Of a stretch of DNA of 64,000 bases, positions 1 to 64,000 are shown in pieces (within the stretch, counting starts at the first letter, position 1; each line of letters starts with the position of its first letter). The DNA is taken from positions 817,770-881,769 of the forward strand of contig CAWUCO010000283.1 of the NCBI GenBank assembly GCA_963920705.1, written 5' to 3'. The notes beneath the pieces were generated by a model. The model saw only the letters and a list, made by a program, of their open reading frames with translations. It was not told where the DNA came from and searched no databases. This DNA comes from Odiellus spinosus. Lineage: Eukaryota; Arthropoda; Arachnida; Opiliones; Phalangiidae. Made by a program: the position numbers and the translations under genes.

Positions 1-2479
1 AAAAGCAATTTCTGGAAGATTTTATGCTAAGCCTAATTCGGGCCGAATACCATTTAAAAGAGCACGATTTTGGCGGGAACGTTTCCATGGTTACAAAGAG
101 CGCGCGAGAATCTTTAATTGACTGCAAACTCTGTTTTAATTGTGATTGGTCATTTAATTATTTTGAAATTTAAATAGTTTACAGGTTTGTATTTATTAAT
201 ATTGAAATTTTGAACTAACATATATTTAGAGATATGTTTCAAATGAATTAATTCATATAAATCATGAATAATTAGACATTTTAAAGACAGGTTTCCTTGT
301 CCCTGTTACTAGACTCTTACAACAAGCTATTTTTAAACGATTTAGACTATTATAATACGCGTAAAAAACATTTCAAAGACGAATCGAGAGATTTTTGTAA
401 ATTTCGAGAGATTTCTTTAAATTTCGAGAGATTCTATATTTCAATGGATTTTAGATGTCTTTCAATTTCGAGAGATTTCTTTATATTTCTATAGATTTTA
501 GATTCTGCGTTAAGTGTACGAGATTCTGGCGAACTTCATACCACTTGCTTTTAAAATTTGAGGCCTATTTGACTGAAACATGACCATTACTTTCCGTGAT
601 CAGAGAATTAACAAATCAAATAAAACATATGGGGACACCGATACTAGGGAGACGTCGCTATCCTTATTCTACAGTATGGTATGGACTAGTTTATTTTGGC
701 TTATCTAAGGATAAATCTGGACCAAACTGACATCCCGGGAACCATCAAAAGTGTATTAATCGTATTTTGGACGAATAAAAACTAATAAAAAGGCACATTA
801 GACTAAAGAAACAATCTAAACTTAAAATAAATAATTAATAAATATTAACTTGAGAAGCAAAACATTATTTAAGCCCAACTTTTTGATAAAAAAATCTAAT
901 TCCATAAGTTGTTTAAATCCAAAGTAACGAAAACTGTTCACCACAAACTATAATAATGAAAGTTAGAAGAAAAAATTAAAACGTTAGGCCGATAAACCTC
1001 CTGACATAAAATAGAAAAATAATCCATTTTTTCCATCCAAAAGATGATAAGTTAAAATTATCCTTGACCATGCTCCAGTCAGAAAGGAGCCTTAAATTAC
1101 CACACAGTTGTTATGAATTTTTAAGCCAAGACTATACCGCAGTTATAGGCGGGAACAATAGTTTGTTCCTCGCTTTTCAAGTAACGTGGTTTTTTACTTA
1201 GTTACAATCTTGTGGTGAATCATAATGTACAATCCGTTAGAATGATTTAAGACAAGCGAGTGATGTATGAGGAGGATGAAAAACGAGTATGATGAGACAG
1301 CATAACCCCCAGCTTCGCAATTATTGTCTCAAAAATGATGAACACAGATTATGATTATTAAGTCCTGCAGTCTGAGAACAATCAAGGTCACGACTCTAAT
1401 AATAAGCTTATTATTTCAAAATTTTTAAAGCCTACGCGCCCTTTTTCCTATGTTTGCAGAGTCGCGGCGAGGTCTAGTGTGACGTCACGCGAGCGAGGCT
1501 GCGAGAGCGAGAAAAAATCGAAAATTGCAAGCCGAGCTTGAGCACACCTTGGTGGCAGATAGCCTCGCGTTAAAAGACAGTGTGCTGAAAATATATTAGC
1601 TAACAAGGGTTTCGCGTCGCGCCAACAACATTAAGAGTCCCAATTTGAGAAATCGAATGAAGATCGTGTATGTCTAGCTCGTGATAGTCATTGATATGAG
1701 GTCAAGTCTTCACTTTACCCACGATGGAATTGTAGGATTTTTTGAGAAATTACCGACACATTTCGGATAATTGAGTTCTACAGAATCATTCGTCGAGTGA
1801 ACGAACGGCCTTCGTTCATGGGTCGCTAGACCATACACGTCATCAATTCAGGATCTCTACGAATCCCGTTAAGCCTTGTTTTGTAAACCTTTTATCGGTG
1901 GATTAGGCCTATTTAAACGGTAATGAATCGAGAAAAAAAAATATCACTGATTCTTAGATTCCAATCTCCCTTTAAGGGGTTTGACCCGAATCAAATAACG
2001 AACCATTTTTAAGGGAATGCAATCACCTCTCTCTAGAATAAAGTCAATATTTCGCGCTCGAGTTTCGTTAGCGCCGAGAATGTTTTAAAATAATGAAATT
2101 GGTTTTATTTTATATTCAAATGTTTTCGAGCGTGCCTGACATTTTCTACCGATTGCTTTTCAACGCTAGAACAAACGCAAAATCGATTGGTTAACTTCGT
2201 TGGGAAGAAACGCCAAAATGAAAGGAGCCAATGAAATCGTCTCTGGATTTTTTGGCCAGTTAGCCCAAACTACTCTACTAGAAAAACAGGGTGAACAGTG
2301 AAAATTTGAAAATCCTATATAGGAAATAGGAAATTTCTTTGCGAAATATAGGAAAATATAGGAATGATTTTATGTAAAATAAAGGATAAAATAGGAAGAA
2401 ATAAGTGGAAAATATATGATAAAATAGGAAAATAATTAATTACAAGTTGGGAAACCAAAATATAACCTCCCCGACCCCG
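1..2479. other. Gene-free repeat-rich stretch
   Basis: No convincing coding exon was seen. About 365-500 holds loose copies of a TTTCGAGAGATTT motif. About 1865-1990 recurs around 57665-57775 (shared ATTAGGCCTATTTAAACG core). About 2290-2440 is an ATAGGAAA-rich low-complexity tract that has relatives at 7850-7955 and 8660-8715. The sequence at 2440-2475 matches the end of a dispersed family also seen near 5380 and 35600. Confidence 0.5.
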
Positions 2480-2837
2480 ACCTAACCCGAGGGGGCTGAC
2501 ACTTCATTTTTTTGTGTACACCTGAGTTCGAATTTTGCTGGCGCGAGTTAGCCAGAATTCGAGCGAGTTCGTGCGAGTTCGCCAGAGTTCGTGAGAGTCA
2601 TTACTCTGCAAACTAAAATGCCAGAAAAAACCCAGGAGATTGGATGCACGGACCTTAAATAGCTTAGCGTAGCCGTGGATATATAAAGAACTAGCGTTCA
2701 GTTCTTTCTTTATACATCCATGGATAGCTTAGGCACCGAGGCTTAATTCTAACTCGTAAACTGTTATGAAAACTTAAAGCTTACCTCCCCTTCTTTAACA
2801 ACAATAACTTCATTATCAGTGTTAGTGTTTGTTGAAT

Positions 2838-3119
2838 CAAGAAGGATCAGATAAGGAGAGGAAAAGTGGGAACGGCGCGGCTCCTACTGCGTCGGCCTAA
2901 ACTCCCACTCTGGGAGAACGGGGGACAGACGGGGGTAGAGATGCTTCGTGGTAAATTGTTGTCACGTGGGTAAAACGAATCCTTTATGAGACGCGCTAGC
3001 TAGCGACCAGTTTACCTCGAGAATTTCCTATCCCCCCTTTCCACCCGAGTGGGAGGTTGGCTCTTCTCTCTCTAACTCAACGCAGCCCCACTTTTCCTCT
3101 CCTTATATGATCCTTCTTG
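2838..3119. mobile_element. MITE with 7-bp target duplication
   Basis: An inverted repeat of over 30 bp begins CAAGAAGGATCA at the left, with its reverse complement at the right. Both sides carry GTTGAAT (2831-2837 and 3120-3126). The element is 282 bp with no coding capacity. It is nested inside the 2488-4728 element. A single end of the same family is seen at about 55757-55780. Confidence 0.7.
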
Positions 3120-3274
3120 GTTGAATTTGCAGCCATCCTAAATTTCAATACACAAAAAAAAAAAAAAAACTACAGCAAAAATGCCGAGGGAACACCGTAA
3201 GCGAGCGACCATAAGAACAAATCTTCTCGGCGATTGAGCTATCACTAACCTTTTTACTTTTGGTTTTGGTTATT

Positions 3275-3994
3275 CACGGACCGTGTATATACCGGACGAG
3301 AATTCGCCAGCCTTCCACAGTACAAAAAAACCTTCCCGAGCATTGGGCTCTGAAGCGAGAGAGAAAATAGCGGTACAAGGTCGTTTTTTTTTTCTTCGTG
3401 ACTCTTATGTCACGTGAGAGCGAAATTTCAAAATGGCTATCCTGTTTTCGTACGTTATAATTCGTTCGCGCTTATTTTAATTTAATGTAAAAATTAGCTT
3501 TAAATTTTGGTTTGAATGAAGTTCAACTTAAATTAGGGTGTTAATATAACGCAAAAATTACGAAAAACCAGCGGTGTATGTATTCATTGTGTCAGAACAA
3601 TACAGATCCAGTTAAGCCTAGGTCTAAGTATGTTATCCTAATACCGTTCATTATTATGGTTAGTTTATGAATGAAAACAAGAATACATAAACCGAGGCTT
3701 AAAGAAATTTGACGTTCGTCTCGTTAATAATCAATTTTAGGCCCATGTTTTATGTCTAGCGCTATAATAAGATATTGTAAATTTAAAATAAATACCTTTT
3801 TGACTAATAATGATCATTGTGGATCGAATTTTTCTGCCTTTTAATGTTATCTTGGATTCGCAGCGACTTAAAGACAAGCGCCATTTTGAATTTAATAAAC
3901 GACCTTGTACGGTTATTTTCTGAGCTCTATTGAGAGTCGGTGCTCGGGGCAGAAAAACGCTTGCTTTTCTCGTCCGGTATATACACGGTCCGTG
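3275..3994. mobile_element. MITE-like element with 28-bp inverted repeats
   Basis: The left end begins CACGGACCGTGTATATACC and the reverse complement ends at 3994. The match runs about 28 bp. No clear target duplication was found. A related sequence, ACC-GT-ATAC-GGACGA followed by a shared TTCGC-AGCCTTC tract, occurs at 15255-15420, showing the family is dispersed. Confidence 0.55.
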
Positions 3995-4332
3995 GGTCAT
4001 TCTACTACGCAGCTTGCTCTATTAAATTAAGGGGGCATATACAAAGTTACACTTCGTTAGGGACTATTTATAAAGAGTTATTTCAAGGACACGACACCCT
4101 ATAGTCGTGTTCAAGCGCCGATGTCCGGACTACTTTTTTCCTATGAGGTTCAATATGAAGTATCACTCCGCCATAGTTTTGAGCCATTACCATCTGCGCA
4201 TGAACATATATTATATTATTATATTATATATAATAGGTATTCTAGATGGCGTCAGGTGCGCAATTATGGAGTTTGTTCCACAATGCTCAAAACCAAAGAA
4301 TCGCTAAAATCCTCGATAAAATTACGGAAGTT

Positions 4333-4686
4333 CGGAAAAAATTGTTGAGTTCGTTTGGGTTCTCGAGAGTTCGGAAAAGTTCTTGAGAGTTCGGGAGATT
4401 ACCCAAGAACTCGCCAGAGTTTTCGAAAATTTGCAAGATTTCTCATTAAATTTATGAGAGTTCGCGTAAGTTTCAAAGAGTTTCAAAGAGTTCGCGCGAG
4501 TTCTCGCGAGTTCGCGCGAGTTCTCGCGAGTTCGCGCGAATTCTCGTGAGTTCTCGCGAATTCTCGCCAATTCTCGTGAGTTCGCGCGAATTCGCGCGCG
4601 AGTTCTGGCGAATTCGCGAGAGTTTGCGCGAGTTCGCCAGAGTTCGCGCGAGTTCGGGTGAATTCGTGAGAGTTCGCGCGAGTTCA
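4333..4686. repeat. GAGTTCG minisatellite (right end), short array at 2524-2602
   Basis: Degenerate direct copies of a 7-14 bp unit built on GAGTTCGCGCGA. The same motif, in the same orientation, sits just inside the left inverted repeat at 2524-2602. Long open frames rich in SRE and NSRELAR repeats on both strands are products of the repeat and are not called as genes. Confidence 0.75.
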
Positions 4687-4739
4687 TTTCCTCTTGTACA
4701 CCGAGTTCCTCAAGTGTCAGCCCCCTCGACCTAACCTAA

Positions 4740-5783
4740 CCTTACCTAAAATAAAAGATGAAAAGAAATGTAGAGTATTGGAAGAGTAGAAGAAACAGCG
4801 TGCATTTCAATCACACTTTCTATTCCCCATCTAGGTTACGGAGTATAAGTATTTTCCCTTAACCTCAAGGATTCAGAGAATGCAAAAGAGTGTCCTACGT
4901 TACCCATAATTATATGCGGCAGGGCGTAGGTTTCTTAATAGACACACCAAATGAAATGTTTATTTTCTAAGCAAATATGTAAAATACAAGTTCTTGTAAT
5001 ATAAATTAACACTTGAGTATAGGCTTATAATCATAGCTATCATCGATCTATAAAGTGTAAACCCGTCGATGTCACGCCAGCTACATCTAAACGTGTTTGG
5101 GAAAATCTATATGGTGACGTAGATTTCTCGACTCCGCTTTCTTTCCCCTTTGATGTCGGTGACCTAGTTCGTATAAGTAAACACAAGAACCTCTTCGATA
5201 TGGGATATATACCCACATGGTCTGAAGAAGTTTTCAAAATTTCTGAGAGATTAGCTCGTAGTCCTACTGTATATAAGATATGCGACTTGAAAGAAGAGCT
5301 CATTACCGGGATTTTCTACCGAGAGCAAGTACAGAAAATTGGCAAGGACCTGAGTAACAGCGCTTTTAAAATCGAACAAGTTGGGAAACCAAAATATAAC
5401 CTCCCCGACCCCGACGTTAGGGTAACCTAACCTAACCTAAAATAAAAGTTGAAAAGAAGTGTAGAGTATTGGAAGAGTAGAAGAAACAGCGTGCATTTCA
5501 ATCACACTTCTCTATTTTCCATCTAGATTACGTAGTATAAGTATTTTACCTTAACCTCAAGGATTCAGAGAATGCAAAAGAGTGTCCTGCGTTACCCATA
5601 ATTATATGCGGCAGGTCGTAGACTTCTTAATATACACACCAAATGAATTGTCCTGCGTTACCCATAATTATATGCGGCAGGGCGTAGATTTCTTAATAGA
5701 CACACCAAATGAAATGTTTATTTTCTAAGTAAATATGTAAAATACAAGTTCTTGTAATATAAATTAACACTTGAGTATAGGCA
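4740..5783. repeat. Tandem duplication of about 280-350 bp flanking the integrase relic
   Basis: The block at 4740-5022 (AAATAAAAG-TGAAAAGAA to the TTGAGTATAGG tract) reappears at 5431-5783 with few differences. An internal piece is duplicated once more at 5585-5700. An inverted copy is at 35330-35560. Confidence 0.7.
5023..5350 (+). pseudogene. Maverick/Polinton-type integrase C-terminal relic
   Basis: An open stretch of about 108 codons reads YNHSYHRSIK, then VWENLYGDVDF, then DVGDLVRISKHKNLFDMGYIPTW and a GIFYREQ motif. I recognise this as the tail of the integrase family of Maverick/Polinton elements (the F54H12.3-like group): the end of the catalytic core followed by a chromodomain-like SH3 fold that holds the incoming DNA. 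The catalytic D,D,E residues lie upstream and are absent, so only the last third survives. The same flanking DNA (4740-5022) is repeated after it (5431-5783), so the relic is embedded in a local tandem duplication. The family call comes from motif memory. A chromoviral-type or KRBA2-like integrase tail is the alternative. Confidence 0.55.
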
Positions 5784-7649
5784 ATCCACTGATTTGAGTG
5801 GCAAGGAAGACAAGGAATGAAAATGACGAAGATATGGTAGCAAGTTCCTCTTGGACAAAATAAGAAATATTGTAGACTGAATGTTCCATTTACAACCCAT
5901 TGTCGGTAGATGATTGGTAATTACTTCCGGTACAATTTTCGTCTTGAAATTCTTGATTTGACGTGCTAATAGAGGACCATTACTGATATTTCCATCATAA
6001 AAGTGATCCCAGTCATTGCAAGAATCCAAGGATTGAGCTGGTCGAGAGGTTATTTTCCAAACCGGTTACAAGACGTTACCTTCCACTCCCATGATAAAAA
6101 ATATCTTAAAAGACTGAAAGTAGACTAATTTCCATACCGTTAGTACTTATATTTGAATAGCTCCTTTTATGTTCACAATTACGAGGCCGTATGAAGAACT
6201 GCCGAGCTTTTACTGACTGTAGGTATCTCATATCTCGAGTCCGAAAACACTAACTGCTTGCACGTTTCAATTCTTCGTAGCCCGGCCGTCTCTTTCTGGT
6301 GATAAATGAAAGCCGTGTCGCTGCTCTGTTGACTTCAAATGGTGATAACATTCTATGCTGGTTGATTATCTCCCTTAAGTCATTATAGCTCTCTTTCGTC
6401 TGGTCTGGCCTGGCCTCGTCTCCTCTCGTCTCCTGGTCACGGCTGATTTCGATTATGAAAATAATCGGAAATGTTTCTTGGTTTTATAGTGGAGAAAACT
6501 GAAGCCTATTTTTTTTCCAACATCAGATGTCCATTTTTTCTTCAAAATTGTTGTTTTTTAAACACGGGAAACCTACTGTACTTTTGTTCAAGGAGAGTTT
6601 TCACCACTATCATTTTTCTTAGGAGGTATAACATTTTGTATCAATCCGCCTCAGCTTTAAATCTTATATCATTTCTATCTTGGATGCCCGTGTAAACGTA
6701 CCTTTATTTAGATTCTTCAATCCACCCCAAGTTTGCAGAGAGCCTTAGCCTATACTGGCCGTTATACCTTTGCTTTTTGGACTAAATGATATATGGAAAA
6801 CAGCTTAGCGCGTGTTGCCAACTCAAGCTGGTATTAAACGGTCACATTTCACAATATTTTTGGACAATTTCTTAAATATCTTCTAAACTATCTCGAATTT
6901 TAAATTGATTTTTCAACTGAATTATTAACTAGATTAAGTTTAACCATTTTGATATTTTTAATTATAAAATAAATTAATATTGCGTTTCATTTCTCTAAGC
7001 GATATCACACCATAAGGCTCATTTACATTCACTCCAAAAAGGTAGTATATAAACCGTTCGAAATCCTTTATTAATCGAGCGAAGTGGCCATGAAGTTGGG
7101 AGGAAAACCCCCTCCCTTCAATGTCTAGACGATTTTTGATCTCTAGGCGCTTGGTTCGCAATGTTAATTTACCCATTGGTGGGGCGATGTTTGGAGAGTG
7201 GAAGATCGATGTGGACCATATTAGTGAGGGACGCCTCGCTAGTATGGCCCGCTAAGATCGGACACTGGAGATTGGACCTTGGTGTGGAGATGGTCGGAGG
7301 TGATTATAACAGTGGGAGACGTCCCATTGCGTATATAATCGCCTTCAGCTGTCCAGCATCGAGGTTTGACCGTAAAGTGGATGGTGGAAGGCGAGAATAT
7401 GCAATTGGAGACGTCCTGTTGCATATCATTGCAGCCACGCTTAAAGGAGGTAATTCCCGTTAAACGGAGTTGAACGATAAGCGGGTATGATAATGTCTCT
7501 AGACTTTTGGCTCCACGAGCTCGGTCACGTGATATCCGCTTACACAGGATATCCGCTTACACAGGAAGTGACACACACACAGACACACACACACAGACAC
7601 GACCATTGTAAAACCTCCCCCTGAACTAAAGTTCAGTCGGGGAGGTAAA
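5377..7649 (+). mobile_element. Dispersed element, ACCTCCCC-type ends (copy 1)
   Basis: The left end reads CAAGTTGGGAAACCAAAATA followed by ACCTCCCCGACC. The right end is a hairpin at 7613-7648, CCTCCCC-CTGAACT pairing with AGTTCAG-CGGGGAGG. Most of it is repeated in inverted orientation at 34191-35612. Relative to that copy, about 5645-6290 is extra here. No coding region was recognised, and the short open frames within are not conserved in the other copy. A CA-rich microsatellite sits at 7570-7600. Confidence 0.5.
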
Positions 7650-8065
7650 AAGTAGGAACCATGTTTATTATAGCGTCACAACTCTCGCCACCGGTTTAAA
7701 CGTGTTATTAATATAATCCAATTGCTTAAATAGTATGGAATTTTACAGACTATTTTAACTGGAAAATGTACAGTTAAGCTAAAATAATCTTATACAGCCA
7801 CAGCTGACAGTATGATTTATAACTTTACCCTTAACCGCCCTTAACTAGAGATTTTGAGTAAAAATTTAAGAAATTATAGGAATTGACATTAAATTATAGG
7901 AGAATATCGGAAGGAGGTGAAAATATAGGAAAAAATAGGAAATATAGGAAGTTTTAAATAAAAACTTTATGTGCGTACAGACGATACTAAATATTATATT
8001 GAGGCAAAGTAGGCTAACAGAAATATTAAATTTCTTCCAGAACTAATTGGTTTTCTCTGTTTTAG

Positions 8066-9561
8066 GTGTTAATTTGAATTGCGCCGAGAATAAGGTATCA
8101 TATGTCATGACAGTACTGGGGTTTGTTGTATCGGCAGGGTGTACTTGCAAACTATACGAATGTATGTTAACCTCAGCTACGAGTTTGACCCCAGTCAATC
8201 CACTCATCGATACAATATCGGATATGGTGGACGCCGTTGGAAAAGGGGATTACGTCATCAGTGCCTGGAAAGGTACATCTTACTACGAAGAACTTAGTAA
8301 AAAGCGTGATGCAAATAAATTAGATCATTTTCACTTATAGAAACCTTCGAAGTTGGAATACGTAAAAATATTCGCCCAGTCAACTATGAAAAAAGATTTT
8401 GTGGCACCAGAAACTTTCGAAGAATATACTAGAATGTTGCTAAGAGGGATATTAGCAGCGATTACATATTTAAGTACGATTAAATGGATTCTCGTAGAAA
8501 ATAACCTCCCAATGAACACGCTTCACTTTGGCAAAGAGAACATCTTCGTCGATTTCATCGCTGTTGCTTTGCTTAAACATTCATTTTACAGAAATGAACT
8601 CAACAAATGGTACGTAGAACCAAAAGTCTGTAACATCAGTTAGCGCAGCCATAAATTTCAATTCCTTATAGGAAATATAGGAATATTTTTCCCAAAATAT
8701 AGGATTATACAGGCTACAAAATTGGGTTTCATATAGGGCGGAAATTATCTCAACTCCGGAATTTCTCCATAGAGTGGCGTGTTCGATTTCACTATTTACA
8801 AGGCGACAGCGATCGCTAGAATGTCTCGAATCGGAATCAGAGGCTATAAAGTAAGAACTAACAAAATCCACGTGTACGTCTGCCTATTCTTTACCTAAAG
8901 CAGACACGCACGAGGTTTTGTTAGTTCTTAATTTCCAAGTATGTTTGCCGTTAGAGGGCGCTTATAAACCCAAACCTGGTTTTGTTATTCCTCTTTGTCT
9001 ATTAGGTTGTAAACAGTCCTCATTGCCCTCCGTATCTTTAAAACTGGGCGAGGAATAAGTGGCTTAACATTCAGGCCAAGTTGATAGCGGGCTTTCTAGA
9101 TCTCTGTGACGGTAGCCTTTCTAGAAAGGAGTCAAGGGGTCACGAATCAGAGACGACGGAATGAGGCCGAGATGTTTAGGGGCTCTTCGTATATCTTATA
9201 AGAAAAATAGGATCTATATTATTTTTTTATTATCAAAGTTCGTTTAGTAGTTCGCCTTCGAAAATTATCTTATACGACTTCGTGGTCGCCGGATGGAAAC
9301 CGCAGAAACAAAGGGAACCGACGCATTTCATTTTATACATTTATTAAATTTATTTATTTGAATGTGTTAATCGGTTCTGGCTTAATTAACAAGTGGCATT
9401 CCGAACTAGACGAGCATGTCAATCAAACAAGGACAACTACCGAGGATGTCAACCTGAATTATATCGGATTTAATGACCTGAAATTTATATTCCTTAATCT
9501 AATTGGAGGATATTTGGCTGGCTTGGCTAATTTACTATTAGAATTTTTTTCCATCAATTAA
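8066..9561 (+). pseudogene. Divergent ionotropic receptor (IR), 3' part, broken
   Basis: IRs are arthropod/protostome chemosensory ion channels related to ionotropic glutamate receptors. Exon 1 (8066 to about 8609) follows an acceptor TTTTCTCTGTTTTAG. It encodes an M3-like hydrophobic helix (VSYVMTVLGFVVSAG), then ligand-binding S2 sequence including AWKGTSYYEEL. The second exon (about 9360-9561) gives IGSGLINKW and a last helix (FIFLNLIGGYLAGL), the usual IR ending. Two lesions are visible. A TAG at 8338-8340 interrupts the frame. The last exon, expected at 9360 from phase (TG joined to G giving Trp, as in the 53-kb relative), has no AG in front of it. Upstream exons were not found. An acceptor-like tract ends at the TAG, but no donor seen would restore frame. 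Confidence 0.55.
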
Positions 9562-9738
9562 GAGTCGATGTTTCGGTACCACAACTCTTAACTACACTTT
9601 AAAGTGAGACTGTCACAATATTTGTCGAATGCCTATGGATTATATTTTAAGTTCTATCATACTATTAAAAGGTCATATTGAAAATTTTATACCTCTGGGT
9701 ATAACTTATTCGAAGATAAAGTAAAAAACCTAATCCAC

Positions 9739-11005
9739 CAGGGTTGGTGATTTAAATCAGTTTGATTTAAATCAGTTTGATTTAAATCAGTTTGATTTAA
9801 ATCAGTTTGATTTAAATCAGTTTGATTTAAATCAGTTTGATTTAAATCAGTTTGATTTAAATCAGTTTGATTTAAATCAGTTTGATTTAAATCAGTTTGA
9901 TTTAAATCAGTTTGATTTAAATCAGTTTGATTTAAATCAGTTTGATTTAAATCAGTTTGATTTAAATCAGTTTGATTTAAATCAGTTTGATTTAAATCAG
10001 TTTGATTTAAATCAGTTTGATTTAAATCAGTTTGATTTAAATCAGTTTGATTTAAATCAGTTTGATTTAAATCAGTTTGATTTAAATCAGTTTGATTTAA
10101 ATCAGTTTGATTTAAATCAGTTTGATTTAAATCAGTTTGATTTAAATCAGTTTGATTTAAATCAGTTTGATTTAAATCAGTTTGATTTAAATCAGTTTGA
10201 TTTAAATCAGTTTGATTTAAATCAGTTTGATTTAAATCAGTTTGATTTAAATCAGTTTGATTTAAATCAGTTTGATTTAAATCAGTTTGATTTAAATCAG
10301 TTTGATTTAAATCAGTTTGATTTAAATCAGTTTGATTTAAATCAGTTTGATTTAAATCAGTTTGATTTAAATCAGTTTGATTTAAATCAGTTTGATTTAA
10401 ATCAGTTTGATTTAAATCAGTTTGATTTAAATCAGTTTGATTTAAATCAGTTTGATTTAAATCAGTTTGATTTAAATCAGTTTGATTTAAATCAGTTTGA
10501 TTTAAATCAGTTTGATTTAAATCATTGATTTAAATCACTTGATTTTTTTAAAAAATTATTTGATTTAAATCAAAGATATTTGGAGTATTTTCAAAAAAAA
10601 AGTATCAGGAGCAGATCACAGGAGTAAACTAAGACTTTATCAAGCCTTCAAAATAAGACTTTAGCTCTTTAAACTTCTTTTTTTAAACTGCACTGTCTAT
10701 CACTGACATGTGACAAACAATGAAACAATAATATTGCTTATATTTCTTAAAAAGTTAAAAAAAACTTTCGTAAGTTATTAGTAAAGTTATTAGTAAAGTT
10801 ATTATGTACTACGGATTATAGTGATTCAAAATTTGAATAGGGCAATTGTTGAAAGTCATTGAAATTATCTTTACTTTGAATAATTGAATTTGTCTTGTTG
10901 AAAATCAATAAAAATAAAATCAATAAAATCCAAAAAATCGGATTTTACTCAAATAAATGGTTTTTTTTTATTTTTTTTTAAAAATCATAAAAATTGCCAA
11001 CCCTG
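9739..11005. mobile_element. hAT-type MITE with expanded internal array
   Basis: The ends are CAGGGTTGG and CCAACCCTG, and both sides carry TAATCCAC (9731-9738 and 11006-11013). An 8-bp duplication with CAGGG ends is typical of hAT elements. It is 1267 bp with no transposase. It inserted into a dispersed repeat, whose two halves resume on either side (CTTATTCGAAGATAAA before; ATCCGTTTTTATCC after). Confidence 0.8.
9748..10524. repeat. Perfect 15-bp satellite-like array, about 51 copies
   Basis: The unit TTTGATTTAAATCAG is repeated with no visible difference for about 775 bp. Each unit holds the perfect 12-bp palindrome TGATTTAAATCA. Degenerate copies continue to about 10575. Confidence 0.95.
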
Positions 11006-11013
11006 TAATCCAC

Positions 11014-11430
11014 ATCCGTTTTTATCCAAAATGGTCTTATCTTAGAATATTATCCGCTTTATACGTTCGAATAAAAATTTCAAAATTTATTTTCGTGAAA
11101 AATAACGAATAAAAAGATGATTTAAAATCTTAGTTTCGTCGTTTTATTTATATTCTTCGAATTAAAAGTCAATTTGAAATATTTTTCTTATATTTTTGAC
11201 TAATTCTGGAAACGCGAATGTTTCTTATCCATCGTTATACGTTTAAAAACGAGTAATTTGTAGATAGATAAAGCGGCGAAGGCTTACCTTCGTGTAAACT
11301 TTATACATTTAACAATTATACGAATATACAAATTTCATTGCTTAGTTACAATTAATTTATCCGAAAATAAAATATATGAAAATATACGAATAACAGAAGA
11401 TAATGGATCGATCCGACTCCGAGTTCAATT
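11014..11430 (+). repeat. Dispersed repeat A (copy interrupted by the hAT MITE)
   Basis: The tract starts ATCCGTTTTTATCCAAAATG, includes the TTCGTCGTTTTATTTATATTC segment and ends near CGAATAACAGAAGATAATGG. Other copies on the + strand are at 32690-33110, 41760-42150 and 53640-53850. Reverse copies are at 33520-33800 and 21550-21720. It lies downstream of all three IR last exons in the window. Confidence 0.7.
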
Positions 11431-11469
11431 TAATCATACCTAAAATATCACAAGAGGGATAATAAAGCA

Positions 11470-11692
11470 ATTATAAAAAAACCTTGTTTTGCTTCGCACT
11501 TCAAAAAAGTGCATTTATACCCAAGAAATTCAAACCCGTGAAGGGACCGAAATTAATTATTAGAGAAAAAACAATTTAATACCTTTAAAATCATACTTAG
11601 TGGATTTAGTCTACTACTCCAAAAATATTTATGTGATTAAATATTTTCCAAAAACCGGATAAAGACGACCTAGGAAAACAATTTTTCAAATA
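11470..11692. repeat. Single arm of a long-palindrome MITE family
   Basis: The sequence GCTTCGCAC, then AAACCCGTGAAGGGAC, and finally GGATAAAGACGACCTAGG matches one arm of the elements at 14608-15101 and 31290-31809. The second arm is absent here. Confidence 0.6.
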
Positions 11693-11739
11693 CATTTATT
11701 GTTAAATTTCTTAATTTATTTAAGTAACATTACTGTTAC

Positions 11740-12260
11740 TTAAATAAATTCAGTTTCCGTTTCGACTATCCTATTTAACATACTAAATCTTTATTTTATT
11801 TTTAATACACTTGAGTTCTGCGATTAGGATATGAGTATCCAGACTAATAATTGGCCACCTACTTAATAGCAACATCATTAAGTAGTAGTAATGACGTTCC
11901 TTTTAAGTAGTTGGCCAATTATAAAATATCTAAAGCTCATCCTAGTCGCAAAACTCAAATATTATAGAGAGAAAGTTAAACTTTATATTGAGTGTATAAT
12001 TGGTCACTTGGCTATGAAGTCCAACTCAAGTGATATTTTCTCCCTAGACCTTTCATTGTGTAATGTTCTTACATACGCATAATAGATCAAGTTAGCTACA
12101 TTTCTAAGTAATGCGAAACAATTTGAATCGCCTAGCTTTATTCAAGAGCTCTAACCAAAAGATCGCGAGAAAGAGGTCTCTTATCACCAAAATGTAGGTG
12201 CGAAACGATTGCCGAAACAATCGAACGCGACATCATCGCTTAAGCGAGAGATTTCACCAC
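11740..12260 (+). repeat. Dispersed repeat with internal palindrome (copy 1)
   Basis: Its core at 11789-11976 is an imperfect palindrome centred near 11885 (ACTTGAG arms, AATTGGCCA inner stems). The whole block matches about 30190-30670 in inverted orientation. The open frame at 11891-12082 lies in the palindrome and is not a credible gene. Confidence 0.6.
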
Positions 12261-12805
12261 AAATTTAAAAGCTAACGTAAAACACCCATTGGCGCAGTGC
12301 ATCTACGAGTACTGAATCTGTAAATGTCGCTTACATAGACCGAGAAGCGATATGTAATTATTAAAATTAAAAAATATATTGATAAGAAAATCTTGCCTAC
12401 TTTTTAATTACGGTGAATAAGGGTGAATTTAAAGGGATACCCTTGATATAATATAATAGTCGAAATTAAACATCTGAAGAGGGCTACCCTAGTAAAAGAA
12501 CCCAGTGAATGTAATTTTCTGTTACCGATAAAAAATACCATTAAAAAAGCTTATCTATTGTTTAATAAATAAAAATTTTGTTTATTAATTTAGAAGAATT
12601 ATTGAAATCTTTGTTTAACCAAGAGAAGCACTCGCACCCGATAAAAGCTATACTTTTTCTCTATTAACTCGAATTCAATGGACTTTCCTTATCATTCAAT
12701 TGTTGAAGAAATGAAATTTGTGTTTATCATTTTAACGGTCGGACGGAGGCGATCTCAGTATCATTCAGACAAAGTTTTTACCGCATAAGATTAATCTCCA
12801 TAGAC

Positions 12806-12925
12806 GTTTCTGATGAAATTCTTTGAGACGTATAAATAAACAACGCCAGTTAAGGCGTTGTTTCTAATTGGGATAAACACAACAGTGTTTATCCTCTTTA
12901 TCAAAACTCGAATTTCATCAGAAAC
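12806..12925. other. Potential three-way-junction fold (15/10/10-bp perfect stems)
   Basis: GTTTCTGATGAAATT (12806-12820) pairs perfectly with 12911-12925. Inside lie two perfect 10-bp hairpins: AAACAACGCC (12838-12847) with 12854-12863, and GGATAAACAC (12871-12880) with 12885-12894 (loop AACA). An 84-codon frame on the minus strand spans this structure and is probably incidental. An arm of the outer stem recurs inverted at 21730-21750. Confidence 0.5.
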
Positions 12926-13124
12926 CGTAATGTCTTTTCCAATGAACCCGCGGGGCTTGATAACTGAAATCGTCGTTTCCTTCTTCCCAGCGTCCACTGA
13001 ATTCGAATTAATACAGAAATAAGTATTTTGTGTTTCATACGTCACAAGATGATTTTTTTTATATCATAGTTCCTTTAAGAAAAAAGAATGCATATTACGA
13101 CTTGAGAATGACTAAAATAAAGGG

Positions 13125-13390
13125 CAGAGTTATTTGTGAAAGGTTTTGCTGAAATGCGCTGATTTGAAAATTTAATATCTGCCCATTCTGAGTTGTAATA
13201 AAACTTTTAACTGTCCATTGCATGATGTAATTTAATATCTACCCATTCTGAGTTTTAATTAAATATCTGCCCATTCTGAGTTGAAATATCTGTGACAAAC
13301 AACTCTTCCTTATTCACAAATATCATTCTTTCTAGTGCCATTGGCACTAGTTTTTTTTTCTTAATATCTGTCCCTTTGTGAAAACAAGTT
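13125..13390 (-). repeat. Hairpin-ended repeat, GGACAGATATTA family (copy 1)
   Basis: On the minus strand this begins AAAGGGACAGATATTAAG and then has a hairpin with 8-bp arms CTAGTGCC/GGCACTAG (13336-13354). Several direct repeats of CTCAGAATGGGCAGATATT follow. The same arrangement appears at 18415-18760 and 41190-41400 with different stem sequences. Confidence 0.65.
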
Positions 13391-14332
13391 TAAGTACATA
13401 GGTGTTATAATTAATACGATTTCAAATTTATCCGTTGCATCGATCTCTCTTCGGAAATTCCCTGCATAGTGGCTCCTTCTGACGTATGTCAGTCTCTCGA
13501 ATTAACACGGAGTACACCGATATATATTGCCTTTTTAAACGTAATAGTTAGAAAATATGAAAGAAAATATCTCAGTTACTTTAGTTTTATTTTAAAAAAA
13601 TAAAAGAGAACTAAATTAGCATTTGACCTAAAAGTTTGAAATTTTCCTACAAAATATTTTTTAACTACAGATTTTTCTATCCACTAAGAATTTGTTGCCA
13701 CCTAGTCTGCAGAACGCTTCTTTTTAAAATCGAGAGGGCGATTTAGTAAATCATTATGCCACAATTAGTTATAAAAATATTTCCACTACCAATTTTTTAA
13801 TTTTCATAGCCCTATATAGATAACTACAAAAGAAACAAATTTTTAATTTTAGAAATAATTGATCAGCAACCGTGTCTAGAACACTCGGACCTCTGATCCA
13901 CAGCCTGACGCGATACCGACTTAGCTACGACGAACGATGTAATGCTGCCCGTAAACATTATATTAATATCCGTTTGAAGGTACTAATCTAAGCCTTGTGA
14001 ATTAAACTTAGTTTTCTTAATATATCAACCCACATGGTAAATAAAACTTGTAAGCAATTAAAATCCAACACTTAAATAAACAAAATGATACAATCAGAAA
14101 GAAAATAAGATCGTTTACGGTTTAAAAACGCGAAATATTAGCTCTTAAGCGGCAGGTTTTAGGGCAGTCCGCCATCTTTTACTCTCTGCCTCGCCAGCGA
14201 ATGTTCTCCCGCCTATCCACCTATTGATTTCAGAGCGTTTGAACCGACGGGTTTCTCTTTAACTATCGGACATAATATTACCAAAGCGACGCGCTAGCCT
14301 TTTCGCTCTGTGATTTCTCTGACTGGGTTAAA

Positions 14333-14475
14333 TTTGAAGATTTCATTGGCCGAAAGAAGTCGTGACGGAGTCCCAACGTTTACGTCACGGTCCATCCCCC
14401 TGGGTTAAATTTGAAGATTTCATTGGCTGAACGAAGTCGTGACGGAGTCCCATAGTTGACGTCACGGTCCATCGC
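14333..14475 (+). repeat. Tandem duplication of a ~70-bp unit
   Basis: Two copies of a unit starting GGGTTAAATTTGAAGATTTC and ending with GTCACGGTCCATC. A looser relative with GGTTTCATTGGCTG and an ACGTCAC motif is at 38415-38460. Confidence 0.8.
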
Positions 14476-14607
14476 CTATCATCCCTAGTTTTTTTCCCAA
14501 TTTCACGTAGCCTTATTCTGTACAAAATTTTCTATGGCAAAGTAAGATCACAAATATAACTCCAAACTCTCGTTTGGAGTTAATTTCTGGTGAAAAAGGG
14601 GACAGAA

Positions 14608-15101
14608 ATTATACAGAAAAGAGGTTGCTTCGCACCCTTAAAAAAGGGATCTTTATCTAACTCGAATCAAACCCGTGAAGGGACACTAATTAATTGTTAG
14701 AGAAAGAGCAATTTCAAATCTTTAAAATTATAGTTAGTAGATTTAGTTTACTACTTGAAAGATGTTATTATTATTATATATTTTCCAAAAAACGGATAAA
14801 GCCGACATAGGAAACCTTCCTCTCTTATTGATGTTATTTTTAAATTCTTTCGGTATCAGTAATAAAATTAGCTAAACATGGAGTTACTTTAATGTATAAG
14901 TCCTAGGTCGTCTTTATCCGTTTTTTGGAAAATATATAATAATAATAAAATCTTTGAAGTAGTAGACTAAATCTACTATAATTTTAAAGATATGAAATTG
15001 CTCTTTCCCTAACAATTAATTTGTGTCCCTTCACGGGTTTGATTCGAGTTAAATAAAGAGGCCTTTTTCAAGGGTGCGAAGCAACCTCTTTTTTGTATAA
15101 T
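14608..15101. mobile_element. Long-palindrome MITE (copy 1)
   Basis: Arms of roughly 200 bp, starting ATTATACAGAAAAGAGGTTG at the left and its near-reverse-complement at the right, enclose an unpaired centre of about 100 bp. The arms share GGATAAAGCCGACATAGG-type inner ends and AAACCCGTGAAGGGACAC. There is no coding capacity. A second copy is at 31290-31809. Confidence 0.8.
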
Positions 15102-16389
15102 CCACTTTTTGGAGAAGAAGACAAACCACTAGCTATAATCTAGGAGGATTTAGTGGAGGTGGCTTCGACTGCCTTCTCTTAGTTTCCAAGTTTGGGCCAG
15201 TGCTGGGTGTGACAATCACGCGCATCTAGTTACCTTGGCTACGCGCATCACGTGACCCAGGGACCGTTTAAATACAGGACGATAATTCGCTAGCCTTCTA
15301 CAGCACAAAATATCATTCTCATGGCATCGTGTCAGGAAGACGCGAGAAAAATAGGATTCAAAGGTCGTTTTTTCCCCTTCCTCAAAGTGATATACCACGT
15401 GATCAGCGTAATTTCTGAGTATTTTCGGAGATTTTATCAGCAGGGGGTGCCAATTTACAAGAAGGTTTCGATTCTAGGTCTTTCCACCACAGTTTGCAGC
15501 GCGTACAAACTTACCCCATCCGTTATCTTTACGTATTGTTTTTTTATAGGGATATTGAGGGCGTCGATTTACGTGCGCTGACAATCACGTTTGGTAATCA
15601 TTTTCCCGCAGCTGGTTCACTCTCTGTAGTTCACCTTAATTTGGCAGCGCGTATAAACCTACTCTTTCCTTTATCTCTAAGAATTGTTTACTTAGAAATA
15701 TAGGGAGCGTTACTATAAACATTCGGTAAACACTAATATGTGAATAGAGTAACGAGACCGCCTTTGCCAAAAATAATAAAATTATAAAAAAAATAATAAT
15801 GACGACGAGTTGACGACATGCGCCAAACTAGTGGCGCGTGAATGTACCACTAAAACGAAGGGGAAAACGGGGGGGGGGGAAGCTAGTAGCTAGAGTCCAG
15901 AAAGCGGTAAGCGAGTTTCAATGGGAAAACAGGCAGTCCAAAACTCCATCTCCCTATATTCTCCTAGCTATAATGTCCCTTTACTGGTTTGATCTGGACC
16001 GAGCAAAGACGCTTTTTAAGGGAGCGAAGCAACCTAGATTTTATATAATTTTTTATGTCCCTTTTTGAGAAATATATACACATATTAAGGGTCTCGCAGA
16101 TAGCGAAACACTTGCTATTTGTGATAGTGCCAAAATCCCAGTAAAGTTTGTCTCTCTTAGAGATTGAGTTTTGGGAGAGGAGGAGAATGAGGAGAATCAG
16201 GAGGAGAATTCTATTCTGTTCATCACTTTCCAAGTGACGAATCACGTACCGAGGTGATGCCCTCTCATTATCACCTCTGGTAGCGTGAAAGGCGCCGACA
16301 CTCAAGGAACCTAATACTCTTCAATAACCCATCATTACTACGGGAGCCTACCTCCTACAAACCGTCCCGAAAAACCGAGACGGTAACTT
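15102..16389. other. Gene-free stretch with dispersed repeat fragments
   Basis: About 15249-15420 resembles the end of the 3275-3994 element. Around 16010-16070 is a fragment resembling the end of the long-palindrome MITEs (GCGAAGCAACCT). Several 60-110 codon frames were examined; none shows a recognisable domain or splice support. Confidence 0.4.
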
Positions 16390-17000
16390 TGTACGCATTG
16401 AAATTTCACGTGGCTCTAACAAAAACGAATCACAGCCGGGCTAAACAAGCAGATTGAAACTACACTGCGCGCTGAAAGACGACCTCCGCTCCCTACATTT
16501 ATTCTGGGATAGGGAAAAAAACATCCCTTTAGCTTTATACCCACTGAATTTAGTAAGTGGAATAAGCCAGAGAGCCGCGGAAAGCTATCGTCCTTACGCC
16601 ATCATCTTTCTCGCCTTTCCTACTTTAAATTATAATATCTTTACCAAAATACCTAAGTAAGGGTGTTATTTTTGTTTATTTCCATTTTAAAATGTGGGAA
16701 TTGTGCATTTTACAAGTTATTTTTTCCATTTGGCCTTAAATATACCGTAACATCACGTTTAATTTTGTTATACAAAGGCCTAGTGAAACAAACTCGATAC
16801 TACAGCTATCACCCACAGCCAGCGGCGTTAAGCTAATGTTTTACTATATTTGTTTTACCATATTTTTTTTAACTTTAATTATTGTTTAAATAAATTACAT
16901 AATAAAATATCATTCGTCTTCGAATATTATAATATGTTATTTAAATAAAATTATAAATTCAAAATAAATTTAATTATTTAAATTATGACTAAAGTTAGTA
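16390..17000 (+). repeat. Short derivative of the THAP-associated repeat
   Basis: Sequence 16390-16745 aligns with 37935-38300 (shared TTTATTCTGGGATAG and CCATTTGG-CTTAAATAT). Sequence 16855-16990 aligns with 40325-40440 (shared AATAAAATATCATTC). In the longer relative about 2 kb, including the THAP relic, lies between these two parts. This copy therefore looks internally deleted. Confidence 0.55.
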
Positions 17001-17219
17001 GGCGCCACTCTATGCTCGGAGAAGGAAGAGGGCAAGAGGCCCAGGGTTTCTAAAAGCTTCGTATTATGGTTACTGGTGTTATAATATTGGCTTATAAAGG
17101 GGTCGACTAAACGAGAAATTCTGGCGGCGAAAATTTAGGGCAAAACCGAGTTCCTTCTCCTTTTTACGACGTTCCTGGACCTGGACTCGACTTCGACCGT
17201 CAGCCTCAGGCTTAAACCA

Positions 17220-17395
17220 AAGACATAGTAAAGGTGAAAAACACCAAGACAAAGTCATGCTGAAAAAGACCAACACAAACTGAGGGGGCAAAAGATCAAG
17301 ACAAAGTCAAGATGAAAAACATCAAAATAAACTCAAATGAAAGACACAAAGTCAAGATGAAAAACACCAAAATAAATTGAGATTTAACTTCAGAT
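17220..17395 (+). repeat. Degenerate ~40-bp minisatellite
   Basis: Several copies of a unit like GACAAAGTCAAGATGAAAAAC, with spacing varying between copies. No gene was seen between 17000 and 17667. Confidence 0.6.
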
Positions 17396-17667
17396 TCTGA
17401 TTTTATTTATGATCAAACTTAAAAATAGAAACAAGATTCACGGGGAAGTTACTGTGATGTCACGAAGAGGTGCCTTGAAAAGGGATAAGGAAGCGCATGT
17501 TTTAAAGGGATATGAAAGTGGATTTTTAAATATTTTAAATTTGTAACAATCTTATTTTAAGAAGATATCCGCGCTTTTTGAATAAATAATGAAACTGATA
17601 TTTGAATTTGGTCCGCAAGCAAACATCGTTCAATATTTTTTGAATACTTTTTATCACACGAGTTTCT

Positions 17668-18420
17668 TTAATTTATTTATTTATTTATTTACTTTCCTTA
17701 TAGTAATTTACAGTGATTTATTTATTACAGTAATGGGCCAAGTCTTAGCAGACTTATAGGCCCCTAACTCTGGTAGTTTTATACAATACTAATTAGTTTC
17801 TAAGATAGTTTAAATTATTTTTTTTTATTTTATTTTCTGAGACACGTTTTCTAATTCATTAAATTTGTTCTATTAAGCTAAGACTTTAGGGGATGATTTG
17901 ATGGCTTTTTTAAATTCATTTATGTTTTTAAAATCTTTAATTTTAATAAGGTTGAATAATTTAACACCAGAGTAGAAAATGGAGTTTATTTTTTTTTTTT
18001 TGTGGTTTTTGCTGCCGGGATTTTTAAAAGGGTTTTATTTCTCATATTGTATCTATTAGGGCTTGCGTACTTAAACATATTGGCTGTACTTTCTGTTATT
18101 GATTTATAAATGAATATTAAATTACAGTACTTATAGAGTTGAAATATGTTTAGGATTCCTGCCTGGCTGAACAATGGTTTGGAATGTTCTAAATAGGGTT
18201 TCCGATATATAACACGCATTATTCTTTTTTGTAGTAGAAAAAGGCGGTTTAAATTTTGTATTGCTGTATTACCCCAGATTTGCAAGCAAAATGTTAAGTG
18301 AGAGTAGATGAGTGCGTGGTATAGTTGGAAGCATAGCTTTTCAGTGAGAATATTCCAGTTTTTTGCTATAATGTATATATTAAAGGACACCTTTCTCGCT
18401 ATTTTATTGACATGACATTA
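17668..18420 (-). pseudogene. 5'-truncated LINE, reverse-transcriptase C-terminal end
   Basis: Read from about 18415 downward, the frame encodes about 140 residues: KIARKVSFNIYIIAKNWNIL, then LYHALIYSHL, the QIWGN motif, then LFLLQKRIMRVI. I recognise this as the region after the RT domain in CR1/Jockey-group non-LTR elements. It ends in a lysine run at 17986, followed by a 3' UTR of about 300 bp and a tail of AAAT repeats (17671-17692). The lack of RT catalytic motifs fits a normal 5'-truncated insertion. The 5' break abuts the hairpin-ended repeat at 18415. Confidence 0.7.
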
Positions 18421-18760
18421 AAGGGACAGATATTAGATAAAAACCAGTTGGGCTGCCGCCCACCTAGAAGGGAGGGCTATTTGTGACAGATATTACAACT
18501 CAGAATGGACAGATATTAAATTACATCTGGCAATGGACAGATATATATGTTTTATTACAACTCAGAATGGGCAGATATTAAATTACATCTTTCGATGGAC
18601 AGATATAATTTTTATTACAACTTGGAATGGCCAGATATTAAATTTTCAAATCAGTGCAATTCAGCCAAACCTTTCATAAATAACTCTGCCCTTTGAAATA
18701 AATATTTTCTGTTTCATATCGTAGTATGTCACAAGATGATTAAAATTTTTATTTCATAGT
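18415..18760 (+). repeat. Hairpin-ended repeat, GGACAGATATTA family (copy 2)
   Basis: It begins AAAGGGACAGATATTAGATA and then has a short hairpin TGGGC-TGCC-GCCCA (about 18449-18462). At least three direct repeats of ACAACTCAGAATGG-CAGATATTAAATT follow. This is the inverted relative of 13125-13390, including its trailing TTTCATA-AACTCTGCC block. Confidence 0.65.
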
Positions 18761-18784
18761 TTCTTTCACCAAAAAAAATGCATG

Positions 18785-19130
18785 TTACAAGAAGAACGGG
18801 CTAGCTCAAGGGATTAACAAGTTGTAGGGACGTAGATTCAACCAATTAACGTCAAAGTAACGCGGCCTTCCACTACGCTACATCGATATAACTGTCAGAT
18901 GTTGTATTAGAAGAGTTGAATTTACCATATAACGCCAAACTGCGCTCATCTAACGAATGATTTCGTAACGGAGTTGATCTTTTAAATAAATCAATATTTT
19001 TAATCCATCACAGTCGACTTGTGAACTTTTACAGCGAAGCTGTCACTATTTCGAAATTTCTAACAATTGGGTTGACTCGTTTTTCAAAGTAAGGCTGACA
19101 CCATTTTTGTAGAAAGCCTATGGTTTTTTT
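18785..19130 (+). repeat. Partial copy of the core of the 32600-33912 element
   Basis: It shares ACGGGCTAGCTC, TTTCAACCAATTAA-type sequence, CTACATCGATATAACTGTCAG and the later GAAGCTGTCAC and AAAGTAAGGCTGACACC blocks with 33150-33440. The inverted arms of that element are absent here. Confidence 0.6.
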
Positions 19131-22089
19131 TAGCTTTTTTGCACTGATATACAAGCAAAATGACGTAGTAAGCATCTGGACCATGAGTGGACGAGTAATC
19201 GCGCGGCTTCGCCCCTAAAATAATCAAGATAAATGGCCGATTCAAGACTAGTAGTATTTTGCAATTTAGTCATTTCAATTTCAACCTTTACCTCTGCTCA
19301 AGTGAAGAAGACGACGACAAAGGCCACTTTTTTTAACCCTTTTAGAAAGGTCAAAATGGGAGAAATTGGGGTCAACTCTAGATGTTCTTTGTCAAAATAT
19401 GCAAATATTTGCTTAAAACATTTAATAGAACTTTCAAAACGATTTTAAAGTGCCTAGTGTGAACATAGCTATAATGTTTAATTTTACTGTCGGTAATTTG
19501 GTCATGACATTAGATTTCCCGAAACTGCTATATTGAAATTAAATTTGGAAGTCATAAAAATCCGTTACAGCCTCAATTTGAGAAACGAGAAATGTAATTT
19601 TTTTCTGTAGTCATAATATTAACCTAGACCAAAGAGTATCTACAGATTATGTTACACGGAGCTGTTCTGGCTCTTTTAAATTGTTGTTTAGACCATGATT
19701 ATGCCAAAGGATTACCCAAAGAAAGGGGCCTAGTTAATTTCCCCCAGACACTTAAATCATAAGGCAGCGCCTCCTATATTTTATAATTGGATTACGTATA
19801 TTTCGGCGATCTTAAGGAGGTAGAAAAGGGTTATTTAGAGCGATGAAAAAACACGAGATGGCACTGATTTTCATTAAAGGGGTCTCAGTTCTTCCGTGGT
19901 AACATGGATTAATTATACGTGCACGTATAATTAATCCATTGTGGTAAGAATTAACTCTCTCCCCATTATCCCACCCCTCCCAGCGGGTAGGCACGTTGTA
20001 CGCGAGACGATGACGGATCTCGGATAATATAGGCTCTATTTTGGCGACATATTCGAGTTTACGCGTAAAACACCGTTACATATTTCTTATAAATTGTCAA
20101 ATTATACCACGAACTACGGTTCTTAAAAATAAAGTTGAATAATCTATCGATATTAATAGGTACAGAAATATGATAGTTATTTTTAAACAAAATTTGCTAA
20201 TCTCTCGCGTTAAAATTATCAAAATTACATCATGAACTAAAGAAGATTTCAATTCAAATATAATTGAAAACAGCGAACTCGTAACATTTGTGGTTCGCTT
20301 GAGAATAGGTACGGCAATCCATCCTTCCTGAAATAATCTACGTATTTTAAGAATGCGTCAACTTTAAATGACAAAAGTCCTAAAGTTTTAAAGAATTCCG
20401 AACTGGCAGATTCTGATTTTTTAGACCAATTTTTGAGAGTCCCCGTCTTTTTCCATGTTTTCGTTGGAAACCTCGGGGCAATTCATGCTGGCTTGTTAGT
20501 GACAGTACTCCTCCTTGTCTAGCATAAGCTCTTTGGTTTGATTGATATACACGTATAAAAATGAATAACGGTGTTGGTATTGCATAAAATTGAAAATTTC
20601 CTTCATGTATCAATTTAATCTGCCTGTTATTTCTATGGAAACCGCAAAGCGTCTTTGATGGGATCCTTCCTAATGACGAACTCGTATAAGAAATACGTTC
20701 TGTCGCGAGATCAGATTGATTATTAACGATACAGTTTGGAATCTCCGTCAGCAGCAGCGACTTCGAGTATTTTCCTCAAATCTTTATTTTGGAAGTTATA
20801 AAGCTATGATGAGCCAACTCTAATAGGGAATTCACGTATAGGGGCAGCTGACAACGTTCTTATTCAATAACCTAACTCTCCCGTAGTTATTGCCGAGAGA
20901 GTCAAGTGGTCTTTGAGTTACATTTGGATTAGTAAATTGGTTATAAGCCACCGACACAACGTCATCCGCAAAGGCGGCGCCAAGGGTAGGCTGAGTAGGC
21001 TATAGCCTACGTGTAAAATTCACATGGGCTCCAAAATCAACAGAAATGGATTTGAATTAAAACAAAAGAGAGAGGGGGCTAGCGAATCCTTCTGTCAAGC
21101 CACTGCCTTCTCTAATACTAGGCCTATTCTTAGGAAAAAAAAAATGGGGCGGAGGTACCGATTTCAAAAGCCTCTGCCATTCAAAAGTCAAAGACATTCC
21201 ACCCTGAAAACTTTTTTGCCTAACATTTTTGAAACAGTTAATACGTGTTCATAACTTGAACGCGCTTCACTTTTCTGTGTAGATCATTAATTTAACATTG
21301 AAAATATCGTCGTGTTACGAGTCTCCTCCTCGACTGAAAAACAACTAATAACAAAAAGGGAACCAGGAATTTTAAAGGATTTCGTCTCTCAATCAGCATT
21401 TATTGTCTCAGAAAAACTAACCTACCCTAAACCACTGGATCACGTTCAAAAACGATGTTTTCTAAAGAGAATTAACAAATGAGCATTACCTAAATGAAAA
21501 ATTTGTAATTTAGTAGTAACACTTTGTCTTTTATTTTAGCATAAAAAATAACTTGACCGCTATTAAAATTAAATCTGTAATTAAACCCGACGTAGGCACA
21601 TACCAAATAGAATTTGGAATTTTTTATCCGAACGTATAACGCGGATAATAATCGAAGAGAAGGCCATTTTTAGATAAAAACGGATTTGGATTACGATCGC
21701 TTCGAATGAAAAATATTTATTTATCCGTCTTAAAGAATTTCATCAGAAACGTCTATGGAGATTAACCTTATGAGGTAAAAACTTTGTCTGAATGATACTG
21801 AGATCGTCTCCGTCCGACCGCGAGGCCGTTTCATTGAGAGTTTGCATTAGAAAGATAGATAAATGGGCTAGCCTGAAAAGGGTACTCTAAGTCTATATCT
21901 AAGAAACCTATAAATTAGAGGTAGAGGTTTGTAGCTTTTTAAGCGCTGCAAAGATAGGTTGAACGCGAGAAAAGTTGAATACAAAGACCGAGATAACAGT
22001 AGCGTGTTAAAGCTTGAATCAACGTAAAAGACGGAATAGGGGAATTAGTTTGGCTCCACTCTATATCTACGAAACGCGTAGATAAGAGA
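19131..22089. other. Gene-free stretch with repeat fragments
   Basis: About 19540-19640 resembles 34040-34140. About 20380-20640 resembles 36220-36440 (TCTTTGGTTTGATTGA core). Sequence 21550-21720 is an inverted piece of repeat A. Sequence 21721-21830 is the inverse of 12740-12840. An ATG frame at 19233-19448 starts with a hydrophobic run but has no other support, so it is not called. Confidence 0.45.
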
Positions 22090-22117
22090 TACACTGTTAT
22101 TCTAAAAGGTATAATGG

Positions 22118-22425
22118 TGGTTCAATAATGAGCCAGTGAAGGTTCAATGCTGGAAAAGGTTCAAATTTGAACCCTTAAAAGTTCACTATCCTTAAGAGGT
22201 TCGATAATGAACCATTAGAGGTTCATTATCCTTAAGTCGTTCAATAGTGGTTCAATAATGAACCATTAGAGGTTCATTATCCTTAAGTGATTCACTAGTG
22301 GTTCAATAATGAACCATTGGAGGTTCATTATCCTTAAGAGGTTCAATAATGAATCATCTGAGGTTTACTTTTCCTAAATGGTTCAAAAGTGATTCAATAA
22401 TTCTGGTTCAAAACTGTTCAAGGTT
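22118..22425. repeat. Left subterminal repeat cluster (GGTTCA / TGAACC)
   Basis: More than fifteen copies of GGTTCA or TGAACC half-sites lie here in both orientations. Several are paired as GGTTCAATAATGAACCATT, and they alternate with TTATCCTTAAG. A matching cluster lies at 29650-29970 just inside the right end. Such clusters are where CACTA second-gene products bind in plants. That role here is inference. Confidence 0.8.
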
Positions 22426-22439
22426 CTGATAACTTCTCG

Positions 22440-22860
22440 TATATATAATTTAATCTTTAAAAAATATGGTTAAAATTTTAAAATCTGTTTAGGAATAAAT
22501 TAAATTTTTAATTTCTAATAATTTAATATAAATATAATTTTTATTAATTTCTAATAATTTAATATAAATCTAATTTTTATTAATTTCTAATAATTAAATA
22601 TAAATCTAATTTTTATTAATTTCTAATAATTTATTTTAAATCTAACTTAATTTCTAATAGTTTAATATAAATCTAATTTTTGTTTATTTCTAATAATTTA
22701 ATATAAATCTAATTTTTAATTTCTAATAATTTAATATAAATTAAAATTTAATTTCTTATAATTTATTATAAATAATATTTAATTTCTAATAAATTATTAT
22801 AAATAATATTTAATTTCTAATAATTTCATATAAATAATATTTAATTTCGGTACATATATT
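22440..22860. repeat. AT-rich minisatellite in the CACTA element
   Basis: About ten degenerate copies of a 30-37 bp unit containing AATTTCTAATAATTTAATAT. No coding signal. Confidence 0.8.
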
Positions 22861-24799
22861 TCAAAAACCGCGCCTATTTCAAGGCCACGGGTCTCTGTGG
22901 ATGAGAGAGTGTTTCAACGGGATATTTTTTGGCCAAGCGATTTAGTCATTACTCCACGTAAAAAACCACAAAATAGAGTCCAAACAACAGTCCACTCAGG
23001 AGTCCGCTAAATGTTCAGTATAATATTTAAGTCCGCGTGACCGTCTCCGCCACTTACTCTGAACCCGCCAGCGAGCTGCCGAGCTTAGCCGAGCTACTCA
23101 GTCTTATGTTGGGACTCGGGAGTCCGGACAACGTGCGATCATTGTTTCCATTGCAATTTTAAGCTAATTTATTTGAGTTATATAAATGTTATATAATTAA
23201 TACAAGGGTAATAATCTTACGGTGAATTAACGATATAAATTCCGGGAAAACGTAAAGCGGTTTTAAGTTTTCTACAGGTTGTTGGATTCAATGATTTTAA
23301 ATCTCATCATAAGTGAAAGGTAAGCCTTGTATTTTTTGTTTTTGAATCGGTGGATCATCCATTATTTTATTGTACAATTATTGAAAATATTTCAGGTGCT
23401 TCATTGTACGCCTCAGCTTCACCAATTTTTGTGTATTAAACGTATATATCTTAAACTAAATTACAAAAGTAAGGCTTGGCTCATATAAAGAAAAATAGCA
23501 ACTTCGGTAGTCTTTCTCTACGACGGTTTTTTATCAACGGCCTTGCCCCTGACCGGCACCGCCAAGAAATTCTAGAGATTCGCCTCGATATCTACCTCTC
23601 TCTTCAATATCACACCTGGAGTAGCATTCAGACTGATTCAGCGCAATTTTATTTTGAGTCCATCAGTATATATTTGAAGGTAAATTTTGTTTTAATATTT
23701 TATACGATTCTGATATTTACGTAAATCTTGGTTAAACTGAGCTTCGTGCAATATTCGGTATCTATTTTTTATAACATTGATTATTTTTTATTTGGCTAAT
23801 TTAATAACTGTTGAAGGAGGTATTTTTAATTTTGCGTCTAATCAGGTTGCGTATTAAATATGAACTTATATTATAATTAAGAGGGGGTGAAATTAAGACA
23901 ACTTATTCACTATTAATGGTCAGTCGATTTGATCGCAAGACTAGATAACAAGGATTTTCGTTGGACTCCTGAAGTTAATGGGCTGGTGAGATTATTCAGA
24001 ATGTTATTTTGGAGCAGTTTGATTGCGAGACTTTATAACAAGGATCACCGTTATCCAGTAGTAATGAAATGAATGGACTGGTGAGATTATTCAGAAGGTT
24101 ATTTTGGAGCAGTTTTGATTGAGAGACTTTAAAACGAGGATCATCGTTATCCCCTAATGAAATTAATGGGCTGGTGAGATTATTCAGAAGGAGGTTATTA
24201 ATTGACAGTATTCCCATTAGGCTTTTATTTAAAGGTCTATTGAAATTCAATCAAATTTTTAACGAGAAGATTATTTCGTGACATTAGTTTGAAAAACTTC
24301 ATAAAATCATAACGAGGATTATAACTGAGCTTTTATATTATTAAAAGGCTACTGAAATTCTCTCAAATTTAATGAGATTATTTCGTGACATTAGTTTGCG
24401 AAACTTGATAACGGAGATTATTGTTGGGATTTCATATGATTAAAGAGCTTCTGAAATCCACTCAAATTTTTATAGAGATTATTTCGTGAGATTAGTTTAG
24501 CAAAACTTGATTACGAGCATTATTGTTGAGCTTTTATATAACTAATGGACTACTGTATATCACACATTTTTAACGAGAAGACTATTTCGTGACTTTATAT
24601 ACCTAAACTTGATTATGAGGATTCCCATTGACCTTTTATTTAGTTAAAGGGCTGCTGAAATATACACACTTTATTACAAGGTTTCCCATTGGACTTATGT
24701 TGATTTTGAATCTCGATAACTAAGACTCCCATCATATTTGAAAGGAGAATGAAAATAAATAGCTGATCATTCTAATGCGTTGAAAGCGGAGGTCGTAAA
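22861..24799 (+). promoter_or_regulatory. Leader region of the CACTA transposase gene, with internal repeats
   Basis: No coding domain was seen before the ATG at 24800. A GC-richer island at about 23030-23130 and a good splice donor (GTGAAAG then GTAAGCC, about 23320) suggest a promoter and a non-coding first exon, but this is inference. From 23930 to 24200 there are three copies of an ~88-bp unit (GAGATTATTCAGAA core), with weaker copies to about 24700. Confidence 0.3.
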
Positions 24800-27240
24800 A
24801 TGGAACAGACCACATATCAATGCTTCAAGTGTGGAACCAAGAGATTGTCAGTTCTTACATATTTATCCCACATAAGAAATCTACACAGCCATGACCCCAA
24901 GCTAAGAGTACGATGTTGCATGTCTAACTCGAATTGCCCAAATGTTTACAAAACCTATGCCGGACTAAAATCTCATGTTTATAGTGCTCACAAAAATGAG
25001 TTCAAAAAGAAGAATGTTCCACGTTTAGAGAATTTGCTATTAGAAGATGAGATAGATGATTATGATTTTACCGAGCCTGACAATGAAGTTACATTGGGCG
25101 AAGAAGAATTGTACAAGAACACGTGTGAATCTTTAGATAGGTTGAGCAATAATGCAGTTCGCTTTTTGCTTGAAATACGAGAACTACACAAACTGCCAAT
25201 TACAGTTGCTGAACAAATTTCAACAGGTGTAGCAAACCTTTTATCGCAAGCCATTGAAATTAAAACTACTACTGCCAGTGACCCAAGTGTGGTTGTGGAT
25301 AGCTTTACAAAAAGCATTAAAAATTCTAAAGCTTTGCGGAAGTATTGCACAACTAATCTTCAAATGCTAGAGCCTGTGGAGTACAATCTTGGGCTGTCAA
25401 AGTATGTTGGTCGCAATGGGCTACATAAAATGGAAACCTTTCAATATGTACCACTATTAGATCTTTTAAAACTATTGCTTAGCAAAGATGACATCAGAAA
25501 TGAAGTAAAGCGAGAAAGAACCTTTGGAGCCAAGGATTATATCTCAGATGTAACAGATGGTTGTAATTTTAAAAATCACCAGCTATTTTCGAAGAAACTA
25601 AATGCGCTACAACTACATCTTTACACAGATGAAATTTAAGTGGCAAATCCATTAGGAGCAAAAAAGGGTATCTACAAGCTCAGCATGACATACATGACAA
25701 TCGGAAACATAAGTGCAAAGTACCGTAGTAAACTTTCAAGTATATACTTACTAGTCGCAGCATCAGATACATCCATTAACAAACACGGCTATCAGAAAAT
25801 CTACCAGCCTTTATTGGATGACATTATTAAGCTCCAAACCGAAGGCATAATTGTACGGAACGAAATCTTTTACGGGACCATTTTGACAATAGCTGGTGAC
25901 AATTTATCAAGCCACACTTTAGCAGGTTTTATGAAGTCATTTTCAAGAGGGCGTGTTTGCAGGTTTTGCATGGCATCGCATGAGGAAATTAGAAGAAAAT
26001 TTAGGGAGTCAGATTATGTCTTAAGAACTGAAGACGTTATTGATTATCATGTTGCAAATGTTGAAAGAAATCCACTTAACTCGTCTATATATGGAGTAAG
26101 AAACAAATGCTGTTTTAAACAACTTACAGATTTCAAAGTTTGCCAATCCTTTCCCCCAGACTTAATGCATGACTTGTTTGAAGGAATTATACCAAAATTT
26201 CTACGTGCTCTTCTTATTACATTAGTAAATGATGGATTTCTCACTTTAGAAGTCATAAATCAAAGGATTACATCTTTTAAATATGGACCCATCACCAAAA
26301 CTAAAATTCCAAGTATTATGTCTGAGAGTGTTATTCGTGGTAAATCTAATATTAGCGGATCAGCTTCTCAAAAGCAGTGCTTTTTTCAATTATTCCCTTT
26401 AATGTTTGGAGATTTAGTTGAGGAACATAATAAAGCATGGAAGTGTCTTTTAATATTGAGTGAGATACTTGAAATATTTTGCTCTCCAGTAGTAGAAAAT
26501 GCATGGCTGTCATATCTTAAGATGATAATAGAAGACTTCCTTTTGCTTGCAGCGGAATGTGAATTGAAAATATTTATCCCTAAATTACACTATCTTATTC
26601 ACTACCCTCGACTTATCTCAGAGTTTGGACCACTTATTAAGCTTTGGTGCATGCGATACGAAGCAAAACACCAATATTTTAAGGAAATAGTGAAGCGTTG
26701 TAGAAATTTTATAAATGTTCCTAAAACTGCAGCGAAACGTCATCAATATCTACAATGCTACGAGTTAAGTGGAAGTAATGGCTTAATACCGGATAACATT
26801 GATGAAGGAAAGGCAAAATTAGAAACTCAGTTTTACCAAAAGAACTACTTCGTGAAATTAAATCTTATATGCTTCTGGAGAATTATATTAAAGAAGTGAA
26901 AGATATTTATCAATCACCAGTACTTCAGATAAATGGGATTACATACCGAAAAGATACTACAATTGTTCTTGATCTACTACACAGTGAAAATATTCCGCTA
27001 TTTTTTAAAATCACCAATATAATTCAGTGCTGCAGCGTCTGGCTTCTTTGTGGTAGAATTTTAGTTTCAGACAAGTTTAATAGTCACTATAACGCATTTG
27101 AAGTATATGATGCTAAGAAGTGGAAAGTAATTAAACCCAATGATGAAAAAAGTGGTTATTACGCTTTAGAGACTTATGCTAAAGGAGGAAAACTGTTAAT
27201 TCCACTGCGCCATGCTCTTAGCAAGTGGAGTAATGTTTAA
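24800..27240 (+). pseudogene. CACTA-type transposase, two disabling lesions
   Basis: The ATG at 24800 starts a protein with two C2H2-type fingers (residues about 8-30, CFKCGTKRL..H..H, and about 39-65). A long central region follows, then a Tnp2-like core. Recognisable motifs are YTDEI and NPLG around the first break, AGDNLSSHTLAGFM, the cysteine pair CRFCMASH, and PPDLMHDLFEGIIP. Near the end come KLHYLIHYPRL and MRYEAKHQYFK, a DUF4218-like end known from En/Spm proteins. The transposase would cut and paste the element through its CACTG ends. A TAA at 25637-25639 breaks the frame just before NPLG, and a 1-nt frameshift lies near 26820-26850, after which the frame runs on to 27240. The remainder is long and little decayed, so inactivation looks recent. 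Confidence 0.75.
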
Positions 27241-27417
27241 GTATGTTTTAATTTCAGCTTATTTTACATGCAACCCCCTTTTTTAATGTGGAAAGTTAAC
27301 TTTCTTAGATCATTTACACTGAGTGCTTTTTTTTTCTTTATATAATATAGCGAAATATTAGCATGCTAAGTCATTTTTCTATTTCATTTGTTTAATTGAA
27401 ATAATTTCGTATATCAG

Positions 27418-29459
27418 ATGCCACAATACCACGTTACGTATGAACTCTTTAAAAAAGAGATTAAGGTCCCAGGAGACGCAAGTTTTGATGACTTGTTAAA
27501 GAAGATAAAGGAAGTTTTCAAAATATGCAATAACAATCTGTTATTGCAATTTTTCCACACTAAATATGCTGATTGGATAGATATTGATGAGGATGAGGAG
27601 TTACCTGAAGATCTCTCAAGATTAAAAGTTTCCCTTAAAGAGACTGCTGTAGATGTAAATGTGCTAGAAATTATTGAAAACACGGAGAACAATGAGGATT
27701 TTCCTGCTTCTACCAGGTAATATTTTATGCTGATTATAACAATTTTCCACCCTGCCAGAGATTTATTTTTTAAACTATTACAGCTTTGCACCATTTGGTA
27801 GACCTGCATTTCCATTAGTGTACATTGTACCTAGGTTTGCAGATGATATTGAGGAAATGATCAAGTCAAAAGATGAAACTGTACGTCTTCGAAAGTGTAG
27901 ATCACGGATTGTTAACACCCTTTATGAAGATTTATCACGATTCACTAAGTTAAAATCCTTTTTACATAAGTATACTGTATATATATATTTATAATTTTCC
28001 TAATGCTTGTATGAGAAAATCACTAACCCATTTTCAATTCAGGTATCCAACTCATGATCAATATCAAGAAACAGTAAAAAGATTAATATTGAAACATAAA
28101 TTTCTGAGTGATAAGGATGAAGATGGAAATTTGCATCAAATTCCAAAAGCCTATGTAAGTAATTAAAATAACGTCCTTATCAAAACATAGTAATAATGGA
28201 AAAAAATTATATATGCAGACAACTTGGGGGCAGGCTTTAAAAAACAAATTCAAACACCAAAGAATGCCAATCACTTCCGATCCTGAAGTGGCAAAGGCAA
28301 AATTAGCTCATGGCACTGAAGCTCGAGCTGCTGCTGCAGCAAAAAGAAACGTCAGAGAATCTGCTGAGGTTGTAGATAGCCCAGCAAGTGGTGCTACTCC
28401 GAAAAGGATTAAACGGTGGGTAAGTCAAATCCTCGGTAGTTAAGTTTAACTCTGCTCTTAAGTGTTTTTGACATGATTTGAAATTCGTGTTCAAATTTTG
28501 TATTTCAAGAATCCAAAGATAGGCGATTTTGGAGGCGAAGATGAAAAAAGTATTCAAGTTCACATTACCCATCTCCAAAAAGAATGGACCAAAACCATCA
28601 GAGATCCCATCATAATAGACCAGAAAATGAGCGCAACACTTATTTACCGGGACAGTTTGGCTCTTGACAAAGATTTTCCTATTTCAGAAATATTCGTTAT
28701 GTTTCCAATATTGCGTTGCGAAAAACAAGTACGTACGGATACTAATAATTGCCTATTATTTGCATCAAAACCAAATATTTTACTGTATTTTGATTTTTAA
28801 CAGATTTTCAAAGAAATCCAACGGAGAACTAATTTATGTAGCGAAGTTGATAAATTGGTGAAGCATTTTGCAGAAAATCACCACGAAAATATTTTGAAAT
28901 TGATTGGAAAGAAGCCAAAGAGGAAAGACTTTCTCAAAAAATTAGAGATGGCTTGTGAGGCTATGAATGATGAAAAAACTAAAGGTATGAATGACTTAAA
29001 TGAGCAAGACATGCATAACAGTTATCAATAAATATATTTTCTGTTATAGAAATTAGAACTACTGCAGCTTTGATAGGATTGCCCTATTTATTTAACGAGG
29101 AACTAGATGGATGGATAACAGAAAAGGTACCAGTAACTAAAAATATAAAAATTTGAAATATTTCTAAAACTAATTTCCAAATTTAGGATGACCTTATAGC
29201 AGAGCCTATAGTCAGAGTGAAGGAAAATTCTTTCTTTTTTAAACCTGTGAAGGTCACAATTGGACAAGAAATAATAGCATGCAGCAGCGTTGCAAATGCA
29301 ATTATAGTATGTTTTTCGTGCTATTATGTTTTTAACTTGGAGTATGAAAAGAAATTAAGAAAAACTTTGGTATTCTTCCAAATGGTAATTTTAAAATTAG
29401 AAAGAGAAAAAAAGCTAAGAGCTTCTTTTCAATCAATTATAAATTCTTTAACTGTGTAA
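27418..29459 (+). CDS. SAMD3-like second gene of the CACTA element, eight exons
   Basis: My splice model is 27418-27716, 27784-27969, 28043-28154, 28219-28419, 28510-28728, 28804-28984, 29050-29126, 29187-29459. All introns are GT..AG and 60-90 bp, phases match throughout, and the total is 1548 nt (515 residues plus stop) with no internal stop. The N-terminus looks PB1- or ubiquitin-like (YHVTYELFKKEIKVPG, then DIDEDEELPEDLSRL). Exon 3 has the YPTHDQY and LKNKFKHQRM pair. Later exons carry an LQKEW and FPIL..EKQIFKEIQRR region. This order matches the proteins labelled SAMD3-like in animal genomes, which include many copies lacking a SAM domain; none is visible here. Because it lies inside the element beside the transposase, it may act like plant TnpA on the subterminal repeats. 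That is inference. Confidence 0.7.
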
Positions 29460-29649
29460 ACGTACAAGAACCTAATCAAGCAAATTAAAAAATTTAGAAC
29501 AATGAATATGATAATTTAATTGGTGTTGGCTGGGTGATCATAAGAATATTTCTTAATCTATGGGATTTTATTAAGCCTAATATTTTCATATATATATATT
29601 TTTAATTTGATGAGAATTTTTTAACCTACAAAAATTGCCGGGCAAAAAA

Positions 29650-29970
29650 TTATGAACCTAAAAAGGTTCAAATTTGAACCTTCCAGTGATTCGTCCTTGA
29701 AATTATAATAGGTGGGTATTTGAACCTTCCAGTGATTCGTCCTTGAAATTATGATGGGTGGGTATTTGAACCTAAAAAGTTCAAATTTGAACCCTTCAAC
29801 ATACAGTCTCGGAACTTTTCAAAGGTGCAGGTATAAACCCCTAATGGTTCAAGATGGAACCCTCTTAAAGGGTTCAAAACTGAACCAATATTAAAGGTTC
29901 ATCTTTGAACCATAAAAGGTGCTCCCTGAGTTTTTTTACTTTGAACCCTATGTGGTTCAATTTTGAACTT
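29650..29970. repeat. Right subterminal repeat cluster
   Basis: About a dozen GGTTCA/TGAACC half-sites, including palindromes such as GGTTCAAATTTGAACC. A ~58-bp unit around TCCAGTGATTCGTCCTTGAA is duplicated (about 29680-29790). The cluster runs to within about 15 bp of the right terminus. Confidence 0.8.
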
Positions 29971-30189
29971 ATTTTTTTAACAGTGTAGGTGGGTGTGCAG
30001 CTTCTTACGCGCTGCAACTGAAATCGTCGTCTTTGTAAAGATTTGATAAGCCTTTTTCGGGTTCAAGAGTTTCCCTAGTTAAACACAGATTAAAATAATG
30101 AAAGATTGATAAGGTATATGAAGTAATAGAGAGAAAGGTGGCTGAATGGGTTACGAAAAGGTTAAAACATAAACCTAGCCGTTTCGCGT

Positions 30190-30670
30190 TCGATTTTTTT
30201 CGGCAATCGTTTCTCACCTATATTTCGGTGATAATCGACGTCTTTCTCGCTATCCTCTGGTTAGAGTTCTTGAATAAAGCTAGGCGATTTAAATTATTTC
30301 GCTTTACTTAGAAATGTAGAAAATTTAATCTATTGTGTCTATGAAAGGTCTAAGGACTAAATATCACTTGAGCTGGACTTCATAGCCAAGTGCTTAATTT
30401 AAAGTTTAACGTTCTCAATCTCTACTTTATTTTATAATACTTGAGTTTTACGACTAGGATGAGCTTTAGATCCAAATTTAATAATTGGCCAGCTGCTTAA
30501 TAGCAAGGTCAATACTACTACTTGATGACGCTGCTAATAAGTAGTTGGCCAATTATTAGTCTGGATCTAAAGCACATCCTAGTCGCAAAACTCAAGTATA
30601 ATATAAAATAAAGTAAACATTTAGAATGTTAAATAAGATAGGAGAAACGGAAACTGATTTCAGCGAGTTA
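30190..30670 (-). repeat. Dispersed repeat with internal palindrome (copy 2)
   Basis: Inverted copy of 11740-12260. Its core at 30424-30614 is a 191-bp imperfect palindrome with CGACTAGGATGAGCTTTAGATCC arms in two halves of under 20 matched bases each, separated by a short centre. Confidence 0.65.
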
Positions 30671-30804
30671 AATAAACGGCCACAAACTAATTCTGCTCTC
30701 CTGAATTATGTTCTCCTGCTTAAATGAATTGTTCCGCCTTCCATGCCCATTTTTTCGATGCAATTCAATATCATAAACTTTAAGATTAGATTATTATATT
30801 CCCT

Positions 30805-31195
30805 CTTGTAACTTTGTAGGTACAGTTAGGTTAAGTTAGTTAGTCGCACGAACTAGCTTGTCCCTTCAACAAGTTAATCTCTAGCTCTGGGTAACCCGTC
30901 CCTCTTGTAATATTTTAGGTAAGGGGAGGCTAGGTTAGTTTATCCCTCTTTAAAACCAATCCCTCCAACTAGTTAATTCCTCGGGCTTAGTTGTCCATCT
31001 TGAAATCTTTAAGGTAGGTTAGGCTAGGTTAGTTAATCCCTGGAAGTAGCCCATCCCTCCAAATATTTAATCCCAAGGTCGGGCTAACCCGTCCCTCTTG
31101 TAATATTTTAGGTAAGGTTAGGTTAGTTAATCCATCGTATTAGCCCATCTTTCCAACTAGTTAATCCCTCAGGCGACCCCGTCCATTTTGTAATA
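30805..31195 (+). repeat. Degenerate ~100-bp tandem array with TTAGG runs
   Basis: About four units, each with CTTGTAATATTTTAGGTAAGG-like sequence, GGTTAGGTTAGTTAATCC and CCAACTAGTTAAT. The TTAGG runs resemble arthropod telomere repeats but are too degenerate to be a telomere. A single unit piece recurs at 55520-55550. Confidence 0.7.
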
Positions 31196-31289
31196 TTATT
31201 CAGCATTAGTAAGAAATAAGATTTAAAAACTTTTATGGCGAACTTGTGAAATGTGGAAAATGTGTTATTGTTGTGCAAAAGGGACAGAA

Positions 31290-31809
31290 ATTATACAAAA
31301 AGAGGTTGCTTCGCACCCTTAAAAAGGTTTATTTATCTAACTCGGATCAAACCCGTGAAGGGACACAAATTAATTGTTAAAGAAAGAGCAATTTAATATT
31401 TTTAAAATTGTAGTATATTTAGTCTACTACCCCAAAGACTTTATTATTTTAAAATATTTTCCAAAAAACGGATAAAGACGACCTAGGACACCTTCCTCTC
31501 TTATTGGTGTTATTTTTAAATTCTTCCAGTATCACAAAGAAAAATAGCTAAATAAGGAGTGCCTATAGTATATAAATATATTTTAATTGAGAATATTTGA
31601 GATATATTATTACTAGGTCGTCTTTATCCGTTTTTTGGAAAATATTTTAAAATAATAAAATCTTTGGGGTAGTAGACTAAATCTACTATAATTTTAAAAA
31701 TATTAAATTGCTCTTTCTTTAACAATTAATTTGTGTCCCTTCACGGGTTTGATCCGAGTTAGATAAATAAACCTTTTTAAGGGTGCGAAGCAACCTCTTT
31801 TTGTATAAT
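31290..31809. mobile_element. Long-palindrome MITE (copy 2)
   Basis: Two arms of about 198 bp (31290-31488 and 31613-31809) are almost perfect reverse complements, with a centre of about 125 bp. The inner ends read GACGACCTAGG. The arms match 14608-15101 and the single arm at 11470-11692. The near identity of arms suggests recent origin or repair by copying. Confidence 0.85.
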
Positions 31810-32098
31810 ATATACCAGAATTTAGATTTTATCCAATTAATAAAAATTACACAAATTCCGAGCTCTTCTGTCCAGTTGGAGTTCATCAAAAAACCGTGAG
31901 AGCCTCCCTTTAATTAGCCACAGTTATTTGGTGGATAATCTCCGATTACGAATAAAGATTAAAAACGCTATTAATTCATTTCAAATACCTACCTTAAACT
32001 TCGATCCAATATAACAATTAAACAACCTTCATTGCCACCCAAATATTACAAGCGTTATTAAGATATTGAAAATGGATAATTTATAGTTTCCATTTTAG

Positions 32099-32348
32099 GG
32101 AACTACGATTGTACGAAGCATCAACTGGATCAATTTACGAACACATTATGGATGAAATTCAACACATTCGTAACAAGGAAGTTATTAAAATCGAGGAACT
32201 TTTCACGGCCTACGAGATCGCCGATCTGGCGTTTCCCTTTCAACTCTACGGTTACGGACTGGCAGTGGCATTCGCCAGCAAATTCCTCGAAGCAACCCTG
32301 GAAATTTACAAAAATCGAAAACCCAAATATCCCAAAAGATTTCACTGA
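32099..32348 (+). pseudogene. Isolated last exon of an IR-type receptor
   Basis: After a good acceptor (CATTTTAG), the exon encodes about 83 residues. It begins with ELRLYEASTGSIY, then carries ELFTAYEIADLAFPFQLYGYG and a final helix AVAFASKFLEATLEI, ending in a basic tail and TGA. It is close to the last exon of the receptor at 53255-53501 (same first bases, same motifs). In IR proteins this is the end of the ligand-binding lobe plus the last membrane helix. No partner exon was found in the 4 kb upstream, so it is most likely a duplicated 3' fragment. The DNA after it is also shared with the 53-kb gene. Confidence 0.5.
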
Positions 32349-32599
32349 GCAGGCAGCCCATTGGTCCTATAATTCCAATAAAATTCTATATTTTCAAACA
32401 TGTCCTATATTATCCAGTCTTGGAGGAGAGACGGTCTGTAGTGATATTGTGAGCTTTCTATGAGCGACACAATTTAGGCTGGTTCATTCATAAAGTGCTA
32501 CCACCTTTGAGCCAAACTTTTAGTAAAAAATAGTCCAAAATCTAAAAGGTGTAAGAGTCTGCTCAAGGGTGGGGCTCGAAATTCGTATATTTTTTTTTT

Positions 32600-33912
32600 A
32601 ATTGGATAAAATTTACTAAATTTTTATGTATATTATCTATTTGATTAAAAATAGACTATTTTTCATTCGAGTTAACTTATTCCAAGATAAAAAAAAAATT
32701 CCATAATCCATAACCGTTTTTATCCAAAAATGGCAACTTATCTTAGAATATTATCCGCGTTATACGCTGAGGAAAAAAAATTTCCAAATTCATTTTCGTG
32801 AACAATAACGAATAAAAATATGATTTAAAATCTTAGTTTCGTCGTTTTATTTATATTCTTCGAATTAAAAGTCAATTTGAAATATTTTTGTTATATTTTA
32901 GACTAATTCTGGAAACGCGAATGTTTCTTATCCATCGTTATACGTTTGAAAACGAGTAATAATAATAAAGCGGCAAACGCTTATCATCGGGTAAACCTTA
33001 TACAATTAACAATTATAAGAATAAAGAAATTTCATTTTTTAGTTACAATTAATTTATCCGAAATTTGTTTTCTCAAAATATACGAATAACAGAAGATAAT
33101 AGATCGATCCGATTCCGAATTTTAACTAGTCTTACCTAAAATATAACAAAAGGGACGGGCTAGCTCGAAAGATGTAGAAGTTGTAGGAACGTAGTTTCAA
33201 CCAATTAAGGTCAAAGTAACACGGCCTTCTACTACGCTACATCGATATAACTGTCAGAGGTTGTGTTAGAAGAGTTGAAGTTACCATATGACGCCAAACT
33301 GCGGTCATCTAAACGAATGGTTTCCACATTCGTGATGAATGACATGACAGCGAAGTTGTCACCATTATAAAATTTCTAATTTAGTTGATTAGTTTTTTAA
33401 AGTGAGGCTGACACCGTTTTCGTTGAAAGCCGAAGGTCTCGAAAAATTATAAATCTTCCCTCAAGATGACGTAGTAAGAATTAGTGTATGAAATTTGTAT
33501 ATTCGAATAATTGTTAAATGTTTAAGGTTTACCCGAAGATAAGCGTTTGGCGCTTTATCTGCACGCCCAAATTACTCGTTTTGAAACGTATAACGATTGA
33601 TAAGAAAATTCGCGTTTCCAGAATTAGTCTAAAATATAAGAAAAATATTTCAAATTGACTTTTAATTCGAAGAATATAAATGACGAAACTAAGATTTTAA
33701 ATCATCTTTTTATTAGTTATTTTTCACGAAAATAAATTTTTAATGTTTTTTATCCGAACGCGGATAATTTTCTAAGATAAGTTGCCATTTTTGGATAAAA
33801 ACGGATATGGATTGTTTTTTTACTTTATCTTCGAATAAGTTAACTCGAATGAAAAATAGACTATTTTTAATCAAACAGATAATATCCATAAGAATTTAGA
33901 TTTTATCCAATT
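32600..33912. mobile_element. Element with ~300-500 bp inverted arms built from repeat A
   Basis: The outer ends are AATTGGATAAAAT and its reverse complement (33900-33912). The left arm (32600-33110) and right arm (33480-33912) are inverted versions of repeat A (ACTATTTTT-ATTCGAGTTAAC, TTATCC-AAAAACGGAT). The unpaired centre (33150-33440) recurs at 18785-19130. No open frame of interest is present. Confidence 0.6.
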
Positions 33913-34190
33913 TTAGATTACTTCAAGAACGTAATTTTAGGGAAAAGATCATGTGATAATTACGCTCCAAAACAGCCACGCGACCATATTGATGCTTATA
34001 AAATATTTATTTTTACTGTTGCGGTTTTGAAAATATTTCTTCCAAATTTCCCAAAAGTTATAAAAATCAGTGGCTGCCTCAATTTGATAAACGAGAAAAG
34101 AAATTTTTTCTGCTGTCATAATATTAACCTCGAACAAAGAGCATTAACTGAATGCGTTGAGCGGAGGACTAATATCAAGTCCCTTTTTAT

Positions 34191-35612
34191 CTCCCCGACT
34201 GAACTTTAGTTCAGGGGGAGGTTTTACACTGGTCGTGTCTGTGTCACTTACTGTGTAAGCGGATATCATGTGACCGAGCTCGTGGAGCCGAAAGTCTAGA
34301 GGCATTATCATACCAGCTTATCGTCTCCAATTGCATATTATAACCTTCCACCATCCACTTTACGGTCAAACCTCGATGCTGGACAGTTGAAGGCGATTAT
34401 ACGCAATGGGACGTCCCCACACCAAGGTCCAACCTCCAGTGTCCGATCTCAGCGGGCCATACTAGCGAGGCGTCCCTCACTAATATGGTCCACATCAACC
34501 TTCCACTCTCCAAGCGCCTAGAGATCAAGAATCGTCTAAACATTGAAGGGAAGGGGTTTTCCTCCCAACTTCATGGCCACATTGCTCGATTAAGAAAGCC
34601 CTTCGAAGTGTATATATACTACCTTTATGAAGTGCGACATCGTTTAGGTAAATGAAACGCAATATTAATTTATATTATAATTAAAAATATCAAAATGGTT
34701 CAACTTAATCTAATTAATAATTTAGCTGAAAAATCAATTTAAAATTCGAGATAGTTTAGAAGTTATTTAAGAAATTGTCCAAAAATTTAAAGAAATTTGA
34801 CCATTTTAATAACCAGCTTGACTTGGCACCACACGCTAAGCTGTTTTGCATATATCATTGAGTCCAAAAAGCAATGGTATAACGGGCAGTATAGGCTAAG
34901 GCTTGCTGCAAACTTGGGGTGGATTGAAAAATCTAAATAAAGGTACGTTTACACGGGCATCCAAGATAGAAACGACATAAGATTTAAAGCTGAGGCGGAT
35001 TGATACAAAATGTTAAACCTCTTAAGAAAAATTATAGTCGTGAAAACTTCCCTTGGACAGAAGTACAGTAGGTTTAATAAAAAATGGACATCTGATGATG
35101 GAAAAAAAATAGGCTTCAGTTTTCTCCACTATAAAACCAAGAAACATTTCCGATTATTTTCATAATCAAAAGAAGCCTTGTACAGTGAACTTCGTTAGCA
35201 GACCAGGAGACAAGACAAGACCAGACGAAAGAGAGCTATAATGACTTAAGTGAGAAAATCAACCAGCGCAGAATGTCATCACCATTTGAAGTCAACAGAG
35301 CAGCGACACGGCTTTCATTTATCACAAGACATTTCATTTGGTGTGTATATTAAGAGGTCTACGACCTGCCGCATATAAGTATGGGTAACGCAGGACACTC
35401 TTTTGCATTCTCTGAATCCTTGAGGTTAAGGGAAAATACTTATACTCCGTAACCTAGATGGGAAATAGAGAAGTGTGATTGAAATGTACGCGGTTTTTTC
35501 TACTTTTCCAATACTCTACATTTCTTTTCATCTTTTATTTTAGGTAGGGTTAGGTTAGATTATGATACCTTAACGTCGGGGTCGGGGAGGTTATATTTTG
35601 GTTTCCCAACTT
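34191..35612 (-). mobile_element. Dispersed element, ACCTCCCC-type ends (copy 2)
   Basis: Inverted relative of 5377-7649. The CTCCCCGACTGAACT hairpin is at 34191-34225 and the GGGGAGGTTATATTTTGG end is at 35591-35612, followed by TTTCCCAACTTG. It lacks about 650 bp present in copy 1. A very short version with both ends (about 55286-55375) lies in the minisatellite region at 55 kb. Confidence 0.55.
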
Positions 35613-38300
35613 GTAGATTCGTGCCTCGAGCATGATTATGCCAATAGACAAATTAGAAACTGAAGAGGAACTTGCACGGGCAGCGCGACATTGGTGTGCA
35701 ATTTTTACGCGCCGATCTGTTTTTAAAGATGTCGCTATTGTAGAATTTCCCATTCTGATCCTGATTGGCTCAGCTATGACTAGAGACAAACTAGGCCCGG
35801 TAACCCCTCCCCTCGCGCTTCGAGACTCGACGCGTTTCCTATAACAACGGGTGTAATACGTAACGTAGATAGGTACGAGAACTAGAGATAGAGTGAGCCC
35901 ATCTATTGTGATCATTATATTTGTACCCCAATGGCCGTAGCCCCTGGATCAGTTGGTTTAGGAGTTTGGAAATTAAGATTTCGTCAATAGATTCCCCCAA
36001 AGATGGCGCCGAAGGGATGCCAGAGATACGCGTTTTAGGGAAAAGTGATTTCTAGCTACAAGTAGCGCCATCCGCGAGACGGGGGTAATCCATATCAATG
36101 TTCTATCACTCTGGCTTTCATTTTCACTACCGCCAAACTTTTTCCCCGCATATCCCCAACTCGCAGATGGCGCCACCCGCCTCTCGACTTGACTTTTAAA
36201 TGAGGCACTGGGTCTAACGGAAGAATGGCAGATTTTTCAGACCAACTGTTCGCGCCAGTACCCCTCCTTGTCTAGTATAAGCTCTTTGGTTTGATTGAAA
36301 TATACGTGTAAAGAGAGAGTTTGTTTTTTCAATCAGAAATGATTAACAGCGTTGGCAGTTGATAAATTAAAAATGTACGTATGTATCAAATTAATCCGTC
36401 TGTTATTTCTATGGAAACCGCAAAGTTTATACGAGATAGATTATTAACGATACAGTTTGGAATCTCCGTCAGCAGTTTTTCGGTAACAAGTTCACAAAAA
36501 CACCAAGATTTCTCAATTAACCGCTCACTTCCCGTTTAACAATAATTTATGTTCATAACTTCAGCACAATTCTTAATTTAACCTAGAAAATAGAGTCGTG
36601 TTAGAGTTTCATCCTCTACGAATGTTGAACGACTAATAACAAAAAAGAGGAGAAATCATCTCAATCAGGAGATGGATGATCAACTCAATGTATCAGTTTT
36701 TTTCTACAAAGTAAGTGTCAACTAAATCAATTACTATTCTCATTTCGACCCGGATATGATTTACTCCTCCCTGGCATAACTTAATTTATTTTTATACCTA
36801 TATGCGTAGGGTACCATTGACAGAAGATCCGATGAACTGTACAAAAAGATAATCACTCATTTTAGGTTCGCTTTTTACATTTTATTTGATTACCACGGAA
36901 GACTTATTAAGGGCCCCATACACGATGCGATTTTCGGGGGGGATTATTTATCTCTACGATCTGGGTGAGCGACGGTCGGTCGCTCGTTTTGGCCACACAC
37001 GGGGAAAACCTAAGTCTGAGATATTTTACACTTTACCCCATCGATGCGATTTTCGGCGGACGACAATTAAAAAGGCTAGGCAGATTGGCAAGTGTTTGGT
37101 TAACCGTTTAGCCTTATTGATATTTATGATTTTATCGTGATAATAGTTATATTGAAGACTTTAATTTAGAAGTCGGGGTTTAGACAAGGTTATTTCTGTT
37201 TATTTTATCTTTATTCATAATTGGAAATTAACCACGGGAAGTCTATGATAAATGCGTGTAATCGCGAATATTTAACTGATTAACCAAATGTTTGTAGATT
37301 ATCTTGTCCAAATCCCGACCTCTACTTAATTTGAAAATAATCAAAAAAGGTTATCGCAACTGGGGTAATGATGTTTTTTTTTTACTTTTAATTCAAAGAA
37401 AACAAATGCTACTTTATCATTTTAATTAGACTCTGCCTTTCGGCAGAGTCTGTTATTCATAGCTCTAGTTTTCCGTAGACTGCTAGCAGCTCCTCTGTTT
37501 GGGCTGTGTTAACTCCAATAGGAAAATAACATGGGCTGCCGAGATCCGAGATTCTTATACATTATCGAAGCTCAAAAATCTTGGAATTACACATGACGCT
37601 TTTTTTGGTACACGTTAAAGTTCAGTGTGTCTGTACCTAGAGTCGTCGATCGGAATGGCCTATCTATAATTTGGAAGCTCTTTGTTTTCCTTTTTTGAGT
37701 GATTTAGTTTAATTTTATGTCGATATGTGTGCTTTTCACCTTTTTTCCCCAAATCATACTTTAATATAAAGTAAAATTAATTTTAAATCTATGTTATACA
37801 GAATGGACGCTCGCTTTGCACGCGTTGAAATTACGGATGCCTCTAGCTAGTGCATAAACAGACATAGAGTATTTGCACAGCCCGCTTAGGCAAAAAGGCT
37901 GTAGCTTCAAGCTCTATCATTGCTATGATGCTAAGTTCGTACGCGTTGAAATTCCGTATGGTTCCACCTCTAGCCAATGAACACGCCGTCAGGCGGTTAA
38001 CCATCCCGCTTATAAATTCCCTACGCGCTGCTGCAAAGCGACCGTTCTCTATATTTATTCTGGGATAGAAAAAACACACCCCTTTACCTTTAAACCCGCT
38101 GAATTTGGGAAGTGAAATAAGCGGGAGAGTAGCGAAAAGAGAGTAAGAGACGCCATAAAATGTTTCATCGGTTAGTTTCGTAAAACTACTATATCTTTAA
38201 CAAAAGACTTGAATATGGTAATTATTTTTGTTTATTTTATTTTTGAAATGTTTTAATTGAATTTTTATAAGTTTTATTTTCCATTTGGACTTAAATATTA
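35613..38300. other. Gene-free stretch, repeats only
   Basis: About 35632-35960 is an inverted copy of 58150-58480. About 36220-36440 matches 20380-20640. About 37935-38300 is the left part of the THAP-associated repeat. Short frames here on both strands show no domain and are disrupted in the other copies. Confidence 0.45.
37428..37468 (+). other. Possible Helitron 3' terminus
   Basis: A perfect 10-bp stem, AGACTCTGCC with GGCAGAGTCT and a TTTC loop, is followed 13 nt later by CTAG and then T. A hairpin shortly before CTRR, with T following, is the canonical Helitron 3' end. No RepHel protein and no matching 5' TC end was identified, so this is a suggestion only. Confidence 0.3.
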
Positions 38301-38808
38301 ACTAAATGAGTTGTTATAAATTACAATCCAATTCTTAGTGGGACAATCTCTTCGACGCAAGGTTAGTAGAAATCCGCTATATAAGCTTTGCTGGATCGGG
38401 CCAAAAAGCCAAGTTTTTTTAAGAGGTTTCATTGGCTGGCGATTTTTACGTCACCATGAGACCCGAAAACAGACGACGGTTCCCTGGCCATAGTCAGGAA
38501 TGGAGTTCCCGTGTTTTGTTATAATTAAACTGGTAAGATTTTTAATGTTTTGTAAATAAATAAAATTATTTTCACCCACTTTAGTGTTTCTGAGGAAATA
38601 AATGCATCTGTAGAATTTAATAATTAGGTTTTCCGAAGCTGTATCTGTGTAAATAAATGTTAAAAACCAATCATGATTATGGAGGCCCTATATTGCGAGG
38701 CTTAGAATTGTTGGAATTACTTTTGTTTTACACCTTAAGTTTTGGATTGAATTTTAGAGAAGATTAAATTCGTTTTTTATTTTAGGATAAACATTAACCA
38801 TTAACATC

Positions 38809-39317
38809 ATGCCAGGAACAAGATTGTTGCTATATGCAATAAGAGTCTTTTAAAAACTATCAAAACTACATATTCGGTATCACTCCTTCCCGAAAGATTC
38901 CTTACTAAGAAAAACTTGGGTGATCAAATATAAAAGAGATAAATGGGATCCCGAATCTAGTGGAATCTGTTCTAAGCACTTCAAACGTTATATGCGGGTG
39001 GAACTTCCGGGACTTCCAGATCGTAAAGTTTTGAAGTTCAATGCTATGGCAACGGAAAGATTATAACCTATAACAGTTTTTGCTCAAAATCCTTCTCAAT
39101 CAGAAAGGCAGTTGCGAATATGCAAGAGGCTTCAAATGGAAGTGTCATAAACCTTATAACACCCAAATCAGTTCAAACTCACACTCCTGTGGAAGGAAAA
39201 AGAATGGAAGACAACGAAGTTTACTCTCCAGCCACCCAAAACCTTGAATTCAATGCATTATTAAATCCACCTAAACCCAGCAAAACAACTATTCTGATTA
39301 AAAAAGTGTACTTATAA
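38809..39317 (+). pseudogene. Decayed THAP-domain protein
   Basis: After an acceptor-like TTTATTTTAG, the frame opens with MPGTR, the usual THAP start. The THAP zinc-coordinating DNA-binding domain is then recognisable in SFPKDSLLRKTWV and CSKHFKRY (the C..H pair). The initial cysteine part lies in a different frame and a TAA follows at about 38851, so the gene is dead. An open frame at 39120-39317 may be remains of the following exon. THAP domains occur in P-element and Kolobok transposases and in host genes. The surrounding repeat (about 37935-40440) is present elsewhere in short form (16390-17000), which favours a transposon origin. Confidence 0.5.
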
Positions 39318-39570
39318 TTATAAACTTTATAGAAAACAAATGTAGCAATTTAGAAAAATTAAAAAGATAATACAATGATGACATCATGGTATTCTTTTTC
39401 ATATATTTTTATCACAAGAAAAACAAACAACTCTTTGCAATTAAATATTATTTTGGTGATTTTTAACAATTAACTATTTTTCATATAATATTAATATTTT
39501 TCACTTGTGATATAAACTGACTTCATTTTGTATACTTCTGTGATAATTAGATCCTAAAAACTCATTACCA

Positions 39571-39897
39571 CCGGGTTGCTACAGGTCAGGGAATTTGAAA
39601 ATGAACCAAAAAAGTCAGGGAATTTTAAGATATTTTAAAAACTCAGGGAATTTAAAGATCTTTCAAGAAGCCAGGAAATTACAATCATCTGCAGAAAAGA
39701 TTTGAAGCTGACCGTGTCAGTTGTGTAGATTAGAACAAAGATATGCGTGCAAAAAGTTTGGCGAACGCAATAGCAAAATAATATAAAAATTAAAGGTTAA
39801 AAATTAGCTGAAAAGGTCAGGGAAAATCGTTAGAAAAGGTCAGGGAAAAACCTGGAAAATCAGGGAATTTGAATCTGAAAAAACTGTGGCAACCCTG
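39571..39897. mobile_element. MITE-like element with GGGTTGC ends
   Basis: The left end is CCGGGTTGCTACAG and the right end is CTGTGGCAACCCTG. TACCA flanks both sides (39566-39570 and 39898-39902). The interior is rich in GGTCAGGGAATTT repeats (TCAGGGAA about ten times). It is probably a degraded hAT-type MITE. The 5-bp duplication is shorter than the usual 8. Confidence 0.55.
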
Positions 39898-40440
39898 TAC
39901 CATTATTTTTTACCTTTGATATAAAAAACTACAAAATGTACCTGCACTTAAAAAATTATTATTTTGTATTTAAATTTGCATTGTCTACATTGAATTCTAT
40001 TATTTCATTGCAAAATAAATATAATAAATAATAAACACAAAAATATTTTCTCTTGTACGTTTAAAATTCATAGAAATGAAAATAGAAAACGAAAAATTTG
40101 ACTTTACCGCCTAACCACATTATCGCTGGAGGTCTCATGGTGACGTCACATAAAGCGCGCGAAACGGTAGGCGAAAAATCGAAAATTTAATTTCTCGATC
40201 CAGCACCCCTTGTCTTCGACGTAGACCTTTTTGTCAGGTTTTACTAGATAGATGTCAGTACGACGAATTCGAATCTCGTAGAGAGTTTAGGTTTTTTTAA
40301 CATTATTTTTTTATTAAACACTAATTTTTCTTCAAATAAATTATGTTATAAAATATCATTCCTCTTCTAATATCATAATATCATTAAAAATTTAATTATA
40401 ATTCATAAATAAATTTAGTGGTTCAACTTTTTGCCAGTAG

Positions 40441-42421
40441 GTGAAAGCTGATTTCGTACGTTATCTTACAGCTACGCTATAACACGCGCATGAAATTGGT
40501 AGCCTATTGTATAGACTCCTCGATCACGCGCTTCGGTGGCGCTCACGGAAGCCCCGCCAATCGGGCGAATAAATGAATTCTCGAGATTTACCAAACTGAT
40601 GCACGTCTCAAATGGGGGAAACTGACCAAGTTCTAAGGATTTCGCCCTTTTCACGGCTATAACGATTTAAAGCCACAATCAAAATCTATGCTTTGCAAAT
40701 TAGTTTATCTCCCTAAACAGGTTTCATAATTTTAGGGTGATAAGTTTTAAAGTTAAAAATTAAATATCAACGTAAGATTGTAGCGTGTGCAAATCTTTAC
40801 CTCGTGTAAGTTTCGAAATTTTGGGAGAGAAGTTTTCCTGCCGTTTTCCAAATGTCGTTATAATTGAATTTTAATTCATTTTAGATACTCTTGCATAAAT
40901 TTGTGTCTGTATAATTGAATTTTCCTATATAATTGAATTTCTTCTGGCAACCACCCAGAATAGGCTACGCCTTTGTCGTTGCTTACAGGGTTAGGTTAGG
41001 TAAAGTTTCTCGGAGAGATAATTATTTGGTTTCCCAAATTGTTAATACAACTTACAATGATTCGTTCACACTTGTCACTCTGCATGAAAACGTTTTGAAA
41101 ATTTTTTCAACATTAAAATATTTTCCAACGCAACTATTTTGTTTATTGACAAATTAACTCTAAAGTTCACCCTGACTAATTTTTACAAAGGGACAGATAT
41201 TAGTTGAAAAACCTTGTTGCCATGCAACAAGAAGGAACAGGTTATTCCTAACGTAAATACTACTTTCACAGTTGTAATTACAACTTTGATTGGACAGATA
41301 TGATTATCATTCCGAGAACACCCATCACAACTTTCAATGGGCATATATTATCATTTTAAATGGGAGTGGCATTGATTCACTTATTATTTTCCGTGATACG
41401 ATTAAAATGAGCGTTAGAAAAGCTTTAAGAATAAAGTATAAATATACGTTGAGAAATTATAATTTAAAACGGGTGTCCGGACATTAGAAGCGAGTGTCCG
41501 TACATTAGAAGCGAGTGTCCGTACATTAGAAGCGAGTGTCCGTAATTGAAACCCGCTATGTCGGAATTAGAATCGAACGTACGGAATAGGAAACCACCAC
41601 TTGCTGAAGGGAAAACGCTATTTCTCATTAATTTACGGGTGTTTTCAGCTTGAAACAGGCTTCAAACTATAGGATAATATGTCAAACAGTTGGGGTAACT
41701 TAGTGTGGCTACTATTTTTCAATCGGTTTGTAAAAAGCGTTCGGAATGGGAAGCCACTACCCTACGTTTTTATCCAAAAATGGTTTTATCTTAGAATATT
41801 ATCCGCGTTATACGTACGAATAAAAAAATTCAAAATTTATTTTTGTGAAAAATAACGAATAAAAAGATGATTTTAAATCTTAGTTTCGTCGATTTATTTA
41901 TATTCTTCGAATTAAAAGTCAATTTGAAATATTTTTCTTATATTTTAGACTAGTTCTGAGAATGTGTATTTTCTTATCCATCGTTATACGTTTGGAAACG
42001 AGTAATTTGTAGCCTTGTTGGTAGATAAAGCGGGAAAGGCTTATCATCGGGTAAACCTTTTAACAATTATACGAATATAGAAATTTCATATTTAGTTAGA
42101 AACAATTTATCCGAGAATAAAATATCTGAAAATATACAGAAGATAATGGATCGATCCGATACCGAGCTCTATTTATGGATAGACACATGTAGACCTTGCC
42201 CATAAATTGATTTCACTTAGTTTATGGGGTAAAAATATATCCACATAGACTGCACGTTTTTTCAGTTAATTATACAATTTTTAACAAGTATATATGATAC
42301 CCATCTTTCGAAACAGAGTCAAGAATTTGGAACATAATGAAATAGAGGTAAATTCCGTTTAAATAATTTTTCGCTCGAGATGGGGCTGTTTCTCGGACCA
42401 TCTTCGAAGTTATAAAGCGAT
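40441..42421. other. Gene-free stretch with three repeat families
   Basis: Sequence 41190-41400 is copy 3 of the hairpin-ended GGACAGATATTA family, with hairpin CTTGTTGC-CAT-GCAACAAG at about 41214-41232. Sequence 41470-41560 holds a 21-bp tandem repeat (GTGTCCGTACATTAGAAGC). Sequence 41760-42150 is a copy of repeat A. No exon was recognised. Confidence 0.5.
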
Positions 42422-42718
42422 TTAAAGGGGTCCTTCGGAGCCTTGGCAGCCTCCCCTTTCTTTTCCCCAACCCCCTTCGTTTTTCGTGCCCCCCCCCCTC
42501 CAAATCTGCTTTCCGTTCAAAAATTTAAAAATATATCTACTTTTTTGAGCGATTTTAGACAAACTTAGAAATTGAGTGAATTGGCCTATGAACCCCCTTC
42601 TCCTCCCATGTTGTCACGTGTGATAAGTTGCGCGCGCTTATTTTTGTGGATTACCCAGAAGTCAAGGAGGCTGGACGCTGGAGCTGTTGCCTAAGGCTTA
42701 ATTGTTTAAAATTTTAAA

Positions 42719-43868
42719 ATGCCTTGTTTATGTAATTCTAATTGCTTAAGTAAAAATAGAAATGCATGTCAATGCAGACTGGATAAAGTAAATTGTACGA
42801 ATTTATGTAAATGTGGACATAATATTTTATGTTGTAATGGGAAAGAGCCCGAGCCCTCATGTCCCCCAATAAAAAGGGTTAGGAAAAATTTGAAAAAAGC
42901 AGTAAGGCAGCCTGTTACAGCCATGTGACCCGACTAAGCCAAGGGAAGAAACTTTAGCCGAGCCTGCCGCGAAGCAAGGCCAAAATCCAGCAAAAGAATT
43001 GGAAAAAAATATACTCTGTCAGGTATTTAAATCAAATGCCCTTTTAGGAAATGACCATAAACTCCCCTGACCCCCAATGTATGCAATCGTAGCAAACGCC
43101 GAAGGTGCTATTGTACAGTTGTCTCCAAAAGAACATTTCCTTTTACTATGGGTGACCCCATAGAAAAAGGAATGGTTCTTTTGAGAAAAATGTTAAAATT
43201 ATAAGTTTTTAATTTTTATATTACGTTACAAACTTTTATTAACATGTGGAATCTTAATTTAGGGAACTGATAAAGTAAATGTAAAGGGTTTAACAACCTC
43301 GCAGTTGAGGTTAATTCTTGAAAGAGTACAGGAAGAAAACCCCCACATAAATATAAAAAATTATTTAGAACCAATAATTGAATGTACCGAGCAAGAAGAG
43401 CTCTGGGAGAAGGAAGTAGAGGATTTTATTGCTATGGAAGCAGAGGATATCGTTGATGATCCCCCACCACCAATTCCGAACCCAGGCGGGGTAAACCACC
43501 CGGTATGGCGCAAATGTGAAAAGTGCCGGGAGATGCCAATCCCCGAGGAAAGGAAATGCTGCTCCAGGAGAAGGAACATGGGTTGCATTACGGATTACCA
43601 TAACTTCGAAAATTTAATTTTAAACAGAGAAGTTCTGGAAATCCAGATGGAAATCCGACAAAACCTTGTCCACCTTCTCCTGGAGGATGGCGATCACAAT
43701 AAGAGGTATCGCCACGCCGCTTACAGGCAATACATTTATTGGCAATGGGGGCGACTCGGTCAGGGAAACCGAAAGGTCATTCCCTCTTGTGTAGTGTGGA
43801 AAATAAGAGAAAGGTTTCCCCACCCGCTAAACATCTACACTGGGTACAAAAATAATCATATAATTTAA
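42719..43868 (+). CDS. CXC plus P2X7 ballast-domain protein, carried by the transposon
   Basis: Exon 1 starts at the ATG at 42719. It encodes a cysteine-rich CXC-like stretch (CNSNCLSKNRNACQC, then NCTNLCKCG) followed by a basic tail. A later exon begins at 43263 after AATTTAG and runs to TAA near 43868. It ends in the domain known from the cytoplasmic tail of vertebrate P2X7: WRKCEKCREMP, EERKCC, ILNREVLE, RHAAYRQYIYWQWGRLGQGNR and IPSCVVWKIRERFP. That domain binds zinc through its cysteines. No channel part exists, so this is not an ion channel. Exon 1 stays open to a TGA at 42926; I could not place the donor with confidence, and an extra exon or a frame lesion at 42910-43020 is possible. 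Its place inside a TTAA-flanked element suggests a transposition-related role. Confidence 0.7.
43126..43183. other. 58-nt hairpin in the intron of the ballast-domain gene
   Basis: CAAAAGAAC at the left pairs with GTTCTTTTG at the right, and the inner stem CTATGGG pairs with CCCATAG around a tiny loop. There are only a few mismatches. It resembles a precursor-microRNA fold or a tiny MITE. Confidence 0.5.
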
Positions 43869-44019
43869 ATAATTTTTTATTATTTCTGGCTTTTGCACTG
43901 CACATAGAGTTTGAATGTTGTGTTTCCTACTTTTCATTTTTAAAATTTAAATTTTACCTGATTTTACTACTTTTTTAACTCACCCTTTGTTTTTAACCAA
44001 TTTTTTTTTCATTCTACTT

Positions 44020-44770
44020 ATTTAGTTTGAATGTTTATTTTTTAACAAAGTTTGATTGTTTAATTTTTTTTTACTTACCAAACATCTCAATGTACTGTAG
44101 TTTAAATGTGCTGTTTTGTTTTAATGTTTATTTTTTAAGTTTGATTGTTTGCATTTTTTTATATTTAACTCACTCTTTGAATGTTTTTAACCACGTAATT
44201 TTTTTTTTCATTCTGCTTATTGTTTTGTTTTAATGTTTATTTTTTAAGTTTGATTGTTTACATTTTTTATATTTAACTCACCCTTTGAATGTTTATAACC
44301 ACGTACCTTTTTTTCATTCTGCTTATTGTTTTGTTTTAATGTTTATTTTTTAAGTTTGATTGTTTACATTTTTTATATTTAACTCACCCTTTGAATGTTT
44401 TTAACCACGTAATTTTTTTCATTCTGCTTATAGTTTAGTTTGAATGTTTATTTTGTAAGTTTTATTGTTTAAATTTTTTTTTATATTCAACTCTATTAAT
44501 TTCTCTCCCTTCTATCAATTTCTAAATTCCACGTTTCTTCTCATTTCTATCAATTCTTTTACTTTCTATTAATTCATCTCTTTTTAATTTTTATTAATTT
44601 CTCTGAATTCCATGTTTCTTCCCGCTTCTATTCTTCTGAATTTCATGTTTCTTCTCCCTTCTATTAATTCCTTTGAATTCCATGTTTCTTCCCATTTCTA
44701 TTAATTCCTCTCCTTTCTATTAATTGGTTGGTTTCTTACTGCATCTCTTGAATTTCAAGTTATTTTCGTA
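44020..44770. repeat. AT-rich and pyrimidine-rich tandem repeats between the two genes
   Basis: About five units of roughly 105 bp (TTTTAATGTTTATTTTTTAAG, TAACTCACCCTTTGAATG) span 44020-44480. Sequence 44500-44760 repeats a ~55-bp unit (AATTCCATGTTTCTTCCC). The tract separates the 3' ends of two convergent genes. Confidence 0.7.
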
Positions 44771-47333
44771 ATTTTAAAGATGTCTTGGGGATTGAATAAT
44801 TAAGAATGAAATATTTTATCCCTGCTAATTTCATCTTTCGACTCATTTAAGTCAAAATTGATTAAAAGAGGTCCAAATTTGGTATGTTTTTCTCTTTCTG
44901 AAATTAATTCGCACCGGGAAGGGCACGGGGTCTTCGCAATATTTTTGCGGTTTGTGGTCTTTGCTGGATCTTCTGGGAACATGTCCGTAACACTTCGTAC
45001 CACTTCTCCAGACATGGTAAGGTGTAAAAGTTCCTTCGCGTACTGATGAGTTTTGGGGATCTTCACTGGCACCACAGTCCATTTAGATGTGACCTTAGAA
45101 TACTTGGCTTTCATTCTGATTTTGTAAAAATTTATTTCAAATTAGAATATTAATAAATAGCATAAACTTGTTCTGTAGTTCTCAGATTCACTATAAATCT
45201 TTAAACAATATAATTATATTTTACCTAACTTCGCCATTTTTGTCAACAGATACTGGCCGGAATATGTTGCTGTTATAGTCCAAAATGGCCAAAACATTCC
45301 TCGCAATATATCCTTTCCAACTAATATATGGGCATTAGTGACATATTAACATAGTTATGGATAGCATACTTACGGATAATTTAGACGTTTTGGAACATAT
45401 TTCAGTGACATGCTGTGATACGACTCTAGAGCCCCAGTATGTCTAAAATAAATTTGGGTATTACGTTTAGTTGTTTTTGGTCTGAAAATATCTTCGTTAT
45501 TACAAACTACAAACCTGAAATTCTTATAGTAGGGAAAGTCTTTAAGGAAAGGTTTATCACAAATAATTTTTTGCAGTTCTTTAAATGCAAGACTTGATTT
45601 TTCCAACCATGGCTTTGTCCTTTCAGTTTCATTAAGTTGTTCGTGCCTACATTGCCCCAATGGAAACTAGTGCACATTTTGCACATGAGTAAATGTGAAA
45701 TCCAGAGCATCTAAAGAAAATATGAAATTTGTTTAAGTAATTATGTTTTTAGTCTTAATTTGAACAGGGCTTGAGGGCTTGAAAATCTAAACAGTCAAAA
45801 CTTTGAACCCTGACGAGATTTAGAAAATGTTTTAACTCAGATTCGAGTGTGCACACCCCTAGATAATTTTACTCTAGTACAGAGGACATAATACTAGTTC
45901 AGAGATATGGGTAATTAAATGAACTTATACATACTATCATTGTGTTGGAGTCAGCATTACAATGTTTCGAACACCACCAGAAATGTGTTACTATATCGTC
46001 AATCCATTGGGCCAAAACCTGACAACCATCTTGTTTGGATGTCTTAAAATACATTATTTCATATTAAAGCTAAACAAAGGAACTTTGAGGCGTTACTAAA
46101 ACTCACAGCTGCAATACGTTTTTTCAAAATTTTGGCTACATGCCAAATGTCGTGTGAATGTTTTATTTGTGGATACTCCTTTCCTAAAAAAAGGTTTAAG
46201 AAAGTAAAATTGAAATATTGTATACTTTCAAGGTAATATTATTTTGTGTGTTACTCATAATTGACTTGATTTGTATGTGACCATCTGTTACGAGTTCGCT
46301 AATGGTGCAATGCTTTTGCAACTTGTCAATTAGTCGTCGAAAACATAAAGCCTCCATACTGGTACTTTTGTTATCAGTGAGCCGGCAATCCGCAAACTCT
46401 ACAGCTATAATTTTAGAGGTTTTCATGTCGATAGCAGTGTAGGTACAGTTCTTCGCACAGTAACCGGGAGAATCCATTCGTGCATCACAAGAGATTATCA
46501 ATCCATCAGCGCGGTTTGCAAGCATTGACAGCCAAAATGATAGGGATAAAACAGTTAGCTCTATAATAAACACAAGTTTATAAAACCTTACTTGATTGGA
46601 ATCCCAAAAGTGCATTATCGCAGGGTAACACTCATTTACCTGCTTGTCAATAACTGTAGTGGTTCCAATACTTTTTAAACTGATTAATTTACATAAATTA
46701 TCAAACTGGAAGGAGAGAATATTAGATCAGATGTATACTCATTTTCACTTTTTGGTATTTATTATGGCAAAGCTAGATTGTTGCAACAAGATATTAGGAG
46801 TTTCCCTGGAAGAATATCTCAACTTTTAGCCTCATGTGTTTGAAAACTGTGTAATCGCTATAGATGACGATTCACCCTATATTTAGAACTAAACCCAATT
46901 TCTTGCTTCAGCTGTAGTGCTTTTCTTAACTACCTTTGAAAATGAACAGCCTGAATATAATAATGCTCCAGCCAGCTTCAAATTAAAATTGCTAGCAGTG
47001 GATTAACATTTGTTGTAATGGTACTGCTTTCGTTTACAACATTTCCATGAAACGCAGAAATTTGCCCCTACGAAATACGTATTGAAAGAAATTTCTTTAC
47101 GGCAATCATCAATTTGACAAATTGAGCCAATTCACGATTTCACGAGTTCTTCAATTCCCTTTGTAGATGCAAAACAATGATTGGTCTCATCTGGCCTGAC
47201 ATCTGCATCCACACTATCATCATCAGAAAAATTAATTGATTTGGCAACAGCGGGACTACCAGCAGTTGCGCTAGTGAAATTAATTTTAAATTAGTTTATT
47301 AAATCCCAGTGGAATGTCAGTGAACAAGGCTTA

Positions 47334-47775
47334 GGTTGCATTGGGTAGGGGAAGAAGGGGGAACGGGAATTTATATTTCCGAGAGACGTCTCTGTCGTCC
47401 GCGACTCCGCCCATGATTATGCATACTTGTCAGGCATCACTCTTTTTACCGAGGTCTAATATTCTAGCCCATATCTAAATGTAAGTTCGCCTAAATGCCA
47501 CAAAAACGTTTAAATTTAATTATTTTGCGAGGGTTATGCCGACTGACTATTACAGAGATAATACATATTCAAAAGACCCTCACAAAATATTTAAATTTAA
47601 ACTATTTTTATGGCACTTAGGTGAACTTACATTTAGATATGGGCTAGAATACTAGACCTCGATAAAAAGCGTGATGGCCAACAAGTATGCGGAATCATGG
47701 GCGGAGTTGTGGACGACAGAGAGACGTCTCTCGAAATATAAATACCCATTCCCCCCACTTCTACCCAATGCAACC
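47334..47775. mobile_element. Palindromic MITE, TA target duplication
   Basis: The ends are GGTTGCATTGGGTAG and its reverse complement. TA lies on both sides (47332-47333 and 47776-47777). Long arms (GAGACGTCTCT, GGGCTAGAATA, GTAAGTTC) make it a 442-bp near-palindrome. It sits in an intron of the transposase gene, probably as a mariner-like MITE. Confidence 0.75.
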
Positions 47776-48376
47776 TACAAACACAAAATAATTGTGTGTT
47801 CCTTTGGAAAACACAATCTGCAACCAAACAGAACACCCCATATACTAACTTTGTCCTAAAACTTTGATTAGATAAGTCACTATGAACCGATCCAAAGTTT
47901 GAAATTGGAGATGCATTTGGTGGAGTGTTGGTTCTGAAATTAAAATATTTTTTATTAAGATTATTACAATTTAATTGGATATAAATAAAACTTACTTTCT
48001 CCAAAACATTTTTCTTCTTGGCGTAACTATCACTCTCGGGGTGCTAAATCTCGGACTGTTAACGTCGCAAAATTTCCTTTTGTTAGGAGTTAAAACCTGA
48101 ACTAGAGGTACTGGATTCAACACTGTAACAATTATATTACGTTAATTTAGAAAAAGATATTTTTACATTCAGTTATTCCATGACAAATCAAATCGTTAGT
48201 CTTTTCTCGTGGACCCCCCCCCCCCCATTTTTTTGGGCTGTCGAATTATGTGTTTTACCATTCAAAAGTTTATCGCCTAAATCTTTTACTGGAGTGCTAA
48301 CTGGAGTGGGATCAGGATCATCCTCGTCTCCTTCTTGCGGCAAAATTTCTTCCACAAAACTATCATCAAAGTTGGC

Positions 48377-49190
48377 AATCCCTTTTTCAACGTGATCTGG
48401 AATAAAGATACCAAAAATGTATCTCCATTACCTGCGGTGTTAGATTCTTATCCAACAAATAAGCACAAGAAGAAACTAGGAAAAAAAATTATTCTGGTTA
48501 CTAAATTATGCGTTACCTATTTTACAAGGCAATCTTGGTTCGTCTTCAAAACTGGCGATTTGATCGAGCGCTGGAATAAAGATAGAAAAGATTCCACAAT
48601 TTAATCTACATTACCTGCGCCGTTATATTTTACATCCAACGAACAATATTCATCATTCGACAAAAAAACCTAAGAAACTATGGGGAAAAAAGTTCTGGTT
48701 ACTAAATTATGCGTTACCTATTTTACAAGGGAATCTTGGATCGTCTTCAAAACTGGCGATTTCATCGTGCCCTGGAATAAAGATAGAAAAGATTCCACAA
48801 TTTAACCTACATTACCTGCGCCGTTATATTTTACATCCAACGAACAATATTCATCATTCGATAAAAAACCTAAGAAACTATGGGGGAAAAAAGTTCTGGT
48901 TACTAAATTATGCGTTACCTATTTTACAAGGCAATCTTGGATCGTCTTCAAAACTGGCGATTTCATCGTGCCCTGGAATAAAGATAGAAAAGATTCCACA
49001 ATTTAACCTACATTACCTGCGCCGTTATATTTTACATCCAACGAACAATATTCATCATTCGATAAAAAACCTAAGAAACTATGGGGGAAAAAATTCTGGT
49101 TACTAAATTATGCGTTACCTATTTTACAAGGCAATCTTGGATCGTCTTGAAAACTGGCGATTTCATCGTGCACTGGAATAAAGATAGAAA
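48377..49190 (-). repeat. 201-bp tandem repeat, each unit carrying one 54-bp exon
   Basis: Units recur at intervals of 200-201 bp (TAAAGATAG marks at 48577, 48778, 48979 and 49179). Each holds, on the minus strand, an acceptor TTTATTCCAG, a 54-nt exon (48517-48570, 48718-48771, 48919-48972, 49119-49172) and a donor GTAACG. The exon is phase-symmetric and reads HDEIASFEDDPRLPCKI with few changes, so any number can be included without shifting frame. Confidence 0.75.
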
Positions 49191-49512
49191 AAATTTTTTT
49201 TTCCTTTTGTTTTTGACGAGCTAGGGCCAGAGGCCTTACAGCTCTAGTAAATATTTTAAATTTACATTAAAGTATAATGTTATTGTAACAAATTAACAAC
49301 ATTAAGATCAGTATTAATATAATTGGTAGTGAGACCGCAGAAGAGACTTAAAAAGTTGCACAGAGCGAACCGCCACTATATCTTCGGGAAGGGCATTCCA
49401 CTGGGGGATGACTCGACGGAAAAAGGAGTTCTTCAGAGGGTCTTTAAAGGCAAAGGTGAGGGCCAGTTTGCGAGAGTGACCCCTGGTTGCATGGGGTTGA
49501 GGGGCACTGGTG
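49191..49512 (-). pseudogene. LINE 3' fragment inserted in the transposase gene
   Basis: On the minus strand a 60-codon frame reads RGHSRKLALTFAFKDPLKNS, then FFRRVIPQWNALP, then VRSVQLFKSLL. This is the well-known C-terminal end of CR1/Jockey-group reverse transcriptases. A 3' UTR of about 120 bp ends in an A-rich tail at 49191-49200. It interrupts the fourth 201-bp unit, whose sequence resumes at TTCCACAATTTAATC. Confidence 0.7.
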
Positions 49513-50211
49513 AATTCCACAATTTAATCTACATTAAATATATACAAAAACTTACCGTTATCCAAATAACATTCAACGCAGTACATTGCATGTTGGTCCA
49601 ATAAATGTTGAGCGAAATGCGAATTTATTTTTAGGATCGAATGAACGTTTTGGCGCAAATATGGGTTTTTAGTCTTTTTCGCTTTGAGTTTAGCCCAAAG
49701 TTCCTTAACCTCATTACGGGCCTCGGTCATCCTTCTAATATCCTTCTCGCCATTACCAAGATTAACATTTACCCACTTAGCTTTAACGTTATGCCACTCC
49801 TCCTTAGCATTTAATAGATAAACTTTAGCTTTTTCAGTTTCAAGTTGCAAAGCTCTTTGTTTAATCGCGTTGTTTAAATTTAAATGGGAAAAATCGATAT
49901 TGCTTTCAATGCCTTCCATTATAAATTCGACGGCTTCAAGAAGATTTTGGAAAGATTGGGTTTGGAAGGGTAGACAGGAAAGGCCGTAGGGCAAAAGCGG
50001 ATGAATACAAACGGCGAAAGAGTCTCACAAGCATCAGTGCTAAAAATTGGAAGCGGGAATTTGTACCAAGATCGTTTCGAAAAATGGGGCCGTCAAAAAG
50101 GGGGAAAGAAGTTTAACCCGTTAAGGCTCCGAAGGACATCTTTAAAGAGATGATATCTCTTGAAAAGAGAAATAAATATGATCAGTATTCGTGGTAAATT
50201 TATTTTTCCAG

Positions 50212-53200
50212 AAGTTAGGCGGCTATGACTTATTTCCCGCTTACTTGCAAAGATTACTAGAAGGGGAAGAAATAATGGGTTTACACTTTATCCCATTGGC
50301 GCCGATTAGCGATTGGACTCCGCAGCATTATATCACGATGAATCCCCCGCTGGTGTGGAGTAGTTACGGTTCAATCTTTGACATTGACATTCTGGTAAGA
50401 CAAACTTCGCCGGAGATTTCGTGCCCATTGTAACGGCGTTTTTCGTTTCTCTTCCTAGTCCGCGTTGTGTTTCTTACTGATGATGTTTCTGTCCGCCGCC
50501 ACGGTTTACTTCTCGACGAGATGTCTCGGAAGACAGTCCCCGAGTACCACCGGATTTTGGACAATTCTTTGGGATCATTTCGCTTCTTTGTTCTACGAGC
50601 GTAAGACAATCGAGCTTTCTCCAAAGCATTCAGCGTTACGATAAGACGTCCAAATTTTCCTAGAGATTTCGTCCAAATTTCCTAGAGATTTCTTCCAAAT
50701 TTCCCTAGAGATTTCGTCCAAATTTTCCTAGAGATTTCGTCCAAATTTTCCTAGAGATTTCTTCCAAATTTCCCTAGAGATTTCCTCCAAATTTCCTAGA
50801 GATTTCCTCCAAATTTCCTAGAGATTTCCTCCAAATTTCCTAGAGATTTCCTCCAAATTTCCTAGAGATTTCCTCCAAATTTCCTAGAGATTTCCTCCAA
50901 ATTTCCTAGATATTTCCTATAAATTGATCTTTGGTATCGTTTCAGCCTTTCCCTCGGATTCAGGCGTATCGTCGATTAGGTTGACGCTTGGTTTTTGGTT
51001 ATTAGGCTTTACCATTTTTTGCAACGAAATCAATGCCGTCTTTAAAGGGAAACTTTCCATCAAAGAATACGCCATCGTTGAGACTGATGAAGACTTGGAC
51101 AAGTTAGGCTACCAATTGGACTATGAGGCACGAAAAAAATAGGTCTTCTCAGTTAAGGATTCGAAATTCAATTGTCTTTTACCCCTCTTCAGACGAGGCG
51201 TAATTAGCCAGATTAATCAGATTTAACCGAGCTTTAGGTTATTTTATGTTGGGGTAGGTTAGGCGGGTAAGATTAGGGTATACAAATAAGACGAAAAAAC
51301 AAAGAATATAGTATTTCTCTACTCACTGGATCTATTATACTTTAAATTTTAGGGCCATTTATTGGTTACTTTGTAAGGTTAGGTTAAGACAGTTTTGCTT
51401 ATACAAATAAGACACGCTACCTAAATATAGAACTTATGGAACTACTTTAGAAAATACACCTGAAAAACAAATAAACAAGATGGTTAGCCGCGTGTTAAGA
51501 GGAAGGGATAAACCAGGAGGTCACGTGATTAGCAGAACAAACCGCAGTGCCATCTAGAGAAGGGTTAAGGATTATGAGATAGTTCGATTATTTTATTGGC
51601 TATATTATGTAGTCTGCTAATTTTTCTAAAACTACATGAACTAGGCCTAGACGATATCAAGACGCTATTATAGAAGTAAATAACCTTAAAAAATTACATT
51701 GAAGTTTCTTTTATCAACGTTCATTTTTTTCTTTTAGTTACCAGTAATAACCTAAATCACGATAATATTAAGTTTTGAGATTTAATATCTATTAATCAAT
51801 AAAATAATATTGATATTACCGAAATCGCCATAGGACTTTGGAAATGTTACAGACAATCTATAGCAGAAGACAGTTTTTTTTTTCTAAACTCAAAAAATCA
51901 GTCTTTGCGCAAGACAAAAATCAGCCAATCAATCGTTCCCTTCCTCATATATTTCCCGGCAAACTAGACTGAGGCCGTTAGAATATTTCAAAGGATTTGT
52001 TTTTCAGGTGTATTGGTGTACGCGTATAACTAAAACGCCGACCTCTATACACGTATATGGCGTGTACGGGGGTTTTAAGGAAACTTCTTATAATTGGTCG
52101 AGCTAAGAGTTTAATTGTTCTTCGTATTTTCTAGCATACAACGATGAAAACTTATCACAACGATAGTAAGAGAGCTTGGAATAAAATTATTCTCGCGTTA
52201 TTTGGCGACTAAATATCAACCGTGGGCTAAATAAGGACCTGTCCATTACAAATGGCATTGATACCTAACGGGGATCAAGAACGGCAAACTTACATGGCCA
52301 CCATCAACACCCCAACCCTCCCCCGCTTACAAAAGAGAAACTGCATTTACAGCAGGGGCGGAAATAAGCGCGAGACACTGGGTATTGTCCGATAAATTTT
52401 CCAAATTTCCAAGAACTTTTCATTTTTGAGAGGGATTCGGCTGAACTCACCATTCTCGGCCGTACCTAAGTTTGTTTTGACCCAAGCAAAGCTTGTTTTG
52501 GCCCAAGCAAAGCTTGTTTTGGCCCAAGCAAAGTTTGTTTTGGCCCTAGCAAAGTTTGTTTTGGCCCTAACAAAGTTTGTTTTGGCCCTTCCAAAGTTTG
52601 TTCAGACCCTCCCAAAGTTTGTTCGACCCTTATTATTCCGCACGGTGATGATATTGTACGCTTCTCTCGTGGTCGAATCGCTGAACAAAATATATGATGA
52701 ACCAATTCTAATAAACTTCTCGATGGGAATCAGTAATGAACAATGACAGCGAGCTTCTGAGAGGTCTGACCCCTGACCTTCGGTGCTCGCTATTACGGGT
52801 TCCCACCAGTTCTTATAATATTGGATTGTAGAAATAGTTTTCATTAAACACGCGTTAACCTATTTGATACAGACTACGGGACTAAAACGAAAATTATTTT
52901 GGGGACCATATACTGGGACATAGACTCTTCAAATGATTTCTACATCTCAAAGAAATCCGCTTCAGAGAAAATTTCCTCACGACAAATATGGCTGGGTATT
53001 AACGAGTCGAGCGCGATCAAGTACGATCCTCTGATACACGAAACCATCATGAACTGGTAAGCGACATTAAAACACCACGAGAATCAACTGGAGGCTTTAC
53101 AATAGCGAAATCACGTGACCATAGTGATGACGTAGTATTGCGGAAAATGTATATATAAAACATTATAAAATATTATTTTTACTGTCCTGGTATTCTATTC

Positions 53201-53501
53201 CTTGACATATGTAGGCCTAGATATTGAATGGATATTTTGTAAATTCTATTTTAGGGAACTACGATTGTACGAAGGATCAACTGGATCAACTTACGACGAA
53301 TATAAATATCGATTACAATACACACGTAACAAGCTCATTATTAAAATCGAGCAATTCTTCACGCCCTACGAGGTCGCCGATCTGGCACTTCCCTTTCAAC
53401 TCTACGGCTACGGACTGGCAGCGGCATTCGCCAACAAATTACTAGAAGCAGCCCTGGCAATTTTCAAAAATCGAAAACCGAAACGAAAACCATTTAATTG
53501 A
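50212..53501 (+). CDS. Divergent ionotropic receptor (IR), 3' portion
   Basis: Exons seen are a 50212-50394, b 50459-50600, c 50946 to about 51139, d 52873-53055 and e 53255-53501, with GT..AG borders. Exon a ends the first ligand lobe (KLGGYDLFPAYLQ, then a PPLVW motif). Exon b gives helix M1 (SALCFLLMMFLSAATVYF) and the pore segment. Exon c gives the SIRLTLGFWLLGFTIF helix (M3) and the IVETDEDL linker. Exon d is the second lobe (FYISKKSA, INESSAIKYDPLIHETIMN). Exon e joins in phase through Trp and ends with the last helix. The a-b, b-c and d-e junctions keep phase. Between c and d I found no in-phase donor, and TAG stands at 51140, so an exon is missing or the gene is broken. Upstream exons would lie beyond the Kolobok element. 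IRs act as chemosensory channels at the membrane. Confidence 0.6.
50645..50925 (+). repeat. 22-bp minisatellite in an IR intron
   Basis: About thirteen copies of a unit CCTAGAGATTTCCTCCAAATTT (here split as CCTAGAGATTTC plus variable CGTCC/CTTCC/CTCC and AAATTT) fill the intron between exons b and c. The last copies are most uniform. Confidence 0.85.
51143..52872. other. Large intron or spacer of the IR gene
   Basis: No further receptor exon was identified with confidence. It contains TTAGG-like runs at 51240-51260 and 51385-51400 and a 21-bp minisatellite at 52467-52630 (AAAGTTTGTTTTGGCCC, about eight copies). Confidence 0.4.
52467..52630. repeat. 21-bp minisatellite
   Basis: About eight copies of AAAGTTTGTTTTGGCCC plus four variable bases. 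Open frames on both strands (repeats of LVLAQAK and GPKQTL) are its by-products. Confidence 0.85.
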
Positions 53502-53539
53502 AATACGAAAATATCGTTTATTAGGTCTAGAGCTCGGAA

Positions 53540-53850
53540 TTCGTATAATTTTTATTAATTTCATAAAATCTACTAAATTCTGATGATAGACTATTTTTTA
53601 TTCAAGTTTACTTATTCCAAGATAAACTGTAAAAAACTCTGTTTTTATCCAAAAAAAGGCCTTATCTTAGAATAGCATCCGCGTTATCTTATCTTCGTCG
53701 TATTATTTATTTTCTTAGAAATAAAAGTCAATTTGATTTTTTTTTTATATTTTAGACCAATTCTTGAAACGCGAATATTTCTTATCCATCGTTATACGTT
53801 TGAAAACGCGTAATTTGTAGGTAGATAAAGCGGCAAACGCTTATCTTCGA
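53540..53850 (+). repeat. Repeat A after the IR gene
   Basis: It shares GAGCTCGGAATTCGTAT, TTATTCCAAGATAAA, TTTTTATCC and TTATACGTTTGAAAACG blocks with the region following the isolated IR exon at 32.1 kb. A duplication of receptor 3' end plus flank is therefore likely. Confidence 0.65.
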
Positions 53851-53984
53851 GAAACAAAGGCTCTTTGAGTTTTAAATGAAGAAATTGAAACGCCAAAATA
53901 ATTAAGAACCATTAGAATATTGTTTCTACAATTAAAAACATTCCAATATAGTATGAAATGGGTTACATATTGCCACAAATAAGC

Positions 53985-54696
53985 AAGGTGAAAATGGAAA
54001 GGATGTGAACATCAGAGATCTTCTACGCCAAGCTACGAACAACACTATGATGAAGGTCCTTATGGGGGTCACTCTACCGGATGATCATCCATTCATCAAA
54101 GCCACATCCATGCAGCAGGATGGACTTCCGAAACAAGCCTTGCCCACTAACTGGACCATGTGCTTTCCTAAACTGACCTGGTTAACCAGGAAAATTATGC
54201 ATGAACAAAAAGAACTAAAAGAATCGTCTAAACTAGTTGCTGATTTTATCAGGTAATATCACAAGTAAATCATCCCCAAGTTAATAAGACTATGAAGTAA
54301 GTCCGGTTTTCTCAGTCCATGGTTTCACCCAAACTATTCCGAAATTTGTGCAGAAAGGCGGCCAGGTCCAGTATATTCTTTCTACAGCAAATCCATAGAC
54401 TAAGAAAGGGTTTTACCCTGGACAAGTGACGCGCAGCTATCTACCTTCCACCGTAGTTTGCCAGATCTTTTAATAGTTCGGGATCTTGGCGGGACAGTTC
54501 TAATGGTCATCGAGCCAATTATCGTAGATGAGCGTGCGCGTAAGCGTTAGAGATGGTGGGAAGGAAAAGCGCTCCACCGAAACGTACTAGTACCGCCTCT
54601 ATCGGCCATAAAAGTTTTTTTATATTTTTAGAGATCAAATAGTAAATCAAAAGAAAACCCTTGATCCGGCAAATCCTAGGGATTACATTGATCATG
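53985..54696 (+). pseudogene. CYP2-clan cytochrome P450, two exons only
   Basis: Exon 1 (start uncertain, about 53985, to 54252) encodes GKDVNIRDLLRQATNN, then MMKVLMGVTLPDDHPF and FPKLTWLTRKIMHEQKEL. Exon 2 (54632-54696) adds DQIVNQKKTLDPANPRDYIDH. The two join in phase (AG plus A). This is the helix C-to-G region of CYP2-clan P450s, where a length of acid-rich tail and NPRDYID are hallmark features. P450s are ER-bound monooxygenases that oxidise hormones or foreign chemicals. The N-terminal anchor, the I-helix, ExxR and the haem-binding cysteine loop were not found in the remaining 9 kb. It is either a fragment or has very long introns. It follows the IR gene by about 480 bp in the same direction. 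Confidence 0.6.
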
Positions 54697-54945
54697 GTTT
54701 ATTACGCGAACGAAGCGTAGGAGATAAAACTATTCATTCAGTTATAACTATAATCAACCGTAGGCTCTTAATTAATACCAAAAAAATATCAATTTATTCT
54801 ATAAAAGTATACAACGTCCAGTATTTAATACTATCAGCAAAGATTCGGGTACCTGCAGATTCTGATTCGAGACACTAACATTGTCAGTCGCCCTGGAAAT
54901 AGTGAACGGAGGAAGCGCCACTCTGCGGAGAAATTCTGGAGTTCT

Positions 54946-55735
54946 GAGACAATTGGGCGCCGACATTTGGGCGCCGGACATTTGGGCGCCGCCACTTGGC
55001 CACCGGACATTTGGACGCCTGGACATTTGGACGCCTGGACATTTGGACGCCTAGACATTTGGACGCCGAGCCGTTTGGGCGCCGGGATATTTGGACGCCG
55101 TGCCATTTTGGCGCCGGGACATTTAGACGCCGAGCCATTTTGGCGCTGGGACATTTGGGCTCCTGGACATTTAGGCGCCGGGACATTTGAGCCACATTTT
55201 AGGTTAGGCTAAGCAAAGATTATAACCACTGAGCAGGTTTTTCTTTGGAATGGGATTCGGCCCAATGTCTCCCAATAATGTTTACCTCCCCGACTGAACT
55301 TTAGTTGAGTCAGTGAGGTTAAGTTTGGTAAGATTACGTTTTCGTCAGGGATTTAATATTTTGGTTTCGAACTTGTTAATAAACCATTTTGCCTGAAACG
55401 CAAAATTTGTTTAGAACCAAGAGGGTCAGAAGGACAATCGTTAATAATATCTTGTAATATATATTTTTTTTTTTGAATTAACGTTTGAATTGTCTGTTTT
55501 TAAGCAGCTAGCCCGTTCGTCTTGTAATATTTTAGGTTAGGTTGGCGTAAAGCGCATTAGGCGGCACTCAGGGAGGCCACCGTTCAGCGATCGAGTGCCC
55601 AAATGTCGTTCACGTTTTTCCGACTATTGCGCCCAAATGTCTCGGCGCCCAAATGTCTCGGCGCCCAAATGTCTCGGCGCCCAAATGTCTCGGCGCCCAA
55701 TTGTCCCGGCGCCCCAGTGGCGGCGCCCAAATGTC
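54946..55735. mobile_element. Foldback-like pair of inverted minisatellite arrays
   Basis: The left array (54946-55195) repeats a 16-bp unit GGCGCCGGACATTTGG about fifteen times. The right array (about 55628-55735) repeats its inverse, GGCGCCCAAATGTCTC, about seven times. Between them lie a short ACCTCCCC-family element (about 55286-55375) and TTAGG-like sequence. Inverted arms made of short tandem repeats are the hallmark of foldback elements. All long frames here come from the repeats. Confidence 0.55.
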
Positions 55736-56111
55736 GCGGATCGCGCCGTCCCCACTGTTCCTCTCCTTGTCTGATCCTTCTTGACCATATTCCCAGGCAG
55801 AAAGTGACTTAGTTAACATAGACCGTGTTATAATTAAGCGTCAAATCGCGTGATATTCTATATTAAAACAAGATGGTCAAGCCCATAGAATAACTAGACC
55901 CCTGACATTGTAAAAGAGGCTGAAAGGAATGATTCTATAGCAGGGGCGTGTTATGCAGGCATAAAATCTCTTTAAACAATTTGAATGGCGTCTCGAGGTT
56001 ACTTTAAACACGAAGTGGCGGAAATTTCTCAAGCCGACTATATCACCGTGAGCGTTTTTATGCGATATTAGAAAAAGACGTACATTCGAATATCCCCGCA
56101 GTCATTGCATT

Positions 56112-56760
56112 CAAATCATATTTTTCAAATCATGTTTTTCAAAACATGTTTTTCAAAGCATGTTTTTCAACGCATGTTTTTCAACGCATGTTTTTCAACG
56201 CATGTTTTTCAACGCATGTTTTTCAACGCATGTTTTTCAACGCATGTTTTTCAACGCATGTTTTTCAACGCATGTTTTTCAACGCATGTTTTTCAACGCA
56301 TGTTTTTCAACGCATGTTTTTCAACGCATGTTTTTCAACGCATGTTTTTCAACGCATGTTTTTCAACGCATGTTTTTCAAAACATGTTTTTCAAAACATG
56401 TTTTTCAAAACATGTTTTTCAAAACATGTTTTTCAAAACATGTTTTTCAAAACATGTTTTTCAAAACATGTTTTTCAAAACATGTTTTTCAAAACATGTT
56501 TTTCAAAGCATGTTTTTCAAAGCATGTTTTTCAAAGCATGTTTTTCAAAGCATGTTTTTCAAAGCATGTTTTTCAAAGCATGTTTTTCAAAGCATGTTTT
56601 TCAAAGCATGTTTTTCAAAGCATGTTTTTCAAAGCATGTTTTTCAAAGCATGTTTTTCAAAGCATGTTTTTCAAACGCATGTTCTTCAACGCATGTTTTT
56701 CAACGCAGGTTTTTCAACGCATGTTTTTCAACGCATGTTTTTCAACACATGTTTTTCAAA
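56112..56760. repeat. 14-bp tandem array, about 46 copies in variant blocks
   Basis: The unit is TTTTTCAACGCATG or a variant. About fifteen AACGCA copies are followed by about nine AAAACA copies, about twelve AAAGCA copies and then about six AACGCA copies again. Fourteen is not a multiple of three and no unit has a stop, so all three + frames stay open for over 200 codons (MFFNACFSTHVFQR). These are not genes. Confidence 0.95.
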
Positions 56761-57417
56761 ACTTTTTTATGACTGACACACTAGAACTCAACACGCATAA
56801 GCTCCCTTCGCGACGACTTTTTTATGTTTTCGAGTTTTCATTACTGACAGACTAGAACTCAACAAGCATAAGCTCCCTTACTGTCTCGTTCGCGGCTACT
56901 TGTTCGGTGTTTTAGAGTTTTTATTACTGACAGACTAGAAACATTCTGATTCATAATCTACCTTTTAATCTCGTTCGCGACAACCCCTTAATATCGACGA
57001 TGTTTTCTGTATCGTATACCTCTGAAGATATAAGGGATTTTTCTCTCATATTATATTAAGCGCCCGTGATAACGGGGATCAGTGTCCGACACTCGATCAT
57101 ATAGCATGCAGCGTCGAGCGCTACACGAGCCTGGGAGGGAGACCACCTAAAAGTCATATATATTAAATACAAGTATATATTTTAAATCTGTATCGGACAT
57201 CACGACGTGACGTCTGGCGGGTAAGAGACGAAGTTTTTTCGATTCGATGACGTATTTCGTCTTCTTGCACAACGCCGACACCAACGCCAACGCCGACGCC
57301 GCAGTGAATACAGTACCTAAACCCCACTAGGGTTGGGTCTAGCTAAAAAGTCTTTATTTCTTTATCTTAAAAGGACAAGTCTTGGACTCAAAAACGGTCT
57401 AATATAACCGTTAAATA

Positions 57418-57668
57418 TTTTCAAAAACAAATATTAAACTTGAAATAAATTTAAAATTACCTTGAAAATAGACTTAGCTGGATTCATGAAGATGATCTGA
57501 ACTCCCCGTATAAGGACTATTTGACCAATTACATTGATCGATGGATCTTATGTAGGATCAATATCATTGGTCGCTAATCTTAGTTCAGGATATCTCCATG
57601 AATCCAGCTAAGCCATTTTGATGGTAAGTTTTAAATATATTTCTTGTTTAATATTTGTTTGTAATTTT
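57418..57668. mobile_element. Palindromic MITE
   Basis: The arms CAAATATTAAACTTG and TTAGCTGGATTCATGAAGAT at the left return inverted at 57600-57668. Length is about 250 bp. No clear target duplication. Confidence 0.6.
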
Positions 57669-58149
57669 GTTTTACTGTTGGATTAGGCCTATTTAAACGA
57701 TAAGGAATCGATAAAAAAAATCACTTTTAATTATTTTATATTATCCCCTTAAGCCCGAATCAACGACTCGCGAGTTAAAGCATCGATCAAGAAATATAAA
57801 TATATAAAAGACAATGCGTAATTTTGTTTATAAGATCAATATTAACATATATAATCCTAAGTAAACTAACCATCTAAGTAACCAAATTTGAATTGGGTCT
57901 ATAGGGGCAATTTACTTATGATATAATTTATATAAGGTTTAAGGAATCGATAAAATATAAGGTTTAAGGAATCCATAAAATATAAGGTTTAAGGAATCGA
58001 TAAAATAAAAGTCTAGGAAATATGTGACAGCCAGATAAACACTATCTCACGCACATCCACGGTCAAGACATTGAAGTCACGCCATAAGTACACCATACCC
58101 AAGATACAAGTATATAGCAGTTTAGAGATTAATTCGAAATTTCCACTCA

Positions 58150-58480
58150 AAAACCAACTGATCCAGGGGCTACGGCTATTGGGGTACAAATATAGTGATG
58201 TATTATTACGATAGATGGCTTCACTCTATCTCTCGCTCTCGTACCTATCCACGTATTACACCCGTTGCTATGGGAAACGCGTCGAGTCTCGAAGCGCGAG
58301 GGGAGGGGTTACCGGGCCTAGTTTGTCTCTCTCGTCGTAACTTAGCCAATCAGGATCAGAATGGGTACTACGATAGCGACATCTTTAAAAACAGATCGGC
58401 GCGTAAAGAGTGTACCTCAATGGCGCCCCTGAAACTGCAAGTTCCTCTTCAATTTCGAATTCGTCTATTCAATATGTCAG
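58150..58480 (-). repeat. Dispersed repeat, inverted copy of 35632-35960
   Basis: It shares GGGGCTACGGC, ACGCGTCGAGTCTCGAAGC-type and GACATCTTTAAAAACAGATC blocks with the other copy. Different frames are open in the two copies, so no coding function is supported. Confidence 0.7.
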
Positions 58481-58802
58481 CCAGCGTGTCCTTTAACGAC
58501 CACATACATTGTTGGCTACATTATTTAAATATGACGGTTTAACTTTGACGGTTATATGACAAGTTATTAACTTATGGTGAAGATAACGATCTAGATGATG
58601 ACATTTGGTGGCGATCATTAAAATACTCTGAAGGAAAAAGGGGTTGGATGGTTTGTAATACATTTTTCTTGACGTTATCACGAACGTTTTAACGAAACTT
58701 TCTGAACAAAAGAAACAAAATATAAGAGACAAAAGAACTCTCTTCGTAAATTCTTAATCGAAGTCGCGGTGCCAGTTCATACAAACATTTTGAACTCTTA
58801 AT

Positions 58803-58911
58803 ATGTATTCCGGTTATCCAGAAAATTTAAGCTTGCCTCAAAATACCTATTATGATAAATCGATTTTGAAATATAAATGGGAGAGTAATGTCAGACGGTG
58901 TTTCTCCAGGT
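58803..58911 (+). CDS. Possible first exon of an unrecognised gene
   Basis: An ATG opens a short frame, MYSGYPENLSLPQ, then ILKYKWESNVRRCFS, that meets a fair splice donor (CCAG then GTTAGTATA). No further exon was found before the LINE-bearing element at 59045. I do not recognise it, and it could be chance. Confidence 0.2.
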
Positions 58912-59564
58912 TAGTATATAATTCATTAAATAATTAATATTAGTGCAGCTGGAAATTGTATTATTGTTATATTTTTTTTGAGATATTTTTTTCGGATTAG
59001 TTGCTACGAGTTATTCATTCGTCGATAAGAAAATTTGGTTTATAGCCAGGAGCGCAGTTTTCCGAAAGCGCAGTTCCCAATAGCGCAGTTCCCAAAAGCG
59101 CAGTTCCCCAAATCATTTCTCAACCAGAGACGTACAGGAATATTCGCATACTTGCTTGAATATTCTTGAACATAAGAAAAAATCTTTCCTTTTTAATTTT
59201 GAGTTAATTTTAAATCTCTTTTTAAGAAAGTATGGTACATAATGTCGAAAATCATAATCTCGAATGACAGATTCAATAACCTAACCTAAATTAACCTAAT
59301 CAAACCTAACCTTTTTATTATTATTATTATTATTATTAATTTATTTGTGCTCCAACAATAAATATTAGAATTACAATTATGTAGTACACTGCCCTATATG
59401 CCACAGGAGCTAAAGTGCTCGAGCGTGGCAGGGCTTATTTACAATATATAACAATTAGATAATACAAATTTATTACAATTTTTTTTTCTTTTCTTTGGGA
59501 GCTATACAAAATAATGTTAATGTTAAGGGGAAAGATTATAATTAGAGATAAATTATATTTTTTT

Positions 59565-62541
59565 TTATAATTTTAACATATCAGTTAATTTATATATTCC
59601 TATTTTAATTATCCAGTTCGTAATTTGTTTCTTAAAGAGTCTTAAGTTATCACAATTTTTAATGTTCGAGTCAAGACAATTAAATAACTTGGGACCCAAG
59701 TGCAAAGCGTGTTTTTGACCAATAGTTTTAAATATTCTTTCACATGAAAGATCGGAACACACCGAAAGATTACCTTCTAAGAAAAACCGCGTATTATAAA
59801 TATTTAAAGGTAATAAATTCAACTTGTTTTTAAACGAATATAACAGAATATCTTTAGCGTATAGTTGTTTTATTGAAAAAACTTTGAATTCGCTATAAAG
59901 TAAATGCCCCGGATACAAATAGTCTTTTTTCAAACAAATACGTATAATTTTCCTCTGAAGGATTTCCAATGGCTTTATTACATTATCGTAAGCTCCACCC
60001 CAACCAATAATACCGTACGATATCTCTGATTGGATTAAAGCGTAATAGACTATCTTTATCCATGGCAAATCCAGAAAGTTCCTCAGAGTGCAAAATTTCC
60101 TGATACTTATTCTTATTCTATTTTTAACGTTATTTATTTGGTTTGTCCATTTTAAGTTAGAATCTATTTTTATCCCCAAGTATTTAACCGTATCCACCTT
60201 TTCTATCTCGAGGCATTTTAAATCACATATGTGGCAAGAGCTATCCGAATGGATTATTAAATTATTGTCTAATTTTATTGAAGTAGAAGAAAAGCAAATA
60301 TATTTAGTTTTTTCTATATTTAACGTTAGAATATCTTGATTTAGTTGAAGAATTATTTTATTTATATTTTCTTGGGCTCTAAAGAACGCATCGTCCCAGG
60401 TTATACCTTCAACAAGTAGTGTGGTGTCATCTGCGAAGGATATTATATCACCATCGATACTAACGTTACAGAGATCATTTATGTATACCAAGAAAAGTAC
60501 CGGTCCAATTACTGTTCCTTGTGGTATACCGAACTCCGTAACAAGTGGATCACTTTCTGTATCCTCAATTTTGACTACCGTGTCTCGACCACTCAAATAA
60601 CTCTTGAACCATTCCAAAACAATACCTCGTATGCCAGCTCTTTCTAATTTTTCTACGAGTATTGGATGGGAAACCGTGTCAAAGGCCTTTTTTAAATCGA
60701 GGAATATCCCGATAATTTTTTTATTTTTGTCCACCGCCCTATATAGCCGCTCTGTAACCTCTGTTATAGCGTCTTTAGTACTTAGTTTTTTCCTAAAACC
60801 ATATTGGTTTTTTGATAAATAATTGGTTGTTTCTAAAAATTGTGAAAGTTGCAATTTTATTACTTTTTCAAATATTTTTGAGATATTACTTAGCAGCGCA
60901 ATAGGTCTGTAGTTTTGTACGTCTACTTTAAGTCCTAATTTATGGATTGGTATTATTATAGCTCTTTTGAGAATTTCTGGGAATATTCCTGTGGTTAATG
61001 ATAAGTTTATTAGTTGTGCCAGTGGTTGACTAATAAACTTATTTATTTTTTTTTAGGCCTTTGACACCAATTCTATCATGACCTTTAGACTTAGAATTTT
61101 TCAGTGAGGAAATTATATTTTCGATGTCATGTGGAGTTATAGGAGTAAAAAATAAACTTCTAGGATTTCTAGAATAGCTTTTTGATGGTGAGTTTTTGTT
61201 TTTTAGTAAAATATTTTCTGCGAGCTTAGATCCGACTTGACTAAAATATTTGTTGAAAAAGTTTGCTACTTCCCTCGGGTGTTCACTAACACTATAAGTA
61301 CAGTTTCCAGTATTAATTTTTTCTATTGTTTCTTGTTTTTTAGAATTATTCATTGCTTCATTAATTGTATTCCAAACCTTCACCGCGTCTCGTTCACACG
61401 TATCTATTTTATTTTTAAAATAATCATTTTTAACTAGTCTAATTAAATTTGTTAGTTTATTCCGATAGTTTCTATAATAATTTTTTAGCGTAGCATTAAA
61501 AGGTTCTTTCTTTACACGTGTTGCAATCGAGTCCCTTTTTCGTAATGATATAACAAGCGCGTTAGTTATACAAGGTTTTAATTTTAAGGTTTTACTTGTT
61601 AGTTTTATAGCGCGTTTATTCGTACATACTTCGAGGTATTCTTGTAGAATTTGAATGAATTGATTAGACCCGACATTACAGTTCGTTGCGTTAGTTATTG
61701 CGTCCCATGTTTCATGTTTCACTAAATTTAATAACTTTTCATAATCTATTTCTTCTATCTGTTTATAATTCTAAGTTCGACGCGAGTCATTATTATTCAC
61801 GCGAATGTTTGCAATGTCAATCAATGTTAAATAGTGATCTGTAATATCTATTTCTAAGACTTTGGTTAAAATTTCATTATGTGTTCTTTGTTTAATGAAG
61901 ATATGATCAAGACAAGTTTTTAAGTTATTTGATACGCGTGTTGGGCTATTAATACAGGGAATTAATCCATTCTCGTATAACATAGTCAAATACTTATCAA
62001 CCGTAATATTCGTATGATCTAGGATGTCAATATTTATATCACCAGCCCAGATTACATTACCCACACTAGCAATGATTGGAAGTTGTACATTTAAATCATT
62101 CAGAAAATCTTGTATATTTAGACTAGGAGATCTATAGCAACCTATTATTCTATATACCATGTTATTAGGCAAAGTAATGTCTATTAATTTAGTTGTGGAT
62201 CCAATTATATTTACTTTATTTTCTATATAGATCAAGTCTTTCCTAATGTAAATACTTATGCCATCATTTTTATTTTTATATTTCCGCGTAGTTGCTGAAT
62301 TATAATTGTTAATTGAAAATTCATTAATATCATCTATTTTAAAAGTTTCTGTTAGTATAATAACATCAAACAAAAAATCCAAGGATTCCAAAAATACATT
62401 CAACTCGTCGAAGTGTTTATTTAAACTCCGAATATTTAGGTTAAATATCTTTAATCCATTTTTATTAAGGTTATTTCGACATAGAATGCCCTCTAGTTTT
62501 TTAATATTTAGGGTTAAAGAAGTATTCAAATTGTTAAACAT
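59565..62541 (-). pseudogene. LINE ORF2: endonuclease plus reverse transcriptase, two lesions
   Basis: The N-terminal part is an exonuclease-endonuclease-phosphatase domain (NLNIRSLNKH, LTET, GCYRSPS, AGDINID, CLDHIFI, ITDHY). It nicks target DNA. After a linker comes the RT domain with NYRPIALLSN, NQYGFRKKLST, FLDLKKAFDTVSH, GIPQGTVIGP and the catalytic FADDT, then KYLGIKID and the thumb-like C-terminus with LEILQRKIIRI. An in-frame TAG stands at 61771-61773 between endonuclease and linker. A shift in an A-run near 61046-61055 separates linker and RT. The RT frame is otherwise open to 59565. With two lesions the copy cannot make full-length ORF2, but little else has decayed, so it is fairly young. 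Confidence 0.8.
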
Positions 62542-62581
62542 TTTTTGTAGGTTACTTTAATGTATTTAATTTTTAACTATA

Positions 62582-63591
62582 TTATTGTAGAGATTTTAGA
62601 TCTTCCAATGATTTAATTTTAATCGCTTGTGTGTTATCCGTTTTCCTGATAAATAATTTCCCATCACTGATCCATACGTATTTATAATTTTTAGATTTCG
62701 CTAATAATTTTGCTTCGTATAGTAATTTTTTATTAATATTTGTTAGTTGTTCATTTATGTAAATTCTATTATTTTTAGACCAGGGTCAATATCCTTACCC
62801 TTTAGATCTTTAACCGTTTTTATTTGTTTAACCCATTTATCTCTAACTTTTTTTGATGAGCAAATAACACGAATTATTGGTATTTGATTATTTAACCGGG
62901 GTAGCCTATAAACGTTATGAATATCATGAATATCATACTTAAGTTTCATCACACCGGCAAGCACTTTTAGAACCTCGTCTAATTGCTCATTTTTCGTACT
63001 TTCTATCCCTGCTATCTCAAAATTTACTAGTAGGTTTTCTTGTTTCAGTTCATTAATGATTATTTCATGATCATTTACTTTTTGAGTAAGATCCTTATTT
63101 TTTAGTACAAGGTCTACATTTTCATTTTTGATTAAATCCATATCATTTTTTATAGTTCCTAATGTCTTCGTAAAGTCATCGATTTTGTCGGAGCAAAATT
63201 GAACCGACTTTTCAATATCATCTATTTTTCTTAGTTTTGCTTCAATATCCGCAATTTTGCTGACTTTGATCTCGATGTCATCAATTTTTTTCATTTTAGA
63301 GTGAATGTCACTTACTTGTTGAATTAATTGATTAATTTCTCTGCTATTTTGGGTGTCATCTAATATTTGATGTTCGTTTGAGGCACTATTCGATCTTGTC
63401 GTTTTGCAAAATTCACACTTCCAGATGGTTTTACGGGATCCCAATTTTCGGTAATTTTCTTCGTTTTTAATTTTAGTACATGAAATATGTAAATAATCAG
63501 CGCAATCTGAACATTGAATAATGTCTTTACTATTATCCTCGAACACTAGAGAGCACTTTTTACACGACTGCATTGAATCAGATAAAATCAC
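62582..63591 (-). pseudogene. LINE ORF1: PHD-like zinc finger, coiled coil, one frameshift
   Basis: The ATG at 63591 begins a protein with a PHD-like finger at residues about 10-62 (CKKCSLVFED, then QCSDCADYLHISC, then WKCEFC). A coiled-coil stretch of repeated I-DDIE/K-I motifs follows (about residues 90-180). The C-terminus has VYRLPRLNNQIPIIRV, typical of ORF1 in this LINE group. ORF1 proteins bind element RNA. The frame shifts by one base in an A-run near 62775. The following frame (YINEQLTN, then KYVWISDGKLFIRK) continues to TAA at 62582, so one base is probably missing. The two ORFs are separated by about 40 bp. Confidence 0.75.
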
Positions 63592-63640
63592 AATTTGCTA
63601 ATCTTTCCCGAAGCCGGAGCGCTAAAAAATAGCGACCGCT

Positions 63641-64000
63641 CGCTTAACCTTACCTAAAATATTTTTGTAAATTTTCAGCATTAGACGTCCAAAAACTGAA
63701 CCCGCAATTATAAGAAAATGAGTTTATCCGAAACACTCTTTTAGAAGTGCGCAAATGAGAACAGCTCTTTTGGCAACCGCGCTTTTGGGAAACTGTACTT
63801 TTGGCAAAACTGCGATTTTGAGAAACAGCTCTTATGGGAGTGCGCACATGGGAACTGCTCTTCTGGGAACCGCGCTTTTGGGAAACTGCTCTTTTGGCAA
63901 AACTGCGCTTTTGAGAAACCGCTCTTATGGGAGTGCGCAAATGGGAACTGCTCTTTTGGCAACTGCGCTTCTGGCTACATACCGAAAAGGTTATACTCGA
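63641..64000. repeat. Right array of the split TIR element and flank
   Basis: From 63740 to 63975 the DNA alternates GGAACTGCTCTTTTGG, AACTGCGCTTTTG and a CTTATGGGAGTGCGCAAATG unit, with the ~105-bp block duplicated. Minus-strand frames (HSHKSGFSK and like) are by-products. The last 23 bases look unique. Confidence 0.7.

Follow-up and report, generated by a model that had tools for sequence, protein, structure and literature searches.

The window analysed here, 64,000 nucleotides of the Odiellus spinosus genome, contains what is almost certainly a decayed cut-and-paste DNA transposon of the Kolobok type, organized like the two-gene elements of the Kol0 lineage. We estimate a probability of about 0.6 that its second protein, KolX, functions as an accessory subunit and that in this element the DNA-binding module resides on KolX and not on the transposase. 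To judge from its sequence, the ballast gene corresponds to KolX, which Kol0 elements carry as their second gene, and does not qualify as cargo.

A two-gene element inserted at TTAA

The element represents a single insertion at TTAA within a host gene family, and a paralogous host site that lacks the insertion (C5) is continuous across a single TTAA. TTAA at 42422-42425 and 50142-50145 thus delimits an element spanning 42426-50141, the same coordinates that an earlier note had derived from the TTAA duplications and matching inverted ends; its description of a Kolobok-like mobile unit using TTAA and uniting a transposase with a ballast gene was likewise confirmed. The features are as follows.

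42422..42425, no strand: left TTAA target-site duplication (single TTAA at the C5 paralogous empty site)
42426..42444, plus: left terminal inverted repeat AGGGGTCCTTCGGAGCCTT (sequence comparison of both ends)
42719..42925, plus: KolX exon 1, CXC-like cysteine cluster (stop after 69 codons here)
43263..43868, plus: KolX exon 2, comprising an N part and the P2X7 ballast domain (P2RX7_C; Pfam, PDB)
45019..45432, minus: transposase exons for the C-terminal part, with LESYHS at 45397-45432 holding the putative catalytic E, by motif
45959..46160, minus: DIWH (C/DxxH signature as given in portions of PMC9587614) and partial putative zinc finger (FWWCSKHC)
46199..46726, minus: catalytic ORF, first and second D (SCDARMDSPG, VTDGHIQI), by motifs and a weak Pfam match
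48492..49195, minus: 201-bp tandem array, 3.5 copies (repeat analysis)
49554..49919, minus: first transposase exon, non-THAP N-terminal domain (start codon assumed; some 220 bp inside the right end)
50123..50141, minus: right terminal inverted repeat (inward reading AGATGTCCTTCGGAGCCTT; sequence comparison of both ends)
50142..50145, no strand: right TTAA target-site duplication

Within the window, the 15-mer GTCCTTCGGAGCCTT matches exactly at 42430-42444 (plus) and 50123-50137 (minus) and nowhere else, while the outermost bases of the two ends are unequal (left AGGGGTCC, right AGATGTCC). Genome-wide it has eight exact matches, compared with none for the reversed control. The window element, C, H1 and H2 all have AG at each terminus (5'-RR ... 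YY-3'). Such an end, with at most three mismatches, was present at 13 of 30 KolX-centred loci, each time with TTAA outside (13/13), and the base preceding TTAA was variable (T, A or C). The window copy is damaged by an interrupted KolX exon 1, nested insertions and the substitution of one of the seven zinc cysteines of the ballast domain; its sister copy retains 7/7 of these cysteines (window copy 6/7), and the frame of its KolX exon 1 continues past the position of the stop in the window copy. On the transposase strand, the 201-bp array contains short acidic stretches that resemble exons, an exon reading made by eye.

The minus-strand exons carry SCDARMDSPG, VTDGHIQI, HDIWH and LESYHS in this order, and a DDE triad with C/DxxH between the second D and the E was recognized by motif only, Pfam giving just a weak match to Mutator that falls short of the cut-off (E 0.0024). 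The catalytic ORF at 46199-46726 has 59 matches in the genome. TTAA sites, AGGGG-type termini and the DDE domain are shared with the Xenopus Kolobok transposases, and the DDE superfamily and the C/DxxH motif with the P element transposase, as described in parts of PMC6004289 and PMC7776569, respectively.

KolX as a regular component of the element

The plus-strand ORF at 43263-43868 matches Pfam P2RX7_C with an E value of 1.1e-31 (110.7 bits, cut-off 23.5) and, in PDB, P2X7 chains (best E 1.9e-19). It forms the second of two KolX exons, following the CXC-like one, and the gene faces the minus-strand transposase. By sequence, this ballast fold is the one described for Kol0, whose KolX-bearing members share with the element the TTAA duplications, the purine termini, a DDE transposase with C/DxxH and a second protein with a ballast fold, according to portions of PMC9587614. 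The groups named there for Kol0 do not include arthropods. That ballast is a Kolobok protein and the source of the P2X7 tail is already known, as KolX was described there as having the ballast fold and having given rise to this tail (Kojima and Bao 2022, PMC9587614); the published accounts, as far as their text was available, give no function for KolX. The spread of ballast by a transposon, suggested in the earlier note, is therefore not new.

KolX has no channel part, unlike P2X7, and has the zinc cysteines and the equivalents of R546 and R578 in common with the P2X7 ballast and the ZCD proteins, including Nanor (Rump 2020, PMC7016195, in part). All seven P2X7 zinc cysteines are present in 9 of the 12 family sequences that cover them and six each in the window, B and D sequences, those of B being counted by eye as the alignment split a cysteine pair at a short deletion. 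An R578 equivalent occurs in all 12 family sequences spanning the position and an R546 equivalent in 10 of 12, while R574 and K583 equivalents are found in none; the H2 and G rows, which lack the C-terminal half, were excluded from these residue counts. R546 and H547 occur together in families A, B, D and M, whereas the available text of Rump 2020 (PMC7016195) records this pair for deuterostomes only. The same text reports fewer than 10 ballast genes per species, in contrast to 95 ballast-exon matches in this genome, and its main text, as available, does not contain 'transpos'. Ballast genes have been reported to be absent from holometabolous insects. No relative was found in the viral contigs scanned with the ballast exon. 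AlphaFold models of both window KolX exons, predicted from single sequences, had mean pLDDT values of 47.5 and 45.2 and were not used.

A KolX locus lies within 12 kb of 32 of 48 transposase loci, where about 0.27 would be expected; for this count, 113 KolX matches (95 plus 18, at least one of them overlapping) were merged to 102 loci. In the comparison of families A and B, dN/dS was 0.13-0.14 for the ballast exon, 0.16-0.24 for the CXC exon (dS near saturation) and 0.05-0.11 for the transposase exon, and KolX is thus under purifying selection between families. Between the window and the sister copy, which differ by few changes, the ratios are not low (ballast 1.36, CXC 0.49, transposase 0.48). 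Because of its proximity to 32 of 48 transposase loci and the purifying selection between families, we regard KolX as a standing part of the element, and the label 'cargo' used in the earlier note has to be given up. Other copies of the ends do contain the ballast gene, contrary to the outcome that the note had named as refuting its reading.

It is very unlikely that KolX is a mere passenger, acquired from the host and without a role in transposition. Sixteen of the 48 transposase loci have no KolX match within 12 kb, and a 419-bp copy, which consists of the two end regions and has TTAA, moved without a KolX of its own, although help in trans is possible; both would fit a passenger. However, a passenger would hardly be under purifying selection between families or keep the facing layout, which is seen in diverged families (25 KolX-transposase pairs are convergent) and in 29/29 copies of two young families. 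We consider it quite probable that KolX is required for transposition.

A CXC-like exon on KolX

Our literature search found no paper linking Kolobok to a CXC domain or to tesmin, and KolX only in PMC9587614, whose main text, as available, contains neither 'CXC' nor 'THAP'. The N-terminal CXC cluster is the part of KolX for which we found no precedent, and it may be the DNA grip of the protein.

At least 15 CXC exons, each upstream of a ballast exon, were found in at least six families. The family C query gave 14 matches, all on the same strand as and upstream of a ballast exon, 13 of them within 0.9 kb. The CXC exon of family I, 2.3 kb upstream of its ballast exon, was found by a motif scan; since the single query missed it, the number of CXC exons is a lower bound. 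The core contains nine cysteines in C and F, ten in A and B, seven in D (truncated) and nine, counted by eye, in I, and seven cysteines are invariant across the six CXC families. In the portions of PMC4974476 at hand, the CXC domains of LIN54/tesmin and MSL2 are similarly rich in C-x-C, with about nine cysteines, and KolX has a single module, as does MSL2. Unlike these domains, the CXC-like exon was recognized by no Pfam profile and no PDB structure search: the CXC alignment had no PDB match, a half-CXC exon (L030) aligned with nothing but designed armadillo repeats, and this outside its cysteines, and for the family I exon the sole match was a nanobody (E 0.34). DNA binding by the CXC motif, as read in the earlier note, thus remains plausible from a pattern conserved over six families, but this pattern is one that Pfam and PDB do not recognize.

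Two specific readings of the cluster were dropped. A LIN54-style reading of a TTTAAA insertion site (TTYRAA fits TTTAAA) was abandoned because TTAA is preceded by differing bases and because tyrosine, the residue used by LIN54 (PMC4974476, in part), is missing from five of the six CXC cores (A, B, C, D and F), that of family I having one. An MSL2-style reading, based on two invariant arginines, fitted families A to D and failed once F and I were added.

CXC and THAP exons in apparently separate families

Xenopus Kolobok transposases usually combine THAP, DDE and H2CH, according to parts of PMC6004289, in contrast to the first transposase exons of families A, C and D, the three covered by our check, for which no THAP match was listed, while the control, L075, gave an E value of 8.6e-16. 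In families A and C this exon encodes a different domain and lies about 200 bp away from the terminal repeat. The non-THAP first domain has 13 matches, 7 of them without a CXC exon within 11 kb. A THAP exon faces KolX in 29/29 copies of two young families (18 and 11 copies, equal or near-equal in profile score) and in 0/14 CXC copies among the matches listed (150 of 638 first-look candidates); the copies are non-independent, the 29 representing two families and the 14 five. Six B copies have a common 5' flank and are probably segmental duplications of one insertion. The CXC motif was absent from the THAP-family stretches read (L070, L072, L075 and L083).

In the mechanism that we propose, the transposase would cut and join DNA and KolX would be its dedicated accessory partner. 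In a usual Kolobok, the THAP domain of the transposase would hold the element ends; in the CXC lineage, where the first domain of the transposase differs, the cysteine cluster of KolX would probably confer binding to DNA (or chromatin) in trans, and the ballast, built around zinc, would serve for docking or nucleotide sensing. That CXC is a DNA grip replacing THAP is suggested by sequence patterns, and we put its chances at slightly under even. The split might instead reflect descent only, CXC being old and lost in the THAP branch (or THAP lost elsewhere) with no functional exchange. The KolX tree has CXC families on both sides, with weak support and including the diverged families F and I, from which CXC may be ancestral here, and independent families are few. 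However, the constraint on the CXC exon itself (dN/dS) and the seven cysteines invariant over six families speak against descent alone, and we consider this explanation possible but less than probable. Alternatively, KolX might act on the host through CXC, by chromatin targeting or anti-silencing, and not by end binding; CXC modules of host proteins do act in complexes connected with chromatin, as LIN54 does in MuvB and MSL2 in dosage compensation (PMC4974476, in part), but such a role alone leaves the absence of a facing THAP exon in CXC copies unexplained and seems rather unlikely.

By analogy, KolX might be a detached subunit for DNA grip and guanine-nucleotide sensing, in which CXC would hold DNA and GTP/GDP on the ballast would gate end pairing, an idea that we judge improbable. 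Its model is the P element transposase, with a built-in GTP domain; there, THAP and the guanine-nucleotide-binding part are in one protein (PMC7776569, in part), whereas in KolX the part that may bind nucleotides belongs to a protein of its own, with an unrelated fold. If gating of this kind were true, the P2X7 channel would have its guanine pocket as a relic of transposon control, and a guanine pocket working in KolX would explain the origin of that pocket. CXC on KolX together with a transposase that shows no THAP makes a concrete proposal, namely that KolX brings DNA binding to the transposase, and the THAP families, with their 18 and 11 copies, are natural material for testing the role of KolX.

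Other profile matches in the same genome, which are indicative of an arthropod, comprised six P2X exons, 89 Chitin_bind_4 and one 7tm_6. One of the P2X exons is closest to PDB 5f1c, a tick receptor.

The window copy and its insertion site

The element at 42426-50141 of the window carries the 15-mer GTCCTTCGGAGCCTT at both ends (42430-42444, plus strand; 50123-50137, minus strand) and is flanked by TTAA at 42422-42425 and 50142-50145. The exons lie inside, as the earlier note had claimed in describing TTAA and matching inverted ends that enclose a transposase gene and a CXC and ballast gene:

42719-42925, plus strand: KolX, cysteine-cluster (CXC) exon
43263-43868, plus strand: KolX, ballast exon (P2RX7_C, E 1.1e-31; best P2X7 match in the PDB, E 1.9e-19)
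Minus strand of the element: transposase exons, in which the motifs D, D, DIWH and E follow one another

The copy is decayed. Its transposase shows a weak Pfam match (Mutator, E 0.0024), and a more distant copy (L070, contig C4) has an open transposase of 838 codons with THAP (E 3.9e-11). In the sister copy (L069/L010), which is 95-98% identical to the window copy over the four best-scoring aligned blocks, exon 1 is open for longer than in the window and exon 2 contains one stop.

The genome searched (443 Mb, 286 contigs) contains eight exact matches to GTCCTTCGGAGCCTT and none to the reversed control; TTAA lies outside seven of these eight (the exception is locus L004), and two of them bound a 419-bp copy built from both end regions. 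When joined with a single TTAA, the flanks of the element align with paralogous sequences from a host gene family. The match to the paralogue on contig C5 spans the left flank, a single TTAA and about 10 bases of the right flank, followed by about 95 bases absent from the window and then by the right flank again at 96% identity; this paralogue thus represents an empty site apart from the extra stretch of about 95 bases. Another paralogue (C107) matches the left flank, the TTAA and six right-flank bases, and the TTAA is not conserved in the two paralogues read on C17. A host gene of this multi-copy family seems to enclose the element (window 50200-51142 and left flank), and a 23-bp tandem array is located in this region between two exon-like ORFs.

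Within the element, a 201-bp tandem array at 48492-49195 (3.5 copies, 96% matches) repeats a short, acidic, exon-like segment of the transposase strand, and the sister copy aligns to it in several shifted registers. The transposase gene also contains a nested inverted repeat, about 440 bp long (47332-47777), with arms 86-100% complementary. A nested fragment at 49190-49523, also found in the sister copy, has no Pfam match at E 0.01; its minus-strand ORF looks like a non-LTR reverse transcriptase tail.

KolX as a standing part of the element

KolX belongs to the element. Searched with the window exon, the genome gives 95 ballast exon matches, and the Pfam profile finds 93; a merged list amounts to 102 loci. 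A KolX locus lies within 12 kb of 32 of the 48 transposase loci, where about 0.27 would be expected by spacing alone, and of none of the other 16; among the pairs within 12 kb, 30 are on opposite strands and 25 are convergent. Other copies of the ends do carry the ballast gene, a check proposed in the earlier note: an A-type end (up to three mismatches) was found in 13 of 30 ballast-centred loci, with TTAA outside in all 13, although two of these are the same copy and the family B copies have one 5' flank in common. When families A and B are compared, the ballast exon has a dN/dS of 0.13-0.14, against 0.05-0.11 in the transposase exon and 0.16-0.24 in the CXC exon (dS of 1.4-1.5, near saturation); between the window and sister copies, which differ by few changes, the ratio is 1.36 (ballast), 0.48 (transposase) and 0.49 (CXC). 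A DDE_3-like (mariner-like) ORF below the cut-off lies in or beside a family B copy (L071, 8828-9310, minus strand).

Two further families, H1 (18 copies; 6080 bp with both TTAA; ends AGGGATAATGAA) and H2 (11 copies; 4603 bp; ends AGGGTTACCGAC), are probably very young, as KolX profile scores are equal or near-equal among the copies of each.

All seven zinc cysteines of P2X7 are kept in 9 of the 12 family sequences that span them, and six in the window copy and families B and D. The equivalents of Tyr550 and Arg578 are present in 12 of 12 family sequences, that of Arg546 in 10, and those of Arg574 and Lys583 in none of the 12. His547 is present in families A, B, D and M, whereas Rump 2020 (PMC7016195) reports not finding it beyond deuterostomes. 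The genome also has one P2X receptor gene (C11:22422496-22425582, six exon matches), more than 0.7 Mb from the nearest listed ballast match on that contig and thus a P2X without the P2X7 tail. Gene content marks the host as an arthropod.

The headline of the earlier note, a Kolobok-like transposon with a ballast-domain gene, is already published, since Kojima and Bao 2022 (PMC9587614) give KolX of the Kol0 lineage a ballast fold, derive P2X7 from a P2X4-like gene that became fused to KolX, and regard Nanor as a likely domesticated KolX. Rump 2020 (PMC7016195) traced the ballast across animals; 'transpos' is absent from its main text.

CXC on KolX or THAP on the transposase

What looks new is the position of the putative DNA-binding module, which in some families would be the CXC cluster on KolX. 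The usual motifs of Kolobok transposases are THAP, DDE and H2CH, together with TTAA sites and AG termini, as described for Xenopus (PMC6004289). Families A, B, C, F and I have the CXC exon, as does D with a truncated and E with a half exon; seven cysteines are invariant across six families. All 14 genome matches to the family C exon lie upstream of a same-strand ballast exon, at up to 0.9 kb in 13 cases and at 4.5 kb in the other. This query missed the exon of family I (C45:811626-811952), which precedes its ballast exon by 2.3 kb, so that the total is at least 15. A search of loci L070, L072, L075 and L083 found no CXC motif; L070 (family G) combines THAP with a KolX lacking CXC, and H1 and H2, each represented here by one copy, have a KolX that opens with an acidic segment. 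In family I (L026, L027), the ballast exon is preceded by an ORF with an AT-hook-like GRGRPKK stretch.

A THAP exon faces KolX 3.3-4.0 kb downstream in 29 of 29 H1 and H2 copies. Among the 150 listed of 638 THAP candidates, none faces any of the 14 CXC exons within 10 kb, none occurs within that distance of the exon of family I, and none lies within 50 kb of the 13 genome matches to the non-THAP first transposase domain, six of which have a CXC exon within 11 kb and seven do not. The first transposase exons of A, C and D gave no THAP match at E up to 10, a search in which HMMER filters drop most matches above 0.1 (control L075, 8.6e-16); in A and C this exon starts about 220 and 190 bp from the right end, so that a THAP exon would hardly fit before it. 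The comparison covers few families with related copies. CXC families fall on both sides of a KolX tree with weak deep support; CXC may thus be ancestral to KolX here, and the change could have run in either direction.

Proposed mechanism

DDE transposases cleave at the element ends and join them to a target, which here is TTAA. KolX probably participates in transposition, as element lineages retain it across long divergence. More tentatively, the cysteine cluster might provide a grip on DNA or chromatin in the CXC families; the cluster has one module, like MSL2, and not a pair, like LIN54 (PMC4974476). The P element transposase, with the C/DxxH motif in common, needs GTP for end pairing (PMC7776569), and by this analogy a nucleotide-gated KolX would be an attractive idea.

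Other features of the window

A LINE-like reverse transcriptase ORF is located at 59568-61052 on the minus strand (RVT_1, E 3.5e-34), with more open frames up to 63597. Long tandem repeats with several frames open occupy 9690-10529 and 56008-56852 (LNQTD and CFSTHVFQRMFFNA types).
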